Below, one piece after another: positions 1 through 64,000 of a stretch of DNA of 64,000 bases. Source of the DNA: Desulfobulbaceae bacterium (lineage in GTDB: Bacteria > Desulfobacterota > Desulfobulbia > Desulfobulbales > Desulfobulbaceae). The stretch is taken from the NCBI GenBank assembly GCA_015489765.1, contig WFZC01000198.1:21076-85075 (forward strand), read 5' to 3'. The notes under the pieces were generated by a model that saw only the letters and a list, made by a program, of their open reading frames with translations, was not told the DNA's origin and did not search any database. Numbering within the stretch: the first letter of the stretch is position 1; every line of letters begins with the position of its first letter. A program made the position numbers and the translations under genes.

Positions 1-109
1 GCTCTACCCCCAGTTCCGAGGCAATCATGGTTCGATAGTAGACGGAGAAGGGAGTGCCCCGGGGGCTGAAAAAGGGCTGTGGGGCAATGACCAGCGTTTT
101 AAGTTTCAT
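1..109 (-). CDS. Glycosyltransferase, GT4-like, N-terminal fragment (runs off window)
   Basis: Only the first 36 codons are inside the window; the start codon is the ATG complement at 107-109. The visible peptide begins MKLKTLVIAPQPFFSPRGTP. A hydrophobic beta strand followed by a Pro-Arg-Gly-Thr-Pro loop is typical of the N-terminal Rossmann domain of GT4-type (GT-B) glycosyltransferases. It starts 20 bp after the stop of the PHP-like gene on the same strand, so the two are probably co-transcribed and divergent from the polysaccharide operon to the right. The acceptor and donor cannot be inferred from this fragment. Confidence 0.6.
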   Translation of the reverse strand, partial: MKLKTLVIAPQPFFSPRGTPFSVYYRTMIASELGVE

Positions 110-129
110 GGGAAGCTGCACAATGCTGT

Positions 130-966
130 TTATCTTGATTTCCGGGAGAGCTGCATGCTGATCTGGTGGTAAAAAAATGGGAAGATACGTTCAGGTGTAC
201 CATATGAGCCGATTTCGACGTTCCTGTCCGAGAGGATGGTGACAAGGGATTGAAATGGCCGCTCCAAATCCACCTTGCCGGGACAGTAAAAGCCAAAGCT
301 GGCCATCTTGTTTTCCTGTCCGGAAAAGGGCAGGGGATCACTGCCCTGCAGGTTGCGGATCCCCCGGTTGCGGGCCTGGGAAAAAAGCAGACTGCGGGGC
401 CAGAAAAAGGGACGGTTCGCGTTGTCGCCCAGGAAGAACAGGGGGGATGTGCGACGTTCAATTTCCTGTCTGACATATTTTCCCCGTCTGCCCCACCATT
501 TCCCGGCTCCCCAGGGCAGGACTGCGGGTATTTTTTTTTCTTCCAGGGTATCCAGCACCTCTGTCAGGGGAAGACCGTCCGCAAAGGCGCCATTCCATCC
601 CAGGGCCAGCACTTCCAACCCTTCCTTGACCACGATCTGCCGTCCGGCAACGACAAACAGGGGGGAATTGCCCTGACGCTCAACTATACGCTCAACTATA
701 GAAAGAACGTTGTTCTCTTCCGTCTGCATGATGGTTGCGGAAGAGAGACCAGGAGTATTGTCCTGAAAATGGGCAAACATATCAGTGCCGGCAGACTCGG
801 TCAACAGCAGGAAAGAGCAGGTTTGGCTGCCTGGTGGCAGGACTTTCCTGTACCTGCGGAAATTTTTAACGGCGACGCGAAAAAAAATATCGGGATCAAA
901 GGCGGGATGAATATGGACATGGGCATCTCCCATGATCCAGTTCTGGTGCTGTTCTGTCCGGTTCAT
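130..966 (-). CDS. PHP/amidohydrolase-like metal-dependent hydrolase
   Basis: This is a 278-residue soluble protein. Near the N-terminus (about residues 12-20) it carries Gly-Asp-Ala-His-Val-His-Ile-His, the His-x-His metal-binding strand that opens PHP and amidohydrolase TIM-type barrels. Further likely ligands are scattered (for example Gly-Asp-Asn-Ala-Asn near residue 180), but I cannot assign a full metal site. The first Met is preceded by a GGCGGA-like ribosome site; a second Met just before the His motif is an alternative start. It lies 20 bp upstream of a GT4 gene on the same strand, which suggests a role in surface-glycan or sugar-phosphate metabolism. The substrate is unknown. Confidence 0.6.
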   Translation of the reverse strand: MNRTEQHQNWIMGDAHVHIHPAFDPDIFFRVAVKNFRRYRKVLPPGSQTCSFLLLTESAGTDMFAHFQDNTPGLSSATIMQTEENNVLSIVERIVERQGNSPLFVVAGRQIVVKEGLEVLALGWNGAFADGLPLTEVLDTLEEKKIPAVLPWGAGKWWGRRGKYVRQEIERRTSPLFFLGDNANRPFFWPRSLLFSQARNRGIRNLQGSDPLPFSGQENKMASFGFYCPGKVDLERPFQSLVTILSDRNVEIGSYGTPERIFPFFYHQISMQLSRKSR

Positions 967-1166
967 CGTTCCGCCTTTTGGGTTGCTCTGAAATAAACAA
1001 ATGCCCGGATATGACAGGGCAAGTCAACACTATGAACAATGGTAATCTATATGTCAAGATTTTCATTTCTGAAGGTTTCCATAAAGGTCTTTCGCCGGTG
1101 GCGCCATGAAAACGGTTACAAGCCGATGAATCACCAGTCGTGTGTCATTGGTCAGGAAGTTGCCGC

Positions 1167-1195
1167 TTGACAGGAAGGTGTACATGGTGCATAGT
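1167..1195 (+). promoter_or_regulatory. Candidate sigma-70-type promoter of the polysaccharide operon
   Basis: A perfect -35 hexamer TTGACA (1167-1172) is followed by a 17-bp spacer and CATAGT (1190-1195). It is oriented toward the asparagine-synthase-type gene at 1483 and would give a leader of about 280 nt. Confidence 0.45.
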
Positions 1196-1394
1196 CTGCG
1201 CCATAATAAAGACCAAATAGTTCACTTCAGGTTACTTGATCGGCGGCCCGGCGCAGGCACGAGAGACTGTGGTTTCCCGGCGCAACAAAGCCATAAAACA
1301 GGGCAATGAATCCGGAGGTTCATCTACCCGGATGCCGACGGTGGCAACTGTTCTCGATTTTTATCTCTGTCTTTTGAAAAACCGGCATGACCGC

Positions 1395-1429
1395 ACCAGG
1401 TCGGCCGGCCGTAACAAACAATGGAAATC
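1395..1429 (+). repeat. Partial copy of the CCAGCATGGCTGG-family dispersed repeat
   Basis: The 3' part of this element (GGCCGGCC, then AACAAACAATG and AAATC) closely matches the 3' half of the copy at 32684-32744. It lies just upstream of the amidotransferase start, inside a spurious N-terminal extension of that frame. Confidence 0.5.
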
Positions 1430-1482
1430 CCTGGTTTCGGTATGTCGCCTCCATGGAACCCTGGAATTTCCGGATGAAAAAA

Positions 1483-3417
1483 ATGTGTGGAATCTGCGGA
1501 ATACTTTCACAAAAGCCTGTCCGGGAAGATCATGTCCGGGTGATGACCGATGCCCTGGTGCACCGTGGACCGGATGATGAAGGGATATATGTCAAAGATG
1601 GAGCCGGCCTGGGGCATCGCCGTCTTTCCATTATAGATCTCTCCACCGGCAGGCAGCCCATTGCCAATGAAGACGAGTCAATATGGATTGTGTTCAACGG
1701 GGAAATATATAACTTCCCTGAATTGAAACAGGAACTGGTGCAGCGGGGCCACCGGTTTCGCACCCACACCGACACCGAGGTCATTGTCCATCTCTATGAG
1801 GAGATGGGTGAACGTTGTGTGGAAAAACTAAGCGGCATGTTTGCCTTTGCCATCTGGGATGAGAAGCGGCATCAGCTGTTGCTTGCCCGGGATCGGATAG
1901 GCCAGAAACCGCTTTTTTATACGGATAATCATGGTGAATTTCTCTTTGCCTCCGAGGTCAAGGGCATCCTGGCCCATCGGGAAATCCCGCGCGTTCTTGA
2001 TGTGGAGTCCCTCCATTATTACCTTTCCCTTCGTTTTATCCCGCCGCCCCATACCATGTTCGAGGGGATCTGCAAATTGCCCCCTGGCCATACCCTGATC
2101 CGCCGTGACGGCAAGACAATTCTGCGGCGTTACTGGGACCTTGATTTTACGAGCAAGCTTGGGCTTTCAGAAGCCGATTTTATCAGCGGCCTGGATGAGG
2201 CCCTGCACAAGGCGGTCAGCTCGCATCTCATCAGCGATGTGCCGGTGGGGGCCTTTTTAAGCGGCGGCATGGATACCTCGACCGTGGTGGCCTTGATGGC
2301 GGACATCCGCAAGGAACCTTTTAAGACGTTTGCTATCGGGGTCAAAGAGCAGGATTTTAATGAATTACCCTATGCCCGGGCCGTTGCCGATTATTTCCAT
2401 ACCGATCATGTCGAAGAGGTGGTTTCCGCCGATCTTGTCGAGTTGATGCCCAGTATTGTCTATCATCTTGATGAACCGTCGGATTCCATTGCCGCCTGTA
2501 TGTACCAGGCGGCCCGGTTGGCAGGAAGTCATGTCAAGGTGGTGATGGGGGGGGACGGCGGCGACGAACTGTTTGCCGGCTTTGACCGATATATGGGGGT
2601 GGGATATATCAATCACTACGCCCTGTTGCCCCGATTGATTCGGCATGGTCTGCTGCGCCCGTTTTTTCATCTTCTGCCGGACAGCTTCACCTATAAGAGT
2701 TTTGTCCAGAAGCTGCGGTGGATGGATCAACTTGCCGACTACAGCGAAGGGGAACGGTATGCGGAGGCGACGGCGTTCTTTCGGTTCAGCCATTCCCAGA
2801 AGGGACGGTTGTTTACGCAGGAGTATTGGCAACAGCTTCAAAAAATCGATGCCAAACAGATCATTGTCCAGCAGTATAACAAACCCAATGCGGAAGATCC
2901 CATTGACCGGATGCTGTACGCCGATTTCATGACCAGGCTCTCCGAGCATACCCTGATGCTGACCGACCGGATGAACATGGCTTTCAGTCTGGAGGCCCGT
3001 TCTCCGTTCCTTGATCATGAGCTGGTCGAGTACCTGGCCCGTTTCCCCAGCAATCTCAAGATTCGAGGCCGGGAGCTTAAATATATTCTCCGGCGATATG
3101 CCAGGACTATTCTGCCTCCTGAAATTACGGCCCGTAAAAAACAGGGTTTTATGTTTCCTGTTGCCTACTGGTTCAGAAACGAGCTGTATCCCTTTGTCAG
3201 GCAGACCCTGGCCGATTCATTTTTTGTCCGCAACGGTATGTTTGACCGTGATTATGTGCTTGGACTCGTAGAGGATCATCGACATAACCGGGATGATCAC
3301 CATGTCCGTTTGTGGATGCTGCTGAATATGGAGGTCTGGCATCAACTTTATATGGAGAACCGTTCTCCGGATGAGGTGGCTTCATCATTTGCCGAGATTC
3401 GTCGTCGGGCCGGCTGA
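1483..3417 (+). CDS. asnB: Glutamine-hydrolysing asparagine synthase-type amidotransferase
   Basis: It is predicted to hydrolyse glutamine at an N-terminal class II domain and transfer ammonia to an adenylated carboxylate. The chosen ATG gives Met-Cys-Gly-Ile-Cys-Gly, which places the nucleophile Cys at residue 2 as the family requires; the open frame runs further upstream but only through repeat DNA. The ATP-pyrophosphatase loop is SGGMDTS at residues 260-266 (Thr where the family usually has Ser), and Gly-Gly-Asp-Gly-Gly-Asp-Glu-Leu-Phe follows near residue 355. The length of 644 aa fits the AsnB subgroup found in exopolysaccharide loci. As the first gene of the cluster it may amidate a sugar acid or amino-acid substituent rather than make free asparagine; that is inference. 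Confidence 0.88.
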   Translation: MCGICGILSQKPVREDHVRVMTDALVHRGPDDEGIYVKDGAGLGHRRLSIIDLSTGRQPIANEDESIWIVFNGEIYNFPELKQELVQRGHRFRTHTDTEVIVHLYEEMGERCVEKLSGMFAFAIWDEKRHQLLLARDRIGQKPLFYTDNHGEFLFASEVKGILAHREIPRVLDVESLHYYLSLRFIPPPHTMFEGICKLPPGHTLIRRDGKTILRRYWDLDFTSKLGLSEADFISGLDEALHKAVSSHLISDVPVGAFLSGGMDTSTVVALMADIRKEPFKTFAIGVKEQDFNELPYARAVADYFHTDHVEEVVSADLVELMPSIVYHLDEPSDSIAACMYQAARLAGSHVKVVMGGDGGDELFAGFDRYMGVGYINHYALLPRLIRHGLLRPFFHLLPDSFTYKSFVQKLRWMDQLADYSEGERYAEATAFFRFSHSQKGRLFTQEYWQQLQKIDAKQIIVQQYNKPNAEDPIDRMLYADFMTRLSEHTLMLTDRMNMAFSLEARSPFLDHELVEYLARFPSNLKIRGRELKYILRRYARTILPPEITARKKQGFMFPVAYWFRNELYPFVRQTLADSFFVRNGMFDRDYVLGLVEDHRHNRDDHHVRLWMLLNMEVWHQLYMENRSPDEVASSFAEIRRRAG

Positions 3418-3522
3418 ATGCTCTTCTGATACCCCGTAAAAAATTTCCACGTATCCAAGGCCGGCCGTGCCCACAACCTAAGCCCGTAGGCAGCGGCTTT
3501 ATCCGCCATATTTATAGTTATC

Positions 3523-4980
3523 ATGGTTTTCAGCTCGACAATATTTCTCTTTCTCTTCCTGCCCCTTGTCTTTGCCGCCTATTTTCTGGTTGGGTCACGG
3601 GGACGTAACCTTGTTTTGCTGGCGGCCAGTCTTGTCTTTTATGCCTGGGGCGAGACAGTCTATGTCCTGCTCATGCTGGCCTCCATCCTTATCAACTACA
3701 TATTTGGCCTGCTCATCGGGCGGGCACGGGAGCGCGGACACCGGGGAAGGCTTGCTCTGGGCTGGGCGGTTGCCCTTAATCTGCTTCTGCTCGGATTTTT
3801 CAAGTACGGCAACTTTGTCGTTGATAATCTTAATAAAATTCTGGTTTATTTTCATGTAACTCCTGTACATCTGGCTCCGATTCACCTGCCCATCGGCATT
3901 TCCTTTTTTACCTTCCAGGCCATGTCCTATGTGATCGACCTGTACCGCGGTGAAGTGGAGGTGGAGAAAAATCCCGTTGACATAGCCCTGTATATCTCCC
4001 TTTTTCCCCAGCTCATCGCCGGGCCCATTGTCCGTTACCATGACATAGCAAAAAGGTTGCATAAACGGAGTACCGATAGTACTGACCTGGCCATCGGTAT
4101 CCGCCGTTTTATTATCGGACTGGCAAAAAAGGCGCTGGTTGCCAATGTGCTGGGCAAGAGCGCGGACTATCTTTTCTCTGTTCCGTCCCATTACCTGCCG
4201 GCTACGCTGGCATGGCTCGGGGCCCTGGCATATACCCTGCAGATTTATTATGACTTTTCCGGGTATTCGGATATGGCCATTGGTCTTGGCCGGATGTTTG
4301 GATTTCATTTTCCGGAAAATTTCAACTATCCCTATATATCCCAATCCATCAGGGAATTCTGGCGGCGCTGGCATATCTCGCTGTCCACCTGGTTTCGTGA
4401 TTATCTCTACTTTCCACTTGGCGGCTCCCGTCGCTCCACGGCCCGCACCTATTTCAATCTGGTCACGGTTTTTTTCCTCTGCGGCCTCTGGCACGGCGCC
4501 AGTTGGACCTTTGTGGTCTGGGGCCTGTACCATGGCCTTTTTCTGATCATCGAGCGAACGAAAATCGGTGCCGGGCTCCTGGAGTGGTTCCCGGCCTTTA
4601 TCCGGCGGGGGTATGCCCTGTTGACCGTTATTCTCGGGTGGGTTATTTTCAGGGCCGATACCTTCCCCCACGCCATTGGCTATATCAAGGCCATGTTTTC
4701 TCCCGGCCGGCCCCAATTGTATAATTCACAGATTTTTCTCTATATTAACAATGAATTTACCGTCACCTTTATTGCCGCCGTTATCGGGATGACACCGGTC
4801 ATTCACCACCTGGTTATTTCTCTGGAAAAGCGGGTTTGGGCCGGAAATGGCGCTGCCTTTACCTGGCCCCGGGTCCTGTTTGGTGGAGTCGAGCTGATGA
4901 TTTTACTGTTTTTGCTACTCTATTCCATTGCCGCGATTATGGGTGGCTCTTATAACCCTTTTCTTTATTTTCGTTTCTGA
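3523..4980 (+). CDS. MBOAT O-acyltransferase, AlgI/DltB-like
   Basis: This 485-residue polytopic inner-membrane protein (about 10-12 hydrophobic segments) belongs to the membrane-bound O-acyltransferase family, which passes acyl groups across the membrane for O-acetylation of exported polysaccharides. The diagnostic core is present: Trp-Arg-Arg-Trp-His-Ile-Ser near residue 285 and Gly-Leu-Trp-His-Gly-Ala-Ser-Trp near residue 325, the latter holding the catalytic His. The stop overlaps the next start by 1 bp (TGATG), and the next gene is an AlgJ/AlgX-like protein, the usual partner. The pair probably acetylates the polymer made by this locus. Confidence 0.9.
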   Translation: MVFSSTIFLFLFLPLVFAAYFLVGSRGRNLVLLAASLVFYAWGETVYVLLMLASILINYIFGLLIGRARERGHRGRLALGWAVALNLLLLGFFKYGNFVVDNLNKILVYFHVTPVHLAPIHLPIGISFFTFQAMSYVIDLYRGEVEVEKNPVDIALYISLFPQLIAGPIVRYHDIAKRLHKRSTDSTDLAIGIRRFIIGLAKKALVANVLGKSADYLFSVPSHYLPATLAWLGALAYTLQIYYDFSGYSDMAIGLGRMFGFHFPENFNYPYISQSIREFWRRWHISLSTWFRDYLYFPLGGSRRSTARTYFNLVTVFFLCGLWHGASWTFVVWGLYHGLFLIIERTKIGAGLLEWFPAFIRRGYALLTVILGWVIFRADTFPHAIGYIKAMFSPGRPQLYNSQIFLYINNEFTVTFIAAVIGMTPVIHHLVISLEKRVWAGNGAAFTWPRVLFGGVELMILLFLLLYSIAAIMGGSYNPFLYFRF

Positions 4981-6818
4981 TGAGCTGGTTTCAGGCAGAG
5001 AAAAAACGCGTGCCCTGGCAGTACATGTGCACCGCCCTGGTGGCGCTCTATCTTACCGGAGCTTCCTGGCATGGTATTGCCGGCGACGTTACCGGCGGCC
5101 GTTATGGCAGCCTGGTGACCAGGCTTGCGCTTGTCGTGATCGTTTCTCTTGTGACCGGCTGGCGTGCCGGCGGTTTTCTTGCCCGGGAACAGCGGCTGCG
5201 GCCTGATTATTTGCTGTTGATGACCTGTTTCTGGGCAATACTGTTTTATCCCATGGTTTCGCATAGTTCGTATATGGGGCGAAGTGTGCGCCAGGTGGTG
5301 CGCTATCTTGAGCGGCTGCAACAGAAAAATCATGGTTCGATGCTCGATGTTGTCCGGGCATTTCCCGGCACCTATGAGAAATACTGGCAGGATAATTCGA
5401 TCCTGCCCAAGGGGTTTATCTATCTCAACAGCATGGTCAAGGTCTATCTCCTTCATATCTCACCCAATCCAACCGTGGCCCTGGGGGAAAACGGGTTCTA
5501 TTTCGAGGGTTATGGGGCCAGGAAGGTAGAAAAGGGGATTGTGGAATCCTTTGATAATATAGCTGATTACCTTGGCATGATTCCATTTTCCCCCCTTGAG
5601 CTCTGGAAGTGGAACCAGACCCTTGAGGAGCGGAGTTACTGGCTGAAAGAACGCGGGGTTGATTATGTCTTTGTCCTGGCGCCCACCAAGGGGCTGGTCT
5701 ATCCGGAAAATCTGCCCGCTTCACTGCGCAGGAGGATTGGCGGGACCAGGAGGTACATGCAGTTGTCACGCTATCTCCGGAACAATACCGATATTCATTT
5801 TATCGACCTGTTGCCGCCGCTTCTTGCCGCCAAGAAAAAAAGTCCCGATCCCCAGCTTTTTTACAAGACGGATTTTCACTGGAATTTTTACGGTTCCTTT
5901 GTCGCCTATCAGGCCATGGTCCGTGCTTTACAACGATTTTTCCCAAAATATCATCTACGTCCTCTCTCTCTTGACGACTTCACGATCAAGGTAAACAAAC
6001 ACTGGGCCCATCACCGTTTCATGAATATGATCGGCCTGCCGGAGCGGTTGCACCGGCATGAACACTACCTGACCCTGGTGCCCAAACCGGGCACTCCGCT
6101 GTATGGTCTGCGGAATCTGCCCGCAGACGGGGTTCATGACGTATATCCACCCAAGGGAATCTTGACCAACAACAAGGGTGAATCCATGGCCATTCGTATG
6201 GTGCATAATCCCAGGGCCACCATCGACTCTATTCTGTTGCTTGGTGATTCGTTCATGGAAAAATGTGTCTACTATTTCAGCGCCCATGCGAAAGAGGTAT
6301 GGAATTACCGGACCGTGGTCAATTTTCCCTACAAGATTTTTCTTTATAAGAATCCTACTATTACTATCCAGGAAATTCTGAACATGTTTCTGCTCCGGCC
6401 GCCGCCGGAAAATCCACCGGGCATCCGTCAGGAGTATCTTGCAGCCCAGGCTGCCCGCTTACGCGCAGCCGGAGCTGTAATCATCCCCCTTAAGGCGCAT
6501 CCGGTTTCCGGTGGCAGGGTGGCCAGAATCCCTGTTCCTGCCGCGGCATGTAAGGGTCGCCGCTCTATTGTCCGGATAGGGCTTGATGGCGGCGGCAGCA
6601 GAAGGATACAGGTCTCGTTTGTGATGGCGGGTACGAGTGATGAGAAGAGATGGACAGAGGAACGAATGCATGGTAAGCATACCACCTTTTATGTCTCGCT
6701 TCCTCCGGATGGTTCGGTCCGGGCATTGCTGCTCCGTTATGCAGGCAAGTCCACGGCTGCCCCGTCCATTTCCGAAACAGTGCTAATAGCTGGCGCGTCA
6801 GCTCAGAAAGAGGAGTAA
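4980..6818 (+). CDS. AlgJ/AlgX-like SGNH acetyltransferase
   Basis: The 612-residue protein has two or three N-terminal hydrophobic segments and then a periplasmic domain with the AlgJ/AlgX (SGNH-like) signatures: Asp-Phe-His-Trp-Asn near residue 300 (the DxHW motif) and Gly-Asp-Ser-Phe-Met near residue 422 (the Ser nucleophile block). Proteins of this type receive the acyl group from an AlgI-type MBOAT and place it on the polysaccharide in the periplasm. It is translationally coupled to the MBOAT gene by a 1-bp overlap. A C-terminal extension of roughly 130 residues beyond the SGNH core looks beta-rich and may bind carbohydrate, but I see no named motif there. Confidence 0.82.
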   Translation: MSWFQAEKKRVPWQYMCTALVALYLTGASWHGIAGDVTGGRYGSLVTRLALVVIVSLVTGWRAGGFLAREQRLRPDYLLLMTCFWAILFYPMVSHSSYMGRSVRQVVRYLERLQQKNHGSMLDVVRAFPGTYEKYWQDNSILPKGFIYLNSMVKVYLLHISPNPTVALGENGFYFEGYGARKVEKGIVESFDNIADYLGMIPFSPLELWKWNQTLEERSYWLKERGVDYVFVLAPTKGLVYPENLPASLRRRIGGTRRYMQLSRYLRNNTDIHFIDLLPPLLAAKKKSPDPQLFYKTDFHWNFYGSFVAYQAMVRALQRFFPKYHLRPLSLDDFTIKVNKHWAHHRFMNMIGLPERLHRHEHYLTLVPKPGTPLYGLRNLPADGVHDVYPPKGILTNNKGESMAIRMVHNPRATIDSILLLGDSFMEKCVYYFSAHAKEVWNYRTVVNFPYKIFLYKNPTITIQEILNMFLLRPPPENPPGIRQEYLAAQAARLRAAGAVIIPLKAHPVSGGRVARIPVPAAACKGRRSIVRIGLDGGGSRRIQVSFVMAGTSDEKRWTEERMHGKHTTFYVSLPPDGSVRALLLRYAGKSTAAPSISETVLIAGASAQKEE

Positions 6819-6821
6819 TCC

Positions 6822-7805
6822 ATGTCTACAGTCGATTATGTTGAGCTGTTTGAACTGGTCAGCAAGGAAAATTTTGATGAACAACGGTATCTGGAGCAAA
6901 ACCAGGATGTAAAAAGGGCTGTGGCCGAAGGGGTGATAGAATCGGCCAGGAAGCACTGTCTTCGCCATGGCCTGAAAGAAAAACGGTCCCAGCAGAAAAG
7001 GGTGGAAGATTATCTTGACGAGCTGGTCCGTCTGCGTAAAAGGAAACTCGTCCGGATCAAAAAGAGATTAAAAAAGGGGATTGATGTCCGCATAAATGAT
7101 CAGATGGTTGTTGATTACACCGGTAGCGGCCGTAAGGAAAAATTCGGATTTTCAGAAACCGACAACGTTTCATCATTTTTTTATGATGACCTGCCCCTTG
7201 AGATCATCAACCGCAATCCGGAGGGCTTGATACTTGACTGCGGAGCCGGCTTCAGGCCGGTGTATTATGAAAATGTGGTCAATTACGAGATTGTGCCCTA
7301 TCCGACAACCGATGTTATCGGCTTTGCCGAGGATCTGCCCTTTGAGGACAATTCCTTTGACGCTGTCTTCTCGTTTGCCGTTTTAGAGCATGTCAAGCTC
7401 CCCTTTGAAGCCGCGGCCGAGATGTGCCGAGTGCTCAAGCCCGGCGGCACCATGGCGGTTTGCACGGCTTTTCTCCAGCCGGTGCACGGTTATCCCCATC
7501 ATTATTACAACATGACGCATATGGGGCTTAAGGCCCTGTTCGAAGACGCAATCGACATAGAGCGTCAGTTCGTTAATTCCGGCACCGGCCCGGTCTGGTC
7601 CCTGTCCTGGATACTGCGACGCTGGGCCAAACAGTTGCCGGTCCGGGAAAGAAAGAAATTTCTGAAGATGAAGGTGGCTGATCTGATAGATCATCCCTTT
7701 GAATACCTTGACCATGGTTTTGTCACCGCCTTGCCGGAAGAGGCAAATTTCGAGCTGGCCTCCGCCACTCTGCTCGTCGGGACAAAGAGGAATCAGCCGG
7801 GATGA
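6822..7805 (+). CDS. Class I SAM-dependent methyltransferase
   Basis: The protein has 327 residues. About 100 charged N-terminal residues precede a Methyltransf_11-type domain with the glycine motif Leu-Asp-Cys-Gly-Ala-Gly near residue 140, Glu-Asp-Leu-Pro-Phe near 170 and Phe-Ser-Phe-Ala-Val-Leu-Glu-His-Val near 185. The start has a strong AGAGGAG site. The N-terminal part contains a short Tyr-Leu-Glu-Gln-Asn-Gln-Asp-Val-like stretch seen in glycan-cluster proteins. Position between the acetylation pair and a GT2 gene suggests methylation of a sugar residue or chain end. Confidence 0.8.
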   Translation: MSTVDYVELFELVSKENFDEQRYLEQNQDVKRAVAEGVIESARKHCLRHGLKEKRSQQKRVEDYLDELVRLRKRKLVRIKKRLKKGIDVRINDQMVVDYTGSGRKEKFGFSETDNVSSFFYDDLPLEIINRNPEGLILDCGAGFRPVYYENVVNYEIVPYPTTDVIGFAEDLPFEDNSFDAVFSFAVLEHVKLPFEAAAEMCRVLKPGGTMAVCTAFLQPVHGYPHHYYNMTHMGLKALFEDAIDIERQFVNSGTGPVWSLSWILRRWAKQLPVRERKKFLKMKVADLIDHPFEYLDHGFVTALPEEANFELASATLLVGTKRNQPG

Positions 7806-8026
7806 GACATGGCATATATTCACGCGTTTTTCCATTAAAATCAGGGAGAGGAGCAGCTTTGAGCCTCCTTGAAAAAAATCTGATACCTGATATATTTATT
7901 TTTTGTCCTGTTCAGGTGTTCGGCTGTAAGAACCTGTTGCAATTCCCTGTTCTGTTATCATCGCGGTTTTCCTTACCGGCACGACCGGATCAGACCATTT
8001 CATTACAAGAAACAATCCAACCATGA
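7802..8026 (+). CDS. Possible small coupled ORF, 74 aa
   Basis: This frame fills the 217-bp gap between the methyltransferase and the next GT2 gene and overlaps both by exactly 4 bp (ATGA at 7802-7805 and at 8023-8026). That geometry is what a translationally coupled gene would show. The product has no recognisable domain and moderate hydrophobicity in the middle. No ribosome site of its own is evident, so it could equally be chance. Confidence 0.25.
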   Translation: MRHGIYSRVFPLKSGRGAALSLLEKNLIPDIFIFCPVQVFGCKNLLQFPVLLSSRFSLPARPDQTISLQETIQP

Positions 8027-8925
8027 CACCAACAGTATCGGTCATCATACCAGCCTATAACCATGAACGGTTTGTCGGCCAGGCCATTGAAAGCGTTTTG
8101 CAACAGAGCTGGGAAGATCTGGAACTGCTGGTGATTGATGACGGCTCCACGGATAGGACCGGCGAGGTGGCGCAGAGTTACACTGATTCCCGCCTCCAGT
8201 ATTTTTATCAGGAGAACCAGGATGCGTTCAATACCCTGAATCGGGGATTGCAGCTCGCCAGGGGCGCCTTTATCTCTATTCTCAACTCCGACGATGTATA
8301 TGCCACCAATCGGCTGGAACGGCTTATTGCCGAGCAGAAGCGCACCGGGGGCCAGTGTCTCTTTACCGATGTCATTCCCATTGACGAGGCAGGCGGGGTC
8401 TGGGAGGACCCGGATTTCGGCTGGAATCAGTGGCATCGTAAAAACAGGGAGTTTTACTTCTCCCAGGATGATCTTTATACCGGTTTCCTTCATGGCAACT
8501 TCATGGTGACGACTTCCAATCTGTTTTTGACCAGGGAGGCGGTCGATCGCATCGGCGGATTTTGTTCATTGCGCTATCTCCATGATTATGATTATATCTT
8601 CCGGGTCATGCTTGCCTGTCCGGAGCAAGTGGTTTATCTCCATGATGAACAGTTGCTGATGTACCGGATTCACAGTGGTAATACTCTCGGTGAGGCAGCG
8701 ATTATCGGTCGGGAACAGGACAAGGAGGTGATCCGAAAATATCTGTTGAAAGGTATTGCGCCGGAATGCCGGCAGCGTGCTGCGGCCGGTGCGGATCGTC
8801 TGGCGGAACTGGAGCGGGAACTTTGCGAGGTACGGACTGCATTGTCCCCTGTGCCGCAGTCCGGAATCAGGGACCACGCACGCGCTTTGAGCAGAGCCAT
8901 TGTAAAGCGGTTGATCAAGAGATAG
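8023..8925 (+). CDS. Family 2 glycosyltransferase
   Basis: A 300-residue GT-A enzyme. The N-terminus reads Ser-Val-Ile-Ile-Pro-Ala-Tyr-Asn, followed by Val-Ile-Asp-Asp-Gly-Ser-Thr-Asp near residue 38 and Leu-Asn-Ser-Asp-Asp near residue 88, which is the DxD-type nucleotide-sugar/metal site. No membrane segment is present, so it would act on the cytoplasmic face during repeat-unit assembly. The C-terminal 45 residues are basic. The locus carries at least five GT2 genes, so specificity cannot be assigned. Confidence 0.88.
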   Translation: MTPTVSVIIPAYNHERFVGQAIESVLQQSWEDLELLVIDDGSTDRTGEVAQSYTDSRLQYFYQENQDAFNTLNRGLQLARGAFISILNSDDVYATNRLERLIAEQKRTGGQCLFTDVIPIDEAGGVWEDPDFGWNQWHRKNREFYFSQDDLYTGFLHGNFMVTTSNLFLTREAVDRIGGFCSLRYLHDYDYIFRVMLACPEQVVYLHDEQLLMYRIHSGNTLGEAAIIGREQDKEVIRKYLLKGIAPECRQRAAAGADRLAELERELCEVRTALSPVPQSGIRDHARALSRAIVKRLIKR

Positions 8926-8945
8926 GTTCCCGGCCGGAAACAGGA

Positions 8946-8995
8946 ATTTTCGCATAAACCAGCAAGGCTGGACGGTACAACAAACTATGAAAATC
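8946..8995 (+). repeat. Dispersed repeat, CCAGCATGGCTGG family (copy with CCAGCAAGGCTGG)
   Basis: The unit runs from ATTTTCGCATAAACCAGC to ACAACAAACTATGAAAATC. It matches the copy at 32684-32744 apart from a deletion in the middle. The ends (GATTTTC-like and GAAAATC) are inverted relative to each other. Confidence 0.65.
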
Positions 8996-8999
8996 AACA

Positions 9000-9027
9000 G
9001 GTTACGCTAAAAAAAACATGCGTAACC
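9000..9027. other. Short inverted repeat GGTTACGC/GCGTAACC
   Basis: An 8-bp perfect stem encloses a 12-nt A-rich loop. It lies between two copies of the dispersed repeat, with no U-tract that would make it a standard terminator. Confidence 0.5.
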
Positions 9028-9029
9028 TT

Positions 9030-9080
9030 ATTTTCCTATAAACCAGCATGGCTGGCCAATCTGGTCCAGCCATGCTGGTT
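9030..9080. repeat. Long hairpin built from the dispersed repeat
   Basis: AACCAGCATGGCTGG (9041-9055) and its exact reverse complement CCAGCCATGCTGGTT (9066-9080) form a 15-bp perfect stem around a 10-nt loop. The left arm is a third copy of the dispersed repeat start (ATTTTCCTATAAACCAGC). It sits 44 bp before the spermidine-synthase-like gene and could attenuate, terminate or stabilise the operon transcript. Confidence 0.7.
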
Positions 9081-9123
9081 CATCTGACAAATCTTTAGAT
9101 TTTCCCGCTTTGGAAGGGTGATA

Positions 9124-11505
9124 ATGGTACAGATAAGTATCGGCCTGCTCTGCATGGCCTTGACGACATTAATGCTGGAATTGACCATGGTCCGTGTTTT
9201 TGATGTGATCTGGTATTCCAATATGGCCTACATGGTTATTACCCTGGCCATGTTTTGTTTTGGCCTCTCCGGCATATATTCTTCTTTGCGGCCGTTACCA
9301 ACCGGGATCCGGCCCAATCGCTACCTTGCCGTGCTTGCCCTGCTGTTTGCCGCTTCGTCCATAGCTATCCTGCCGGTTCTCAACGCGCTTCCCTTTGATT
9401 TTAATCTGCTGTACTCGGCGCCGGTGTCAGGGATTGGTTATTTTTTGATTATGTATCTGGTTCTGGCCCTGCCTTTTTTCCTCTCCGGCCTGATTTTCAC
9501 CACTGTATTTTCCAGTTATGCCACCAAAATCCAGGGGTTGTACTGTTGGGACCTGGGCGGCGCCGCCATGGGCTGTCTGCTCCTGGTTCCCTTTCTGCCC
9601 CCCATAGGACCAGGAGGTATTCTTTTTCTGGTTGCGGCCATAGGACTGGTGGCTTCGGGCTGTTTTGCCGCCGAGCGGAAGTGGAGCATCCCGGCTCTGA
9701 TCCTCGCCTTTGCGGTTGCCCTGGTTCCCTTTGTCCATCATGGATACTTTGATTTCCGATATCATATCAACAAGCGGGGGGTGAAATCCGCCGAGGACAA
9801 GGGTTTTGTCGAGCGGGTCCACTGGGATCCCATTTCCAAGATCGAGGTGATCGATTTTGGTTCCATGAAGCATATCGCCTATGATGGTGGGTCACAGTCT
9901 TCATTTATTTTCCCGTTTGATGGTGACTATGTCCGCCTGCGCCAGGATGTATTGCACCATCGGGGCCATCATTTCTATAACAGTAATGTCTGGGTATCCC
10001 ATGCCCTGAAGCGGGACAGTAATCAGAATGTCCTGGTGATCGGCGCCGCCGGCGGGTCCGAGACCAAGGCCGCCCTCATGTTCGGGGCCGCCCATGTGGA
10101 TGCGGTGGAGCTGGTCGGTTATGTTATCGATATCGGCAAGACAGTCTATGCCCGGTACAATGGGGGCATTTATAATAATCCCCGGGTCAATGCCCTGCGG
10201 GGCGAGGGGCGCAGTTTTTTACGGGCAAGCGGGAAAAAGTATGACATCATCCAGATGTACAGCAATCATACCAGCTCCAGCATTGCCGCCGGCACCGGGG
10301 CCATGGCCACCACATATCTGCAGACCGCCGAGGCCTATAAGGAATACTTCACCCACCTTACTAAGGATGGTATCCTGCATATCAATCATCATGTCTATCC
10401 GCGCATGGTGGCGACAGCAGCCTTGGCCTGGCGTGAGCTGGGCCGGAAGGATTTCAGGAAACATGTCATAGTGGTGGAGGCGGTCCGCAAGGGATTTCAG
10501 GACAATCTTCCCACCATGCTCATCAAGATGTCTCCCTGGACCAGGGCTGAGCTGCATGAACTGATGGGGTATTTCCCGCCGGTCATGCAGGCGGTGGTCA
10601 ATCCATTTGCTCCGGAAAAATGTATGCTCAGTGATGAGTTTTTCAGTGGCCACCTGTCAAAAGCGGTCATCGACTCCGTCCCTTTCCGGGTCAATCCAAC
10701 CACAGACAACCAGCCCTATTTTAATTTCCTGCGCAAAAGTTTCAAACGTCTTGACGCCGATCCCGCCCATTATCTGAATTTTTCAACCGCATCTCTACTC
10801 AACTCCCAGCTAAAAAACGGCTGGATCCCATCCGATGTTATTCATCTGATTGTCACCGGATTTGCTTCGGCTGTCTTTATCGGGGTCTTTATTTTCATCC
10901 CCATGTTTTTTTCCAGCACAGGCCGTACGCCCTGGCCGGGTAAAAAGCTGGCCCTGTTTTATTTTTCCTGTCTTGGCGCCGGATTTATTCTTATCGAGCT
11001 GGTCTTTATACAGATATTCATGCAGCTGGTGGGGTATCCTCTCTACACCTATTCCACTGTGGTTTTTGCGCTTCTGCTCGGGGCCGGCATGGGCAGTGTG
11101 GTTTCCGGTAAGATGCATATTTCCCCGGCCAACAGGTGGATGCTTCCGTTTATCGGCTTGCTGGTCACGGGTTCCCTGTTCCTGTTTATCTATCCGCCGT
11201 ATTTTCATCTCTTTTTGCGGCAGGCTGTCGGAATGCGTATCCTTGCAGCCATGGCATTGATTTTTCCGGTGGGCTTTTTCATGGGAATGCCCTTTCCCCT
11301 TGGCATACTCACCATTGCTCGGCAGCCGCAGGGGTCGATTGCCTGGGCCTGGGCCATGAATGGACTGTTTACGGTTGTCGGTGGTCTGGCCAGTGTCTTG
11401 CTGTCCATCTATTTTGGTTTCAGGATGACTCTGATTGTGGCTCTGGCCATCTATGTCGCCGCATTTTTTTCATATGTCCTGCTCCGCCGGATCGGACAGG
11501 CGTAG
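9124..11505 (+). CDS. Polytopic membrane protein with spermidine-synthase-like domain
   Basis: The 793-residue protein has three parts: about six N-terminal membrane helices (1-220), a soluble class I Rossmann domain (about 235-535) and a second block of helices (about 580-790). The soluble part has Val-Ile-Gly-Ala-Ala-Gly-Gly-Ser-Glu-Thr near 306 and Asp-Ala-Val-Glu-Leu near 330, like spermidine synthases. However the usual catalytic Asp in the YD-x-I-x-D strand is replaced by Gln-Met-Tyr, which argues against plain polyamine synthesis. The ATG at 9124 is preceded by GGAAGGG; a GTG two codons upstream is possible. Its role in the glycan locus is unknown. Confidence 0.75.
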   Translation: MVQISIGLLCMALTTLMLELTMVRVFDVIWYSNMAYMVITLAMFCFGLSGIYSSLRPLPTGIRPNRYLAVLALLFAASSIAILPVLNALPFDFNLLYSAPVSGIGYFLIMYLVLALPFFLSGLIFTTVFSSYATKIQGLYCWDLGGAAMGCLLLVPFLPPIGPGGILFLVAAIGLVASGCFAAERKWSIPALILAFAVALVPFVHHGYFDFRYHINKRGVKSAEDKGFVERVHWDPISKIEVIDFGSMKHIAYDGGSQSSFIFPFDGDYVRLRQDVLHHRGHHFYNSNVWVSHALKRDSNQNVLVIGAAGGSETKAALMFGAAHVDAVELVGYVIDIGKTVYARYNGGIYNNPRVNALRGEGRSFLRASGKKYDIIQMYSNHTSSSIAAGTGAMATTYLQTAEAYKEYFTHLTKDGILHINHHVYPRMVATAALAWRELGRKDFRKHVIVVEAVRKGFQDNLPTMLIKMSPWTRAELHELMGYFPPVMQAVVNPFAPEKCMLSDEFFSGHLSKAVIDSVPFRVNPTTDNQPYFNFLRKSFKRLDADPAHYLNFSTASLLNSQLKNGWIPSDVIHLIVTGFASAVFIGVFIFIPMFFSSTGRTPWPGKKLALFYFSCLGAGFILIELVFIQIFMQLVGYPLYTYSTVVFALLLGAGMGSVVSGKMHISPANRWMLPFIGLLVTGSLFLFIYPPYFHLFLRQAVGMRILAAMALIFPVGFFMGMPFPLGILTIARQPQGSIAWAWAMNGLFTVVGGLASVLLSIYFGFRMTLIVALAIYVAAFFSYVLLRRIGQA

Positions 11506-11521
11506 AAACCGGATTGGTGGT

Positions 11522-13582
11522 ATGCGTTGGAAAAAGTTTTATTCCCTGCCATCTTTGATCAAGGCCGGTCGCAAGGCAGCTCGCACCTGCCAGACGGTCA
11601 GTTTTGATCTCTTTGATACCCTGATCATTCGGAGAATCCATGATCCTGATATGGTTAAACTGCCGGTTGCCCGGTATATATCTTCTCTGGCAGGCAAGCA
11701 GGGTATTGTCTGTCCCTGGTATCGGGTACAGGAGATTCGTGATACGATCGAGCAGGAACATCGGCGCCGCACGGCCCAACACCATCCGGACCATGAGGCA
11801 TGTTACCCTTTGTTCATGCGGGAGGCGCTATCGCAGATTTTTGGCCCACATGCCGATCTTGATCACCTCCTGGAGCAGGTAACAGACTTTGAGCTGCACA
11901 TGGAAAACCGGATGCTGGTTCCCCGGCGGGAATTGGTCGACTGGCTCAGGGAACTGCATCGGTCAGGTAAACGCATCTTCATCCTTTCCGACGTCTATCT
12001 GCCCTCCGACCATCTACGCCGGTTGATCCGTCATGCCGGATTTCTTGACAGTGTGGAAGCTGTGCTCTCATCTGCGGATCGGTTTCAGGCCAAGGCATCC
12101 GGGCTGGGATTTGACTCTGCCGCCACCACCTACGGCCTTGATCCCTCATCTTGGCTGCATGTAGGTGATAATCCCTTTTCCGATGGGCTGCGGCCGGCGG
12201 AAAAGGGTATCCGGTCGCTGGTTTTGCGGGATTTCAGAGAGAAACATCGCAAGGCCGTGATCAAGCGGTATGTGCAGTACAGCGCCGGCAAACCTTTCTG
12301 GCGGGGCCGGAGTGTGCAGCAGCTCATGTTACCCCTGGAGGCGGAAAATCCAGGCCCATGTTCGCCCCTGTACGCCTATGGCCATAACGTGCTGGCTCCA
12401 CTGCTCTGCGCCTTTATGCATGCGGTTGCCCACCAGTGCCTGGCTAACGACATCAAACGGTTGTATTTTTTCTCCCGCGAGGGATGGCTCCTGCAAAAAA
12501 TCTGGCAGCGGGTTGTGCCGGAACTCTATCCCCTGGCCGATCTTCCCAAGGCATCCTATCTGTATGTCAGCCGTATGGCGCTGGCCGGCGCCAGCTGCGC
12601 TCACCAGGGATTGGTCCGCTCCAGCGCCGATATTGTTTTTCTGCCGGAAGGTAACCGCGATTTCCGTGATGTATGCCGGGTTTTTTCCCTTGATCCGGAG
12701 CCGTTTGCCGCCCATCTCGCCCGCTATGAACTGACCCCGGAAACAGTGCTCAGCCCCCTGCACGAGGGCTTTGTTCCCCGCAGCCGGCTTATGTTTACCG
12801 GCCTGCTCGATGATGCTGATTTTCAGGAAGAGGTGCGACGACAGTGCAGGGAACCAGGTCTTGCCGTGGAGGCGTATCTGGAGCAGGAGGAATTTTTCAA
12901 ATATCCTGATGTGGGCTTGGTGGATATTGGCTGGCTTGGCACCATTCAGCGTTTTTTGTTCGACGCCGTCAAACACCGGGATGACGCACCGGCCTGCCAT
13001 GGTTTTTTGTTCGCGGCAACCAGGGGCATAGAGTATCCCACCAGTAAAAGGAATAGAATCTCCGGGGTTATTTATGATCGGCACCGATTTGAGCTGGCGG
13101 CCAGCTCCATTCTCCAGGCCCGTGATCTCTTTGAGGAGGCATGCCGGGCACCCCATCCAACCCTGTCCGGATATCGGCTGACCGACTCAGAGGTCAATCT
13201 TGTCTTCCGTGACAGGGATGATACCACGGGCAGTGCTGAACAGGAACAGGATAAATATTTTGAACCATTGCAGCAGGGGATTCTTGATGGCGCTATCCGT
13301 TATGGTCCTGCTGTTCAGTTGCTGGGCCACACTTTTGATGATTTGCGTCCATGGCTGAACTATCTTCTGCTCAGCAGGTTTTCTTTTCCCAAAACAACGG
13401 AGGTGACAGATATTAGGTACCTCCATCATCTTGATGATTTTCAGGGTCAGGCTGTGCCTGTTCCCGGCCATACCGGTTCACCGACAGGGCCGTGGGAATG
13501 CTCCCCGCGGCGGCTCCGCATCGATCCCCTGCTGCGTTTGAAATTCTTCCTGTCGATGATTCGGCAGAGATTGCGGGAATAA
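11522..13582 (+). CDS. Large HAD-superfamily protein (predicted hydrolase, COG5610-like)
   Basis: The 686-residue product begins with a HAD domain: Ser-Phe-Asp-Leu-Phe-Asp-Thr-Leu near residue 24 (motif I), Ile-Leu-Ser-Asp-Val near 155 (motif II Ser), and His-Val-Gly-Asp-Asn-Pro-Phe-Ser-Asp near 210 (motif IV acids). The second half (about 260-686) is a separate region with Phe-Phe-Ser-Arg-Glu-Gly-Trp near 315 that recurs in this protein type in capsule and O-antigen clusters; its activity is not established. The ATG at 11522 lies 16 bp after the preceding stop, with a GG-rich ribosome site; an upstream extension would run inside the preceding gene. Probably a cytoplasmic phosphatase or transferase for sugar phosphates. 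Confidence 0.75.
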   Translation: MRWKKFYSLPSLIKAGRKAARTCQTVSFDLFDTLIIRRIHDPDMVKLPVARYISSLAGKQGIVCPWYRVQEIRDTIEQEHRRRTAQHHPDHEACYPLFMREALSQIFGPHADLDHLLEQVTDFELHMENRMLVPRRELVDWLRELHRSGKRIFILSDVYLPSDHLRRLIRHAGFLDSVEAVLSSADRFQAKASGLGFDSAATTYGLDPSSWLHVGDNPFSDGLRPAEKGIRSLVLRDFREKHRKAVIKRYVQYSAGKPFWRGRSVQQLMLPLEAENPGPCSPLYAYGHNVLAPLLCAFMHAVAHQCLANDIKRLYFFSREGWLLQKIWQRVVPELYPLADLPKASYLYVSRMALAGASCAHQGLVRSSADIVFLPEGNRDFRDVCRVFSLDPEPFAAHLARYELTPETVLSPLHEGFVPRSRLMFTGLLDDADFQEEVRRQCREPGLAVEAYLEQEEFFKYPDVGLVDIGWLGTIQRFLFDAVKHRDDAPACHGFLFAATRGIEYPTSKRNRISGVIYDRHRFELAASSILQARDLFEEACRAPHPTLSGYRLTDSEVNLVFRDRDDTTGSAEQEQDKYFEPLQQGILDGAIRYGPAVQLLGHTFDDLRPWLNYLLLSRFSFPKTTEVTDIRYLHHLDDFQGQAVPVPGHTGSPTGPWECSPRRLRIDPLLRLKFFLSMIRQRLRE

Positions 13583-13586
13583 CTCT

Positions 13587-13862
13587 ATGAAGAAAGATGT
13601 GGTTACAGACATCCATTATGACATCGGTCGTGGTGAAATTGTGAGAATCAGCCGTCTCAGTCTGCTCAACAAATTTATTCCCCTTGGTCATCTCGGCGGC
13701 GGACCGGGCCTTCGCTGTCTCCTGGTTCTTTTTGTCGTCCACCGGTTTGGTAACCCGTTATTCAGGATTCTCATGCTTCAGGAAGAGCGGCTCACCAGAC
13801 TTTACGTATGGCTGCGGAGACGGGGTGGCAAAGAGAGCCCAGCCGGGTCGGGGTCATGCTGA
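13587..13862 (+). CDS. Small hypothetical protein, 91 aa
   Basis: The frame begins 4 bp after the HAD gene and ends in ATGCTGA, overlapping the next gene's start by 7 bp, which favours a real translated gene. The product has an acidic/polar first 20 residues, a hydrophobic stretch Leu-Arg-Cys-Leu-Leu-Val-Leu-Phe-Val-Val near residue 48, and an Arg-rich C-terminus, so it could be a small membrane-associated protein. I recognise no family. Confidence 0.45.
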   Translation: MKKDVVTDIHYDIGRGEIVRISRLSLLNKFIPLGHLGGGPGLRCLLVLFVVHRFGNPLFRILMLQEERLTRLYVWLRRRGGKESPAGSGSC

Positions 13863-15727
13863 AAGAAACAGTTCCGCGTCATCACCAGTGGCTGGTCTTT
13901 CTTCTGGTTGGGGTCTCCCTGGCCCTGCTCTATCATAATCTGGTGCAACGGCGTGCCGTGATAGATCTGGTTCTTGATACCGATACCCGCACCATCCTGA
14001 AAGTTTACTGGCCCATGGACGATGGCCGCTATACGGAACAGCGCATGGCCAGGGTAACCATATCTCCAAACAGGCATCGGTACAGTTTTCATATTTGCGA
14101 TCTGAAAGGATTGACGATGCTCCGTCTTGACCCGGCTGAACGTCCGGCCCGAATTCTGCTCCGTTCGTTGACTATCAGGCAGCAAGGATATCCGGAATTG
14201 CATTTTGACGTCACAAGCGGTCGAGACAGGCTCTATCCACTTGCAGGTGTCAATAAATTTGTTCGGTCGCCGGACGGGTGGCTGATACTATCTGCCGGCA
14301 GTGATCCTCAGCTTGGTCTCAAACTGCCCACAATAACGTTTCAGTCGACGTTGCAGGACGAGGCGGCGCGTATTGCTGTGATTCTCTTGCTGGTTTTCCT
14401 GGCAGGGTCGCAGCTTAAACCCCTTGGCCGTGGCAGCAGGTATGTTTCCTGTCTGGCCGCGGTGGCCTTTGGTCTGATCATGGTCATGGCCGTCGTGAGT
14501 ACCTACAATCATCATCCGGATGAATATGTGCATGTCAATGCGGCCAGGTATTATGTCGCCCATTTCATGCCGCCCAGGATCGAGGCACCAGAGATACGGC
14601 ATACCTACAGTGTTTACGGGGTGTCACGTCTTCATTCCGGAGAAATCGTTTATCTTCTGGCGGGCAAATTTCTATGGTTGCTGCAGCCCTTACGGCTGCC
14701 GCCCTATCTGGCGCTGCGGTTTTTTAATGTCAGCCTTTTTCTGTTCCTGGTTCTTTGTGCGGTCAGGCGTCCGGGATTCCGGATTATTCTGCTGCCGGTT
14801 CTGGTGTCGGCCCAGATATGGTATGTTTTCAGTTACTTTAACTCCGACGCCTTTGCGGTGTTTATTACCCTTCTTGCCGGCTATCAGATGGCGGTTCCTT
14901 CCTCGGCGTTCAATCGGTTTCTAAAGCAGGGGATGGGACGTACAACCTGGTGGCTTCCCCTCATGGTCGGCGGGTTGTTTGCGCTTCTCCTTCTGCTGAA
15001 AAAGAACTTTTATTTTTTTTACGTCTTTCTATTTTTCTATACTCTCTGGCGTATCAGGTATGGCGACTGGACTCTTTCCAGATCCTTTGCCCGCCGCTTT
15101 GTTGCCGTTCTCGTCATCGCCTGCTGCCTGGCTGGATTCTATAAAGGGACGGATTACTGGGTAAACGGTGCGGATAGAAACGACAAACTTTTTCAGGCCC
15201 GGCGGCATCTTGCTACCCGTCTCTACAATCCTGACACGCCCCTTGCCCGTCGGCATCCCTATCTGGAGATGAAAGCGCGCGGCGTGCCCCTTGGTGATCT
15301 CCTGACCCGGCTGCGCTGGGGCGAGAAGTCTTTTCGCAGCGCTTTTGGGGTCTACGATTATCTCTCTATTTCCGGCCCGTTTGTGTTTTATGACTATGTC
15401 AGGATCACAGGGCTTCTTCTTCTGCTGGTGATGATCGTGCCTGTTCTTTTTCGGGGTGGAGTAGAAGGGATAACTCTTCTTGGAATTACCATGTCGGTTA
15501 CCCTGGCCTTACTCGGTATGGCGTTGTATCATGCCTGGACAGTGGATTTTCAGGCCCAGGGGAGATATTTTTTCCCGATTTGGGCTATGTTTTCACTTTA
15601 TCTCTACCATGAAAGACGTTATCTTATAAATTTTTATTTTTCGACACTGGCTTGTGCAATGTATCTGCTTGCTTTATACAGTTTTCTTTGGGTCGGTATC
15701 TTGCATATTGCCAAAATTTCCCTGTGA
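13856..15727 (+). CDS. Polytopic membrane protein, possible GT-C glycosyltransferase
   Basis: A 623-residue protein with an N-terminal membrane anchor, a roughly 150-residue periplasmic domain and about ten further helices. The loop after the second helix contains His-His-Pro-Asp-Glu-Tyr-Val-His near residue 220, resembling the Asp-Glu motif in the first periplasmic loop of GT-C/DUF2142-type polyprenyl-sugar-dependent transferases. The start is taken at ATGCTGA (13856) because of its overlap with the preceding small gene; an ATG 16 codons upstream is the alternative. It is likely to add a sugar in the periplasm or to act as the chain polymerase; the cluster has no other obvious Wzy. Confidence 0.6.
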   Translation: MLKETVPRHHQWLVFLLVGVSLALLYHNLVQRRAVIDLVLDTDTRTILKVYWPMDDGRYTEQRMARVTISPNRHRYSFHICDLKGLTMLRLDPAERPARILLRSLTIRQQGYPELHFDVTSGRDRLYPLAGVNKFVRSPDGWLILSAGSDPQLGLKLPTITFQSTLQDEAARIAVILLLVFLAGSQLKPLGRGSRYVSCLAAVAFGLIMVMAVVSTYNHHPDEYVHVNAARYYVAHFMPPRIEAPEIRHTYSVYGVSRLHSGEIVYLLAGKFLWLLQPLRLPPYLALRFFNVSLFLFLVLCAVRRPGFRIILLPVLVSAQIWYVFSYFNSDAFAVFITLLAGYQMAVPSSAFNRFLKQGMGRTTWWLPLMVGGLFALLLLLKKNFYFFYVFLFFYTLWRIRYGDWTLSRSFARRFVAVLVIACCLAGFYKGTDYWVNGADRNDKLFQARRHLATRLYNPDTPLARRHPYLEMKARGVPLGDLLTRLRWGEKSFRSAFGVYDYLSISGPFVFYDYVRITGLLLLLVMIVPVLFRGGVEGITLLGITMSVTLALLGMALYHAWTVDFQAQGRYFFPIWAMFSLYLYHERRYLINFYFSTLACAMYLLALYSFLWVGILHIAKISL

Positions 15728-15778
15728 GGCTACACGGATCAGGGCTGTTGTTGAATTATTGCAGTCGGGAGAAAACCG

Positions 15779-16591
15779 ATGAACAGTAGAATAGATAAGA
15801 AGAAAACAGGTATGCTGGCTGTCATCTCCGGCCTTGTTTTGTTGTCCGGTGTTTTCTGCAGCAGGGCCAGTGCTGGCGGGGTTGATGCCGAAGTGGTCTG
15901 GGCCCAGTCTGATGGGCTCCGTTATGAGTTGTATAAGGCAACGCATCGGGATGGAACCTGGAGTGGCCCTGAAAAATTGACCGATGATAATGCTGATAAT
16001 CTGCATCCCTGCATCGATACTGGACCGAATGGGAAAAAATGGTTGGTCTGGACTGCTATGGAACAGGGCGGTTACGAAATTCGTTACACATTTACCAATA
16101 CGGATGGTCAGTGGCATGAACCCATGCGGTTCCCATCACCCCTGCCTTCCAATATTGCCCCCTCCCTGATTGTTGATAACGCCAATGTGCCCTGGCTGGT
16201 CTGGTCAGGGAACGACGGTGTTCATAATGATGAGATCTTTTTTTCCAGGTATTTGCATGGTAAATGGCAGAAACCGGCCCTGGTGAACAAGGCAAATAAC
16301 GTTCCTGATATCCTTCCTTTTATCTCCCTGACCTGTGATGGCGGCTATGAAGTCACCTGGCAGGGATACCGCTCAGATAAATATATTACTCTTTCTTCCC
16401 GGTGGCAGGGAAATCATTGGGGAAAAGAGCATCCCGTATCAGGAAAGCGGCCGGACGACCAGGTATGTGAAGAGCGATTGAAACAGAAAATGGGACCAAA
16501 GGTGGAGTTACCGTCTTTTGTCCCTGGTAACAGGCAGTCTTTTCTGCGTGTTTACTCTCCAAATGCCGTGGGGCAGTATGAAAGAAAATGA
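15779..16591 (+). CDS. Secreted BNR/propeller-like protein
   Basis: The 270-residue protein starts with a clear Sec signal peptide (basic start, hydrophobic core, Ala-Ser-Ala cleavage near residue 33). The mature part has repeated blocks of about 45-50 residues in which Trp-Ser/Trp-Val alternates with Gly-x-Trp (Gly-Thr-Trp, Gly-Gln-Trp, Gly-Lys-Trp), as in BNR/Asp-box propellers of exo-sialidase-like proteins. Only about four blades are visible, so the fold may be incomplete or the family divergent. Its 3' end overlaps the start of the first SGNH hydrolase by 14 bp. It probably binds or trims surface glycan in the periplasm or outside. Confidence 0.6.
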   Translation: MNSRIDKKKTGMLAVISGLVLLSGVFCSRASAGGVDAEVVWAQSDGLRYELYKATHRDGTWSGPEKLTDDNADNLHPCIDTGPNGKKWLVWTAMEQGGYEIRYTFTNTDGQWHEPMRFPSPLPSNIAPSLIVDNANVPWLVWSGNDGVHNDEIFFSRYLHGKWQKPALVNKANNVPDILPFISLTCDGGYEVTWQGYRSDKYITLSSRWQGNHWGKEHPVSGKRPDDQVCEERLKQKMGPKVELPSFVPGNRQSFLRVYSPNAVGQYERK

Positions 16592-17423
16592 ATATCCTGC
16601 CAGGCAGATTGCCGTGGAGATGAACAGACGACAAACTGATGGTGAATTTGCCTGGAGTTGCCATGTAACCGGCTTTTTAGGCATCATTAGAATTTATATA
16701 CTGTTCCTGTTTGTTGCCATGGTTTCCTGTTCCGTAACAGGAACAGCCAAGGCAAAAGAACTCTCAGTACTGGCCTTTGGTGACAGTATCACTCAGGGTT
16801 ACAAAAGCAATGGCCAGGGCGCCTCCTGGGGGATTACCAGTCCGCCCCATGGAGCGCGGGTCGGGGGGTATGAACCCTATCTGGAAACATGTTTTCAAAA
16901 TGACAGCCGGGCATTGGGTAATACCGCCCTGGTGTATAACTGGGGCTATGGTGGCGAACAGACCTACCAGGGAACCGGCCGCCTGCAGAGCATACTTGCC
17001 TCCAGGGCCGGGATCTATGATTACTGTCTGTTGATGGAAGGTGCCAATGATCTGTATGCCGGTGTATCGGCAAATACAACGGCCTTTAACCTGGGACTGA
17101 TGGTGGATTATTGTCGCAGCGCCGGGGCCGTGCCAATTCTTGCCACCATTACTAAAAATTGGAACACACCGGCGGGCCACCTTATCCCTGAACAATATAA
17201 TCCGGCTATTGTTGCCAAGGCTACCGAAAAACAGGTGCTTCTTGCCGACCAGTATGCCATGAGCCAGCAGTACTGGTATTCGGTTTTCACGCCGGACCAC
17301 CTACATATGAACGATCTTGGCGATCAGAAAATGGCTGGCGTCTGGTTTGAAACCTTGCTTCAAGATGACCGTTTTAAGGTTCGAGTTCCTGTCGGCGCCC
17401 TGGAACTGCTCTTGTTGCATTGA
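16578..17423 (+). CDS. SGNH/GDSL hydrolase, probable lipoprotein or exported protein
   Basis: The 281-residue protein has the four SGNH blocks: Phe-Gly-Asp-Ser-Ile-Thr near residue 70 (Ser nucleophile), a Gly-containing block II, Gly-Ala-Asn-Asp near 156 (Asn of block III) and Asp-His-Leu-His near 240 (Asp-His of block V). Residues 28-52 form a hydrophobic export segment ending in Val-Ser-Cys, a possible lipobox. The start is the ATG at 16578 that overlaps the preceding gene; an ATG at 16620 would bring the signal closer to the N-terminus. It likely deacetylates or deacylates polysaccharide or lipid outside the cytoplasm. It is a paralogue of the gene at 17694. Confidence 0.8.
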   Translation: MKENEYPARQIAVEMNRRQTDGEFAWSCHVTGFLGIIRIYILFLFVAMVSCSVTGTAKAKELSVLAFGDSITQGYKSNGQGASWGITSPPHGARVGGYEPYLETCFQNDSRALGNTALVYNWGYGGEQTYQGTGRLQSILASRAGIYDYCLLMEGANDLYAGVSANTTAFNLGLMVDYCRSAGAVPILATITKNWNTPAGHLIPEQYNPAIVAKATEKQVLLADQYAMSQQYWYSVFTPDHLHMNDLGDQKMAGVWFETLLQDDRFKVRVPVGALELLLLH

Positions 17424-17428
17424 ACTAT

Positions 17429-17584
17429 GATGGCGTCGTAAAAACTTCGATCTACTGCATCGTGTGTCCTGTGGCGATTTGTGGGCATACTACATGTATA
17501 GTTAAGACCCGCCACAGATCACTATTCCTCGGAGTCTACGCTTCGCTCCGCTTATCTCTATATCTATGTTTTTACTTAGCCATC
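17429..17584. mobile_element. MITE-like palindromic element, complete copy (about 156 bp)
   Basis: The ends are imperfect 17-bp inverted repeats: GATGGCGTCGTAAAAAC at 17429 and GTTTTTACTTAGCCATC ending at 17584. Inside, GTGTCCTGTGGCG and CGCCACAGATCAC form a second inverted pair around ATAC...GTAT. No coding sequence is present. The left two-thirds recurs at 63893-64000. It separates the two SGNH hydrolase genes. Confidence 0.7.
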
Positions 17585-17693
17585 TTGAAGCATTGTCTGG
17601 ATTTTTTAAGAGTTTGTCAACTATTGAATCAACGGACTCTTCGATTAAAGAGTTAATCCATGCAATAGCTCATAAAGAAGGGAGAAATACGTC

Positions 17694-18746
17694 ATGATAC
17701 CCGGGCGGCTGTGGTTTCGGCAAAACAGTACAGACCTAAACAACAAAATAGTAATCAGCTCCAGCTTTCTCATGGTTTCTGTTGTAATACTGGCCTGTTG
17801 GCTGTTGGTCGATGTCGGCGTTGGTTTTGCCGATACGGTCGTTGCCTTTGGAGATTCCATCACCGAGGGGCACGGGGTAACACCATATTCAGCCTATCTG
17901 CAGAATATGATCGGCGGAGCCGCCACCGTAGTCAATCAGGGGGTAGGTGGAGAAACTACCATGCAGGGGGCCAGGCGAATCGGAGGAGTTCTCCAGACGT
18001 ATAAACCCAATTTTATATTGATCATGGAAGGAGCAAACGACGCCATCCTTGGCATCTCCTATACGACCACCAAGTTCAACCTTTCCGTGATGCTTGATCA
18101 GTGCGGTGGAACAACACCTATTCTTTCCACTATTACTCCCAATATCCGAGAGTCCGGCCTGGGCAACAGTATTCCCAATCTGTACAACAATGCCATCGGT
18201 TCCCTGGCCGCCAGTCGTGGAGTTCGGCTTGTCGATTCTTATTCCTACGTGGCTCCCAGTTGGAGCTCCCTGACAACAGATGGTGTTCATCCCAATGAGC
18301 AGGGCGCCCAGATCCTGGCCAGAGGATTTGCCGCTGCCTTACCTTATGGCGCTTCCGGTTCCGCTGGAAATGGCAGCGGAGGAGGTGGTGGTGGAGGTGG
18401 CGGCGGTGGCGGTTGTTTTATTGCCACAGCGGCATTTGGCAGTCCCTTTCAGTCCCAGGTCATGCTGTTGAAAAGATTTCGGGACCAGTGTCTGTTGCCG
18501 AACTCGCCGGGCCGTCTTTTTGTTCGACTTTATTATCGTTATTCACCTCCCATCGCCCGGATTATCGCCCGTCATGATATTCTGCGCCGTTTGGTCCGGG
18601 CGGGCTTATGCCCTTTGATAGGTCTTTCCTTCTTTCTGGTTGATCTTCCTTCCGGAAGCGCCATTCTACTGTTTATGATAGCCTTGTGTGGCATGTTGAT
18701 TCTTGTCATGGCCAGAATGACTGCAGGAAGTGGAACCGGTGATTGA
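17694..18746 (+). CDS. SGNH/GDSL hydrolase with poly-Gly linker and CFI-box C-terminal tail
   Basis: A 350-residue exported esterase-like protein. A hydrophobic signal/anchor occupies about residues 20-42. Catalytic blocks are Phe-Gly-Asp-Ser-Ile-Thr-Glu-Gly near 52, Gly-Gly-Glu-Thr (block II), Gly-Ala-Asn-Asp near 115 and Asp-Gly-Val-His near 196. A run of 12 Gly follows near residue 230, then [10 protein letters not shown], a basic stretch and two hydrophobic segments. That is the CFI-box-CTERM architecture thought to be a C-terminal sorting or anchoring tail. A GGGAGA ribosome site precedes the ATG. The Gly-coding repeat may be prone to length change. Confidence 0.85.
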
Positions 18747-18845
18747 ATTTTCCGGCCTTTTTCAATTGTTGGTAGAAAAATCGCAACATTGTCTACCCCT
18801 GTCCCTGCTTCAAGGATCAGAACGAAAAACGGTCGGGGTAATTGT

Positions 18846-20213
18846 ATGAGACCTTCTATACTGACGCAACGGCGTTTTTCCTGTGTGGACAGCATCTGTT
18901 ATGACCAGGAAAAATTTCCGGTTTTATGGGCCTGGATGGGCGTTCTGCTGCTTGTCTTTTTCTGCCTGCTGAGGTCCTGGCAGACCCTCAAGGCGCCCGG
19001 CCTGTATATGGAGGATTCACTGCTCTTCAGTTATTATTATGGTCATTTTCGACCCTTTTCCTCTCTTTTTGTCAGCCATGTTGGGCAGAATTACCTGACC
19101 GTTCCTCCTTATTTTGCTGCCTGGGTTTTTTCCTGGTTTGATGTGCGCTTGCAGCCGTACCTGTACCAGTGGTGGGGATTTTCCTGGTCTGTTGCCGCCT
19201 GCTCGGTGCCTTTTTTTTCCCGATTGTTCCGTAATCGTTTTATTCTGCTTCTCGGACCAACGGTGCTGGGGCTTGTTGGCCTTAACGACATATATTACTG
19301 GAATACTCTTATTTATTCCATGTACACGGGGTTGCTGGTACTGTTTTCCCTCCTGTTTTACCCTCCGCCGAAAACATGGCCTGGTACTGCTGCCCTGGTT
19401 CTGCTTTTTATTGTTTTGCCCTGGTCCGGTCCCTATTGTGTGCTTTTGCTGCCAGCCGGCATTATTTATCTTGTGTTTTTCGGCAGGAACAGAAAAACAC
19501 TACCCATAGTGGCCGGCATTTGCTCCACCATTGTATATTTCATGACCGTGCAGAGCCACACAACCCGGCTGGATCAACTCAAACCAATGGTGGTGACCCG
19601 TTATCTGCAGGTGCTTGTCGATAAGGTGCTGTTCTTGCAGCTTACTGATGGGATGCCCCTCTACTGGCTTGTTGCCGTGATGTTGCTGCTTGTATTCTCA
19701 TGGTATTGTTTCCGTGCAGATCCCTGCTTTGTAAAAAATATCACCATTATGCTGTGTTTTGTTTTTAGTTCACTTTCCCTGTTTTTCCTCAGTGTCAAGT
19801 ATCCCATGTATGGACATACATTGGCCTGCCACCGGCTGATTTCCACTTTTTTCTGGCTCATTCTGCTCCTTTATATCAGTGACAGGTATCTTGTCCAGTA
19901 TACTCCACCATGGCCCGTGTCCTTTGCCCTGTTGTTGGGTTTTGCCTCTCTTGTTGTGTTCCTTAATATTCGTTATCCATCCCTGGGCCGGGTGTCAGCC
20001 ATCCAGCGGCTGGATGATTTCACCCATGGTATTGCCTGGTGTGAACAGGTTGTTGGCCGGCAAAAGAACACCTATATAATTTTTCGTCGTCCGACTTCTG
20101 TGCCGGTTATGCAGCTTCGGGTGCGTATCGGCAGCAACAGACCCGATGCCGTCTGCATCGGCTCCGATAATTTGCCCCGGGCTACCTGGAAACGGTTTGC
20201 AACCTGCCAATGA
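18846..20213 (+). CDS. Polytopic membrane protein of unknown function
   Basis: The 455-residue protein has about ten to eleven predicted membrane helices, many ending in aromatic clusters. The loop after the first helix contains Gly-Leu-Tyr-Met-Glu-Asp-Ser, a possible acidic active-site loop like those of GT-C enzymes, but no family is certain. The ATG at 18846 follows a GGGG-containing site; an upstream ATG adds 19 polar residues. Its stop overlaps the acyltransferase start by 4 bp (ATGA). It is a candidate for polymerase, periplasmic glycosyltransferase or a flippase partner. Confidence 0.55.
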   Translation: MRPSILTQRRFSCVDSICYDQEKFPVLWAWMGVLLLVFFCLLRSWQTLKAPGLYMEDSLLFSYYYGHFRPFSSLFVSHVGQNYLTVPPYFAAWVFSWFDVRLQPYLYQWWGFSWSVAACSVPFFSRLFRNRFILLLGPTVLGLVGLNDIYYWNTLIYSMYTGLLVLFSLLFYPPPKTWPGTAALVLLFIVLPWSGPYCVLLLPAGIIYLVFFGRNRKTLPIVAGICSTIVYFMTVQSHTTRLDQLKPMVVTRYLQVLVDKVLFLQLTDGMPLYWLVAVMLLLVFSWYCFRADPCFVKNITIMLCFVFSSLSLFFLSVKYPMYGHTLACHRLISTFFWLILLLYISDRYLVQYTPPWPVSFALLLGFASLVVFLNIRYPSLGRVSAIQRLDDFTHGIAWCEQVVGRQKNTYIIFRRPTSVPVMQLRVRIGSNRPDAVCIGSDNLPRATWKRFATCQ

Positions 20214-20971
20214 AATCCCGGTCCGAATCTAAGATGAAAAAAACCCATAACACTGTGACCGGGCAGGGTTCGGCCTTTAGCCGGTACCGTCGGGTGATCT
20301 TCGGGCCAGGCAGCCTGGCGCGTTTTTTCTATTATGAATGGTGTCAGTTGCTTGCCCCGGTTCCCGGTGCTCTGGGCATGGTTTTGCGTAAGATTTTCTG
20401 GCCCTTTATGTTTGCCTCCTGCGGTCGGGGCGCCCTGTTCGGAACCGGGGTTGTGGTCCGCCATCCCGGCCGGATTCAGATCGGCAGTCGGGTGGTTATC
20501 AGTGAAAACTGCATCCTTGACGGGCGAAGTGCCGTCAAGGATGAAACCATAACCTTGGGGGATAATGTTATTCTCTCCAATAATGTCATGCTGTCCTGCA
20601 AGGAAGGGCGTATCAATATTGGTGCGCGGACCGGTATCAATGCCCAGTCCATAATCCAATCCACCAATGACTGTCCAGTCATCATCGGGCCGGATTGTAT
20701 CATTGGCCAGCAGTGTTTTATCGTTGGCGGTGGCAGTTATAATCTGGAGCGGTGTGATATTCCTATTTGCGAACAGGGGATACGACCTGACGGCGGGGTG
20801 GTTCTCAAAGAAGATGTCTGGCTGGGCGGTCGAGTGACAGTGTTGGGCGGTGTGACCATGGGACCGGGATCTGTTGCCGCTGCCGGAGCAGTTGTGACAA
20901 AATCGGTACCTGCGTTTTCGGTATGTATGGGGGTCCCGGCCCGGGTCATCCGTAATCGGGCCGATGCATGA
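20210..20971 (+). CDS. Left-handed beta-helix (hexapeptide) acyltransferase
   Basis: The 253-residue protein is dominated by hexapeptide repeats (Ile-Gly-x-x-x-x-Ile type) from about residue 85 to 240, including Ile-Gly-Pro-Asp-Cys-Ile-Ile-Gly and the closing Val-Pro-Ala-Phe-Ser-Val-Cys-Met-Gly-Val-Pro-Ala. This is the WbbJ/maltose-O-acetyltransferase class, which moves acetyl or other acyl groups from CoA to sugars. It is coupled to both neighbours by 4-bp ATGA overlaps. It probably acylates the sugar intermediate in the cytoplasm, complementing the periplasmic MBOAT system. Confidence 0.87.
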   Translation: MKSRSESKMKKTHNTVTGQGSAFSRYRRVIFGPGSLARFFYYEWCQLLAPVPGALGMVLRKIFWPFMFASCGRGALFGTGVVVRHPGRIQIGSRVVISENCILDGRSAVKDETITLGDNVILSNNVMLSCKEGRINIGARTGINAQSIIQSTNDCPVIIGPDCIIGQQCFIVGGGSYNLERCDIPICEQGIRPDGGVVLKEDVWLGGRVTVLGGVTMGPGSVAAAGAVVTKSVPAFSVCMGVPARVIRNRADA

Positions 20972-21978
20972 AAGGACGATGGACAGGGATGAAAATGCAC
21001 AAAGGGCTTGCTGTTGTTCTCAAGTTGATCTTCAGCGGTCTGCTTCTTTTTTTTCTCTATCAGTCAACCCCGGTTGCAGAGATTATCACGCTGTTTGCAG
21101 GCATTGATCTTCGCTACCTTCCATTTATTTTTGCGCTTCTGTTCTGCAATACGGTCCTCAGTGCCCTGAAATGGCAGATCCTCCTGCGGGCTGATTCCAT
21201 ACATATATCCCTGTTCGATTTGACGGTTTCCTATCTCACCGGCACTTTTTTCAATATTTTTTTACCGTCAAGCATCGGAGGTGACTCGTATCGGATTTAC
21301 GATGTCGCCCGGAGATCAAGGGAAGCGGCCCGTTCAGCGGCCTCGGTGCTTGCGGATCGACTTTCCGGATTTCTGGCGCTCATTTTGCTCAGTCTGTTGT
21401 CTTCCATCCCTGTCGCCCACCGGATTGGACAGCCCGGTTTTTTTCTGCTACCCCTTGTTCTGGCTCTGGGGCTGTCCCTGGTGTTGTGGGGGCTTTTCCT
21501 GAAGACTCCGGCTATCCGCCTGCTGGCCCTGCTGCATCTTGATCGGTACGAAGCAGTTACCGGTTTTGTCGATCGCTTTTTTTCTGCCTGGCAGCAGTAT
21601 CATCGTCGTCCACGGATACTTGCCCTGGTTATGCTTCTTTCCTTTACCTTCCAGCTTTCGGTGATACTGACTGTGTATCTCATGGCCTGTGCTCTGGGCG
21701 CCTCGGTCTCCCCGGTTTATTTTGCCGCCTTTGTGCCGGTGATCAACCTGATGGAGGCCCTGCCCATTTCCATATACGGCCTGGGGGTTCGCGATGCGGG
21801 GTATGTTTTGTTCTTTGGTCTTGCTGGAATGACCGATATCCAGACCCGTTCCCTGTCCATGTTTTTTCTTGCTGTCACCGTCTGTTACTCCCTTTTTGGA
21901 GGCCTGGTTTTTTTCCTGCGAAATCTAATAACGAAATACCGGCAATCCGGCACCGGGGAGCAAGGGCAGGGTGGTTGA
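20968..21978 (+). CDS. LPG-synthase-type flippase-like membrane protein (AglD/UPF0104)
   Basis: The 336-residue protein has about eight membrane helices and the signatures of the lysylphosphatidylglycerol synthase TM region family: Leu-Pro-Ser-Ser-Ile-Gly-Gly-Asp near residue 90, Asp-Arg-Leu-Ser-Gly near 130 and Gly-Leu-Gly-Val-Arg-Asp-Ala-Gly near 272. Related proteins act in lipid-linked sugar transfer or translocation. It overlaps the acyltransferase gene by 4 bp and is followed 18 bp later by a second protein of the same family. Confidence 0.83.
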   Translation: MKGRWTGMKMHKGLAVVLKLIFSGLLLFFLYQSTPVAEIITLFAGIDLRYLPFIFALLFCNTVLSALKWQILLRADSIHISLFDLTVSYLTGTFFNIFLPSSIGGDSYRIYDVARRSREAARSAASVLADRLSGFLALILLSLLSSIPVAHRIGQPGFFLLPLVLALGLSLVLWGLFLKTPAIRLLALLHLDRYEAVTGFVDRFFSAWQQYHRRPRILALVMLLSFTFQLSVILTVYLMACALGASVSPVYFAAFVPVINLMEALPISIYGLGVRDAGYVLFFGLAGMTDIQTRSLSMFFLAVTVCYSLFGGLVFFLRNLITKYRQSGTGEQGQGG

Positions 21979-21996
21979 TCAGGGGCGCTGTGAATA

Positions 21997-24090
21997 GTGA
22001 ATCGTTTTTCTGACTTCGATAAGCGGTACCTGCTTCCCCGTGTCCTGCTGTCCCTGGCTACCTCCGCTCTTATCCTGGGTCTGCTCCTTCGCTATGTGAC
22101 CCATGCGACCGGTCCCGGTCAATTGCCGGACCTGTTTTCAATTCTGACGCATCTGTCAATGGCGCCGGTGACGGCCTATGTCGTGTTCAACCTGGCCGGG
22201 GCTTTGGTCAGGACCATGCGCTATTCCCTTTTACTGGTCGGAGCAGGAGAGGGAAGGGTTTCCTTTTCTTCTCTTTTTCTGGCAACTGTTGCCCGTAACA
22301 TGTTTGTCGACATGTTACCGGCCAGAATGGGTGAGTTGAGTTTTGTCGCTCTTTTGAACCGGAGCGACGGGGTTAGGGTTGACAGTGGTATCTCGGCGCT
22401 GGCTGTCAGTTTTGTCTTTGATCTGTTGGCCCTGGCCTGGCTGACCGTCATACTTGGTCTTTACCTCGTTCTTACAGCAACGATGCCAGGGTGGCTTTTC
22501 TGGTCTGTGGCGCTGCTGCTCATTCTCGGCATTGGTTCCCTGCTGGTGTTGTTTGTTCTTTTCCCCTGGCTGGCCCGCCTCCTGTCTTCTTCCTGTACCG
22601 GCCATGGGCTTGCGCAACGAGCAATACGAAAACTGGCCCGGTTCGCCACCTTGCTTGATCAGATACGCGGCGCCGGTATAACTCTGCCCGTTGCCTTCCA
22701 GTCTGTCCTGGTCAGGTTAATGAAATATGGAGGGTTATACTGCCTTTATCTTGCCGTTCTCAATGCCGGCTTTCCGACCGTAACCAGGGATGTGGCCATT
22801 GTGGTGACGGCCCTGATCGGCGCGGAGGCGGCGGCAGCTATGCCCGTGCCGGCCTTCATGGGCTTTGGAGTATATGAAATGGGCGGGGCGGCAGCCCTTG
22901 CCTTGCTTGGCGTAGATCGGGGCGCTGCCGTACTTCTGATGTTGGCCCTGCATATCATCAGTCAGGTTGTGGATTACAGCCTTGGCTTACTGGCCATGAT
23001 CGGATTCATTCATACGGCGCCGCCATTGGAGGGAAAGCGATCTGGAAAAGATACTCTGGGGCGTTTTCCTCTTTTCCGCAAACTGTTTCTGGTTGGGATA
23101 CTGTGTCTTTCCCTTGGTTTTTTGGGATTGCAGGTGCATGGCTGGATGAAAATGGGTCACCTGACCAGGCCGGCAACCGGACACCGGGTGGAAAACAGGG
23201 GAGTGAAAAGAACTCCGGAAGATATTGTTGCCGGCCTGCACGGATTTGTGGTCTGGAGCAGTAATCGGTTTGGCAATCATGACATTTTGAAGCTCAGTCT
23301 ACCGGACAGAAAACTGACGCGTCTTACCCATCATCCCCATACGGAATATTTTCCCCGGATTTCTCCCGACGGGCGAAAGATTGTCTTTGCCCGCTCACGG
23401 GCCCCCTGGGTACCGCAGCGAAATTATTATGCCTGGGATGTGTATCTGCTGGATCTGGAAACCGGCAGGGAACAGCTTGTGGCCGAGCATGGTAATGTGC
23501 CCACCTGGTCTAAGAATGGCAAGGCTGTCTTCTTTCAGCGTAACGGTAATCTTTTTGTCCGGCATGATCTGGATAACGGCAGGGAGCTGGTTGTTGCCTC
23601 TCCTGGTTCCGTTCCCGGATTGCCACGGAAGATTATTTTTGAAACTCCGTCCTGGAGCCTTCAAAATCAGGCCATGGCCGTAACCCTGCGGGGAGGGATG
23701 CGGGAAACGGCAATCATCGATGCAAGGGGAAACATCCGACGGGTGGGAGACGGTTGTCAACTGACCTGGAGTCCCGATGGTTCTTTTCTCTATCAGGTTG
23801 ATCATGGGGGCAATGTCCTTAATGCCATTTACCGGGTTAACGCCAAAACACTGACCAGAACTCTCTGGTTTGACGCTCCGGGCAGGTGGAGCCATGAATA
23901 CTTTCCAAAGCTTTCCAATTGTGGTAAAGTCCTCGTCTTCGGGGCGAGTCAAGGTGGTCATGAGCATGATAGCGCTGATTACGAAATTTTTCTCTGGCCC
24001 GTCAACCGTCCGGTTTCCGAAGTCGTCCGGCTGACCTATCATACCGGCAATGACTGCTGGCCCGATATTTTTCTACGGCCCGGATCATGA
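21997..24090 (+). CDS. LPG-synthase-TM protein fused to TolB-like beta-propeller
   Basis: A 697-residue two-part protein with a GTG start. Residues 1-345 form a second LPG_synthase_TM domain (Ala-Arg-Met-Gly-Glu-Leu-Ser near 110; Met-Gly-Phe-Gly-Val-Tyr-Glu-Met-Gly near 290). After one more helix near 370, the rest is a WD40/PD40-type propeller: Ser-Asn-Arg-x-Gly-Asn-x-Asp-Ile near 425, Phe-Pro-Arg-Ile-Ser-Pro-Asp-Gly-Arg-Lys-Ile near 450 and Leu-Thr-Trp-Ser-Pro-Asp-Gly-Ser near 590, as in TolB. By topology the propeller should face the periplasm. The fusion is unusual. Confidence 0.82.
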   Translation: MNRFSDFDKRYLLPRVLLSLATSALILGLLLRYVTHATGPGQLPDLFSILTHLSMAPVTAYVVFNLAGALVRTMRYSLLLVGAGEGRVSFSSLFLATVARNMFVDMLPARMGELSFVALLNRSDGVRVDSGISALAVSFVFDLLALAWLTVILGLYLVLTATMPGWLFWSVALLLILGIGSLLVLFVLFPWLARLLSSSCTGHGLAQRAIRKLARFATLLDQIRGAGITLPVAFQSVLVRLMKYGGLYCLYLAVLNAGFPTVTRDVAIVVTALIGAEAAAAMPVPAFMGFGVYEMGGAAALALLGVDRGAAVLLMLALHIISQVVDYSLGLLAMIGFIHTAPPLEGKRSGKDTLGRFPLFRKLFLVGILCLSLGFLGLQVHGWMKMGHLTRPATGHRVENRGVKRTPEDIVAGLHGFVVWSSNRFGNHDILKLSLPDRKLTRLTHHPHTEYFPRISPDGRKIVFARSRAPWVPQRNYYAWDVYLLDLETGREQLVAEHGNVPTWSKNGKAVFFQRNGNLFVRHDLDNGRELVVASPGSVPGLPRKIIFETPSWSLQNQAMAVTLRGGMRETAIIDARGNIRRVGDGCQLTWSPDGSFLYQVDHGGNVLNAIYRVNAKTLTRTLWFDAPGRWSHEYFPKLSNCGKVLVFGASQGGHEHDSADYEIFLWPVNRPVSEVVRLTYHTGNDCWPDIFLRPGS

Positions 24091-24203
24091 TGTCTTGTTG
24101 GCATGTGTTATTGTCGTCATAAAGGTCCTCAATTCCGGTAGGTCCGGGTTTGATATTTTTCCGGTTTCGGATTGATGAAAGTAATAAAGGAGAGGAGTGT
24201 GTC

Positions 24204-25163
24204 TTGAAGATTTCGGTCGTCATTCCCATATACAATGAGGAAGAAAATATAGAGGCCTTGTACCGGGAACTTGCCGAAGTGGTCCATGATCTGCCCCAGG
24301 AAACCGAGATCGTGTTTGTGGATGACGGGTCTTCAGACCGGAGCCTGCAGATACTTGAAGAGATCCAGGCCAGGGAACCTGGCGTGATTGTGGTAAGTTT
24401 CCGTCGTAATTTTGGTCAGACAGCGGCTCTGTCCGCGGGGTTCGATTATGCGGACGGCGATATTATTATTACCATGGACGGGGATCTGCAGAATGATCCC
24501 CATGATATACCGGCCCTGATCCGGGAAATCGAGGCCGGTTATGATGTGGTAACGGGCTGGCGATTCAAGCGAAAGGACCCTTTCCTGTCCCGTCGTCTGC
24601 CGTCCATGATTGCCAACCGGATCATATCCTGGATCACCGGGGTGCGGCTGCATGACTATGGATGCACGCTCAAGGCGTTCCGGCGTGAGGTAACCAGTAA
24701 CATCAGACTCTATGGCGAGATGCATCGGTTTATTCCCGCCATTGCCTCAGGCATGGGAATCTCGTTTACCGAAATCAAAGTGAACCACCGACCGCGCATT
24801 CATGGAACGTCCAAATATGGTATTACCAGGACCTTGCGGGTTATCCTGGATTTGATGACCGTCAAATTTATGCTCAGCTACGCCACCCGGCCGTTGCATG
24901 TTTTCGGATCGGTCGGTTTTGTCGCAACCAGCATAGGTTTTTTCCTGGCCCTGTACATGACCGTGCAGCGACAGTTTTTTGCCGTTCCCATGGCCAATCG
25001 GCCCTTGTTGCTCCTGGCGGTGCTGCTCATTTTCATCGGTATCCAGTTTGTCACCATTGGTCTTCTTGCCGAGTTGGTGGTCAGGACCTATCACGAATCC
25101 CAGCGAAAGCCTATTTATTATGTTCGTCGCGTCGTGGGCCGACCGGATACTCCGCCAAGCTGA
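24204..25163 (+). CDS. Family 2 glycosyltransferase, DPM1/GtrB-like
   Basis: A 319-residue enzyme starting at TTG, chosen because AAGGAGAGGAG lies just upstream and the protein then begins Met-Lys-Ile-Ser-Val-Val-Ile-Pro. The GT-A domain has Val-Phe-Val-Asp-Asp-Gly-Ser-Ser near residue 40, Met-Asp-Gly-Asp-Leu-Gln near 93 and a Gly-Thr-Ser-Lys-Tyr segment near 205, all typical of dolichol/polyprenyl-phosphate sugar synthases. Two C-terminal membrane helices (about 230-300) match the GtrB type. It likely makes a polyprenyl-phosphate-linked sugar donor for the periplasmic GT-C candidates in this locus. Confidence 0.88.
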   Translation: MKISVVIPIYNEEENIEALYRELAEVVHDLPQETEIVFVDDGSSDRSLQILEEIQAREPGVIVVSFRRNFGQTAALSAGFDYADGDIIITMDGDLQNDPHDIPALIREIEAGYDVVTGWRFKRKDPFLSRRLPSMIANRIISWITGVRLHDYGCTLKAFRREVTSNIRLYGEMHRFIPAIASGMGISFTEIKVNHRPRIHGTSKYGITRTLRVILDLMTVKFMLSYATRPLHVFGSVGFVATSIGFFLALYMTVQRQFFAVPMANRPLLLLAVLLIFIGIQFVTIGLLAELVVRTYHESQRKPIYYVRRVVGRPDTPPS

Positions 25164-26200
25164 TGTCTTCGGTTCAGGTCGATATTGTTATTCCCCATTT
25201 TAACGGTCTGACCCTGCTTCAGGCATGTCTGTCGTCTTTGGCCCGTCAACAGCACGTGTCCTGCCGGATAGTGGTTGTTGATAACGGCTCAACCGATGGC
25301 TCGGTGGACTGGCTTGAAGAGAATGGTGATGTGGATGCGGTTTTTCTGGAGGAAAATACCGGCTTTGCCGCAGCCGTCAATGCGGGCATCAGACATTGCT
25401 CCGCCCCCCTTGTCCTTTTGCTCAATAATGATACAGAACTTGCCCCGGATACACTGTTCCTGCTTATCCAGGCGGCCGGTTCCAGGCCCGGGTATGGCTT
25501 TTATGTGCCAAAGATGCTCAATCTGCAGAGGCCCCAGATTCTTGATGGCGCCGGAGATGCCTATCTGCGGGGTGGGGCGGGCTACCGGCTTGGCACCATG
25601 GAGCCGGACTGTGATTTTTACAATAGACCGGGCCCGGTGTTCGGCGGTTGTGGCGGAGCCACCCTGTTTCGGCGGGAAATCTTTGCCCGCACGGGACTCT
25701 TTGACGAGGATTTTTTTGCCTATCTCGAGGATGTGGATTTAAATCTGCGCATGAACAGGATGGGGATAGGCGGCTATTACGTGCCCGCGGCCCGGGTTTA
25801 TCATGTGGGCAGCGCCACCAGTGGTTCAAGGATCAACAGCTTTACAGTACGTTTGTCGACCAGGAATTCCCTGTATATTTTAGCCAAGCACTATTGTGTA
25901 TCCCTTTTGATCAGGTTGTTGCCGGTTATTTGTATCTATCAGTTATGCTGGCTGTTTTTTTGTATCAAGAGAGGCCAGGGCCGGGCATGGCTGCAGGGCG
26001 TGGTCCAGGCCCTGGTTCATCTGCCTGCCCAGCGTCGAAAGCATCGCCTGCTTAGCAAGCACGATACCCTGGCCGGGTCTGAATTTGCCGACCTGATCAA
26101 AAAGGCGGAAGGGGAGGTCGTGACCTCAATTATGCACCGGAGAGAGGGGCAGGGAAAGGGAGTGTCCCTGCTGCGTCTGTACAGGTTTTTGTTTCTGTAA
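25163..26200 (+). CDS. Family 2 glycosyltransferase (rhamnosyltransferase-like)
   Basis: The 345-residue protein begins with a standard GT-A fold (Asp-Ile-Val-Ile-Pro-His-Phe-Asn; Val-Val-Asp-Asn-Gly-Ser-Thr-Asp near residue 38; Leu-Leu-Asn-Asn-Asp-Thr-Glu near 85). Glu-Asp-Val-Asp-Leu-Asn near 190 supplies the conserved acidic motif of WbbL/RfbF-type enzymes. One hydrophobic segment near residue 250 may attach it to the membrane. It overlaps the preceding stop by 1 bp. Confidence 0.87.
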   Translation: MSSVQVDIVIPHFNGLTLLQACLSSLARQQHVSCRIVVVDNGSTDGSVDWLEENGDVDAVFLEENTGFAAAVNAGIRHCSAPLVLLLNNDTELAPDTLFLLIQAAGSRPGYGFYVPKMLNLQRPQILDGAGDAYLRGGAGYRLGTMEPDCDFYNRPGPVFGGCGGATLFRREIFARTGLFDEDFFAYLEDVDLNLRMNRMGIGGYYVPAARVYHVGSATSGSRINSFTVRLSTRNSLYILAKHYCVSLLIRLLPVICIYQLCWLFFCIKRGQGRAWLQGVVQALVHLPAQRRKHRLLSKHDTLAGSEFADLIKKAEGEVVTSIMHRREGQGKGVSLLRLYRFLFL

Positions 26201-26212
26201 ATTTTCCCGGTT

Positions 26213-27037
26213 ATGAGTGGAATATCGGTTATAATCGTCACCCATAATTCAGCGAAAGTTATTGGACGTTGCATGGATGCGCTGGCCCGGCAGCAGCACC
26301 CGCCGGACGAGATTGTTCTGGTCGATTCCGGCTCGGACGATCCCTCCTACCTGGAGCAATATTTAGGTCATAAAGGTGTCCGTCTCCTGCTTCTTCAAGA
26401 GAATGTGGGTTTTGCCAGGGCCAACAATATCGGCTACAGACAGTGCGCCAGAGACAGTGAATATATCCTGTATCTCAATCCGGATGCCTTTCCCCAGGAA
26501 ACGACACTTAAGTTGTCCCGCCAATGTTTGATTGAAAATCAGGACTGTGGTGTTGTCGGCGGGCGTTTGCTTGGCTGGGATCTGAAGGCAGGCAAGGCAA
26601 GTGGCCTGCTTGATTCCACGGGTATCTTCAGAAAGTGGTATGGCCGCTGGGTTGATCGGGGCCAGGGCGAGAGGGATCATGGACAATTTTTCAGGAAGGA
26701 GAGCGTACCGGCCCTGTGCGGCGCTTTTCTTTTTTGTCGCAGGTTGGCCCTGGAAAGGATGCGTCTGGCCGAGGGTGTGATTTTTGATCCGGATTTTTTT
26801 TTGTACAAGGAAGACATTGAACTCAGTATTCGTATGCGCAAATACGGGTATGGGTTACTTTATAATCCGGACATACGGGTGTTTCATTGCCGGGGCTGGC
26901 GGGCAAGGAAGGAGATGGAGTTTAGGCAACGTATTTTGGCGGCAAAAAGTGAACTGCTTTTGTACCGTAAACATCCCTCACCCTATATCTGCTGGGCTTT
27001 GTTCAAATACTTGCTGGTGAGATGCCTGCGTCTATGA
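26213..27037 (+). CDS. Family 2 glycosyltransferase
   Basis: A 274-residue GT-A enzyme: Ser-Val-Ile-Ile-Val-Thr-His-Asn at the N-terminus, Leu-Val-Asp-Ser-Gly-Ser-Asp-Asp near 38, Leu-Asn-Pro-Asp-Ala near 85 and Tyr-Lys-Glu-Asp-Ile-Glu-Leu near 200. It has no membrane segment. It is the middle member of three consecutive GT2 genes, which probably add successive sugars to the lipid-linked repeat unit. Confidence 0.87.
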   Translation: MSGISVIIVTHNSAKVIGRCMDALARQQHPPDEIVLVDSGSDDPSYLEQYLGHKGVRLLLLQENVGFARANNIGYRQCARDSEYILYLNPDAFPQETTLKLSRQCLIENQDCGVVGGRLLGWDLKAGKASGLLDSTGIFRKWYGRWVDRGQGERDHGQFFRKESVPALCGAFLFCRRLALERMRLAEGVIFDPDFFLYKEDIELSIRMRKYGYGLLYNPDIRVFHCRGWRARKEMEFRQRILAAKSELLLYRKHPSPYICWALFKYLLVRCLRL

Positions 27038-27975
27038 GTGGAAACGATTCCAGTAGAGGTAGCGTCACAGTTATTATACCTACTCTGAACGGAGCTTTCT
27101 GGTTAGAAGATGTTTTTACCATGCTTGCCGCCCAGACCCTCTGTCCTGCGGAAGTCCTTGTGGTTGATTCAGGCTCCACGGACGGCACCATTGCCATTGC
27201 CCGCAGGTATGGCGCCCGGATAGTTGAAATTCCGAGGGAAGATTTTGATCATGGCGCCACGAGAAGCATGGCCGCCAGGATGGCAACAACGGAGATCCTT
27301 GTCTTCATGACCCAGGATGCCGTCCCCGCCGATGAGAATGCGCTTGCCCGTCTTGTGGCCCCCCTTGGGAAAAACCGGGTGGCGGCATCCTATGGAAGAC
27401 AGCTTCCCCGCCGCGATGCAACGGTGTTTGGCAGGCATCTCCGCTTGTTTAATTACCCGGCAGAGTCCCATGTCTTTTGTTTTGAATCCCGGCAAAGGCA
27501 TGGGTTTAAAACCATTTTTATCTCCAACTCCTTTGCCGCCTATCAGCGGGATGTCCTGCTGGCCCAAGGGTGTTTTGACGAACATTTGCTTTTTGGCGAG
27601 GACACGCTTGCGGTGGCAAAAATGCTTGGAAACGGGTATTGTGTAGCCTATGTCAGTGAGGCAATGGTCTATCATTCCCATGACTATTCCATTGTACAGG
27701 ATTGTAAGAGATACTTTGATATCGGAGCATTTCATGCCTGCCAGCAGGAGCATCTTGCCGCCTATGGTGGTCCCGGCGGTACGGGCAGGGCATATGTTCT
27801 TTCTCTGTTAACGATGTTGATTCAGGACAGAAAACTACATCTGCTGTTTGAGGCCATTCTCCGGGTAGCTGGAAAGTTCATCAGCTACCAGTTGGGAAAA
27901 AGGTATGCATGGCTGCCAACATCCCTTGCCCGGAGGCTGAGCATGAATTCCGATTGGTGGACACGGGAGGCCTGA
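27034..27975 (+). CDS. Family 2 glycosyltransferase
   Basis: The 313-residue protein begins at an ATGA overlapping the previous stop; an ATG four codons upstream is equally open. Motifs are Thr-Val-Ile-Ile-Pro-Thr-Leu-Asn, Val-Val-Asp-Ser-Gly-Ser-Thr-Asp near 40, Met-Thr-Gln-Asp-Ala near 87 and Phe-Gly-Glu-Asp-Thr near 185, where Asp of the last block is the likely catalytic base. This resembles rhamnosyl/mannosyl GT2 enzymes of O-antigen clusters. A 112-bp spacer follows before the phosphotransferase gene. Confidence 0.86.
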   Translation: MSGNDSSRGSVTVIIPTLNGAFWLEDVFTMLAAQTLCPAEVLVVDSGSTDGTIAIARRYGARIVEIPREDFDHGATRSMAARMATTEILVFMTQDAVPADENALARLVAPLGKNRVAASYGRQLPRRDATVFGRHLRLFNYPAESHVFCFESRQRHGFKTIFISNSFAAYQRDVLLAQGCFDEHLLFGEDTLAVAKMLGNGYCVAYVSEAMVYHSHDYSIVQDCKRYFDIGAFHACQQEHLAAYGGPGGTGRAYVLSLLTMLIQDRKLHLLFEAILRVAGKFISYQLGKRYAWLPTSLARRLSMNSDWWTREA

Positions 27976-28087
27976 CGATGACAAGATTGTCTATCGCGTC
28001 TTTAGACCCGGTGTTTCTCCTGTGTGTTTTCTCATTTTCCGCCTGTTGTTTTTCCGGTTCCCTTGAACCGTTTAAATAAGAACCCTT

Positions 28088-29518
28088 ATGTCACCTGTTT
28101 TATCCTGGAACCTGCGTGAGCGCAGTTCGCTAATTTACCGGATTCTCCACATACTGGACTGTTCCCTTGTCTGTGCTTTTCTCTGGCTCCTTGTCCATTT
28201 GTATAGGGTGCCATGGAATCCGTATTACAACTGGCTTGAGCTGGTTGTGTTTATCGTTTCTTTTATCAGCTTCCAGTATTTCCAGCTCTATCGCTCCTGG
28301 CGCGGCTGGAAATTCTACCGGGAGTTTTTCGTTATTGTCCGGGCCTGGGCCGTTGTTATCGGATGTGTTTTGTTTTATTTTTTCATCTTTAAAATATCCG
28401 AGGCCTATTCCCGGGTGGTCTTTATAATCTGGTCGTTTTCAACGCCTTTTCTTATCTTTTCAGCCCATCTTGTTGTCCGTAAACTGTTGCGCCATTACAG
28501 AGCTCAGGGCAAGAATATCCGGCATGCGGTCATTGTCGGGGCCGGAGACCTTGGAACCCGTATGGCGGCCTATCTGGAACAGATTCCCTGGGCCGGGATT
28601 GAAGTTGTGGGATTTTTTGATGATAAGGTAGAACTACGGCAGGAGTTGGATAGAATTGACAAGCCTCTTCTCGGCAAAATAGCGGACGTGCGCGGATACC
28701 TGGAAAACAACGATATCGATTATGTCTATATCGCCCTGCCCATGCGGGCGGAGAGGAAAATTTTCCAGATATTACGGGAATGCCGGGACCTGGGCGCCCA
28801 GATATTTCTGGTGCCGGACCTCTACATATTCGGCCTGCATCATGCGGAAATTCAATCCCTGGGCGATATGCTGGTGTTGAGTTTTAATCCTACCTCGGAC
28901 TGGAAACGGACCTTTGATGTCATCTTTTCCTCTCTTGTCCTCATCTTTGGTAGCCCTCTTCTGTTGCTGATCGCCCTGGCCATCAAGCTCGACAGTCGGG
29001 GACCGGTTCTCTATCGGCACAAAAGAATCATGGCCACCGGTCGTGAGTTTGACTGCCTGAAGTTTAGAACCATGGTTGTGGATGCCGACAAACAACTGGA
29101 AAAATTGTTGCAAGAAGATTCGAAGCTGGCAGCGGAATGGAAGAAAAATTACAAATTAAAGCATGACCCCCGTATAACCCGGGTGGGGCGTTTTTTACGC
29201 AAAACCAGCCTGGATGAGTTGCCCCAGTTCATCAACGTCCTGAAAGGAGAAATGAGCGTGGTCGGGGCCCGTCCCATTGTCGGCCGTGAGCTGGAAAAAT
29301 ATTACAAGGGAAACGGCGACAAGAGCGCCGGTCGTTATGTGTCCATGAAGCCGGGCATCACCGGTCCCTGGCAGGTGATGAAGCGCAATGACATGAACGA
29401 TTATCAGGAGCGGGTGGATCTGGACGACTGGTATGTTCTTAATTACTCCCTGCGAACCGACCTGAAAATCATATTTAAGACCATTGTCTGTATGTTTAGC
29501 GGCAAGGGCGCGTATTGA
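28088..29518 (+). CDS. Undecaprenyl-phosphate sugar phosphotransferase (WbaP/WcaJ family)
   Basis: The 476-residue protein has four N-terminal helices, a central NAD-type CoA-binding-like domain (Val-Gly-Ala-Gly-Asp-Leu-Gly near residue 155), a fifth hydrophobic segment near 295 and the C-terminal bacterial sugar transferase domain: Lys-Arg-Thr-Phe-Asp near 278, Lys-Phe-Arg-Thr-Met near 325, [10 protein letters not shown] near 372 and Val-Gly-Ala-Arg-Pro near 395. It transfers a sugar-1-phosphate to undecaprenyl phosphate and so starts repeat-unit synthesis at the cytoplasmic face. It closes the plus-strand polysaccharide cluster. Confidence 0.94.
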
Positions 29519-29554
29519 ATACAGGAATCCGGGAGCGAAACAGGCGGTCTTTTG

Positions 29555-30316
29555 TTACTTTTTGTCCTGGAATATTTTGAGCAATATTTGTTGCGGCGCT
29601 CCTTCCAGCTCACTCTCTATTTCAGTAATGGCCGTTTCTTTGCGCTCAGCATTCCGTATTTCACGAGAATCAGGAAAAAAGGCGATTGGTGCCTCTGGCA
29701 GGGCCGTCATGAGAAACTCTCTGTCGTCTTCATCCCGGACCAGGTTGGCGATGAATGAAATATTGGGAATGCGGACATCATCGGCCATTTTTTTGATTTT
29801 CAGGGCCGTGCGGATGGATGAGCGTGAGGGAATAACCACAATGAGCAGGTGGTCCACACCTGCCACTGTGCCCCGGCCGAGGTGTTCAACTCCGGCTTCC
29901 ATATCGAGAAGCACGACCTCATTGGGGGCAAGGAGCATTTTTTTCAACATTTTTTTCAAGACATGGTTTTCCGGGCAGGCGCAGCCCCCCTCGGCCACCT
30001 GAACAGCGCCCAGCACCATGAGCCGCAGTCCGTCATGCTCAATCATGAAGTCCCTGAGCAGATCATTGACCTCGGGATTGAGGTTGTAGAACGGCGATCC
30101 CTCCGTTTTACCAGCCCGCTCGGCGAGCAGTCTGGTCATGTCGGCAATGGGCCGGGCCTTTTCCGCGTCTTTAAACCCCAGAGTCTCGGCCATGTGTGGG
30201 CTTGGATCGGCATCGATCACCAGCACTTCCCGCCCCTGTTTCCTGAGTTCCCCGGCCAGCAGGGCCATAATGGTAGTCTTGCCGACTCCGCCTTTACCGC
30301 TTATTGCAATTTTCAT
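29555..30316 (-). CDS. cooC: CooC-type nickel-insertion ATPase (MinD/ParA family)
   Basis: The 253-residue P-loop ATPase has Gly-Lys-Gly-Gly-Val-Gly-Lys-Thr-Thr at residues 7-15 (deviant Walker A), Asp-Ala-Asp-Pro-Ser near 40 and Leu-Leu-Asp-Met-Glu-Ala-Gly near 135. Gly-Gly-Cys-Ala-Cys-Pro-Glu-Asn near 110 is the CxC that binds metal at the dimer interface of CooC, the ATPase that helps load nickel into carbon monoxide dehydrogenase. No CO dehydrogenase gene is in the window, so its client is elsewhere. The gene is convergent with the phosphotransferase, 36 bp away. Confidence 0.83.
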   Translation of the reverse strand: MKIAISGKGGVGKTTIMALLAGELRKQGREVLVIDADPSPHMAETLGFKDAEKARPIADMTRLLAERAGKTEGSPFYNLNPEVNDLLRDFMIEHDGLRLMVLGAVQVAEGGCACPENHVLKKMLKKMLLAPNEVVLLDMEAGVEHLGRGTVAGVDHLLIVVIPSRSSIRTALKIKKMADDVRIPNISFIANLVRDEDDREFLMTALPEAPIAFFPDSREIRNAERKETAITEIESELEGAPQQILLKIFQDKK

Positions 30317-30434
30317 TTTTTCATTTTTTTTTAGTTTTTTATCCTGTTTTGCTGCCTGGTCAGTATGTCGAGAGATTATCCGGGCAGGGAGATCATGGTT
30401 CGCAATTTTACCATGCCATGTGATTATGTTTGGG

Positions 30435-30462
30435 TTGCCTTCCGGAATAGATTGATTACAAT
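30435..30462 (+). promoter_or_regulatory. Candidate promoter of the Bax-inhibitor-1 gene
   Basis: TTGCCT (30435-30440) is separated by 16 bp from TACAAT (30457-30462). It lies in the 261-bp divergent spacer between the CooC-like gene and the BI-1 gene and points toward the latter. Confidence 0.35.
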
Positions 30463-30577
30463 ATAAGACAATCGGCCCCTGTTTGCCACTGGAGAAGACA
30501 GCAGGGGGAAGTTCAATTTCCGGTCAGGAGTGGAATATGCCGGGCCGGTGACGTTTTTTTCTTTGAGGAGAGTTTTT

Positions 30578-31291
30578 ATGGAAGCACAATATGAGAGCAC
30601 GCCGGTAACCATTACCCGGGCCCGCCAGGAGGCATCCACCATTTTTCTGGCTAAGGTGTTTAACTGGATGGCCATAGGTCTTGGCCTGACCGGAATCATA
30701 GCCTTTTTTACCGCCAGTACCGGTCTGGCCCTGACCATTGCCGCCAGCCCCCTGTTCATGGTTCTGATGCTGGTCGAACTTGGCCTGGTTTTTTACCTTT
30801 CCGCCCGCATCGAAAAAATCCAGGCCGGTACCGCGACCGGTCTGTTTCTTGGGTACTCCATCTTAAACGGCCTGACCCTGTCGACTGTTTTTCTTGCCTA
30901 TACCCGGGCCTCCATCGGCGGCACCTTTCTTATCACCGCCGGCATGTTCGGGGCAATGGCCGTGTACGGCATGGTAACCAGACGTGACCTGTCCGGAATG
31001 GGCTCATTTATGTTCATGGGCCTGATCGGTATACTCATTGCCTCGGTGGTGAATTTTTTCCTGAAGAGTTCCAGCCTCTACTGGGCAATTTCCGTGATCG
31101 GGGTTTTGGTCTTCGTCGGATTGACCGCCTGGGATGTCCAGAAAATCAAACAGATGGGCGAGCAGGGAATTATGCAGCAGGGCGAGGGAGCCATCAGGAA
31201 AGGGGCGATTATCGGCGCCCTGGCCCTTTATCTGGATTTTATCAATCTCTTCCTTATGCTGCTGCGCTTCTTTGGCGGTAATCGGGATTAA
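30578..31291 (+). CDS. Bax inhibitor-1/YccA family membrane protein
   Basis: The 237-residue protein has seven predicted helices and typical family sequence: Thr-Phe-Leu-Ala-Lys-Val-Phe-like start (here Ile-Phe-Leu-Ala-Lys-Val-Phe), Leu-Asn-Gly-Leu-Thr-Leu-Ser near 95, and Leu-Thr-Ala-Trp-Asp-Val-Gln-Lys-Ile near 185 with Ala-Leu-Tyr-Leu-Asp-Phe-Ile-Asn-Leu-Phe at the C-terminus. The start is the ATG after GAGGAG; an upstream ATG adds 16 unrelated residues. Family members are implicated in membrane calcium leak and FtsH-linked quality control. Confidence 0.9.
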   Translation: MEAQYESTPVTITRARQEASTIFLAKVFNWMAIGLGLTGIIAFFTASTGLALTIAASPLFMVLMLVELGLVFYLSARIEKIQAGTATGLFLGYSILNGLTLSTVFLAYTRASIGGTFLITAGMFGAMAVYGMVTRRDLSGMGSFMFMGLIGILIASVVNFFLKSSSLYWAISVIGVLVFVGLTAWDVQKIKQMGEQGIMQQGEGAIRKGAIIGALALYLDFINLFLMLLRFFGGNRD

Positions 31292-31383
31292 CAGACAACA
31301 AACAGAGATTTTTTCAATTCCAAGGGAAGCATGGATTTTCTCGGGGACAGGAATGGCAGGGGAGCCCATCGGGCCTTGCTTGC

Positions 31384-32454
31384 CTATCCCTGATGCAGAG
31401 AGCCGACTCCGACCACGGGAGTGTCGGCTCTCTTCCATTTCATCCCTGGTTCCTTTGCCAGGTCGCTTCCGCTTATCTTTGTTTTGGCCGGGTACTTCTC
31501 GAGTAACCCGTAAAGGGTGTCGAGATATCGTTCTTTATAAATCAGCTGGTCCGAATGTTCGATTTCATCGATGGTACGTGGGATCAGCGGACGCAGATCA
31601 ATACCGTATCGGTTGTTTCCCTCTTTGTTGGCATCATCGACCAACAGAATGGAGTAGTAGTTGACCAGCAGACGTGAACGTGAGTCCCGACGAAAGAGGT
31701 AGGAGCGGCCGCTTATGGAGTTGAGGAAAAAACCGGCATACTGGTAAAGCTGATCAATGGATACGCGCAGGGAAAATTCGGGTTCGTCACATTCCGGCCC
31801 TGTCGTCCACTGGTACAGATCGGCGGCAATATCTTCCACAGTGGCCCTCTCTCGATCAAGAATGGTCTTGATAATGGTGATGTTCCTGCCGCCGATCACC
31901 CTGAAAAAATGGGCCATGTTTTTCAGCATGGTGTAGAGATCGTCTGTTTCCCGGGAAACAACAGGTGGATTGTTGAGCAGTTTTTTTGCCAGTTCGAGAA
32001 AATATTGCTGCGCGGGTAGTCCCACATGGAATTGCTGAAAATATTCTTTCCTGTCCAGGAGACTGAAGAAGCCGTGCAGTCTCGCTGCCAGTGCCTTGCA
32101 TCCCTGGTCTTTGTCTTTGGCTGCCTCCATTGCTGATCCTGTCTTGCCGGTTGGTAATTTTTGGTTGTTGATTGTTGGGGATGAGGCAAGGTTGCCGGTT
32201 GCCTGCTCCTTGTCTGGAGAATTTGCCTGTTGGGCAGGCAGGGAGGAGGCGGTTGTTTCGCCCGTGGTCTGGACCGTCTGTTGCCGTTGTTTGTGCCTGG
32301 TAGCCCGATTTTTTAAAGGGCTGGATGGCGCCAGGAAGAGCCACAGACAGGCAAGAGCGGTGCAGAGGATAAGGCTGATCAGGGTAATCGGGACCAGAGA
32401 GCTTTTTTGGGCGCGATTGGCAGGTTCCGGCTCGGGCCGTTCCAGGTCGATCAT
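31384..32454 (-). CDS. Hypothetical membrane-anchored protein
   Basis: The 356-residue protein has a short cytoplasmic N-terminus, one membrane helix at about 22-42, and a low-complexity Gln/Thr/Ser/Ala-rich spacer (about 45-110). An alpha-helical domain (about 115-350) follows with conserved-looking aromatic and charged positions (Leu-His-Gly-Phe-Phe-Ser-Leu-Leu-Asp-Arg; Tyr-Gly-Ile-Asp-Leu-Arg-Pro). I do not recognise a family. An 11-bp inverted repeat (31397-31407/31423-31433) overlaps its 3' end. The gene is convergent with the BI-1 gene and divergent from ppaC. Confidence 0.75.
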   Translation of the reverse strand: MIDLERPEPEPANRAQKSSLVPITLISLILCTALACLWLFLAPSSPLKNRATRHKQRQQTVQTTGETTASSLPAQQANSPDKEQATGNLASSPTINNQKLPTGKTGSAMEAAKDKDQGCKALAARLHGFFSLLDRKEYFQQFHVGLPAQQYFLELAKKLLNNPPVVSRETDDLYTMLKNMAHFFRVIGGRNITIIKTILDRERATVEDIAADLYQWTTGPECDEPEFSLRVSIDQLYQYAGFFLNSISGRSYLFRRDSRSRLLVNYYSILLVDDANKEGNNRYGIDLRPLIPRTIDEIEHSDQLIYKERYLDTLYGLLEKYPAKTKISGSDLAKEPGMKWKRADTPVVGVGSLHQG

Positions 32455-32590
32455 AAACTGTGTACAGAAATCAGTATGGGGTGGACAGGTACTAAAACGG
32501 CAATGAAAGAGACAAAATCACCGAGTTCCATGTATATCATGGTATTCTAATGTACCAGAAAGCGGTGGTAATGAAAAAAGAAAAATGAAT

Positions 32591-32656
32591 ATTTGCAGAA
32601 AAATCAGCATGGCTGGACCATAATTTACCGTCCCAGCCACAACTAATGATGAAAAT
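32591..32656 (+). repeat. Dispersed repeat, CCAGCATGGCTGG family (degenerate copy)
   Basis: The copy carries TCAGCATGGCTGGACCA, then CCCAGCCACAAC and AATGATGAAAATA, aligned with the next copy 93 bp downstream but with several substitutions. Confidence 0.55.
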
Positions 32657-32683
32657 ATCCTGAAAGGACACAGCTACGCTGGC

Positions 32684-32744
32684 TATTTTCGGATAAACCA
32701 GCATGGCTGGACCAGATTGGCCGGCCACAACAAACAATGAAAAT
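32684..32744 (+). repeat. Dispersed repeat, CCAGCATGGCTGG family (reference copy)
   Basis: This 61-bp copy begins ATTTTCGGATAAACCAGC and ends ACAACAAACAATGAAAATC. It contains the small palindromes CCAGC-ATG-GCTGG and GGCCGGCC. A short fragment GATTTTCGGATAAAC recurs at 32783-32797. Confidence 0.7.
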
Positions 32745-32874
32745 CTCCGACTTCGGCATGGGCAACCATGTCTTCCGGGGGTGATTTTCGGATAAACAGA
32801 TGGGCAGGTAATCATTGTTCTTTAATATCTTGTTAAGATTAACTTATCCTAATGATCTTCTCATCGTTTTCTCC

Positions 32875-32903
32875 TTGACGCTCCGTGAGGAACGAGCTAA
32901 AGT
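32875..32903 (+). promoter_or_regulatory. Candidate sigma-70-type promoter of ppaC
   Basis: TTGACG (32875-32880), a 17-bp spacer and TAAAGT (32898-32903) lie about 100 bp upstream of ppaC. The gene itself has an AAGGAGGAG ribosome site at about 32989-32997. Confidence 0.45.
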
Positions 32904-33003
32904 TTTGACGTTTTACTCAATATCGGGCTTCCCGAGTTACTATTGTAAGGATGACCGCACCCCCACTGCAGTCTATAACAACCGATTTAAGGAGGAGTAA
33001 CCA

Positions 33004-33927
33004 ATGTCTGTTTATGTAACTGGCCACAAAAATCCGGATACTGATTCTGTAACCGCTGCCATCGCCTATGCCGCCCTGCTGAAGGCCCAGGGAGAAGACG
33101 CGATTCCTGCCATGCAGGGTGAGATGAATCCCGAGACCGTTACGGTCCTGGAGCGTTTTGGCGTCAGCGCCCCTGAAATTATGACCGATGCAACCGGCAA
33201 GACAATCGCCTTGGTTGATCACAGTGATCTGAACCAGGCCCCGGATAACCTTGATGCCAATAATGTGGTTGCTATTATCGACCATCATAAAATTGGTGAT
33301 GTAACGACCAACAATCCGATTTTCTGCTGTGTCAAACCGGTTGGCTGTACGGGAACAGTCCTCAAGCAGTTGTATGATATTTCCGGTGTAAGCATAGACG
33401 GCAAAGTCGCCGGCCTGATGCTGTCCGCTATCTTGAGCGATACGGTTAACTTCAAGTCGCCCACCTGTACCGATGAAGACAAGAAAGCCGTGGCCGAACT
33501 CAAGGAGATCGCCGGGGTCAGCGATACCGACGAGCTGTTTATGGATATGCTGAAGGCAAAAAGCTCTGTTGATGGTGTACCTGCCAAGGACCTGCTCAAT
33601 CGTGATTATAAGGATTTCGATATGAACGGCAACAAGGTTGGTTGCGGGCAGCTGGAGCTGGCAACTCTGGAGCAGGTTGCCGATATTCGTGATGATCTGC
33701 TGAATGCCATGAAAGAGCAGAAAGCAGCCGGTGGCCATCACACCATTTTGTTAATGCTGACAGATGTCGTCAAAGAGGGTACCGACCTGCTGGTTCTTTC
33801 CGATGATCCGTCCATCATCGAAGGTGCATTTGGTGCAAAAATGGACGGTGATTCCATGTGGGTTCCCGGCATGATGAGCCGGAAAAAACAGGTTGTACCG
33901 AATCTGCAAAAGGCTTTTGGCTGCTGA
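33004..33927 (+). CDS. ppaC: Manganese-dependent inorganic pyrophosphatase (family II)
   Basis: The 307-residue enzyme hydrolyses pyrophosphate to phosphate in the cytoplasm. It has the family II (DHH/DHHA2) signatures: Gly-His-Lys-Asn-Pro-Asp-Thr-Asp-Ser at residues 7-15, Val-Asp-His-Ser-Asp near 72, Ile-Asp-His-His-Lys near 95, Ser-Asp-Thr-Val near 148 and the C-terminal Ser-Arg-Lys-Lys-Gln near 294. The length is normal for the family. It has its own promoter, a very strong ribosome site and a terminator, as expected for a highly expressed single gene. It lacks the CBS-domain insertion seen in regulated relatives. Confidence 0.96.
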   Translation: MSVYVTGHKNPDTDSVTAAIAYAALLKAQGEDAIPAMQGEMNPETVTVLERFGVSAPEIMTDATGKTIALVDHSDLNQAPDNLDANNVVAIIDHHKIGDVTTNNPIFCCVKPVGCTGTVLKQLYDISGVSIDGKVAGLMLSAILSDTVNFKSPTCTDEDKKAVAELKEIAGVSDTDELFMDMLKAKSSVDGVPAKDLLNRDYKDFDMNGNKVGCGQLELATLEQVADIRDDLLNAMKEQKAAGGHHTILLMLTDVVKEGTDLLVLSDDPSIIEGAFGAKMDGDSMWVPGMMSRKKQVVPNLQKAFGC

Positions 33928-33951
33928 TAGTCGTAGCAGTTATTTATTTGC

Positions 33952-33990
33952 AAAAAAGGATGGCCTGCAAGTGGGTCATCCTTTTTTTTG
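33952..33990. terminator. Bidirectional rho-independent terminator
   Basis: AAAAAAGGATG (33952-33962) pairs with CATCCTTTTTT (33977-33987), extended inside by GCC/GGT pairs, and a T-run follows on both strands. It can end ppaC transcripts and those of the convergent cytochrome gene. Confidence 0.85.
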
Positions 33991-34008
33991 TTTGCCCGGC
34001 ATGGCGAG

Positions 34009-34117
34009 TTAACCGGCTGGACATCTGATTTTATCAGTTTTTCTTGTGAAGTTAAAATGTTTGTCCCTTTTTTGGGTGTGGCATTGCAGACAGGTGCTTG
34101 CATTCGGTTTTCCGGGG
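34009..34117 (-). other. Probable frameshifted C-terminus with lost fourth heme motif
   Basis: In the main frame the tail reads Pro-Arg-Lys-Thr-Glu-Cys-Lys-His and stops at 34052. Removing one base from the run of four C (GGGG at 34114-34117 on the plus strand) gives Gly-Lys-Pro-Asn-Ala-Ser-Thr-Cys-Leu-Gln-Cys-His-Thr and continues to a stop at 34009, just before the terminator. The CxxCH in the shifted frame is what relatives carry. This is either a sequencing error, a real mutation or phase variation. Confidence 0.7.
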
Positions 34118-35635
34118 CACTCTGCTTTCCGGAGCCTGGGAATGCTGCCGGGCCGGGCCATGACAGGTTTCACAACCGACACCCCGTAGTCGTGGGGGAA
34201 TAGTTGTAAGCAGCGCCTCCTGACTGGTCAGACTGGGACCATAATTCGGCAAGGTGACGTGACAGGATATGCAATCGGGATTATACTGTTGATCTTTTTC
34301 GACCAGCGTCTGCCATGCCTTGGCATGATCGGTCTGCAGGTAAAAGGCAACCTGGATGGGATGACATTTTTGACAGATTCGACTGCCTGCCATATCGGCA
34401 AAAGGGGCTGGCTGGTGTGCGTTGTTTGCTGATTGCCGCTGTTTTTCCCACCTTTGCCGCAGTTTCTGCTGCTCTTTCCTGTTAATTATATTGACCTCAC
34501 GTCTGGTCCGGTCAACAATGGCCTTTACCTCCTTGTCTTCCGGAATGGAGGTTTCCACCGCGATGAAGGTGTTGTGGAACCGACAGGCTGTCCCCGCGCT
34601 ATCGTCTTGTAGGGTGAGTTTTTTTAGTTTACGTTCAAGTTCTTCCGCTCCCCTGACCAGCCGTTGATACTGGAGGTTATTTCGGAGTTCCTCTTGCGGG
34701 TGACGTTTTTCCATCCTGCCTATCTGCCAGCGTATTCGATCAAGACGGTTTTGAGTCTTTATCAACTGATCCGTATCATTATCACTCCAGGTTTTTGTCC
34801 CGCCCCAGTCGACCTTGAGAATGCCGAGCGATTTTCCCCGGCTTGCGGTCCGGCAGAGCAGGGTATTGTTGATATTGAGCGGCGGCTGGTTGCCACCTCC
34901 CTGTCCGGCCTGGAATATGATGTGTATGTTTTTGAATTTTTGAGCTATTTCTCTGTTGGTCTGCGGCGAAGCGCTGGAGAGAAGGATGATAAGGTCCGCC
35001 CTGTTGTTGATTTTTTTCAGCACTGCCGGCAGCGCCTCCTGCCAGGGAAGGACATGGTACTGGTGTTGCTGCCGGTTTCCGGATAGTGGTCCTGTCAGGC
35101 CAATGCAGCCAATTGTCATACTGCCGGCTTTTATCATGCGATATGGTGGAAAAATTGGCGTATTTTCCTTGTCTTCGTAAAGATTAGCAGAGAGAAGAGA
35201 GAGGTCATTTTTTTTTGCCAGGCGGACAAGAAAATCCGATCCCGCGGCCAGGTCATAGGGAGAGACACCGATGGCCCTGATCTGCATCGCCGCCATTGCC
35301 TGGCCGATGCCTTTGGCGATGCGTCTGGCTGGTTTCAACTGGATGGGGGAAAGATAGGGGCGGGCAAAAAACATGGCCCCGCCGTCGATTGCAATCACCG
35401 GTTGTTTATCTGTGTGGCGCAGCTGCTGTTTGATAAGGTATGCTTTTCTGGACAGACCGCCCAGTTGATGACGGCTTCAGCCGCAGGGCTCAAGCTCGCC
35501 CCGGATATCATTGCCGTAGAGTATGGTTATTTTCTGTTCAGCGGCCCGGCTGCCGGCCGAAGCGGCAGGAATGACCAGGAAAAATCCAAGAAAAATAAGG
35601 AAGAGAGTAATAAATTTGCTATGCTGGTTTTGCAT
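34052..35635 (-). CDS. Candidate selenoprotein: UshA-like metallophosphoesterase/cytochrome c protein
   Basis: Read through one TGA at codon 53 this is a 527-residue exported protein. The ATG at 35633-35635 overlaps the end of rarA by 17 bp and begins a signal peptide (hydrophobic core 8-23, Ala-Ala-Ser-Ala near 27). Then come Leu-Tyr-Gly-Asn-Asp-Ile-Arg-Gly near 40 and Glu-Pro-Cys-Gly-[TGA]-Ser-Arg-His-Gln-Leu-Gly-Gly-Leu; homologues that I know have Cys at the TGA position (EPCGC...QLGGL). The C-terminal part has heme sites Cys-Gln-Lys-Cys-His, Cys-Ile-Ser-Cys-His and Cys-Glu-Thr-Cys-His. A GTG inside the frame at 35398 would give a protein without signal peptide. The frame appears to shift near the 3' end (see 34009-34117). 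Confidence 0.82.
35448..35479 (-). promoter_or_regulatory. In-frame UGA with bacterial SECIS-like hairpin
   Basis: The TGA is at 35479-35477 (minus strand). Twelve nucleotides later CTGGG (35464-35460) pairs with TCCAG (35452-35448) around a loop containing GGTCT. The loop motif GGUCU and the distance are the same as in the SelB-binding element of E. coli fdhF (11 nt), from established knowledge of that element. Confidence 0.78.
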
Positions 35636-36950
35636 TGGCTTGTGCTCGTTTTGCTAATATTTTCCGCCACTTGATTAGGCGGTCCCGAATGATGGCCTCA
35701 AAGCCGCGGTTTGTCGGCTGGTAATATCTTGTGCCCGCAAGTTCGGCGGGCAGGTGTTCCTGGTCGACCAGGCCGTCTTCCTGGTCATGGGCATACCGGT
35801 ATCCCCTGCCATAGCCGATGGATTTCATCATTTTGGTGGGAGCATTGCGCAGATGCATGGGCACCGGAAGGGAACCCGTGGCTCTTATGTCCTTGTCTAT
35901 ATGATGTTCCATCCGATAGAGGGCATTGCTCTTGGGGGCGGTGGCAAGGTAGGTAACGGCCTGCATGAGCGCCAGGTCACCTTCGGGCGAACCCAGCATC
36001 TGATAGGCGTCCCTGGCGGCAAGGGCGACCGTCAGTCCTTGCGGATCGGCAATGCCCACATCTTCACTGGCAAAACGTATCAGGCGGCGGGCAATATAGA
36101 GCGGGTCCTCACCGCTTTTCAGCAGCCTGCGCAACCAGTAGGCCGCACCGTCCGGATCGCTGTCCCGCATGCTTTTATGAAGCGCTGATATGAGATTGTA
36201 ATGCTCCTCGCCCATGTTGTCAAAGCGCAGTGCCTGTTGCTGTGCCGCTATCCGGAGAATGCCGGTGGTGATTTCACCATGTCCGTTGCCCTTGTTGACA
36301 AGGGTGGCCGCGGTTTCCAGGCAATTCAATGCCCGGCGACAATCACCGTCGGCTGACCTGGCCAAGGCTTCCAGGGCCTCCCGATCTATTGTCAGTTTCT
36401 GTTTGCCCAGGCCGTTTTCAGGGTCATCGATGGCCCGTTTGATGATGGTTTGAATGTCCGTACTGGCCAGCGGCTTGAGGACCAGGAGTTGGGTTCTTGA
36501 AAGAAGCGGCGCAATAACATGAAAGGAAGGGTTTTCCGTTGTTGCTCCGATAAGCGTCAACAGGCCGCTTTCAACATGGGGGAGAAAACCATCCTGCTGT
36601 CCTTTGTTGAAGCGGTGGATCTCGTCAACAAAGAGAATGGTGGGTTTGTCGCTTTGGCCTCTTTTGGCTTCCGCTTCGGCGACAATACGTCTGACATCCT
36701 TGACACCGGAGAGAACAGCGGAAAAAAAGATAAAATCAGCCGACAGGCTGTGGGCAAGAATAGTCGCCAGGGTGGTCTTACCCGATCCCGGTGGTCCCCA
36801 GAGCAAGAGCGACGGTATCCTGCCCTGCTCGATGAACCTGTTGAGCAGGCGGCCCTCTCCTGTGAGATGCTCCTGACCGACAAAATGGGCCATTGTCCTG
36901 GGCCGCATCCGTTCGGCAAGGGGTGTGTTGTGCTGATGTTGTTTCTGCAT
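35619..36950 (-). CDS. rarA: Replication-associated recombination protein A (AAA+ ATPase)
   Basis: The 443-residue protein belongs to the RarA/MgsA/WRNIP1 family, which acts at stalled replication forks. It has Phe-Val-Gly-Gln-Glu-His-Leu near residue 23, Walker A Gly-Pro-Pro-Gly-Ser-Gly-Lys-Thr-Thr at 52-60, Walker B Phe-Val-Asp-Glu-Ile-His near 107, and the C-terminal tetramerisation region. The ATG at 36950 after AAAGG gives the usual length; an in-frame ATG at 37061 would add 37 atypical residues. Its stop lies inside the start of the selenoprotein gene, so the two are co-transcribed from the promoter at 37117-37145. Confidence 0.94.
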
Positions 36951-37278
36951 GGGGCCTTTATGGGATACCGGGAGGGATAAATGCTTTGTCTGCTTGATCT
37001 TTCCTTTTGGTTTTTCCGCGGGAAAACAGGGGCATGTCTTTGGGTGGAAATCTCTTGTCATGCTTTGGAGCCGGGACAGTATCCGGCCTGTTCCCTGATA
37101 ATTTTTTCACAAATGTATTATCAAACGAATCAGGGTGTTCGTCAAGGGTATGATTTTGTCTCCGGCTGCCGCATCATTGCCTTGCGAGCTCTATGGTGGT
37201 AAGATGTCGCAAAAGTCTCGGAAGCGGTCTTGTAGAGATTTTCCCGGGGAAGATTAGAAGTAGGCAGGCGGTGTCTTG
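36951..37278. other. 328-bp region upstream of rarA
   Basis: Apart from the minus-strand promoter at 37117-37145 and a possible in-frame upstream start for rarA at 37061, nothing coding is supported here. Confidence 0.4.
37117..37145 (-). promoter_or_regulatory. Strong sigma-70-type promoter of rarA
   Basis: On the minus strand TTGACG (37145-37140), a 17-bp spacer and GATAAT (37122-37117) form a near-consensus promoter pointing at rarA and the overlapping selenoprotein gene. Confidence 0.55.
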
Positions 37279-37722
37279 TCAGGCGCTGTCGGAAATGGTA
37301 TGGGAGCTCCACCAGTCGCCCCGTTTTTTTTGCTGCTGTTCCATCGCCTTTCTCAGGTGTTTTATCTGTTCGTCCCCGGGGCTGGTGAGAAATTCGATTC
37401 CCATCTTGAAGGCCCGGATTTTATCGCGGCGAAACAGGTCCAGCCAGACGGGATGGGCGGTAATGGAAAAGGGGATGTTTTTCGGTGGAACATTAATGGT
37501 GAGCTGCAATACCCGAGAATCGTCTTCACGGGTTGAGTGAAAGACATGATAGGCATTCTGCATTACCTGGGTCATGAGCAGGCAGGCGCCATGTTCGGAG
37601 ATATCAATGATACGCCCGGAAAACGGTCCTGCAAGACGTTGTCCGGTTGTCTTATTTTTTGCATTGACCAGAATGGGAAGATAATCGGTGACGCGTTTTG
37701 ATCGTCTCAGCTCGGTGATCAT
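37279..37722 (-). CDS. PilZ domain protein
   Basis: The 147-residue protein is essentially one PilZ domain, the common c-di-GMP receptor. It carries the Arg-Arg-Ser-Lys-Arg motif at residues 6-10 and Asp-Ile-Ser-Glu-His-Gly near 40, which match RxxxR and (D/N)xSxxG, so ligand binding is likely retained. A short basic, Gln-rich tail follows. It is divergent from the aldehyde dehydrogenase gene. The window also has polysaccharide and pilus genes that such a receptor could control; no direct link is visible. Confidence 0.88.
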   Translation of the reverse strand: MITELRRSKRVTDYLPILVNAKNKTTGQRLAGPFSGRIIDISEHGACLLMTQVMQNAYHVFHSTREDDSRVLQLTINVPPKNIPFSITAHPVWLDLFRRDKIRAFKMGIEFLTSPGDEQIKHLRKAMEQQQKKRGDWWSSHTISDSA

Positions 37723-37869
37723 GGGACTTCCAGGTAAAAGAAACAGGAAATGATTAATTTTCTTTTAGCATATTTTACCAATTTCATAAATAAAAAAGAA
37801 CGGTCCTGCCAGATGATAGCTCTGTTTTGTTAATCGAGCCGCAGGAACAAGATAGTGATGGGAGTAATT

Positions 37870-39345
37870 ATGGAACTGCACAACAGGAAGCTGTTTCGTC
37901 AGCAATGCCTCAGTAATGGCCAATGGATTTCTTCGTCGTCCGGAGATGTGATGGCAGTGTATAATCCTGCGACCGGAGAACGTATAGGTACGGTCCCAGC
38001 CCTTGGCGCAGGGGAAACAGCGGCAACGATTGCCGCCGCCGATCATGCCTGGCAGGGTTGGCGCTCGATGACGGCCCATGAACGGTCGCGGATTATCCGC
38101 CGCTGGTATGACCTGATCGTTGCCCACCAGGATGACCTGGCTGTTATTATGACAACAGAGCAGGGCAAGCCGCTGGCCGAGGCACGGGGCGAGGTCCTGT
38201 ACGGGGCCGCCTTTGTTGAATGGTTTGCCGAAGAGGCCAAACGGGTGTATGGCGACACCATACCCATGGCCCAGCCCGGTAAGCGGATTGTTGTTATCAA
38301 GCAACCGGTCGGTGTCTGTGCGGCCATTACTCCATGGAATTTTCCCTCGGCCATGATAACCCGCAAGGCTGCGCCGGCCCTGGCCGCCGGATGTCCGGTG
38401 GTCATCAAGCCAGCGGCCCAGACTCCGTTTTCCGCCCTGGCCCTTGCCGAACTGGCAATGGAGGCAGGGATCCCGGCTGGGGTGTTCAATGTCCTGACCG
38501 GTCCGGCATCAGAAATAGGCGGAGAGTTAACGGCAAATCCCATTGTCAGAAAGCTCAGTTTTACCGGATCGACGGCGGTCGGCAAGATGTTGATGCGGCA
38601 ATGTGCTGACACGGTGAAAAAGATTTCCCTGGAACTGGGCGGCCATGCGCCATTTCTTGTTTTTGGTGATGCAGACCTTGATGCCGCCGTTGACGGGGCG
38701 CTTGCCTCCAAGTACAGGAATGCCGGCCAGACCTGTGTCTGCGCCAACAGGTTCCTTGTCCACCACCAGGTTTATGACGCATTTGCCGACAAACTGATAG
38801 CAAAGGTGCAGAGTCAGCTCAACGTGGGTAACGGCTTTGATGATACCGTTAATCAGGGGCCGCTCATTGATTTAAATGCCGTTATCAAGGTCGAAGAACA
38901 GATAAAGGACGCCCTTGACAAGGGTGCTCGTCTTGGTTGCGGTGGCCACCGCATTGGAGATTCCGGTTTCTTTTTTGAGCCCACCATTTTGCTGGATGTA
39001 ACCCCGGAGATGCGCATTGCCCATGAGGAGACCTTTGGCCCTGTGGCCCCGCTTTTTTCCTTTGCAACCGAGGAAGAGGCCATCCGCTTGGCCAATGATA
39101 CCCCATACGGGCTGGCCTCCTATTTTTACAGTCGTGACATCGGCCGTGTCTGGCGGGTGGCCGAACAGCTTGAATACGGGATGGTCGGGATCAATACTGG
39201 CATCATGTCGACCGAATCCGCCCCCTTTGGCGGCATAAAGGAATCTGGCATCGGCCGGGAAGGATCAAGATATGGCATGGACGAGTACCTGGAGATGAAA
39301 TACCTCTGCCTCGGTGGTCTGGATCTGCCCGATTCAGGGCGATAG
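37870..39345 (+). CDS. gabD: NAD(P)-dependent succinate-semialdehyde dehydrogenase family
   Basis: A 491-residue aldehyde dehydrogenase. Catalytic Glu lies in Leu-Glu-Leu-Gly-Gly-His near residue 258 and the nucleophilic Cys in Gly-Gln-Thr-Cys-Val near 292; Thr-Pro-Trp-Asn-Phe-Pro near 157 and the Phe-Gly-Gly-Ile-Lys-Glu-Ser-Gly C-terminal motif place it in the SSADH (GabD) subgroup, which oxidises succinate semialdehyde to succinate. The start is the ATG after GGGAG; two upstream codons are possible. The 3' end overlaps the convergent folE2 gene by 12 bp. The exact substrate is inferred from family only. Confidence 0.87.
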   Translation: MELHNRKLFRQQCLSNGQWISSSSGDVMAVYNPATGERIGTVPALGAGETAATIAAADHAWQGWRSMTAHERSRIIRRWYDLIVAHQDDLAVIMTTEQGKPLAEARGEVLYGAAFVEWFAEEAKRVYGDTIPMAQPGKRIVVIKQPVGVCAAITPWNFPSAMITRKAAPALAAGCPVVIKPAAQTPFSALALAELAMEAGIPAGVFNVLTGPASEIGGELTANPIVRKLSFTGSTAVGKMLMRQCADTVKKISLELGGHAPFLVFGDADLDAAVDGALASKYRNAGQTCVCANRFLVHHQVYDAFADKLIAKVQSQLNVGNGFDDTVNQGPLIDLNAVIKVEEQIKDALDKGARLGCGGHRIGDSGFFFEPTILLDVTPEMRIAHEETFGPVAPLFSFATEEEAIRLANDTPYGLASYFYSRDIGRVWRVAEQLEYGMVGINTGIMSTESAPFGGIKESGIGREGSRYGMDEYLEMKYLCLGGLDLPDSGR

Positions 39346-40089
39346 TGATTGAATATCCCGGCTGTCCACATAGGCATAGGCGGAATGTTTGTGGATGGAT
39401 TCAAAACTTTCCACCCCGATGGAGAACCAGCCGATATCGGGGTGGGCCAAGGCCTTCTGGGCCGCCATTCTGACAACGTCTTCGACAAACATGGGGTTGT
39501 TGTAGGCGGTCTCGGTGACAAATTTTTCATCGGGCCGCTTGAGCAGGGCAAACAGGCGGCAGGAACCACAGCTCTCGACCAGCTCGATCAGCTCTTCCAG
39601 CCAGATAAACCTGTTGTTCTTCGGTTCCACCAGCAGACATACCTCGGCCCGTTGATTATGGGCGCCGGCCGCACTTATTTCTTTGGAACAGGGACAAAGG
39701 GTGGTCACCGGTACCTCGACCTTGAGCAGGAGTTGCCGGCTTGGCGCGGTTGATCCGCGAAAGGAGCACTGATATTCCATTAGACTGGCGGTGCCGGTGA
39801 CCGGTGCCTTCCGGGTCAGGAAATAGGGAAACCGCATTTCCATTCCCGCCTGTTCGGCCTGGAGTTGTCTCCGGAGGTTTGCCAACAGTTCCGGAAACAC
39901 CCTGGCATGTATGTCCCGGCTGTACATGGTCAGGATATCGGTAAAGACCGACACACATGACCCTCTCAGGCGGCGGGGCATCCTGGCCTTAAGTGAAATA
40001 GTGGCAATGGTCTGCTGGCGGGCCCCTGTTTTTTCCCGGATGCTGACCGGACAGGTGAAGTTGTTGATACCTACAGCGTCAAGTTTCAT
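39334..40089 (-). CDS. folE2: GTP cyclohydrolase FolE2 (type IB)
   Basis: The 251-residue enzyme makes dihydroneopterin triphosphate from GTP, the first step of folate and queuosine-type pathways. FolE2 signatures are present: Met-Lys-Leu-Asp-Ala-Val-Gly-Ile at the start, Thr-Thr-Leu-Cys-Pro-Cys-Ser-Lys-Glu-Ile-Ser near 130 with the conserved metal-binding Cys, and Ala-His-Asn-Gln-Arg-Ala near 145. Type IB enzymes are used in place of zinc-dependent FolE. It overlaps the dehydrogenase gene at its 3' end, convergently. Confidence 0.93.
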   Translation of the reverse strand: MKLDAVGINNFTCPVSIREKTGARQQTIATISLKARMPRRLRGSCVSVFTDILTMYSRDIHARVFPELLANLRRQLQAEQAGMEMRFPYFLTRKAPVTGTASLMEYQCSFRGSTAPSRQLLLKVEVPVTTLCPCSKEISAAGAHNQRAEVCLLVEPKNNRFIWLEELIELVESCGSCRLFALLKRPDEKFVTETAYNNPMFVEDVVRMAAQKALAHPDIGWFSIGVESFESIHKHSAYAYVDSRDIQSLSP

Positions 40090-40201
40090 GGCCTTCCATT
40101 ACCGTATTTTGATGCCATGCTCAAGAAAAGAAGTCGACCGGTAAAGGAAAAAATGATCGGTGATGGCCCGGTACAGCTTTATTTGAAGGCAGTGATAAAA
40201 T

Positions 40202-40645
40202 ATGGTAGGTTGCATTCTCATGCAGAATGTGGCAGGGGAAAGAGCAACAGGAGTTGAGGTGGCCGGGGACAAGGTTCGCATAGATAAATGGCTATGGGCG
40301 GCCCGATTTTTCAAGACCCGCTCTCTGGCTGCAAGGGCCGTGACCGGGGGACATGTCCATATTAACGGCGCCCGGGTCAAGGCGGCGCGTCCGGTGCAGC
40401 CGGGTGATAGGGTGCACATCAGGCGAGGCGAAGAGGAATTTACCGTTACAGTGCAAGCCCTGAGCGGGAAAAGGGGGCCGGCAAAGGTGGCTGTGACCTT
40501 GTATGAGGAGACGGAAGAATCCATTGCCGCCCGGGAGATCGCCCGGGAAGAGAGACGTTTGATCCGGGCCCGGGCGCCGCGTCCCGACCGGCGGCCGGAT
40601 AAACGGGAACGCAGGCGGATCAGGAAATTTTTACGTAAAGATTAA
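40202..40645 (+). CDS. S4-domain RNA-binding protein (Hsp15/HslR-like)
   Basis: The 147-residue basic protein has an S4 fold: Val-Arg-Ile-Asp-Lys-Trp-Leu-Trp-Ala-Ala-Arg-Phe-Phe-Lys-Thr-Arg near residue 26, then Gly-His-Val-His-Ile-Asn-Gly near 50 and a long Arg/Lys/Asp-rich C-terminus. Hsp15 of E. coli binds stalled 50S subunits carrying nascent chains. The first Met is not clearly preceded by a ribosome site, so the start could lie up to about 20 codons downstream. It is 15 bp upstream of the IMP cyclohydrolase start. Confidence 0.87.
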   Translation: MVGCILMQNVAGERATGVEVAGDKVRIDKWLWAARFFKTRSLAARAVTGGHVHINGARVKAARPVQPGDRVHIRRGEEEFTVTVQALSGKRGPAKVAVTLYEETEESIAAREIAREERRLIRARAPRPDRRPDKRERRRIRKFLRKD

Positions 40646-40660
40646 CAGTTGAGGGAAATT

Positions 40661-41284
40661 ATGAAAAAGGTGGAACGGGCATTGATCAGCTTGACGGATA
40701 AATCCGGAATCGAGGGGTTTGCCAGGGCATTGACCGAGCTTGGCGTGGAAATTCTTTCCACCGGCGGCACGGCGAAAAAGATGCGTGATGCCGGGGTTGA
40801 AGTAACGGATGTGGCGGATTTCACTGGATTTCCCGAGATGCTCGATGGCCGGGTCAAAACCCTGCATCCCCTGGTCCATGGCGGCATCCTCAACCAACGG
40901 GACAATCCGGACCATCAGAAACAGTGCCAGGAGCATGGCATTCGCGATATCGATATTGTTGCGGTCAACCTGTATGCCTTTGAAAAAACCGTGGCGGATC
41001 CCAACTGCAGCCTGGCCGATGCCATTGAAAATATAGATATTGGCGGGCCGACCCTGCTGCGGGCCTCGGCGAAAAATTTTCGGGATGTGACGGTGATCGT
41101 TGATCCTGCCGATTATGATCAGGTCCTTGCCGAGATTAGAAAGACCGGCAACACGACGTTAAAGACCAGGTTTCGGCTGGCGGTCAAGGTTTTTCAACTG
41201 ACATCCTCCTATGACACCACTATTGCCGACTGGCTTGCCCGGATAGATGTGGATACCAACCCCTATTTTGCAGGAGAAGAATAG
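40661..41284 (+). CDS. IMP cyclohydrolase (PurH N-terminal domain only)
   Basis: The 207-residue protein corresponds to the MGS-like N-terminal half of PurH, which closes FAICAR to IMP: Ser-Leu-Thr-Asp-Lys-Ser-Gly near residue 10, Ser-Thr-Gly-Gly-Thr-Ala near 35, Asp-Gly-Arg-Val-Lys-Thr-Leu-His-Pro near 63 and Asn-Ile-Asp-Ile-Gly-Gly-Pro near 125. The C-terminal AICAR transformylase domain is absent, and the ORF ends in a normal stop directly before purN, so this is a stand-alone enzyme; formylation must come from another protein. ATG at 40661 follows GAGGG. Confidence 0.92.
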
Positions 41285-41287
41285 AAA

Positions 41288-41863
41288 ATGTTGAAAATGG
41301 CGGTGTTGTTGTCTGGCAGCGGCAGGACTCTGGACAATTTTCATGAGCGTATTCAGGCAGGGAGCCTGCAGGCGGAAATACAGGTGGTTGTCTCCAGCGC
41401 GGCTGATGCCCTTGGGCTGGAGAAGGCCCGTGGCTATGGCTATCCGGCCTTCCATGCTGTCGGCAATCCCGCCGTAAACGAGATCCTTGGCCGTTATGAC
41501 ATCGAGTTAATTGCGCTTGCAGGTTATCTCAAGTTGTATCAACCGCCGCCGCACCTGTCCAGGGCGGTCCTCAATATTCATCCTTCGTTGATTCCAGCCT
41601 TCTGCGGACACGGGTTTTATGGCCATCATGTCCATGAAGCTGTCAAGGCGAGGGGGTGCAAGGTCAGCGGTTGCACGGTCCATTTTGCCAATGAGGTCTA
41701 TGACGAGGGGCCGATTGTTGTTCAGAAATGTGTGGCCCTGGAGGATACCGATACCCCCGATGATATTGCCGACAAGGTTTTTGCCAGGGAGTGCGAGGCC
41801 TTTCCCGAAGCCATCAACATGGTTGATTACAAGGGGATCGATTATTTTTGGGACCGGGCCTGA
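41288..41863 (+). CDS. purN: Phosphoribosylglycinamide formyltransferase
   Basis: The 191-residue enzyme uses 10-formyltetrahydrofolate to formylate GAR in purine synthesis. It has Leu-Leu-Ser-Gly-Ser-Gly-Arg near residue 8, Leu-Ala-Gly-Tyr near 78, Asn-Ile-His-Pro-Ser-Leu-Ile-Pro near 96 and Val-His-Phe-Ala-Asn-Glu-Val-Tyr-Asp near 130. The catalytic Asn-His-Asp set is retained. It begins 3 bp after the IMP cyclohydrolase stop and is followed by pyrR. The fhs gene at 58.7 kb makes its formyl donor. Confidence 0.93.
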   Translation: MLKMAVLLSGSGRTLDNFHERIQAGSLQAEIQVVVSSAADALGLEKARGYGYPAFHAVGNPAVNEILGRYDIELIALAGYLKLYQPPPHLSRAVLNIHPSLIPAFCGHGFYGHHVHEAVKARGCKVSGCTVHFANEVYDEGPIVVQKCVALEDTDTPDDIADKVFARECEAFPEAINMVDYKGIDYFWDRA

Positions 41864-41944
41864 AATTTTTTATCTTCATTCAACAGGGAATTGCTCCCAA
41901 GCCACAACGAGGCCTCCTCTTTACTGGTGCACAAGGTGACCGCA

Positions 41945-42484
41945 ATGACAACCCAGACCATAATGACCGCCCGCGACATAGACCGCAGCCTTGACCGGAT
42001 CAGTCTTGAGATACTGGAAAAAAATCATGGTATCGATGAGTTGGCCATCGTTGGTATTCATACCGGTGGTGTCTTTCTCGCTGAACGGATTCATCGAAAA
42101 ATTCTTGTCCGTGAACAGGGTGACATGCCGCTTGGCGCCCTTGATATCACCCTGTACCGGGACGACTGGAGTCTGGTTTCCCAGAATCCCATTGTGCGGA
42201 CAACGGATATCGGATTTAATGTGGATAACCGCCGGGTGGTGCTGGTGGATGATGTCATTTTTACCGGTCGAACAATTCGGGCGGCCATGGATGCGATCAT
42301 GGATTACGGCCGCCCGCTTTCCATTCAGCTGGCGGTACTGATTGATCGCGGCGGCAGGGAACTGCCCATTGGACCCGATTACGTCGGCTTGTACGTCAGC
42401 GCCGAGGATGGTGAGCAGGTGGATGTCCTGCTCGATGAAAAGGGCGGCCGTGACGAAGTTGTCCTGCATGGGCCCGAAGCCTGA
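41945..42484 (+). CDS. pyrR: PyrR bifunctional pyr attenuator/uracil phosphoribosyltransferase
   Basis: The 179-residue protein has the PRTase fold with Val-Val-Leu-Val-Asp-Asp-Val-Ile-Phe-Thr-Gly-Arg-Thr near residue 98 (PRPP-binding loop) and Leu-Ile-Asp-Arg-Gly-Gly-Arg-Glu-Leu-Pro-Ile near 133, characteristic of PyrR. In Firmicutes it binds pyr mRNA; outside them it may be only a weak uracil PRTase. The ATG at 41945 gives the usual length; the frame is open 18 codons further upstream. No pyr genes lie beside it. Confidence 0.92.
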   Translation: MTTQTIMTARDIDRSLDRISLEILEKNHGIDELAIVGIHTGGVFLAERIHRKILVREQGDMPLGALDITLYRDDWSLVSQNPIVRTTDIGFNVDNRRVVLVDDVIFTGRTIRAAMDAIMDYGRPLSIQLAVLIDRGGRELPIGPDYVGLYVSAEDGEQVDVLLDEKGGRDEVVLHGPEA

Positions 42485-42485
42485 C

Positions 42486-43931
42486 ATGGCTGCGACAACC
42501 GCCTCTTCCCGGCCCAGGGACCTGGCCGCTGTCTGCCGCCGGGTGCGGGAAAAGTCGGAAAGTTACGAAAAATACAATTTCAGCAGTAAGTTCAATGAGT
42601 TTTTAAAGGCATTTTTTGATCTGGCCCAGGAGTTTGATTCCCTCGAGGATTTTTACCGGATCTGTGTGGCCGTGCCGCTGGAGATGACGGAGCTGGCAAG
42701 CGCTCTGTATCTCAGGCAAAAGGGCGAACAATCGCTGTTGCTTGCCTGTGACAGTGAACATGGGATCCCGGCCGAGCCGGTGGTTGCCGATCAGGCGATC
42801 CGTCTGCAGGATTTTCCATACGAAACCGGGGACAAGTATGTTGTCCCTATCTGCAGCAAACAGCCACAATCCGTTGTCCTGAAGGCAGCAGCGGATGATG
42901 GAGAACAGGGCGTGGAGTCCCTGCCGGAAGAGCAAGGTTTTTGCGGCATGGGCCGGCTTCTCGGTATGTTTGCCGTTGGACCATTGACCGCGCTTTCTGA
43001 CTCGGACAAGTTTTTCTTTGTCAAGTATGTCAACAGGATAGGATTTAATCTGGATAATCGCCTCATCGCCCGCCAGAATATTGATCATCTCAAGTTCATC
43101 AATTCCCTTGTCATGGACATAGAGCACAATGTTATTGTGCCAAACATGTATTTCCTCCATCTGTTTAACCAGTTGAAGAAGAAGATTGTTGAGCTGCACC
43201 ACCTTGAAGAAACGTTAACAAAGGCATTATCCACTGACGGGGACGAGGCCGATCATAAGGGATGTATCAAAGAATGCAGCAGGATCCGGGAAGAACTGCT
43301 GGGCTATCATCAGGAACTGGTCAAGCATCATGCCAATATCAGTCTGTTTCTGGAAAGTCTGTTCAGACGTGAACATTTCCAGAAAGGGCATCTAGTTCTC
43401 CATCCAAAACGCTGTTTTGTGGAAAAGGAGATTATTCTTCCCCAGCTCGAACATTATACCACCCGTCTCAGGGCGGCCGGTATAACGGTGGAACGTCCGG
43501 ACAACATGCTGGACGAGGAGTTCCAGATCATGGTGGATATCGGCCTGCTGGCCCAGGTGTATGCCAACCTGTTTTCCAACGCCGCCAAATATACCCGCGA
43601 GATCAGGACCAGTGACGGGGTCTCCCGGAAGGCTATTGCCTATGGTCGTGAAATAGTAAATGATTTTCCAGAGCCGGGCCGACAGGGAATAAAGTTTAAT
43701 GTCTTTACCACCGGCCCCACCTTTTCCGATGAAGAGGGCAAGGCCCTTTTCCTTGAGGGCAGGCGTGGCCCGGGGTGTGAAAACATCCCCGGCACCGGTC
43801 ATGGGCTCTCCTTTATTCGGCATGTGATCGAGCTGCACGGCGGCACTGTCGGGTATGAGAGCACTCCGGAGGGCAACAATTTTTATTTTATCCTGCCTGT
43901 GGGCTCGCCGGATCGTCAGGATCCTTCCTGA
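42486..43931 (+). CDS. Sensor histidine kinase-like protein
   Basis: The 481-residue soluble protein starts 1 bp after the pyrR stop. An N-terminal GAF-like region (about 40-190) is followed by a helical segment with Met-Asp-Ile-Glu-His-Asn near 218 (candidate phosphoacceptor His), long helices to about 300, and a C-terminal HATPase domain: Asn-Leu-Phe-Ser-Asn-Ala-Ala-Lys-Tyr near 363 (N box), Gly-Pro-Gly-Cys-Glu-Asn near 425 and Gly-Thr-Gly-His-Gly-Leu near 434 (G2). No membrane helix is present, so it would sense a cytoplasmic signal. No response regulator gene is adjacent. Confidence 0.78.
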   Translation: MAATTASSRPRDLAAVCRRVREKSESYEKYNFSSKFNEFLKAFFDLAQEFDSLEDFYRICVAVPLEMTELASALYLRQKGEQSLLLACDSEHGIPAEPVVADQAIRLQDFPYETGDKYVVPICSKQPQSVVLKAAADDGEQGVESLPEEQGFCGMGRLLGMFAVGPLTALSDSDKFFFVKYVNRIGFNLDNRLIARQNIDHLKFINSLVMDIEHNVIVPNMYFLHLFNQLKKKIVELHHLEETLTKALSTDGDEADHKGCIKECSRIREELLGYHQELVKHHANISLFLESLFRREHFQKGHLVLHPKRCFVEKEIILPQLEHYTTRLRAAGITVERPDNMLDEEFQIMVDIGLLAQVYANLFSNAAKYTREIRTSDGVSRKAIAYGREIVNDFPEPGRQGIKFNVFTTGPTFSDEEGKALFLEGRRGPGCENIPGTGHGLSFIRHVIELHGGTVGYESTPEGNNFYFILPVGSPDRQDPS

Positions 43932-43980
43932 ACCCCTGTAAAATTCCGATTGTCGGAAGCAACATTTTGTTCATTATTCC

Positions 43981-45072
43981 ATGAATCAGGCACCTCTTAT
44001 TGTCCACACTGACTGGTCCCGAAGCTGGGGCGGCCAGGAAATACGGACATTGACGGAACTGCGTGCCATGAAGGTGCATGGATTTCGGGTTGGGTTGATC
44101 GTGCGCAAGGGCGCAGAACTGGCCGCGCGGGCACGGGCAGAGGGGATACCGGTTTATTTTATTGATTTTTCGTCAAAATTTAATGTGGTAGCCTGGCGGG
44201 AGCTCTATCGACTGTTCAGACGTCTCCGGCCGGCGGTCCTCAATACCCATTCTTCGGAGGACTCCTGGATGGCCGGTTGTGTGGCCCGGCTCTGCCATGT
44301 GCCACTGGTTATCAGGACCAGGCATGTGCTGGCCCCCATATCCAGCTCGCTTAGTTATAATCTCTTTGCCGATGTCATCTTTGCCTGCAGTGAATCCATT
44401 GGCCGACAGCTCACCGACCAGGGGGTCACGCCGGCGAAAATAGTTGTTCAGTCAACCGGTATCGATGAACGCCGTTTCCGTTTTTCCGAACAGGACCGGA
44501 AACAAATAAGAGAAAAGTATCAGATCGGCCCGGATGATATCCTGGTGGGCAATGTGGCCTTTATCCGCCACTACAAGGGTCATGATTTTATTGTTCGTAC
44601 AGCAGCGAAGATGCCGGAAAATTTTAAATTCATGATTGTCGGCGGCGGTGATGACCTGCCGCTTCTGCAACAGAGCATTGAGCGGGCCGGAGTTGGGGAT
44701 CGTTTTATTCTGCCCGGGCACAGGGAAGACCCCGAACGATTTTTTTCCGCTATGGATATGATCTTTTTTTCCTCATACGAGGGTGAGGGGATCTCCCAGT
44801 CCTTTATCCAGGGGCTGCTCTACGGACTGCCCCTGCTGACCTGTAAAACCCCTTCGCTGATGGAACCCCTTGCCCTGGTGGAGAAGTACCGCGTTGTTGA
44901 CTATGGCGATACCGAAGATGCCGCCCGCAAGCTGCTGGAACTGGCAGATGATCTGCAACATGATGCCGCTGATGTCGAGCGGCAGCGGCAGGCCATTGCC
45001 GAAAAGTATGGCTTGCAGACCATGATCAGAACCATTCTCTCGGTCTATGAGGAGCACGGTATTGCCCTCTAG
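43981..45072 (+). CDS. Family 4 glycosyltransferase
   Basis: The 363-residue GT-B enzyme has His-Thr-Asp-Trp-Ser-Arg-Ser-Trp-Gly-Gly-Gln-Glu near residue 10, Asn-Thr-His-Ser-Ser near 90, Gly-Asn-Val-Ala-Phe-Ile near 190 (Rossmann joint) and Ser-Ser-Tyr-Glu-Gly-Glu-Gly near 262, where Glu contacts the nucleotide-sugar phosphate. Its Arg-Lys-Gly/Glu-type N-terminus resembles LPS-core transferases that add sugars to heptose or Kdo. It opens the LPS cluster. The following gene starts 44 bp after its stop. Confidence 0.88.
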   Translation: MNQAPLIVHTDWSRSWGGQEIRTLTELRAMKVHGFRVGLIVRKGAELAARARAEGIPVYFIDFSSKFNVVAWRELYRLFRRLRPAVLNTHSSEDSWMAGCVARLCHVPLVIRTRHVLAPISSSLSYNLFADVIFACSESIGRQLTDQGVTPAKIVVQSTGIDERRFRFSEQDRKQIREKYQIGPDDILVGNVAFIRHYKGHDFIVRTAAKMPENFKFMIVGGGDDLPLLQQSIERAGVGDRFILPGHREDPERFFSAMDMIFFSSYEGEGISQSFIQGLLYGLPLLTCKTPSLMEPLALVEKYRVVDYGDTEDAARKLLELADDLQHDAADVERQRQAIAEKYGLQTMIRTILSVYEEHGIAL

Positions 45073-45115
45073 GCGACAGAAACCAGGCCCGAAGGGACAG
45101 GCCGGACATCATGGG

Positions 45116-47368
45116 ATGGAACTTCTTGCCCCGGCCGGCAGCTTTGCGGCCTTTGAAGCGGCGCTTGAGCAGGGGGCGGATGCAATTTATGTCGGGGCGC
45201 CGGGATTCAATGCCCGGGCGCTCAGTCGTGATTTCTCCTTTGGCGAGATCGACTCCATGGTTAGACAGGCCCATGACCAGGGAGTGAAACTCTATATCGC
45301 CATGAACAGCCTGGTCAAGGAAGATGAATTACCTGCCGCCATAGAGGCCCTGTCCTGTTTCCGGCAGATTGGAGTCGATGCCCTTATCCTTCAGGACCTT
45401 GGTCTGCTCCACATCGCCCGTACCTGGTTTCCCGAGCTTGTTCTGCACGCCTCGACCCTGATGTCGGTGCATAATTCCCTGGCCGCTGAAGCGCTGAGGC
45501 GCCTTGGTTGTGAGCGGGTGGTTCTGGCCCGGGAGTTGACCATTGACGAGATGGCCGAAATTGCCGGCAGGACAGAGGCTGAAATAGAAGTGTTTGTCCA
45601 TGGCGCCATGTGTTTTTCCTATTCGGGCCTCTGTATGTTTTCCAGCCTGCACGGCGGCAGGTCCAGCCTGCGGGGCCAGTGTGTGCAGCCATGCAGGCGC
45701 CATTATTCCTGGATGAAACCAGGACGTACCGGCAAAAAACAGGGGCTTGCCTCGTATCCCTTTTCCATGAATGATCTTTGCGGTGTTGATCTGTTGCCCG
45801 AGTTGGAGAAGGCCGGTGTGGGCTGTTTGAAGATCGAAGGCCGGATGAAAAGCGCTCAGTATGTCGCCAACACCGTGGCCGCTTATCGTCTGGCCCTGGA
45901 CAGTCTCGATGGGTCCGATGAGGAACAGGAAAAGGTCCTGCGAGAGGCGCACCGGCTCCTTGATGCGGCCATGGCCAGAAAACGTTCCAGCGGCTATATG
46001 CTCTCCCCGCAGCCAGCAGGGGCAATTTCTCCCGGGATTTCAGGAAACAGCGGCCGCTTTCTGGGCAGGATCACCGGGGTTCGCAGGCAGAGGTCCGGGC
46101 AGGGAAAACAGGGCAAGTATCTGCGGTTGGTACTGGCAGCCCCGGTTTCCGAGGGAGATCGGTTGCGTCTGCACCATGAAAAAACAGGCGAGCGGGCCAG
46201 TTTTACCCTGCGGTTTATGACTGTTGACGGCCGCAGGAGCAAAAGCGCTGCCAGCGGCAGCGCCGTGGAAATAGGGTTGCCTGACCGGATAAGAGGAGTT
46301 GGGCACGATTTCCGGGGCAGCCTCTTTCAGGTCGATGTCAGGGCAAGGATTGTGGCCGAACGGTTCGGGCAGCGAAGGCGCCGCAAACTTGCTGGTCGAA
46401 AAGTAGAGCCGGACCGGAGGCTCGTGGAGCGAATCATTGGCCATCTCTGTTGGCGGCAGGACCGTACTCGGGAGAGACAAACCGGCAAGGGACATACGGG
46501 CAGGCGGTTTGCGGCCAGGGGCAGGCGGCAGGGGCCGGGCGAGCTGCCCTGGTGGGTTGTTCTGGGCTCTATTTCCGGGCTGCGGCAAAGGCTGCCGGTG
46601 CGGCCTGCCCGTATAATCCTGCCGCTGTCGCGGGAAAATATGCGCGATCTTGAACGTCCGGGACTAAAGAAAAAAAAATACCGGTCCCGGATCATCTGGC
46701 GTCTGCCGCCGATAGTGCCTGAGTCTGAACTCCCCTGGTATGAACAACAGGTAGAAACTCTGCTTGCAGCAGGATACTCCTGTTTTGATCTGGGCCATTT
46801 CAGTCAGTACGGGTTGTTTTCTTCCGTAGGGCGACAGGAGAGGCGATGGCTGGAATTGTCTGGTCATTACACCCTTAATCTGCTTAATTCAGCGGCCCTT
46901 GCAGCGGTCTCTGCCCTGGGTTTTCGCCGGGCACTGTTTTCCCTGGAAACAGAGGCAGGAAACCTGGCGGCAGCGCTTGCCCATTTCAGGAACCGGCAGG
47001 GCCGGATAGGGAAGAAACATGGAGGCCGCAGGCCGGGGCTGAAGGTTGGGCTCTATGTTTATGGCCGGCCGCCCCTGTTTACGGCCCGACTGGACAGCGA
47101 GCATTTTCAGTATCGAAAAATTTTTGTCAGTCCACACCAGGAAGAGTTCACCCTTGAGCATCGGCAGGGGCTTACCCTGGCAAGATCCCTGATTCCCTTT
47201 TCCCTGCTGTCATGGCAGGATGAGCTTCAGAAGAGCGGTGTTGATTATCTGCTTTTGGACCTGTCCGGCGGGCCGGTGAAAAAGGAAGCACCCCTGGTCG
47301 GCACCCTTCTTGCCGGCAGCCGGAAAATGCGCGTGCTCTCCGGGAACTTTCATTCCACCCTGGTATGA
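45116..47368 (+). CDS. U32 family peptidase/RlhA-like protein
   Basis: The 750-residue protein begins Met-Glu-Leu-Leu-Ala-Pro-Ala-Gly, the classic U32 start, which sets the start codon here despite an open frame further upstream. Glu-Val-Phe-Val-His-Gly-Ala-Met-Cys-Phe-Ser-Tyr-Ser-Gly near 160 and Lys-Ile-Glu-Gly-Arg-Met-Lys-Ser near 240 are the family signatures, with clustered Cys that in RlhA-type proteins serve tRNA/rRNA hydroxylation via Fe-S. The C-terminal half is Arg/Gly-rich and resembles DUF3656 proteins. Its place among LPS genes is probably incidental. Confidence 0.85.
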   Translation: MELLAPAGSFAAFEAALEQGADAIYVGAPGFNARALSRDFSFGEIDSMVRQAHDQGVKLYIAMNSLVKEDELPAAIEALSCFRQIGVDALILQDLGLLHIARTWFPELVLHASTLMSVHNSLAAEALRRLGCERVVLARELTIDEMAEIAGRTEAEIEVFVHGAMCFSYSGLCMFSSLHGGRSSLRGQCVQPCRRHYSWMKPGRTGKKQGLASYPFSMNDLCGVDLLPELEKAGVGCLKIEGRMKSAQYVANTVAAYRLALDSLDGSDEEQEKVLREAHRLLDAAMARKRSSGYMLSPQPAGAISPGISGNSGRFLGRITGVRRQRSGQGKQGKYLRLVLAAPVSEGDRLRLHHEKTGERASFTLRFMTVDGRRSKSAASGSAVEIGLPDRIRGVGHDFRGSLFQVDVRARIVAERFGQRRRRKLAGRKVEPDRRLVERIIGHLCWRQDRTRERQTGKGHTGRRFAARGRRQGPGELPWWVVLGSISGLRQRLPVRPARIILPLSRENMRDLERPGLKKKKYRSRIIWRLPPIVPESELPWYEQQVETLLAAGYSCFDLGHFSQYGLFSSVGRQERRWLELSGHYTLNLLNSAALAAVSALGFRRALFSLETEAGNLAAALAHFRNRQGRIGKKHGGRRPGLKVGLYVYGRPPLFTARLDSEHFQYRKIFVSPHQEEFTLEHRQGLTLARSLIPFSLLSWQDELQKSGVDYLLLDLSGGPVKKEAPLVGTLLAGSRKMRVLSGNFHSTLV

Positions 47369-47422
47369 TTTCTCCCATGCTTGACAAAGCAAAAGCGGTT
47401 GACTACTACTGTAGGTTTTTTG

Positions 47423-47466
47423 GCAATTTCCGTCACGCTGGAAATTGCAAGAGAGTTGCAAGAGAG
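47423..47466. other. Hairpin and short direct repeat upstream of msbA
   Basis: GCAATTTCC (47423-47431) and GGAAATTGC (47440-47448) form a 9-bp perfect stem with an 8-nt loop. Two tandem copies of TTGCAAGAGAG follow (47445-47466). There is no U-tract; the site lies in the short gap before msbA and may affect its leader RNA. Confidence 0.45.
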
Positions 47467-47502
47467 CGGGCCGGTTTCGGGACAGGTGACAGTAAAAAAA
47501 TC

Positions 47503-49233
47503 ATGACCAACAGGGAAATCATATCCAGGCTGTACCAGGTGCTGGCCCCCTATCGCGGTAAACTCATCATCGCCATGGTGGGGATGGTCATTGTCGCCGG
47601 GTTCAATGCGGCCCAGGCCTATATGGTCAAACCGCTTCTCGATGAGATCTTTGTCAACAAGGACAGGGTATTGCTCAACATTCTTCCTCTGGCCCTGCTG
47701 GCGTTGTTTCTAATCAAGGGAGTTTTTTATTTCATCTATTCCTACCTGCTTGAATGGGTGGGCCAGTGCGTGATCAGGGACCTGCGCAATACCCTGTATC
47801 AACATATAAACCGGTTGTCCCTGTCCTTTTTTCACAAAATGCCCACCGGGGAACTGATCTCAAGGATAATGAATGATGTCGCCATGCTGCAGGGAGCGGT
47901 TTCCCATGCCCTGATCCGGGTATTGCGGGATTTTTTTTCAGTGGTCGGCCTGTTGGGGGTCATCTTTATCATGGATTGGCGTCTGGCCCTGATGTCCATG
48001 ATTATCCTGCCCCTGGCCATTGTCCCCATTATCATCTTCGGAAAAAAGTTTCGCCAGGTTTCCACCCGCTACCAGAAAAGCATCGGCAAGGCGACCAATA
48101 TCCTGCATGAGACCATCGGCGGGGCCAGGATCGTCAAGGCTTTCTGCATGGAAAAGGCGGAAGAGAAGAGATTTGCCGGCCAGATTCAACATCTTTTCAA
48201 TACCCTGATGACCGAAACCCGCTACCGGTGCCTGTCTCACCCCATGATCGAATTTCTGGGCGGGGTGGCCATGGCCCTGATTATCTGGTTTGGTGGTATG
48301 CAGGTGTTGAAGGGACATTCCACCACCGGTACCTTCATGTCCTTTCTGACCGCTCTTATCATGCTCTATGAACCGATCAAGGGGGTGAGCAAGATTAATT
48401 CCACCATCCAGTCCGGGCTGGCGTCGGCAACCAGGATTTTCAGTCTGCTTGATATTGCCCCTGATATTGTGGAACGGGATGATGCTGTCGAGCTGCCGCT
48501 CTTTCACGATACCATTGAATACCGAAATGTGACCTTTTCCTATGGCGAAGACGAGCCTGTCCTGCACGGGATAAATCTCAAGGTGCGATGCGGTGAGGTA
48601 CTGGCCGTGGTTGGCCCCTCGGGTGGCGGAAAAACAACCCTGGCCAATTTGCTGCCCAGGTTCCATGACGTTGGGGACGGGGCTGTTCTTTTAGATGGCC
48701 ATGACATCCGTGATGTGACCCTGCATTCGCTGCGCAGGCAGATTGCCCTGGTGACCCAGCAGACAATCCTTTTTAATGATACGGTCCGCAATAATATCGG
48801 ATACGGCAGTCCGGACTGCAGTGAAGAAGAGATCAGGCGGGCGGCGGAGGCGGCGTTTGCCCTCAAGTTTATTGAAGAACTGCCCCAGGGCTTTGATACT
48901 GTTATCGGCGAATCCGGGGCGCGATTATCCGGTGGCCAGCGGCAGCGTATCTCCATTGCCCGGGCAATTTTAAAGGACGCGCCCATCCTGGTTCTGGACG
49001 AGGCCACCTCATCCCTTGACACCGAATCCGAGCGCAAGGTGCAAAAGGCCCTGGAAAATCTCATGAAAAACAGGACAACCATTGTCATTGCCCATCGTCT
49101 GTCGACCATTAAAAATGCCGATCGTATTATTGTCATGCAAAATGGCCGGCTGGTGGAAGAGGGCACCCATGAAAATCTTTTGCAGCTTCAGGGGGTGTAC
49201 GAGGGACTGCACTCCATGCAGTATGGTACCTGA
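47503..49233 (+). CDS. msbA: Lipid A/phospholipid flippase MsbA (ABC half-transporter)
   Basis: The 576-residue protein is a full ABC half-transporter with about six helices (1-320) and a C-terminal nucleotide-binding domain: Gly-Pro-Ser-Gly-Gly-Gly-Lys-Thr-Thr near residue 372, Leu-Ser-Gly-Gly-Gln-Arg-Gln-Arg signature near 476, and Val-Leu-Asp-Glu-Ala-Thr-Ser Walker B near 500. It acts as a homodimer in the inner membrane, flipping lipid A-core to the periplasmic side. The ATG at 47503 gives the usual length (about 580). It is followed 78 bp later by an O-antigen ligase gene, which fits. Confidence 0.92.
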   Translation: MTNREIISRLYQVLAPYRGKLIIAMVGMVIVAGFNAAQAYMVKPLLDEIFVNKDRVLLNILPLALLALFLIKGVFYFIYSYLLEWVGQCVIRDLRNTLYQHINRLSLSFFHKMPTGELISRIMNDVAMLQGAVSHALIRVLRDFFSVVGLLGVIFIMDWRLALMSMIILPLAIVPIIIFGKKFRQVSTRYQKSIGKATNILHETIGGARIVKAFCMEKAEEKRFAGQIQHLFNTLMTETRYRCLSHPMIEFLGGVAMALIIWFGGMQVLKGHSTTGTFMSFLTALIMLYEPIKGVSKINSTIQSGLASATRIFSLLDIAPDIVERDDAVELPLFHDTIEYRNVTFSYGEDEPVLHGINLKVRCGEVLAVVGPSGGGKTTLANLLPRFHDVGDGAVLLDGHDIRDVTLHSLRRQIALVTQQTILFNDTVRNNIGYGSPDCSEEEIRRAAEAAFALKFIEELPQGFDTVIGESGARLSGGQRQRISIARAILKDAPILVLDEATSSLDTESERKVQKALENLMKNRTTIVIAHRLSTIKNADRIIVMQNGRLVEEGTHENLLQLQGVYEGLHSMQYGT

Positions 49234-49311
49234 ACTGAGAGCGGACGGAGCAGTGACTGGCCTGCAGACGATGTGACGGCATGGAAGCGAGTTATGGCTG
49301 AGGACAGGGAA

Positions 49312-50556
49312 ATGAAGGTGTGGCAACGGATCAGGACCGGTGCCGGACGATTGAACCGGATTCTTCCCGCTCTGCTGGCGTGTGCGTTGCCGTTATCCAC
49401 CTCGGCGGTCAGTGTGTTATCATTGTGTATTCTGCTACTCTGGGTGGTGGAGGGGAAATTTGGGCAGAAATGGCGGGTCATCACAGCCAATCCGGTGGTT
49501 GTTGCGCTCCTTGCCTATCTTGCTGTGCTGGCCATCGGTTTACTGTGGAGCCCTAATGTCAAGGCAGGATTGATTGTGCTGCAGGCAAGATGGAAAATCG
49601 CCCTGCTGCCCGTGTTTTTAACGGCAATTGACAGCAGGCGCCGGTCATTCTATGTCTGGGGCTTTCTGATCGGGCTTGTTGCGGCCATGCTCATGACCTA
49701 TCTTGCCTGGTTCGGCTTCCTTCATTACAGCGATATCTCCCAACACCACCTGACCCATAATACCTTTCATGTGGTGTATAACCCACTGCTCGCCTTTGGT
49801 ATTTACCTGGTAATGCATGAGGCTGTCTGGGCAAAGGCCGGAAAAGGTTTCCGCCTGGGCCTGGCGCTGTTGGCTGCCATCATGACCTTTAACATGTTCA
49901 TTACCGAGGGACGTGCCGGCCAGCTGGTTTTTTTTGTTCTGCTGGCCCTGTTTATCCTGCAGGTGCTGGCGAAAAACCGTATCAAGGCAGTTGCTGCTGT
50001 CTGTTTGCTGGTTCCGGTCATATTTTATGGCGGCTATCGTCTAAGCCCCGTCTTTCACCATCGGGTGGATGCGGCCCGGTATGAGATTGCCCGCTTCCAT
50101 ACCGATCCCAACACCTCGGTCGGCCAGCGGCTGCGGTTCTGGTGCAACTCATGGCAGATTATCCGGCAGCATCCGCTTCTCGGAGTGGGTACCGGTGGTT
50201 TTCAGGCGTCCTATGCCGATATCAATCACAAGCTCAGCCCAACCTGTGTGGCAACCGATAATCCCCATAATCAATATGTACTGGTGGCGGCAATGGTTGG
50301 TATTCCGGGTATCATTGCCCTGCTGATGATTTTTGCCGTCATGTTTCGACAGGCCTGGGTAAGCCATGACCACTGGCGCCGCGTCCGTTTTGCCTTTCCC
50401 CTGTTTTTTCTTACCATCATGTTGACGGAATCGTATCTGAGGGTATATGAAACCGGCTTTTTCTTTTCCCTTTTTGCCGCTGTTCTGTATGCCCTTCCGC
50501 AAGATAACAGGCAGTCGGCTGCCGTTCAATCCGATGCCGGGGAGCTGATGGCATGA
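49312..50556 (+). CDS. O-antigen ligase/polymerase family membrane protein
   Basis: The 414-residue protein has about 11 helices and the Wzy_C/WaaL signature: a large periplasmic loop after the middle helices with Arg near 263 and Trp-Gln-Ile-Ile-Arg-x-His-Pro-Leu-Leu-Gly-Val-Gly-Thr-Gly near 295, then Pro-His-Asn near 330. WaaL-type enzymes join lipid-linked O-antigen to lipid A core. GAGGA lies 8 bp before the ATG at 49312; two upstream ATGs are also in frame. The stop overlaps the methyltransferase gene by 4 bp. Confidence 0.85.
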   Translation: MKVWQRIRTGAGRLNRILPALLACALPLSTSAVSVLSLCILLLWVVEGKFGQKWRVITANPVVVALLAYLAVLAIGLLWSPNVKAGLIVLQARWKIALLPVFLTAIDSRRRSFYVWGFLIGLVAAMLMTYLAWFGFLHYSDISQHHLTHNTFHVVYNPLLAFGIYLVMHEAVWAKAGKGFRLGLALLAAIMTFNMFITEGRAGQLVFFVLLALFILQVLAKNRIKAVAAVCLLVPVIFYGGYRLSPVFHHRVDAARYEIARFHTDPNTSVGQRLRFWCNSWQIIRQHPLLGVGTGGFQASYADINHKLSPTCVATDNPHNQYVLVAAMVGIPGIIALLMIFAVMFRQAWVSHDHWRRVRFAFPLFFLTIMLTESYLRVYETGFFFSLFAAVLYALPQDNRQSAAVQSDAGELMA

Positions 50557-51356
50557 GTTGTCCGGTCTGTGGTCATGATCGTGTTTTTGTCCGCTATACC
50601 ATTGGGGCGTACAATCTTAAATGCTGCCGTCGGTGCGGGCATGCGGTCACCGAACCCATGCCGGAGCCTGCAGAGTTGGCGGCCCTGTACGATCAAAGGT
50701 ATTTTGCGGCCCATTATGAGGATGTCGCGCCTGGTGATCCCGGATTTGGCAAACACATTTGCCGGGAGGATCACCGTATCAACTTTGTGAAAAAGTATAA
50801 AAAACGAGGGCAGCTGCTTGATGTGGGCTGCGGCAGGGGCTATTTCCTGTATGGTTGCCAAAAGCGTTTTGTCTCTGTCGGGTTTGATATCAGTCCGGCA
50901 AATAAAGATTTTATAACCCGAAAGCTTGGTCTGGAATTTGTTGATAATCCCGGGGAAATCAGGCAACGCCGTTTTGATGTCATTACCTTCTGGCACAGTT
51001 TTGAACATTTTCCAGAGCCAGAGAGACAGTTGGCCTTTTTTACCGAGTTACTGGCTGAGGATGGAATAATTATTGTTGACGTGCCGAACCATGATTCCAT
51101 TGATGCGTTCATGGAGGGAGAGGATTGGCCGGGCTGGGACCTGCCGTTTCACTGCCATCATTTCACGCCCAGGTCCCTTGCCCTGCTCATAAAACGGTAT
51201 GACCTTGAGATAATAGGACAAAAAACGTATCATTGCGGCTATATAAGAAAACGGCTTGCCAAAAATCCCATCACCCGTCCGTTTGCCAGGCCCATAGCCA
51301 AACTCTTTCCCGGCTCTTCTATCCTCTTTGCCTGCAGGAAAAAAGAACAGCGATGA
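50553..51356 (+). CDS. SAM-dependent methyltransferase with N-terminal zinc-ribbon-like motif
   Basis: The 267-residue protein starts Met-Ser-Cys-Pro-Val-Cys-Gly and has a second Cys pair (Cys-Arg-Arg-Cys-Gly near residue 27), so it probably binds zinc. The Methyltransf_23-type domain follows with Leu-Asp-Val-Gly-Cys-Gly-Arg-Gly near 90 and Phe-Trp-His-Ser-Phe-Glu-His near 146. It is coupled to its neighbours by ATGA overlaps on both sides, in an LPS cluster, so it likely methylates an O-antigen or core sugar. Confidence 0.85.
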   Translation: MSCPVCGHDRVFVRYTIGAYNLKCCRRCGHAVTEPMPEPAELAALYDQRYFAAHYEDVAPGDPGFGKHICREDHRINFVKKYKKRGQLLDVGCGRGYFLYGCQKRFVSVGFDISPANKDFITRKLGLEFVDNPGEIRQRRFDVITFWHSFEHFPEPERQLAFFTELLAEDGIIIVDVPNHDSIDAFMEGEDWPGWDLPFHCHHFTPRSLALLIKRYDLEIIGQKTYHCGYIRKRLAKNPITRPFARPIAKLFPGSSILFACRKKEQR

Positions 51357-52219
51357 CCCCGGATATCTGTATTGTCATCGTCAACTATAATACGGGAACA
51401 CTCCTGGCCCGCTGTCTTGATTCCATCAGAAAGGAGAAGGATGACAAATGCCGAATAATTGTGGTTGACAATGGTTCGGTCGATGGCAGTCCCGAGTTGT
51501 TGCAAACCGATTATCCGGAGATAGAACTCATTGCCAACACCGAAAACCTGGGTTTTGCGGCGGCCAATAATCAGGCAATTAAACGGTGCAGGGAGGAACT
51601 GCTTTTTTTCCTTAATCCTGATACGGAACTGCAAGCTGGCTGCCTGCGGGCAATCCGCAAATTTATGGAGTCACATCCCGAGGTCGGGCTGGCCGGGCCA
51701 GTGATTATCAATCCGGATGGAAGCCCGCATCCTGCCGTGGAATACAGCTACCCGGCAGGCCGTTACAGCGGCGGATGTTTTGATGATCTTCCAGGAAAAA
51801 TTGCCTGGATACTTGGCGCCGCCATGGTCGCGCGCAGCTCTGTCATTGCTGCTGTTGGCGGTTTTGACACCCGTTTTTTTTTGTACGCCGAAGACATAGA
51901 TCTTTGTCTTGCAGTGAGAAAGGAGGGGTGGCAGCTTGCTGAAATACCGGAGGCAAGGGTCATGCACCTTGAAGGACAGAGCGAAAAAGGAACGCCTCTT
52001 GCCGAGGTCATGGCGCGTAAGGTACGATCAGAACTCATCTTTTTAAAAAAACATTATGATGCCGCTACCGTGCGGAAGATACGGCGTGTCCGTCTGCTGG
52101 AGGCGTGGTGGCGGCTCTGTTGCCTGCGTTTTGCAAGGTTTTTCCTGGAGTTGCCGGCAGATAAAAAGGAGAAATTGATCAGGTATGAGGTCGTGGCCAG
52201 ACTGTACGGCGAGACTTGA
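51353..52219 (+). CDS. Family 2 glycosyltransferase (rhamnosyltransferase-like)
   Basis: The 288-residue enzyme begins at an ATGA overlap; the open frame extends upstream within the preceding gene. Motifs are Ile-Val-Ile-Val-Asn-Tyr-Asn near residue 7, Val-Val-Asp-Asn-Gly-Ser-Val-Asp near 38, Leu-Asn-Pro-Asp-Thr near 85 and Tyr-Ala-Glu-Asp-Ile-Asp-Leu near 180, the WbbL-like arrangement. It is soluble and would extend core or O-antigen chains at the cytoplasmic face. Confidence 0.88.
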   Translation: MTPDICIVIVNYNTGTLLARCLDSIRKEKDDKCRIIVVDNGSVDGSPELLQTDYPEIELIANTENLGFAAANNQAIKRCREELLFFLNPDTELQAGCLRAIRKFMESHPEVGLAGPVIINPDGSPHPAVEYSYPAGRYSGGCFDDLPGKIAWILGAAMVARSSVIAAVGGFDTRFFLYAEDIDLCLAVRKEGWQLAEIPEARVMHLEGQSEKGTPLAEVMARKVRSELIFLKKHYDAATVRKIRRVRLLEAWWRLCCLRFARFFLELPADKKEKLIRYEVVARLYGET

Positions 52220-52234
52220 GATCAGGGTATTACA

Positions 52235-53311
52235 GTGAAAATTGCCATTATTCATAACCAGCTGCGGTCCAGCGGGGGTATGGAGGCCTATATGCTGGCC
52301 TTGATCAACGGCTTTCTTGCCGCCGGTGATGAGGTGCATATTGTTACCTGTGAGGTGGACAAAAAACTTGCGGCCAAGCTCAACTGCAGCATCCACCGGG
52401 CACCCATCTTTCTTGTGCCGGGACGATGGAAAAAGTATTGTTTTCTTTCCTGGCTTAACAGAAAATTTGACAGGAATGATTATGATCTGTCCCTGGCGCT
52501 AACCAGAACCGGGGCCGCCCATGTGGCTGTGGTGGGCGGGGTCCACCCGGCTTTTGCGGCCATGCGGGATAAAACAGAGAGTCCGGTGCGCTGTTTCCAC
52601 GATCGGACGGAGAGCCGTTTTGAGCGTTATATGTTTGCTAATACTCCTGTAATCCTGGCCCATTCAAAATCCATTGCCGCAGAAATACAGAGATATTATC
52701 CGGAGGTGGATGCCGGTAAAATTGTGGTGCGGTATCCGCCAGTTGATACGGATTTTTTTGTTCCTGTCAGCGGGCCTGCTCTTAAGAAAATCAGAGTACA
52801 ATACCATATTGATCCCGAGCGGATGACCTTGCTCTTTCCCTCCAGGGGGCACGGGCGCAAGGGACTGAAAGAACTGCTGGCCGCCTTTGCCATGCTCGAT
52901 CAAAAGGAATATGAACTTCTGATTGTTGGTGAACGCGTACAGGGCGTTGGCGATATTCCGGCAAATGTCCGTTACCTCGGCTATATCGATAACCTCTCCG
53001 GCCTTTACAGCGCAGTCGATTACACTATTTTGCCATCTCACTATGAACCCTTTGGCCTGGTGGTGGTTGAGTCCCTGCATTGCAGGACCCCGGTTTTGGT
53101 TTCCAGGCAGGTCGGGGCTTCTGAAATTATCAGTCCTGCGGAAGGCGATATTCTTAAAAATATTACCGCCGGAGATATTGCGGAATCAATCAGAAATTTA
53201 AAGAAAAAAAACGTAGTTCCCGGTTTTGTTGACAGGCATGGATTAGGTATTCCCCGGCATATAGCGGATCTGAAAACACTGATCAGGGAGGAGGGGCAGA
53301 GCAGGAAATAA
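52235..53311 (+). CDS. Family 4 glycosyltransferase, WaaG-like
   Basis: The 358-residue protein starts at GTG after an AGGG site. The N-terminus Ile-Ile-His-Asn-Gln-Leu-Arg-Ser-Ser-Gly-Gly and the segments Cys-Phe-His-Asp-Arg-Thr-Glu-Ser near 126 and Pro-Ser-His-Tyr-Glu-Pro-Phe-Gly-Leu near 266 are like WaaG, which adds glucose to heptose II of the LPS core. The Glu in the last block is the conserved EX7E first Glu. It abuts the heptosyltransferase gene (1-bp overlap). Confidence 0.88.
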   Translation: MKIAIIHNQLRSSGGMEAYMLALINGFLAAGDEVHIVTCEVDKKLAAKLNCSIHRAPIFLVPGRWKKYCFLSWLNRKFDRNDYDLSLALTRTGAAHVAVVGGVHPAFAAMRDKTESPVRCFHDRTESRFERYMFANTPVILAHSKSIAAEIQRYYPEVDAGKIVVRYPPVDTDFFVPVSGPALKKIRVQYHIDPERMTLLFPSRGHGRKGLKELLAAFAMLDQKEYELLIVGERVQGVGDIPANVRYLGYIDNLSGLYSAVDYTILPSHYEPFGLVVVESLHCRTPVLVSRQVGASEIISPAEGDILKNITAGDIAESIRNLKKKNVVPGFVDRHGLGIPRHIADLKTLIREEGQSRK

Positions 53312-54339
53312 TGAGCAGCAACTACAGAAAAATACTCATTATCAAACCCAGCGCCCTGGGTGATATTGTCCATACCTTGCCCTTTCTGGCCGCTGTCCAC
53401 AACAGGTTCCCGCAAGCGGAAATTCACTGGGTTGTGGCCCGGGGCCTGCATCGTTTTCTTGAAGGCCATCCCATGATTACAAAACTCTGGATCATGGATA
53501 AGGATAAGTGGAAAAAGATGGGCCGTCTGCACAGATCAATTCCGGAAATCATTCGTTTTGGCCGTGCCCTTGCCGCTGAACAGTTTGATATTTCTGTGGA
53601 TCTTTCCGGGCTGTTGCGCAGCGGCCTGATCACCTGGGCGACGGGAGCCCGGGAAAGACTGGGTTTTTCCGATTCGGACGAGGGCAGCCCGTTGTTTTAC
53701 ACCCATAAAATCAGGGGTGGCGAAAATATCCATGCCATTGACAGGTATCTGAAACTGGCCCGGTTGATGGGCTGTGATGTATCAAAGGTGGAGCATCCCA
53801 TGCCGCCCATTGAGGGAGAAATCCCTGAAATTTCCTTTTTTCCCGAGCGGTTTTGCGTCATTGCCCCATCTGCCGGTAAGGATGCCAACAAATGGCCGGC
53901 GGAGCGCTTTGGCAGGCTGGCAGCCGGACTTCCTCTTTGTTCGGTTGTGATAAGTAATAGGGCTGACGCGCCGGTGGTCGATGAAGTGGTAGCCGCCAGT
54001 GGAGGTAGGGCAATTTCCATGGCCGGAAAAACGGGCTTGAAAGAACTGGTGGCCCTGATCTCCAGGGCCGAGTTTTTCATATCCAATGATACCGGACCAA
54101 TGCATATCGCCGCTGCTCTCGGCATACCCGTATTTGCCATTTTTGGCCCGGCAAATCCTGTGCGGACCGGACCCTATGGCCCGGGACACACAATTATCAG
54201 AAAAGATATGTCGTGTTCCCCCTGTTACCGGCAAAAGCCCTGCAGCCATTGGCGTTGTATGCAAGATTTGTCTGTTACCGAAGTACGGGATACCATCCTG
54301 TCAAATATTGATATCGCCGTTGCCAGTCAACGGCGCTAG
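53311..54339 (+). CDS. LPS heptosyltransferase (GT9)
   Basis: The 342-residue enzyme transfers L-glycero-D-manno-heptose from ADP-heptose to the LPS inner core. GT9 signatures: Lys-Pro-Ser-Ala-Leu-Gly-Asp-Ile-Val-His at residues 12-21 (catalytic Asp), Ser-Ala-Gly-Lys-Asp near 188, Ser-Asn-Asp-Thr-Gly-Pro-Met-His near 249 and Phe-Gly-Pro-Ala-Asn-Pro near 275. It may be WaaC- or WaaF-like; the sequence alone does not decide. It overlaps the preceding stop by 1 bp. Confidence 0.92.
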   Translation: MSSNYRKILIIKPSALGDIVHTLPFLAAVHNRFPQAEIHWVVARGLHRFLEGHPMITKLWIMDKDKWKKMGRLHRSIPEIIRFGRALAAEQFDISVDLSGLLRSGLITWATGARERLGFSDSDEGSPLFYTHKIRGGENIHAIDRYLKLARLMGCDVSKVEHPMPPIEGEIPEISFFPERFCVIAPSAGKDANKWPAERFGRLAAGLPLCSVVISNRADAPVVDEVVAASGGRAISMAGKTGLKELVALISRAEFFISNDTGPMHIAAALGIPVFAIFGPANPVRTGPYGPGHTIIRKDMSCSPCYRQKPCSHWRCMQDLSVTEVRDTILSNIDIAVASQRR

Positions 54340-54350
54340 AGGATACTGGT

Positions 54351-55196
54351 GTGGATATCAGCGTAATAATCACAACCTACAACTGGCCCGAGGCGCTTGC
54401 CCTATCTCTTAAAAGTGTTCTTGCCCAGAAACAACTGCCTCTGGAGGTGATTGTGGCTGACGATGGTTCTACCTCGGAAACCGCGGAAATGATCAGGAGT
54501 ATAGCCGCCAATGCTCCCATTCCGGTTATTCACTCCTGGCAGGAGGACAAGGGCTTCCGTCTCGCCCGTAGTAGAAATCGTGCCATTGCCAGGGCACGGG
54601 GAGAATACGTCATCCTTATTGATGGTGATATCATTGCCGAACGTCATTTTGTCCATGACCATCACAGGTTTGCCCGCAAAGGTTTTTTTGTTCAGGGAAC
54701 CCGGGTCTTGCTGACAAAGCGGCTGTCGCAACAGATTCTCCGCACCGGCGAGTTGTCCGCCAACTGTTGTAGCGCCGGAGTCGGCAATAGAAAAAACTGC
54801 CTGCGTTCTGATCTTCTGGCAAATATTTTTTCTTTTAAAAGTAGAAGGTTACCGGGAATTAAGACCTGTAATTTCGCTTTCTGGCGGCAAGATGCTATTC
54901 GGGTGAACGGTTTCAACGAGGACTTTGTGGGCTGGGGCCGGGAGGATTCGGAGTTCACTGTCCGCTTGATGAATATCGGTCTGCGGCGTCAGAATGTCAA
55001 GTTCAATGCTCTTGCCTATCATCTCTACCATTCCAAGAGTGATCGTCGCCATCTTTCGGCCAACGATAAGATATTAAAGCACAGCATCCAAAAAAAACTA
55101 TCATGGTGTGAAAATGGACTAGAGCAACATTTATTGTCCACCCAGCGCAAGGTGCATAATTGTGGGGTTAACAGGACAGGGGAACCTGGCCGGTGA
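54351..55196 (+). CDS. Family 2 glycosyltransferase with GT27-type C-terminus
   Basis: The 281-residue protein has a GTG start with AGAGGA upstream. Ser-Val-Ile-Ile-Thr-Thr-Tyr-Asn opens the GT-A domain, Val-Ala-Asp-Asp-Gly-Ser near 40 and Ile-Asp-Gly-Asp-Ile near 90 supply the donor site. Val-Gly-Trp-Gly-Arg-Glu-Asp-Ser-Glu-Phe near 200 is the Glyco_transf_7C (galactosyltransferase/GT27-like) block. Enzymes of this type add hexoses or GalNAc in LPS outer core. It closes the plus-strand LPS operon. Confidence 0.87.
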   Translation: MDISVIITTYNWPEALALSLKSVLAQKQLPLEVIVADDGSTSETAEMIRSIAANAPIPVIHSWQEDKGFRLARSRNRAIARARGEYVILIDGDIIAERHFVHDHHRFARKGFFVQGTRVLLTKRLSQQILRTGELSANCCSAGVGNRKNCLRSDLLANIFSFKSRRLPGIKTCNFAFWRQDAIRVNGFNEDFVGWGREDSEFTVRLMNIGLRRQNVKFNALAYHLYHSKSDRRHLSANDKILKHSIQKKLSWCENGLEQHLLSTQRKVHNCGVNRTGEPGR

Positions 55197-55252
55197 GCAG
55201 ATATACGTATTGTGAGAGGTTACAGACTACAGAGATGTCTGCTCATAAATAA

Positions 55253-55268
55253 ATCTGCATGTGCAGAT
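55253..55268. other. 16-bp perfect palindrome
   Basis: ATCTGCATGTGCAGAT lies in the 213-bp convergent gap between the GT2 gene and the WaaE-like gene. The symmetry is that of a regulatory-protein site, but it lies between gene ends rather than at a start, and no promoter was seen beside it. The rest of the gap shows no credible gene. Confidence 0.3.
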
Positions 55269-55409
55269 CAGCGCCACTTCTGCCCAATTGTCAGAATTCA
55301 TCCACGCGCAAATCGACAGGATATTGGGTATGAAGCCAAGATTCAGAGTTTGTACCGGCCCATGGAGCAAATTGTGTCCAAGTCGGTACACATTTACACA
55401 GAGCTGTGA

Positions 55410-56207
55410 TTATTTTTTAATGGGCGGCGATTCGGGAGGCTGCCAGTTGGCCTGTAACTCCACTAACTTGGCGTATTTGTAAAATGTTCCCTGAAAGTTG
55501 CCAAGGGCAATGACCATTCCCGGCCAACCGTCAAGGATTCCTCTTTTGATAATATACATGTGGAAAAAGGACCAGCAGCCCCGGGCCAGGGCTGTAACCA
55601 TGGTGGCCTTGCGGCCGTTTGCCTGCAGTTTTTTGGCACCAAGGGTTGAATATTTATTGGCCTTGTGTGCGACTTCTTCCAGATTCTTAAAGGGAACCTG
55701 CCAGATGGCCTGTTTCAGGTAGCCGGGCGGTTTTGCCGAGACGATTCGGTATCCCTCATGGACCTGGTCCTGGTTGTTGAATACGAGCGCTCCCTTTTTA
55801 AAGAGTTGCGGTTGGCGATAATCTGGATAAAAACCGGAATATTTCATCCAGCGGCCCATGAAGAAATTTCGGCGGGGAATATAGTAGGCGTCGGCCGGCT
55901 CGGGAAGGGCAATGGTCTGCAGGATTTCGTCACGGGCCTCGGGCGTACAGCGTTCATCGGCATCCAGAGAAAAAATCCAGCCATGGCTGCAGGCGGCCAT
56001 GGCCCGATTACGGAGATCGCCAAATCCGTTAAACTCTATCTGCACAACCCTGGCCCCCATTTCCTCGGCAATGGCAGCGGTGTCATCGTCACTGAAAGAA
56101 TCGGCAACAACGATTTCATCGGCCCATAGTACGGAGTTAATGGCCGAACGGATCTTATCCGCCTCGTTATAGGCGATAATATAAACGGAAAGCAGGTGGG
56201 AATTCAT
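55410..56207 (-). CDS. Family 2 glycosyltransferase, WaaE/KdtX-like
   Basis: The 265-residue protein resembles WaaE, which adds beta-glucose to heptose I of LPS core: Ile-Ile-Ala-Tyr-Asn-Glu-Ala near 10, Val-Val-Ala-Asp-Ser-Phe-Ser-Asp-Asp near 33, Ser-Leu-Asp-Ala-Asp-Glu-Arg near 80 and Pro-Arg-Arg-Asn-Phe-Phe-Met-Gly-Arg-Trp near 115. A C-terminal amphipathic segment may attach it to the membrane. Its ATG overlaps the stop of the PilB-like gene by 4 bp, so the two are co-transcribed on the minus strand, convergent with the other LPS genes. Confidence 0.89.
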   Translation of the reverse strand: MNSHLLSVYIIAYNEADKIRSAINSVLWADEIVVADSFSDDDTAAIAEEMGARVVQIEFNGFGDLRNRAMAACSHGWIFSLDADERCTPEARDEILQTIALPEPADAYYIPRRNFFMGRWMKYSGFYPDYRQPQLFKKGALVFNNQDQVHEGYRIVSAKPPGYLKQAIWQVPFKNLEEVAHKANKYSTLGAKKLQANGRKATMVTALARGCWSFFHMYIIKRGILDGWPGMVIALGNFQGTFYKYAKLVELQANWQPPESPPIKK

Positions 56208-58453
56208 GCCCGACGAACGGCCTGGGGTCTGGGTCTGCCGCCGCCTGCCAACTGGACCACGATGCGGTCGGTTTTTTGCAGTCGGCCAACCAGGGTTTTG
56301 AACAGATGTTTGGACACGTCAGGATATTTTTCTATCAGTTCTTCCAGCTTATCACCGGGATAACGCTTGACAGTGCATCGGCCTGCCGAAACAATGGAGG
56401 CACTGCGGACTTCATTTAAGATCGAGGCCATTTCACCGAAATATTCTCCCGGTTCGGTAATCTCGGCAATTTTTTTCCCTCCCCGCAGGACCGCTACCTT
56501 GCCCCGAACCAGCTTGAAAAAATCCTTGTCCTTGTTTCCCTCCTGGATGATGGTATCGCCTTCCTGGTATTCTTCCACATCAGGGTTGACCAGATAGGCG
56601 GGCAGGCTGTCTTCATGGACTACTGTACGTCGCAGGACCTCTTCCAGGCTGGTTATACCTTCCCTGGCCTTTTGCAGGGCTGCCTGGCGCAGGGTATACA
56701 TCCCCTCTTGAACCGCTACCTTGCGCAGCTGTTCCTCGGAAACCTCGGCCTGGATGGCTTTGGCCACCTCATCGGTTACCTCCATCAGTTCAAAAAAACC
56801 GACCCGGCCCTTGTATCCCAGGCCATTGCATTCCGAACATCCCTTGGCCTTGAACAGCTGCAGGTCGTCAATCTCTTCCTCTTTAAAGCCGGCCGCAATC
56901 AGTTCCTTTTTGCTATAGGTGGCCGGTTCCCGGCATTTGAGGCAGAGGCGCCGTCCCAGCCTCTGGGAAAGGACCATGGTCAGAGAAGAAGCCAGCAGGT
57001 AGGGTGGAATACCTATATCGACCATACGGCCGACCGTGGCCGGAGAGTCATTGGTATGGAGGGTTGAGAAGACAAGATGGCCGGTCATTGCCGCTTTCAT
57101 GGCGATTTCCGCAGTATCGATATCACGAATCTCACCAACCATGATGATGTCCGGATCCTGACGAAGAAAGGCCTTGAGGGCGGCGGCAAAGGTCATCCCG
57201 ACCTCGGTGTTGACGTTGACCTGGTTGATACCCTTGAAGTTGAACTCCACCGGATCTTCTGCCGTCAGGATTTTAATGTCCTCGCTGTTGAGTGAATTAA
57301 GCGCTGAATACAGGGTTACGGTTTTACCGGAACCGGTTGGGCCGGTAACAAGAAGCAACCCCTGGGGCCGATTGAGACACCGTTTGAGGGCATCAAAGGT
57401 CTTTTGTTCAAAGCCCAGCTTGGTCAAGTCGACGTTGAGTGAACTTTTATCCAGGATACGAAGGACAATACCTTCACCATGGAGCAGAGGCAGGGTTGAC
57501 ACACGAAAATCCACCGCCCTGTTGCGGCCCATCCGCATTTTGATACGTCCATCCTGGGGAACACGCCGTTCAGTGATGTTGAGATCGGCCAGGATCTTGA
57601 CCCGGGCAATGAGGGCGTTTTTAATGGTCAGCGGCAGGTTCATGGACTTAAAAAGCGCCCCGTCTTTCCGGTAACGGACCTGCATGGTTTTTTCAAAAGG
57701 TTCAATATGAATATCACTGACCCCTTCCTGGACCGCCTTGACCAAAATACCATTCACCAGCTTGATAATCGGGGCATCGGAGGCGGAAAACTGATCAAAA
57801 CTGCTCTCGTCCTCCTCACCGGTCTCGATTTCAAAATCTTCAGCAGCATCGGACACCAGGGCGCCAAAATCCTCGATCTGGGTGATCTCTTCCGTCCCCA
57901 GGTCGTCTTCCGGCTGGGAGGCAAAAAATGATTGATACTCCTCCTCGTCAATCTTGTAGTATTTCTTGTAGGCATCAATGATGTCCTTTGCCGTGGAGAC
58001 ACAGACATCAAGATCCATGTTGACCAAGTCCTGAAGCTCCTCCACCTCGATATGGTCGGTGGGCTCGGCCATGGTGACCTGGAGGGTGTTGCCGGCCCGG
58101 CGCAGGGGGAAAGCGAGGAATTGTTTTGCCTTTTCATAGGGGAGCAGTTCCAGCACGTCCGGACTGGGCACCTCGTCCTCGAGCGAGACCAGGGTATAGT
58201 TATGCATGCGGCTGAGAAACTTGGCAATGGTATCCCGCTCCAATGTACCGTTTTCAAGCAGGATACGCCCCAAGCGCTCACCGGTCTTTCGATGGATCTT
58301 TTTTGCCTGTTCAAACTGGTTGGCGGTGATGTAGCCAGCTTTCTGCAGGAGTTCACCGATCTTGAACTTACCGGCCCCGGACTGGTCCTTGACCGTCCGC
58401 TTCCGGGAGGTTTTCCGGTGAATATTTTTTTTGGTGGCAGTTGTCTTGACCAT
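56204..58453 (-). CDS. pilB: PilB/GspE-type assembly ATPase with C-terminal cyclic-nucleotide-binding domain
   Basis: The 749-residue protein contains, in order, a GspE N-terminal domain (about 30-180), an acidic linker, the hexameric secretion ATPase core with Walker A Gly-Pro-Thr-Gly-Ser-Gly-Lys-Thr near 370, Asp-box and Walker B further on, and a tetra-Cys zinc site (CxxC near 503 and near 540). After the usual PilB end, residues about 620-735 form a cNMP-binding domain (Gly-Asp-Thr-Ile-Ile-Gln-Glu-Gly near 632; Phe-Gly-Glu-Met-Ala near 676). It would drive type IV pilus extension, with nucleotide or other ligand control. No other pilus gene is in the window. The Arg-rich C-terminus is unusual. 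Confidence 0.88.
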   Translation of the reverse strand: MVKTTATKKNIHRKTSRKRTVKDQSGAGKFKIGELLQKAGYITANQFEQAKKIHRKTGERLGRILLENGTLERDTIAKFLSRMHNYTLVSLEDEVPSPDVLELLPYEKAKQFLAFPLRRAGNTLQVTMAEPTDHIEVEELQDLVNMDLDVCVSTAKDIIDAYKKYYKIDEEEYQSFFASQPEDDLGTEEITQIEDFGALVSDAAEDFEIETGEEDESSFDQFSASDAPIIKLVNGILVKAVQEGVSDIHIEPFEKTMQVRYRKDGALFKSMNLPLTIKNALIARVKILADLNITERRVPQDGRIKMRMGRNRAVDFRVSTLPLLHGEGIVLRILDKSSLNVDLTKLGFEQKTFDALKRCLNRPQGLLLVTGPTGSGKTVTLYSALNSLNSEDIKILTAEDPVEFNFKGINQVNVNTEVGMTFAAALKAFLRQDPDIIMVGEIRDIDTAEIAMKAAMTGHLVFSTLHTNDSPATVGRMVDIGIPPYLLASSLTMVLSQRLGRRLCLKCREPATYSKKELIAAGFKEEEIDDLQLFKAKGCSECNGLGYKGRVGFFELMEVTDEVAKAIQAEVSEEQLRKVAVQEGMYTLRQAALQKAREGITSLEEVLRRTVVHEDSLPAYLVNPDVEEYQEGDTIIQEGNKDKDFFKLVRGKVAVLRGGKKIAEITEPGEYFGEMASILNEVRSASIVSAGRCTVKRYPGDKLEELIEKYPDVSKHLFKTLVGRLQKTDRIVVQLAGGGRPRPQAVRRA

Positions 58454-58526
58454 GAAAGATGTAAGTTTTTTTCTGTTTTAAATTCTCTAATGAGAGACTG
58501 ATTTACATTATGATACTATAAAAAAG

Positions 58527-58565
58527 AAACCGGGTCAAAAGCACTCTCCACTTTTGACCCGGTTT
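58527..58565 (-). terminator. Rho-independent terminator of fhs
   Basis: AAACCGGGTCAAAAG (58527-58541) and CTTTTGACCCGGTTT (58551-58565) form a 15-bp perfect stem with a 9-nt loop. On the minus strand it is followed by CTTTTTT. It ends transcripts from fhs before the pilB-like gene. Confidence 0.88.
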
Positions 58566-58650
58566 TCTAAAAAAGGGATTTTTAATGAATTATCCCCTCG
58601 CCGGCGGATGGAACTGCACCCCAAAGGGCCACGCTACAAAATGCATGGAA

Positions 58651-60414
58651 TCAGAAGACTCCTTTCACCTTGCCGGTTTCCACATCGACGTCAATGCGGC
58701 GATAGGCCGGATCAGAGGCCGTACCCGGCATCAGGCTGATGGCGCCTGCCACTGGCACGACAAAGCCCGCTCCCTTATAGGTGAGGATGTCGCGGATGGG
58801 CAGGGTCCAGCCCTTGGGCACTCCTTTCAGTTTGGGATCGTGGGAAAGGGAGAGGTGGGTCTTCACCATGCAGGTGGTCATCTCTTTCATCTCCGGATCG
58901 GCCTCGATGCGTTTGAGCTTGGCAGCCGCCTCGGGTGAGTAACTGACACCGTCGCCGCCATACACCTCTTTGACAATCAGTTCAATACGCTTGGAGAGAG
59001 GAGTGTCCAGGTCGTAGAGAAATTTGAAATCGTTGGGTTCTTCACAGGCGTCGGCAACAGCGTCGGCAAATTCAAGGGCCCCTTCACCGCCATGCTCCCA
59101 GTGCCGTGACAGGGCGACTCTGGCCCCGGCTGCTTCAGACAGACGCCGAACAGCGGCGATTTCGTTATCCGTGTCGGTATAGAAGGCGTTGATGCAGACA
59201 ACCGGGTTGATGCCGGCCTTCTTGACGGTCTCGATGTGGTGGATAAGGTTGGCGCATCCCTTTTCAACCCATTCCACATTTTCACCTTCATATTCCTTGG
59301 GCATGGGTTTGCCGGGCACGGGAATCGGGGCGCCGCCGTGACATTTGAGCGCCCGGATGGTGGCGACCACTACCGCACAGTTTGGTTTCAGGCCGGAATA
59401 GCGGCATTTGAGGTTCCAGAATTTTTCAAAGCCGATGTCAGCGCCAAATCCGGATTCGGTTACGTTGTAATCCGCCAGTTTCAGGGCGACCCGGTCGGCA
59501 ATGACCGAGGACTGGCCGATGGCGATATTGGCAAAGGGGCCGGCATGGACAATCACCGGCTGTCCCTCCAGGGTTTGCATCAGGTTGGGGTTGATGGCAT
59601 CAACCATCCAGGCCGTCATGGCGCCGTCCACCTCGAGATCAGCCGTTGTGATCGGCCGGTCCTGCTTGTCGTAGGCCACAACAATCCTGCCGATACGTTC
59701 CCGCATGTCTTTCAAGTCCTTGGCAATGGAGAGAATGGCCATTATTTCCGAAGAAACCGCAATGTTAAAGCCGGACTGCATGGTCATGCCGTCCATCTTG
59801 CCGCCTATGCCCATGGTAATGTTGCGCAGGGCCTGGGCGCAGAAATCCATGATCCACCTGAACTCAACCTTCTTGGGATGGATGTCCAGTCGTTTCAGGT
59901 TGCGCATGGCCAACTGTTCGTCAGTATAGTTGCACTCATGCTGCATGCGGGCGGAAAGGGCAACCATGCCCAGGTTATGGGCATTCATGATGGCGTTGAT
60001 ATCACCGGTCATGCCCAGGGAAAAGGGTGTCAGGGGGATACACTGGGCCAGGCCGCCGCCCGCGGCAGAGCCCTTGATATTCATGGTCGGTCCGCCGGAG
60101 GGCTGCCGGATGGCGCCGACAACCGACTTGCCGCGTTTTCCCAGGCCCTGGACAAGCCCCATGGCACAGGTGGATTTTCCTTCACCAAGCGGCGTAGGAG
60201 AGATGGCGGTAACATCAATGTATTTTCCGTCCGGTTTGTCCTTTAACCGGTCAAGAATCTTACGGTAATCCAGTTTTGCCAGATAATGGCCATGGGGAAG
60301 CAGTTCTTCTTTTTCCAGGCCGAGCTGTTCGCCCAGTTCATAGACTGTTTTCATCCGGCTTTCAGCTTCTTCTGCAATTTCCCAGTCCGCGTGCTTGGTG
60401 GGATCCAAAACCAT
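58651..60414 (-). CDS. fhs: Formate-tetrahydrofolate ligase
   Basis: The 587-residue enzyme joins formate and tetrahydrofolate with ATP to make 10-formyl-THF, feeding purine synthesis and the methyl branch of the Wood-Ljungdahl route. It has the P-loop [10 protein letters not shown] at residues 73-82 and [13 protein letters not shown] near 104. The start has AAAGGAGG; an upstream frame of 40 residues is not used. Length is near the usual 555-590. A strong promoter lies 92 bp upstream. Confidence 0.96.
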
Positions 60415-60760
60415 AGGGTCCTCCTTTACGTAGTAAGGTGAGTGGGGGGTAGAGTATGAGACAGCCCAGGAAGACTCCTGTGCTAAAAACGACGATAATC
60501 CCAAAAAATTAGCAGGTTTGAGGAAAGATGTCAATAAAGAGCGCCTGTAAAATCACGATGCGATCTGGTAACCTGCTGAAAAATATATTGGAAAATGTTC
60601 TTTGAGCCTGCTGGTTCCTGGGAAAATGATTTTCCATTTCCGGCTGCTTTCCCGGCAATATTCAGACATCAGCCAAGGCACATATTTTCGCATACCTTTT
60701 CATGCCCTGGATGTGGTGGATGAACCGAAATTCCTTGTCGTCGGGTTGTTCCTGGAATCC
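60415..60760. other. 346-bp spacer between thyX and fhs
   Basis: It contains the fhs promoter (60506-60534) and an AAAGGAGG site. No gene or riboswitch-like structure was recognised in the remainder. Confidence 0.5.
60506..60534 (-). promoter_or_regulatory. Strong sigma-70-type promoter of fhs
   Basis: On the minus strand a perfect TTGACA (60534-60529), a 17-bp spacer and TAATTT (60511-60506) precede fhs by about 90 bp. Confidence 0.6.
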
Positions 60761-61693
60761 TCAGTGAAAAATATCAGGGAAGCGGGTTTTGAACTCTTCC
60801 TGCAAGGGGATCATTACTTCGCGCATGGATGGTTCGGCTGCCTTGGTTGTCCGAAGGTTGAAAATATGGCGCCACTCCGCCAGGTTGGCGTAAACGATCA
60901 GTTCTGTTTTGCAGGAGTTGGGCAGGACGGTCCTGGCCGCCTGCGGGCTGGAAGTCTCAAGGAGCTGCAGATACATCTTTTCCGTGTCCAGCATGGCCCG
61001 GTGCCAGATGGCGTATTCCGGACTGTCTTCCTCAAAAAACATGGGCTTGATAAAGGTGACCTCATTGCCGAATTTATCGTCACTGTAACGGCAGTACCGC
61101 TGGCTTTCCTGGAGAAAGGAACAGGGACGATGGCGTACGATTTCGTGGGTAATGGCCCGGTTGACGATAAATTTGACTCCGATATGGCGATGTTTGGCCC
61201 GTTGTTCCGGAGGCAACCGGTCAACATCTGCCAGTTCCATTTTTGTTACCGAAATTGTCGGGTCGTCCTTCAGTCCGTTTTCCGGCAGGATGGTACTGAA
61301 AAAATAGGGATGACGACGATTGAGGTAACTGCACATGGCCCGGACCATCGCACAGTCCGGGTGGAACATGAGCATTTCGCGGAAGGCCCGGACACTGCCG
61401 GTAACAAGCAAGTCATCTCCCTGGCGGTCAATATGCAGGTATTTTGGCTGGGTGAGGAACAGGTCGATTACCTTCTGCTGATCGCTGCAAAGCACCTGCA
61501 AGGTAACGACCCCCATTTCCAGGACCGAGTTATGCCCATGTTCCGCCATTTTGGTGACAAAGGGAAGGGCGGAGTCGCGATCGATCTTGTCCTCGCTCTT
61601 GTAACAGATGCGGCCACAGAATTCGATACGAACAGCCAGGCTTTCATGGTCAAGATGGTCCAGCACTTCAAACGAGGGCGGTACTATGTGCAT
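60761..61693 (-). CDS. thyX: FAD-dependent thymidylate synthase
   Basis: The 310-residue flavoenzyme methylates dUMP with methylene-THF and NADPH. The ThyX signature is present as Arg-His-Arg-Pro-Cys-Ser-Phe-Leu-Gln-Glu-Ser-Gln-Arg-Tyr near residues 187-200 (RHRxxSxxxxSxRY), with Gly-His-Asn-Ser-Val-Leu-Glu near 53. The ATG is preceded by AAGGGAAAG. It lies 105 bp downstream of nifS on the same strand and upstream of fhs, another folate gene. Confidence 0.95.
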   Translation of the reverse strand: MHIVPPSFEVLDHLDHESLAVRIEFCGRICYKSEDKIDRDSALPFVTKMAEHGHNSVLEMGVVTLQVLCSDQQKVIDLFLTQPKYLHIDRQGDDLLVTGSVRAFREMLMFHPDCAMVRAMCSYLNRRHPYFFSTILPENGLKDDPTISVTKMELADVDRLPPEQRAKHRHIGVKFIVNRAITHEIVRHRPCSFLQESQRYCRYSDDKFGNEVTFIKPMFFEEDSPEYAIWHRAMLDTEKMYLQLLETSSPQAARTVLPNSCKTELIVYANLAEWRHIFNLRTTKAAEPSMREVMIPLQEEFKTRFPDIFH

Positions 61694-61798
61694 CGTTCTT
61701 TCCCTTTGGTCGTATTTTTTCGGGTGGATGCTGCGTTGGCAACCGGAATGGGGGACTGTTTATTCCGGGTAGTTTTGCGTTCTCCTGCTTTTGCCTTC

Positions 61799-62986
61799 CT
61801 ATTCGTCTTCTTTCCAGAAGGGTGATAATTTGCGCAGGTTGGCGATAATGGCTGGCATCTTGTCCAGGACCAGGTCCACCTCTTCTTCGGTGTTGTAAAT
61901 GGAAAGACTGAAGCGGATGGAGCCGTGGGCCGCTGTAAACGGCACTCCCATGGCCCGCATGACATGAGATGGTTCAAGGGAGCCGGAAGTACAGGCCGAT
62001 CCCGAAGAGGCGCAGATGTTATACCGATCCATGTGCAGGAGTATGGCCTCGCCTTCGACAAATTCAAAACTGATGTTGCTGGTATTGGGAAGACGTTTTT
62101 CCGGATGTCCGTTAAGCATGGATTTAGGAATGGTGGAAAGCAGTCCTTTTTCCAGTTTATCGCGCAGGGCCTTGACCCTGGTATTTTCATCCTCCATGGA
62201 TTGGCCGGCCAGTTCACAGGCACGGCCAAGGCCGATAATTGAGGCCACATTTTCCGTGCCGCCCCGTCGTCCCCGTTCCTGATGACCACCGTTGAGAAAG
62301 GGGACAAACGGGGTGCCCTTGCGGACATAGAGGACTCCCACTCCCTTGGGCGCATGCAGTTTGTGGCCCGAGAGGGAAAGAAAATCAATATTGTTTTCCC
62401 GCATATTTATGGGGATTTTACCCACGGCCTGGACCGCGTCGGTGTGAAAGAGAATACCCCGTTCCCGGGCCATGGCCGCCATTTCTTCAACGGGAAATAT
62501 GACCCCGGTTTCATTGTTTGCCCACATGATCGAAATAATGGCCGTGTCATCGGAAAGCGCCTTTTTGTAACTGTCCATATCCAAAAGGCCGTCGGCGTCG
62601 ACCATGAGCCTGGTCACTCGATGTTTATGACCGGTGAGCTGGGTCAAACTTTCGCACAGATTTTTCACCGCCGGGTGTTCCACTCTCGTGGTAATAACGT
62701 GCCTGTTCTCCGGGTAGGTCTGCAGGGCAGAGAGAATGGCGGTTGAATCACTTTCCGTGCCGCAGCTGGTGAAGACAATCTCTTCGGGGTCGGCCCCGAG
62801 AAGATCCGCCACCTGGGCCCGGGCCTGTTCAATGGCCCGGCCGACCATGCCGCCGAATGTGTGCATTGATGAGGGGTTGCCGTAACAATCGGTCAGAAAC
62901 GGCATCATGGCATCAACCACCTCGGGCGCAATGCGGGTGGTTGCATTGTTATCCATGTAGATGACCTTGTCACTTCCGCAGTTCAT
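61799..62986 (-). CDS. nifS: Cysteine desulfurase, NifS type
   Basis: The 395-residue PLP enzyme supplies sulfur for Fe-S clusters. Met-Asp-Asn-Asn-Ala-Thr-Thr near residue 11 is the conserved start, Ser-Gly-His-Lys-Leu-His near 205 holds the PLP Lys, and Ser-Ser-Gly-Ser-Ala-Cys-Thr-Ser-Gly near 327 holds the persulfide Cys. A GGAGG site lies within the end of nifU, and the two genes overlap by 1 bp. Despite the name, no nitrogenase gene is in the window; a general housekeeping role is likely. Confidence 0.95.
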   Translation of the reverse strand: MNCGSDKVIYMDNNATTRIAPEVVDAMMPFLTDCYGNPSSMHTFGGMVGRAIEQARAQVADLLGADPEEIVFTSCGTESDSTAILSALQTYPENRHVITTRVEHPAVKNLCESLTQLTGHKHRVTRLMVDADGLLDMDSYKKALSDDTAIISIMWANNETGVIFPVEEMAAMARERGILFHTDAVQAVGKIPINMRENNIDFLSLSGHKLHAPKGVGVLYVRKGTPFVPFLNGGHQERGRRGGTENVASIIGLGRACELAGQSMEDENTRVKALRDKLEKGLLSTIPKSMLNGHPEKRLPNTSNISFEFVEGEAILLHMDRYNICASSGSACTSGSLEPSHVMRAMGVPFTAAHGSIRFSLSIYNTEEEVDLVLDKMPAIIANLRKLSPFWKEDE

Positions 62987-63822
62987 TATTTATCCTCCTC
63001 AACAATCAGGGTATCGACGACCTGCTCACGCAGTTTCTTTTCCACATATTCTTTCAGGGTCGTCCGGGAGGATTGGCAGCCGGAACAGGCGCCGCGCAGG
63101 GAGACGGTAACAAAATCCCCGTCCACGTCCACAAGTTCGATATCTCCTCCGTCTTTTTTCAGGGTAGGCTTGATCTCCCGTTCCAGGACCTGCTCTATTT
63201 TTTTAATCTTCTGCAGGGTGGTCATACGCTGGTCTTTATGGGGTTTGGTTTTTTCAGCGGCAATGCCTTCAACGGTCTGTTGCAGGATTTCACGCAGCCG
63301 GTCTTCACATTTTCCACAGCCGCCGCCTGCCTTGGTAAAGTTGGTGATCTCTTCAACCGAGCGCAGGTCGGATTCCTTGATGGCACGAATAATTTCAAGG
63401 TCGGTCACCCCAAAGCATTCACAGACGACCTCACCTTCGGCCATGGGCAGGATGACCCCCTTGTAATCGGCAATGGCGGCTTCCAGGGCCTCGCGCCCCA
63501 TGACCGAACAGTGCATTTTTTCCTTGGGCAGGCCGCCCAAGGCCTCGGCAATATCTTCATTGGTGATTTTTGAGGCCTCTTCAATGGACATGCCCTTGAT
63601 GATTTCGGTCAGCACCGAGGATGAGGCAATGGCCGAGGCACAGCCAAATGTCTTGAATTTGGCATCGGTGATGATACCGTTGTCGTCAACCTTGATGGTC
63701 AGTTTCAGTGCGTCTCCGCAGGAGAGAGAACCGACATCACCCGTACCGCTGGGATTTTCCAGCTCCCCGACATTTTGCGGGTTCATGAAATGCTGTTGAA
63801 CTTTATCCGTATATTCCCACAT
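62986..63822 (-). CDS. nifU: Fe-S scaffold protein NifU (three domains)
   Basis: The 278-residue protein has the full NifU layout: an IscU-like scaffold (1-125; Cys-Gly-Asp, Phe-Gly-Cys-Ala and His-Cys-Ser ligands), a central BFD-like [2Fe-2S] domain (about 130-185; Cys-Glu-Cys-Phe and Cys-Gly-Lys-Cys) and a C-terminal Nfu domain (about 205-278; Cys-Ser-Gly-Cys). It assembles and hands on clusters made with NifS sulfur. The length matches classical NifU. An AAGGAA site precedes the ATG. Confidence 0.95.
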   Translation of the reverse strand: MWEYTDKVQQHFMNPQNVGELENPSGTGDVGSLSCGDALKLTIKVDDNGIITDAKFKTFGCASAIASSSVLTEIIKGMSIEEASKITNEDIAEALGGLPKEKMHCSVMGREALEAAIADYKGVILPMAEGEVVCECFGVTDLEIIRAIKESDLRSVEEITNFTKAGGGCGKCEDRLREILQQTVEGIAAEKTKPHKDQRMTTLQKIKKIEQVLEREIKPTLKKDGGDIELVDVDGDFVTVSLRGACSGCQSSRTTLKEYVEKKLREQVVDTLIVEEDK

Positions 63823-63854
63823 GGTAGTTCCTTGATTGTGTTGTTGATCAATCC

Positions 63855-63880
63855 GGGAGAAAAAACTCTGTATTTCTCCC
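63855..63880. promoter_or_regulatory. Stem-loop upstream of nifU
   Basis: GGGAGAAA (63855-63862) and TTTCTCCC (63873-63880) form an 8-bp perfect stem with a 10-nt loop, 33 bp before the nifU start on the minus strand. It could be part of the nifU leader or an operator. Confidence 0.35.
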
Positions 63881-63892
63881 CGTTCTCTAATT

Positions 63893-64000
63893 GATGGCGT
63901 CGTAAAAACTTCGATCTACTGCGTCGTGTGTCCTGTGGCGATTCTCGACATACTACAGGTATAGCCAAGACCCGCCACGGAACACTACTTCTTGTATACC
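63893..64000. mobile_element. MITE-like palindromic element, second copy (cut by window end)
   Basis: It begins GATGGCGTCGTAAAAACTTC and matches the element at 17429 closely for about 100 bp, including GTGTCCTGTGGCG and CGCCACGGAACAC. The substitutions in the inner arms tend to keep the pairing. The right end lies beyond the window. Confidence 0.7.

Follow-up and report, generated by a model that had tools for sequence, protein, structure and literature searches.

A UshA-like multiheme selenoprotein gene of family NF041198 in a Desulfobulbaceae genome

We describe a selenoprotein gene in a 64,000-nucleotide stretch of Desulfobulbaceae DNA (hereafter, the window). The gene is a member of a known family, NF041198, and its single in-frame TGA is almost certainly read as selenocysteine (Sec), although incorporation in the living cell is inferred. 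The reading that very probably explains the locus is that of an NF041198 member in a Desulfobulbaceae-like genome, in which UGA53 is decoded as Sec and may form part of a redox or sulfur site coupled to a haem relay. Both the family and its Sec form are already catalogued. The window gene is a further sequence of this family, and it confirms that a true selenoprotein can be recognized by reading raw sequence.

Reading frame and family

A single frame on the minus strand opens with an ATG at 35635 and encodes a putative signal peptide, then a UshA-type domain and finally a multiheme cytochrome domain of c554 type; it is interrupted only once, by the TGA at 35479-35477 (codon 53), before a stop at 34054-34052. 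This frame, and the peptide around its TGA, are as the preliminary description had given them. The EPCGU motif occupies residues 49-53 and follows the signal peptide. The features of the gene are:

34052..35635, minus strand: UshA-like selenoprotein gene, 527 amino acids as read in the window with TGA as Sec
35555..35635, minus strand: predicted N-terminal signal peptide, residues 1-27, from sequence inspection, with putative cleavage between ASA and GS and a helix at residues 5-19 in the structure model
35477..35479, minus strand: in-frame TGA, Sec53 of the Cys51-Gly52-Sec53 motif, in the peptide ELEPCG-[TGA]-SRHQLGGL, assigned from homologue conservation
34805..35536, minus strand: UshA / 5'-nucleotidase / SoxB-type domain, residues ~34-277, without the conserved dimetal ligand set
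34055..34393, minus strand: cytochrome c554-type domain (PF13435), with in-frame CxxCH at residues 421-425, 455-459 and 488-492

Calling of open reading frames with translation table 11 yields just a 448-residue frame from a GTG at 35398, without the signal peptide and the PCGU part; this is the truncated protein that the preliminary description had expected from ordinary annotation. The gene start overlaps by 17 bp (35619-35635, minus strand) the 3' end of an upstream gene (35619-37061), whose product, to judge from its own sequence, is probably a RarA/MgsA-like AAA+ ATPase. A similar upstream C-terminus is found at a related locus (L012), and this neighborhood may thus be conserved in the genus.

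The protein scores 519.3 bits against the NCBIfam profile NF041198 (UshA_like_PCGU, “UshA-like (seleno)protein”; cut-off 275), with residues 15-509 covering profile positions 2-498 of 519, and it shares the PCGU motif of that family. Scores fall far under the cut-off for the SoxB profile TIGR04486 (48.5 bits, E 4e-13; cut-off 550) and for NF049981, UshA-like (seleno)protein family 2 (54 bits; cut-off 140). The latter family has a related UshA-like domain, but its listed motif is CxxU (PMC13188914), as opposed to the CxU of the window protein. A COG0737 UshA-like selenoprotein family of the CxU type was reported in 2008, with 76 sequences in the Global Ocean Sampling survey (PMC2398784); we liken it to the window protein by its description. 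The Sec form also appears in reviews of 2022 (PMC9312934) and 2026 (PMC13188914). The preliminary description had asked whether this form was already on record; together with NF041198 itself, these three sources show that it was. No match was found in the plasmid collection, and no relative among viral contigs. In the literature on the function of the UshA-like selenoprotein family (SoxB, c554 and UshA context), we found no experimental work.

Evidence for selenocysteine at codon 53

The window's own genome encodes tRNA-Sec (72.3 bits; cut-off 47), SelA (633.9 bits), SelB (372.9 bits) and SelD (367 bits), each over its cut-off. Thus, all four of the genes that the preliminary description had proposed to look for (selA, selB, selC and selD) are present. 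SelD is known as a selenoprotein in other bacteria. The selD gene of the window's genome (L048, contig C31) has one in-frame TGA near its start, at ~1532-1534 (GGC TGA GCT GCC AAA CTT), and its product is probably a selenoprotein as well.

What lifts the TGA of the window gene above chance is conservation in homologues, not the open frame or the hairpin alone. Across the window, 31 TGAs are preceded by at least 35 open codons and followed by at least 150, and 98 of 2157 TGAs precede a model-like hairpin. We searched 57 genomes, the window's own among them and the rest its relatives; 55 have a match, and most of these matches contain one TGA, while forms that lack it are found in genus g9 and a few others. 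In a sample of 297 genomes across the phylum, there are matches at 1e-40 in 99 and scores over the cut-off in 58, again mostly with one TGA. Reading the motif in the fetched loci gave 53 Sec rows and 8 Cys rows (L030, L033, L035, L081, L082, L084, L091 and L092). The Sec rows represent 52 distinct sequences, the window gene being present in two of the rows. Cys also occupies the position in myxobacterial and other homologues. By motif search, the PCG[UC] pattern is absent from 12 fetched loci; one of these, L037, is a fragment that starts after the motif, and another is L063, described below.

We aligned 52 proteins from Desulfobulbaceae, Myxococcota, Poribacteria, Verrucomicrobia, Planctomycetes and others (alignment A2), with Sec written as C. 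C51, G52 and C/U53 are invariant (52/52). The preliminary description had given Cys at the TGA position for Cys homologues, and had held that homologues with neither Cys nor Sec would speak against its reading; every aligned protein has one or the other. Over the homologues as a whole, the position is nearly always TGA or Cys. One divergent orthologue, L063 (G164:C168), has S-G-R in place of Cys-Gly-Sec, while Sec is present in L058 and L060-L062, to which it is closely related; it may be a copy from which the redox site has disappeared. The isolate Desulfurivibrio sp. AMeS2 (L104), of the Desulfobulbales, has a Sec form. The cable bacterium Candidatus Electronema aureum (L098) carries a Cys form; neighboring genes appear to encode a thiol protein of DsbC type (2668-3489) and, at 5752-7077, a protein with several CxxCH motifs.

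A hairpin follows the TGA after a 12-nt spacer and has the GGUCU loop that the preliminary description reported:

35448..35464, minus strand: bacterial SECIS hairpin, 6-bp stem CUGGGC/GUCCAG (35464-35459 with 35453-35448), loop GGUCU (35458-35454), loop 18 nt after the UGA

This hairpin fits the published bacterial SECIS model, the check proposed at the outset, which specifies a loop of 3-9 nt, a stem of 4-16 bp, a G in the first two loop bases, a distance of 16-37 nt from the UGA and an energy of at most -7.5 kcal/mol (PMC13188914). When one flanking base at either end is included, the energy is -8.4 kcal/mol; for the bare stem it is -7.3 kcal/mol, and the limit of -7.5 kcal/mol is passed only with the flanking bases counted. 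A SECIS scan of the window that used bare stems left these bases out and for that reason failed to pick up the true hairpin. The same scan gave two other TGAs, at 42339 (plus strand) and 46042 (minus strand), which look like shadow frames. Rfam returned no match. Compared with shuffled sequences, the hairpin is not significant by itself (z -0.5 to -1.0), and its strength is therefore not used as proof; alone, it is weak evidence for Sec.

We find that the codons of the hairpin region are frozen at synonymous sites in the Sec forms (GGC 50/53, GGT 46/53, xCC 53/53), whereas the same codons drift in the Cys forms (5/8, 2/8 and 4/8, respectively). Fisher values for Sec against Cys codons (0.025, 7e-4 and 1e-4) are indicative only, as related sequences are not independent. 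Stem cells are paired in 193 of 198 cases in the main Sec group, which has UCC or CCC and the loop GGUCU, compared with 26 of 48 in the eight Cys forms. At the base of the stem, C-G is replaced by U-A in six distinct sequences of the main group. In a second Sec group with GCC (e.g., L055-L077), the stem register is shifted by one and 84 of 95 cells are paired.

Fold, metal ligands and haem motifs

A first structure model, built without an alignment, was poor (pLDDT 41.6) and was replaced by an aligned model (pLDDT 87). The latter matches 5'-nucleotidases and SoxB with Z 31-33 over ~275 residues at rmsd 2.0-2.5, and Foldseek gives E values as low as 6e-19; values are Z 31.5, rmsd 2.4 and 274 aligned residues for SoxB, and Z 32.4, rmsd 2.1 and 280 aligned residues for UshA. 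The N-terminal domain therefore has the fold of SoxB and of the UshA / CD73 5'-nucleotidases (Z 31-32), but it lacks most of their dimetal ligands, and a multiheme cytochrome domain replaces their usual C-terminal domain. That domain matches Pfam Cytochrome_C554 (PF13435) over residues 421-493 (E 6.5e-13) and is of the same type as cytochrome c554 of Nitrosomonas (1bvb; profile E 1.4e-16), from which it differs in being fused to a UshA-like domain and in having three in-frame CxxCH motifs. These three motifs, together with His437 and His498, are invariant in the alignment of 52 proteins.

Aligned to 5'-nucleotidases, ND-x-H becomes ND-x-R, DxGD becomes DGGA, GNHE becomes VSPY, GHSG becomes SSAS, and the last GGH becomes AGQ or similar. 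Of the dinuclear set (D, H, D, N, H, H), which we take to be the metal ligands of CD73 and UshA, the first Asp (D43) alone is kept; the other five are substituted and vary among the 52 homologues. Arg45 stands for the His of DxH and Ala87 for the bridging Asp of DxGD, and neither the Asn-His of GNHE nor the His of GHSG or of GGH is retained. Thus, of the “metallophosphoesterase/cytochrome” first proposed, the fold and the cytochrome domain are borne out, while most of the metal ligands are gone.

These data bear on whether the protein is a genuine Sec-containing metallophosphoesterase or thiosulfohydrolase, whose Sec would bind metal or substrate in a UshA/SoxB-type active site. The fold match, the SoxB profile hit (though far under its cut-off) and the two Asp residues that are common in the alignment, Asp43 and Asp84, favor such an enzyme. 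We nevertheless consider it unlikely, given the five lost ligands and the freedom with which their columns vary. A single-metal role is possible, since Asp43 and Asp84 are still common and position 87 is Asp in a minority of homologues.

Near its 3' end, the window copy departs from its nearest relatives:

34114..34117, minus strand: CCCC run, CCC in L010 and L011; +1 frameshift
34009..34092, minus strand: displaced C-terminus in the relatives' frame, with a fourth CxxCH (CLQCH) at 34092-34078 and a TAA at 34011-34009

The window reads GTGCCCCGGAAAAC where L010, 93% identical to the window protein over the protein, has GTGCCCGGAAAAC. After the extra C, the window frame ends RKTECKHLSAMPHPKKGQTF, and the other frame reads ASTCLQCHTQKRDKHFNFTRKTDKIRCPAG, as in L010 and L011. 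The last ~20 residues, after residue ~506, are therefore out of frame relative to the relatives, and the fourth CxxCH, found in 51 of the 52 aligned proteins, is lost from the exception, the window copy, which has three in frame. The 3' end at 34052 in the preliminary description thus needs correction: the TAA at 34054-34052 is an out-of-frame stop, and the relatives' frame would reach the TAA at 34011-34009. The CCCC run reflects either a real mutation or an error in the assembly, which is a draft of 387 contigs. If it is real, the window allele might be impaired, with one haem site fewer.

This frameshift makes decay or assembly error conceivable for the TGA too, which would then be a true stop or a sequencing error in a pseudogene or between two separate reading frames. 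Such an account is very improbable: dozens of independent genomes share this TGA within this motif, the frame is open on both sides, synonymous sites after the TGA are frozen, and the genome has the Sec machinery. This recurrence also excludes a sequencing error at 35477-35479, which the preliminary description had named as grounds for refutation. A changed genetic code, with TGA read as Trp or another residue, would equally keep the frame open, but can practically be dismissed, because homologues without the TGA have Cys, not Trp, and the genome has the full Sec machinery.

Proposed function

In the reading that we prefer, SelB and charged tRNA-Sec, acting with the hairpin just after UGA53, would decode the stop as selenocysteine. 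The product would be exported by way of its signal peptide, and its C-terminal domain would receive c-type haems, four of them in the relatives. Most dimetal ligands are gone from the 5'-nucleotidase/SoxB fold of the N-terminal domain, and the fixed feature of this domain is Cys51-Gly52-Sec53. Outside the cytoplasm, this Cys/Sec pair may act in redox chemistry or bind sulfur species, and exchange electrons with the haem relay. We favor a redox role over that of a phosphatase, since the ligand columns drift whereas neither CGU nor the haem motifs vary. Taken on its own and judged from conservation, we regard the redox role as evenly balanced between true and false.

The loss of ligands and the fixed CGU speak against the phosphatase-sounding name of the family and give the redox hypothesis. 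Tentatively, and with slightly less confidence than in the redox role itself, we suggest that the family is misnamed: a metallophosphoesterase fold without its metal center may have turned into a redox site of the selenol/thiol kind, connected to a tetraheme cytochrome. In Desulfobulbales, such a protein could serve as a periplasmic selenoprotein module that transfers electrons in the chemistry of sulfur, selenium or oxyanions.

Follow-up and report, generated by a model that had tools for sequence, protein, structure and literature searches.

According to a 2024 review of PilB, the input of cAMP to pili is transcriptional only and runs through Vfr, while the direct nucleotide input is c-di-GMP acting at the N-terminus (PMC11656802); in P. 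aeruginosa, cAMP affects pili through transcription by Vfr (PMC11656802). MshE is under direct control by c-di-GMP, exerted at the end of the ATPase opposite to the one considered here (PMC5013675). The 24-residue motif of the responsible module, MshEN, was defined in PMC5013675 and extended in PMC11731258. What type IV pili do in cable bacteria is described as unclear, gliding being a possible function (PMC10580974). A PilB carrying a cyclic-nucleotide-binding (cNMP) domain is the subject of the present analysis, and we found no description of this architecture among the open-access papers searched.

The gene, pilB, occupies positions 56204..58453 on the (-) strand of the window, by which we mean the whole 64,000-nucleotide stretch of Desulfobulbaceae DNA analysed, and all features given below lie on the same (-) strand. 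The open reading frame starts with ATG, contains no internal stops and encodes 749 amino acids. The reading frame and its translation, the NCBIfam model TIGR02538 and the orthologs identify the product as a type IV-A pilus assembly ATPase with a C-terminal cNMP domain. The original prediction had named the protein PilB/GspE, and only the first half of this name stands: the score against TIGR02538 (PilB) is 758.5 bits with a cut-off of 675.65, whereas that against TIGR02533 (GspE) is 567.8 bits and falls below the cut-off of 630.25, so that a GspE identity was rejected. Pfam analysis revealed three domains, each above its cut-off: MshEN at residues 85–171 (57941..58201; PF05157, E 2e-14), the T2SSE ATPase core at residues 224–608 (56630..57784; PF00437, E 3.8e-137) and cNMP_binding at residues 627–710 (56324..56575; PF00027, 58.1 bits, cut-off 27.5, E 9e-16), the last also recognized through its relatives in the PDB. 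The Walker A motif, GPTGSGKT, is located at residues 371–378, and both this motif and the other ATPase residues are intact in the fused PilB. The zinc-type cysteines Cys504, Cys507, Cys539 and Cys542 show no variation in 60 sequences.

The cNMP domain with a Phe-Gly-Glu-Met-Ala motif, predicted to follow the ATPase, was confirmed, with the motif at residues 672–676. These residues open the phosphate-binding cassette (FGEMASILNEVRSA, residues 672–685, 56399..56440). Comparison of the 74 unique fusions revealed that F672, G673, E674, M675, R683 and A685 are invariant in all of them, and likewise in 125 of 125 non-identical sequences (51–99% identity), a set formed by the 74 fusions together with copies from named genomes. 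The 14-residue cassette contains 6 of the 10 invariant positions of the 84-residue domain (P 0.001, with positions treated as independent). Residues outside the pocket are also invariant in the 125 sequences, namely G651, G691, P699, G700, P711 and R724, with R724 located in the C-helix region, which together with a variable tail spans residues 711–749 (56207..56323). In the alignment with E. coli CRP, whose reference sequence was confirmed to be identical to PDB 1g6n, CRP residues E72, R82, S83 and T127 correspond to PilB residues E674, R683, S684 and T728. These four CRP residues are ligand contacts, with Thr127 contacting the adenine. CRP Ser128 is not matched, the PilB residue being D729. 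Of the 125 sequences, 100 have Thr or Ser at position 728; at position 684, 99 have Ser or Thr and 16 have Tyr or Phe. By sequence, the nearest solved domains in the PDB are those of PKG, PKA, HCN and SthK, with the PKG domains scoring best.

The original prediction had pointed to a conserved Arg in the ligand pocket as the residue to check, and to a lack of ligand-binding residues in homologues as the sign of a purely structural domain. R683 is invariant in 125 of 125 sequences, and no such lack was observed, with G673, E674, R683 and A685 present in every one of them. Since the Glu and Arg of the cassette are invariant throughout this set, the predicted capability of the domain to bind a ligand is well supported. 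Part of this conservation could be an inherited constraint of the fold, because the Glu and Arg belong to the general consensus of the cNMP family. The AlphaFold2 models of the cNMP domain were not confident, with a pLDDT of 35 for the domain alone and a mean of 64 for the full-length protein, in which the cNMP part was mostly below 50; shallow alignments are probably responsible. The models were of no use for judging the pocket, and docking of the domain on the core is therefore unsupported by the modelling.

The ATPase core and the cNMP domain are connected by a joint at residues 609–626 (56576..56629), with a mean identity of 0.79 compared with 0.82 for the ATPase core. T610, P618 and P624 of the joint are invariant in 74 sequences. 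An acidic linker lies at about residues 168–223 (57785..57940 for residues 172–223), with 21 acidic and no basic residues. The linker had been predicted to be extended; it is present and acidic, but comparison with ten unfused Desulfobacterota PilBs revealed linkers of 52–59 residues that are equally long and acidic, and the idea that the linker is peculiar to the fusion was rejected.

At the N-terminus, we looked for the MshEN motif (R/K/L)LGxx...LxxxLxxQ as two 24-residue copies five residues apart. Both copies were found with the exact five-residue spacer at residues 31–83 (58205..58363), a region of 53 residues that scores 47.9 bits against NF053729 (cut-off 38). The window copy departs from the consensus at K51, H54 and M83, which are ligand positions. 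Many relatives are nearer to the consensus, with Gln at position 54 in 48 of 74 and at position 83 in 31 of 74. It is possible that the N-terminal MshEN module of the fused PilB binds c-di-GMP.

A search for the same fusion elsewhere, which the original prediction had proposed, showed that it is widespread. Judged by the reach of the match into the C-terminal domain, fused PilB is present in 128 of the 146 genomes sampled from the order, which its named relatives mark as Desulfobulbales. In 120 of them the match starts in the N-terminal region and continues unbroken at least to residue 737, and in eight further genomes it is made up of pieces that reach the C-terminal domain, both totals being tallies from the listed match rows. 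The few PilB matches that end earlier are partial, several of which lie at contig ends, and no full-length ortholog without the cNMP domain was seen among the 146 genomes. Given this order-wide presence and the 120 single continuous matches, we rejected a chance, annotation or assembly artefact. A class-level sample gave the same picture of the distribution, and 72 full-length genes from named genomes likewise carry the fusion. Among the best 80 of 318 matches in the named-genome scan, the titles that name a group refer to Desulfobulbales-type organisms, and the named carriers are Desulfobulbus, Desulfogranum, Desulfopila, Desulfofustis, Desulfoprunum and Ca. Electrothrix marina.

Outside the order, the fusion was found in six families of the phylum (f47, f40, f20, f18, f17 and f94; 52–67% identity). 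All other PilBs listed from the phylum end at about residues 610–626, in agreement with the prediction that the usual PilB ends near residue 615, and these unfused Desulfobacterota sequences align no further with the query. In a tree of the ATPase core, fused and unfused PilBs are split with 100% ultrafast bootstrap, indicating that, among the sequences sampled, the fusion arose only once. The cNMP domain, as read from these sequences, was fused once, in the ancestor of Desulfobulbales and a few neighbouring families, and then kept. Two fused PilBs of family f47, which lies outside the order, L099 (G386) and L061 (G428), have 67% identity and nest in the clade of the order (support 90), a position which suggests that the fused gene as a whole was transferred horizontally. 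In the fused PilBs that are most distant, L104 (G396) and L105 (G417), an extra Pro/Ala-rich tail of about 180 residues extends past the cNMP domain.

In the window, pilB is flanked by a formate-THF ligase gene and by a family 2 glycosyltransferase gene that overlaps it on the same strand. Where the contigs of relatives are long enough, pilB in most cases follows iscU-iscS-thyX(-fhs) and lies away from other pilus genes. The iscU-iscS-thyX-(fhs)-pilB block is conserved in much of the order (window 56204-63822 (-), L133-L212), placing pilB in a housekeeping block and not in a pil operon. The family 2 glycosyltransferase gene directly follows pilB in many members of the order and is not kept order-wide. 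The PilC-type and PilT-type genes of the window's genome are located on other contigs.

Class III cyclases were found in 133 of the 146 genomes of the order (E ≤ 1e-10), and class I cyclases in 61 of 146. The window's genome encodes two class III cyclases, of which one, a receiver-cyclase, bears the Lys/Asp adenylate signature and the other Lys/Thr; we take both pairs of substrate residues to be adenylate-specific in class III cyclases. In two near-complete genomes with the fusion (G116 and G128), the search for classes I and III returned no class I match and no class III match above the cut-off. Another genome of the order, G018 (1.7 Mb, 100% complete), has neither a PilB ortholog nor a class I or III cyclase match; joint loss of the two is possible and concerns this one genome. 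Several cNMP-domain proteins are encoded in each of eight genomes tested, G018 included, which shows the domain itself to be common in these genomes. In the window's own genome (G000), contig C266 (L221) carries an open reading frame for a 916-aa cNMP-domain protein and, at a distance of about 6 kb, a class III cyclase gene.

We consider it fairly probable that in the Desulfobulbales PilB a cyclic nucleotide, most likely cAMP, binds the C-terminal domain and alters pilus extension, perhaps with c-di-GMP input through MshEN added. As the ligand, cAMP is the best reading, and cGMP would be less likely. In the proposed mechanism, cAMP produced by class III adenylate cyclases (in part of the order also class I) would bind the C-terminal domain, and the C-helix would shut over the base in the way known from CRP, PKA or SthK. 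This motion would reach the ATPase core or the hexamer by way of the conserved joint (residues 609–626), changing the readiness of PilB to extend pili, and the MshEN module may contribute a c-di-GMP input at the N-terminus. The conserved site suggests that the messenger acts on the motor directly, besides acting on its genes. Direct nucleotide control of the motor, as originally predicted, would be the most plausible purpose of the fusion. A more tentative proposal, to which we give somewhat less than even chances, is an order-wide motor with two messengers, in which c-di-GMP at MshEN and cAMP at the cNMP domain of one PilB hexamer jointly decide extension. If this were true, the action of cAMP would extend beyond transcription to the motor itself, in cable bacteria as well.

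The invariance of the joint and of the non-pocket positions G651, G691, P699, G700, P711 and R724 is also what a ligand-free, structural domain might display, one that stabilizes the hexamer or offers a docking surface for a partner such as the platform or a polar localization factor, and the two near-complete fused genomes without recognised class I and III cyclases fit such a role. However, conservation within the domain is highest at the residues that correspond to the ligand contacts of CRP and PKA. As in EAG/hERG-type channels, cNMP domains that no longer bind a ligand usually lose their contact residues, and the retention of these residues in PilB makes a structural role unlikely. The same two genomes are consistent with a nucleotide other than cAMP, such as cGMP or a cyclic dinucleotide (c-di-GMP or cGAMP). 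The Ser or Thr at position 684 would accommodate cGMP as well as cAMP, and PKG domains are the top PDB matches. The mononucleotide cassette, on the other hand, is intact, a CRP-like Thr or Ser is found at position 728, and the cyclases of the window's genome have substrate residues of the adenylate, not the guanylate, type. A candidate c-di-GMP site is already present at the N-terminus, and c-di-GMP is an unlikely ligand of the C-terminal domain, any action of it on PilB being expected through MshEN; overall, we regard a different nucleotide as improbable.

In M. xanthus, PilB signals to exopolysaccharide production independently of pilus assembly (PMC5544727), and in many relatives glycosyltransferase genes adjoin pilB. 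The fused PilB could accordingly be mainly a signalling protein, in which cAMP shifts the conformation towards exopolysaccharide or another output and not towards extension. This seems very improbable, as the Walker A motif and the other ATPase residues are intact, no partner pathway was identified, and the adjacent glycosyltransferase is not retained in all of the order.

The window PilB resembles known PilBs (TIGR02538; solved relatives 5zfr, 5tsg and 6olj) in its N-terminal MshEN-type domain, its acidic linker and its T2SSE core, which has Walker A and the four cysteines of zinc type. Known PilBs stop at about residue 611 of the window protein, whereas the window PilB continues into the conserved joint and then the cNMP domain. 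With MshE and other MshEN-type ATPases it shares the ATPase superfamily, a second-messenger module on one polypeptide and both 24-residue motifs with the exact spacer. The module of MshE is N-terminal and reads c-di-GMP, whereas the extra module of PilB is C-terminal and of the mononucleotide type, and the MshEN motif of the window protein itself is degenerate at three ligand positions. The cAMP-receptor domain of CRP and Vfr is similar in the Glu, Arg and Ser of the cassette and the Thr of the C-helix (29% identity over 126 aa), but the fused PilB has no DNA-binding domain, its cNMP domain being joined to a motor. The cNMP domains of PKG, PKA, HCN and SthK belong to the same family by sequence, with the FGE...R-x-A cassette and its 8-residue spacing, and differ in the effector, which in the PilB fusion is a secretion-type hexameric ATPase. 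A cNMP sensor on the extension ATPase throughout the order, Ca. Electrothrix included, would be a means by which cAMP feeds directly into a bacterial surface motor. The parts all belong to known families, and what is new is that an order has them combined as an ancestral trait.
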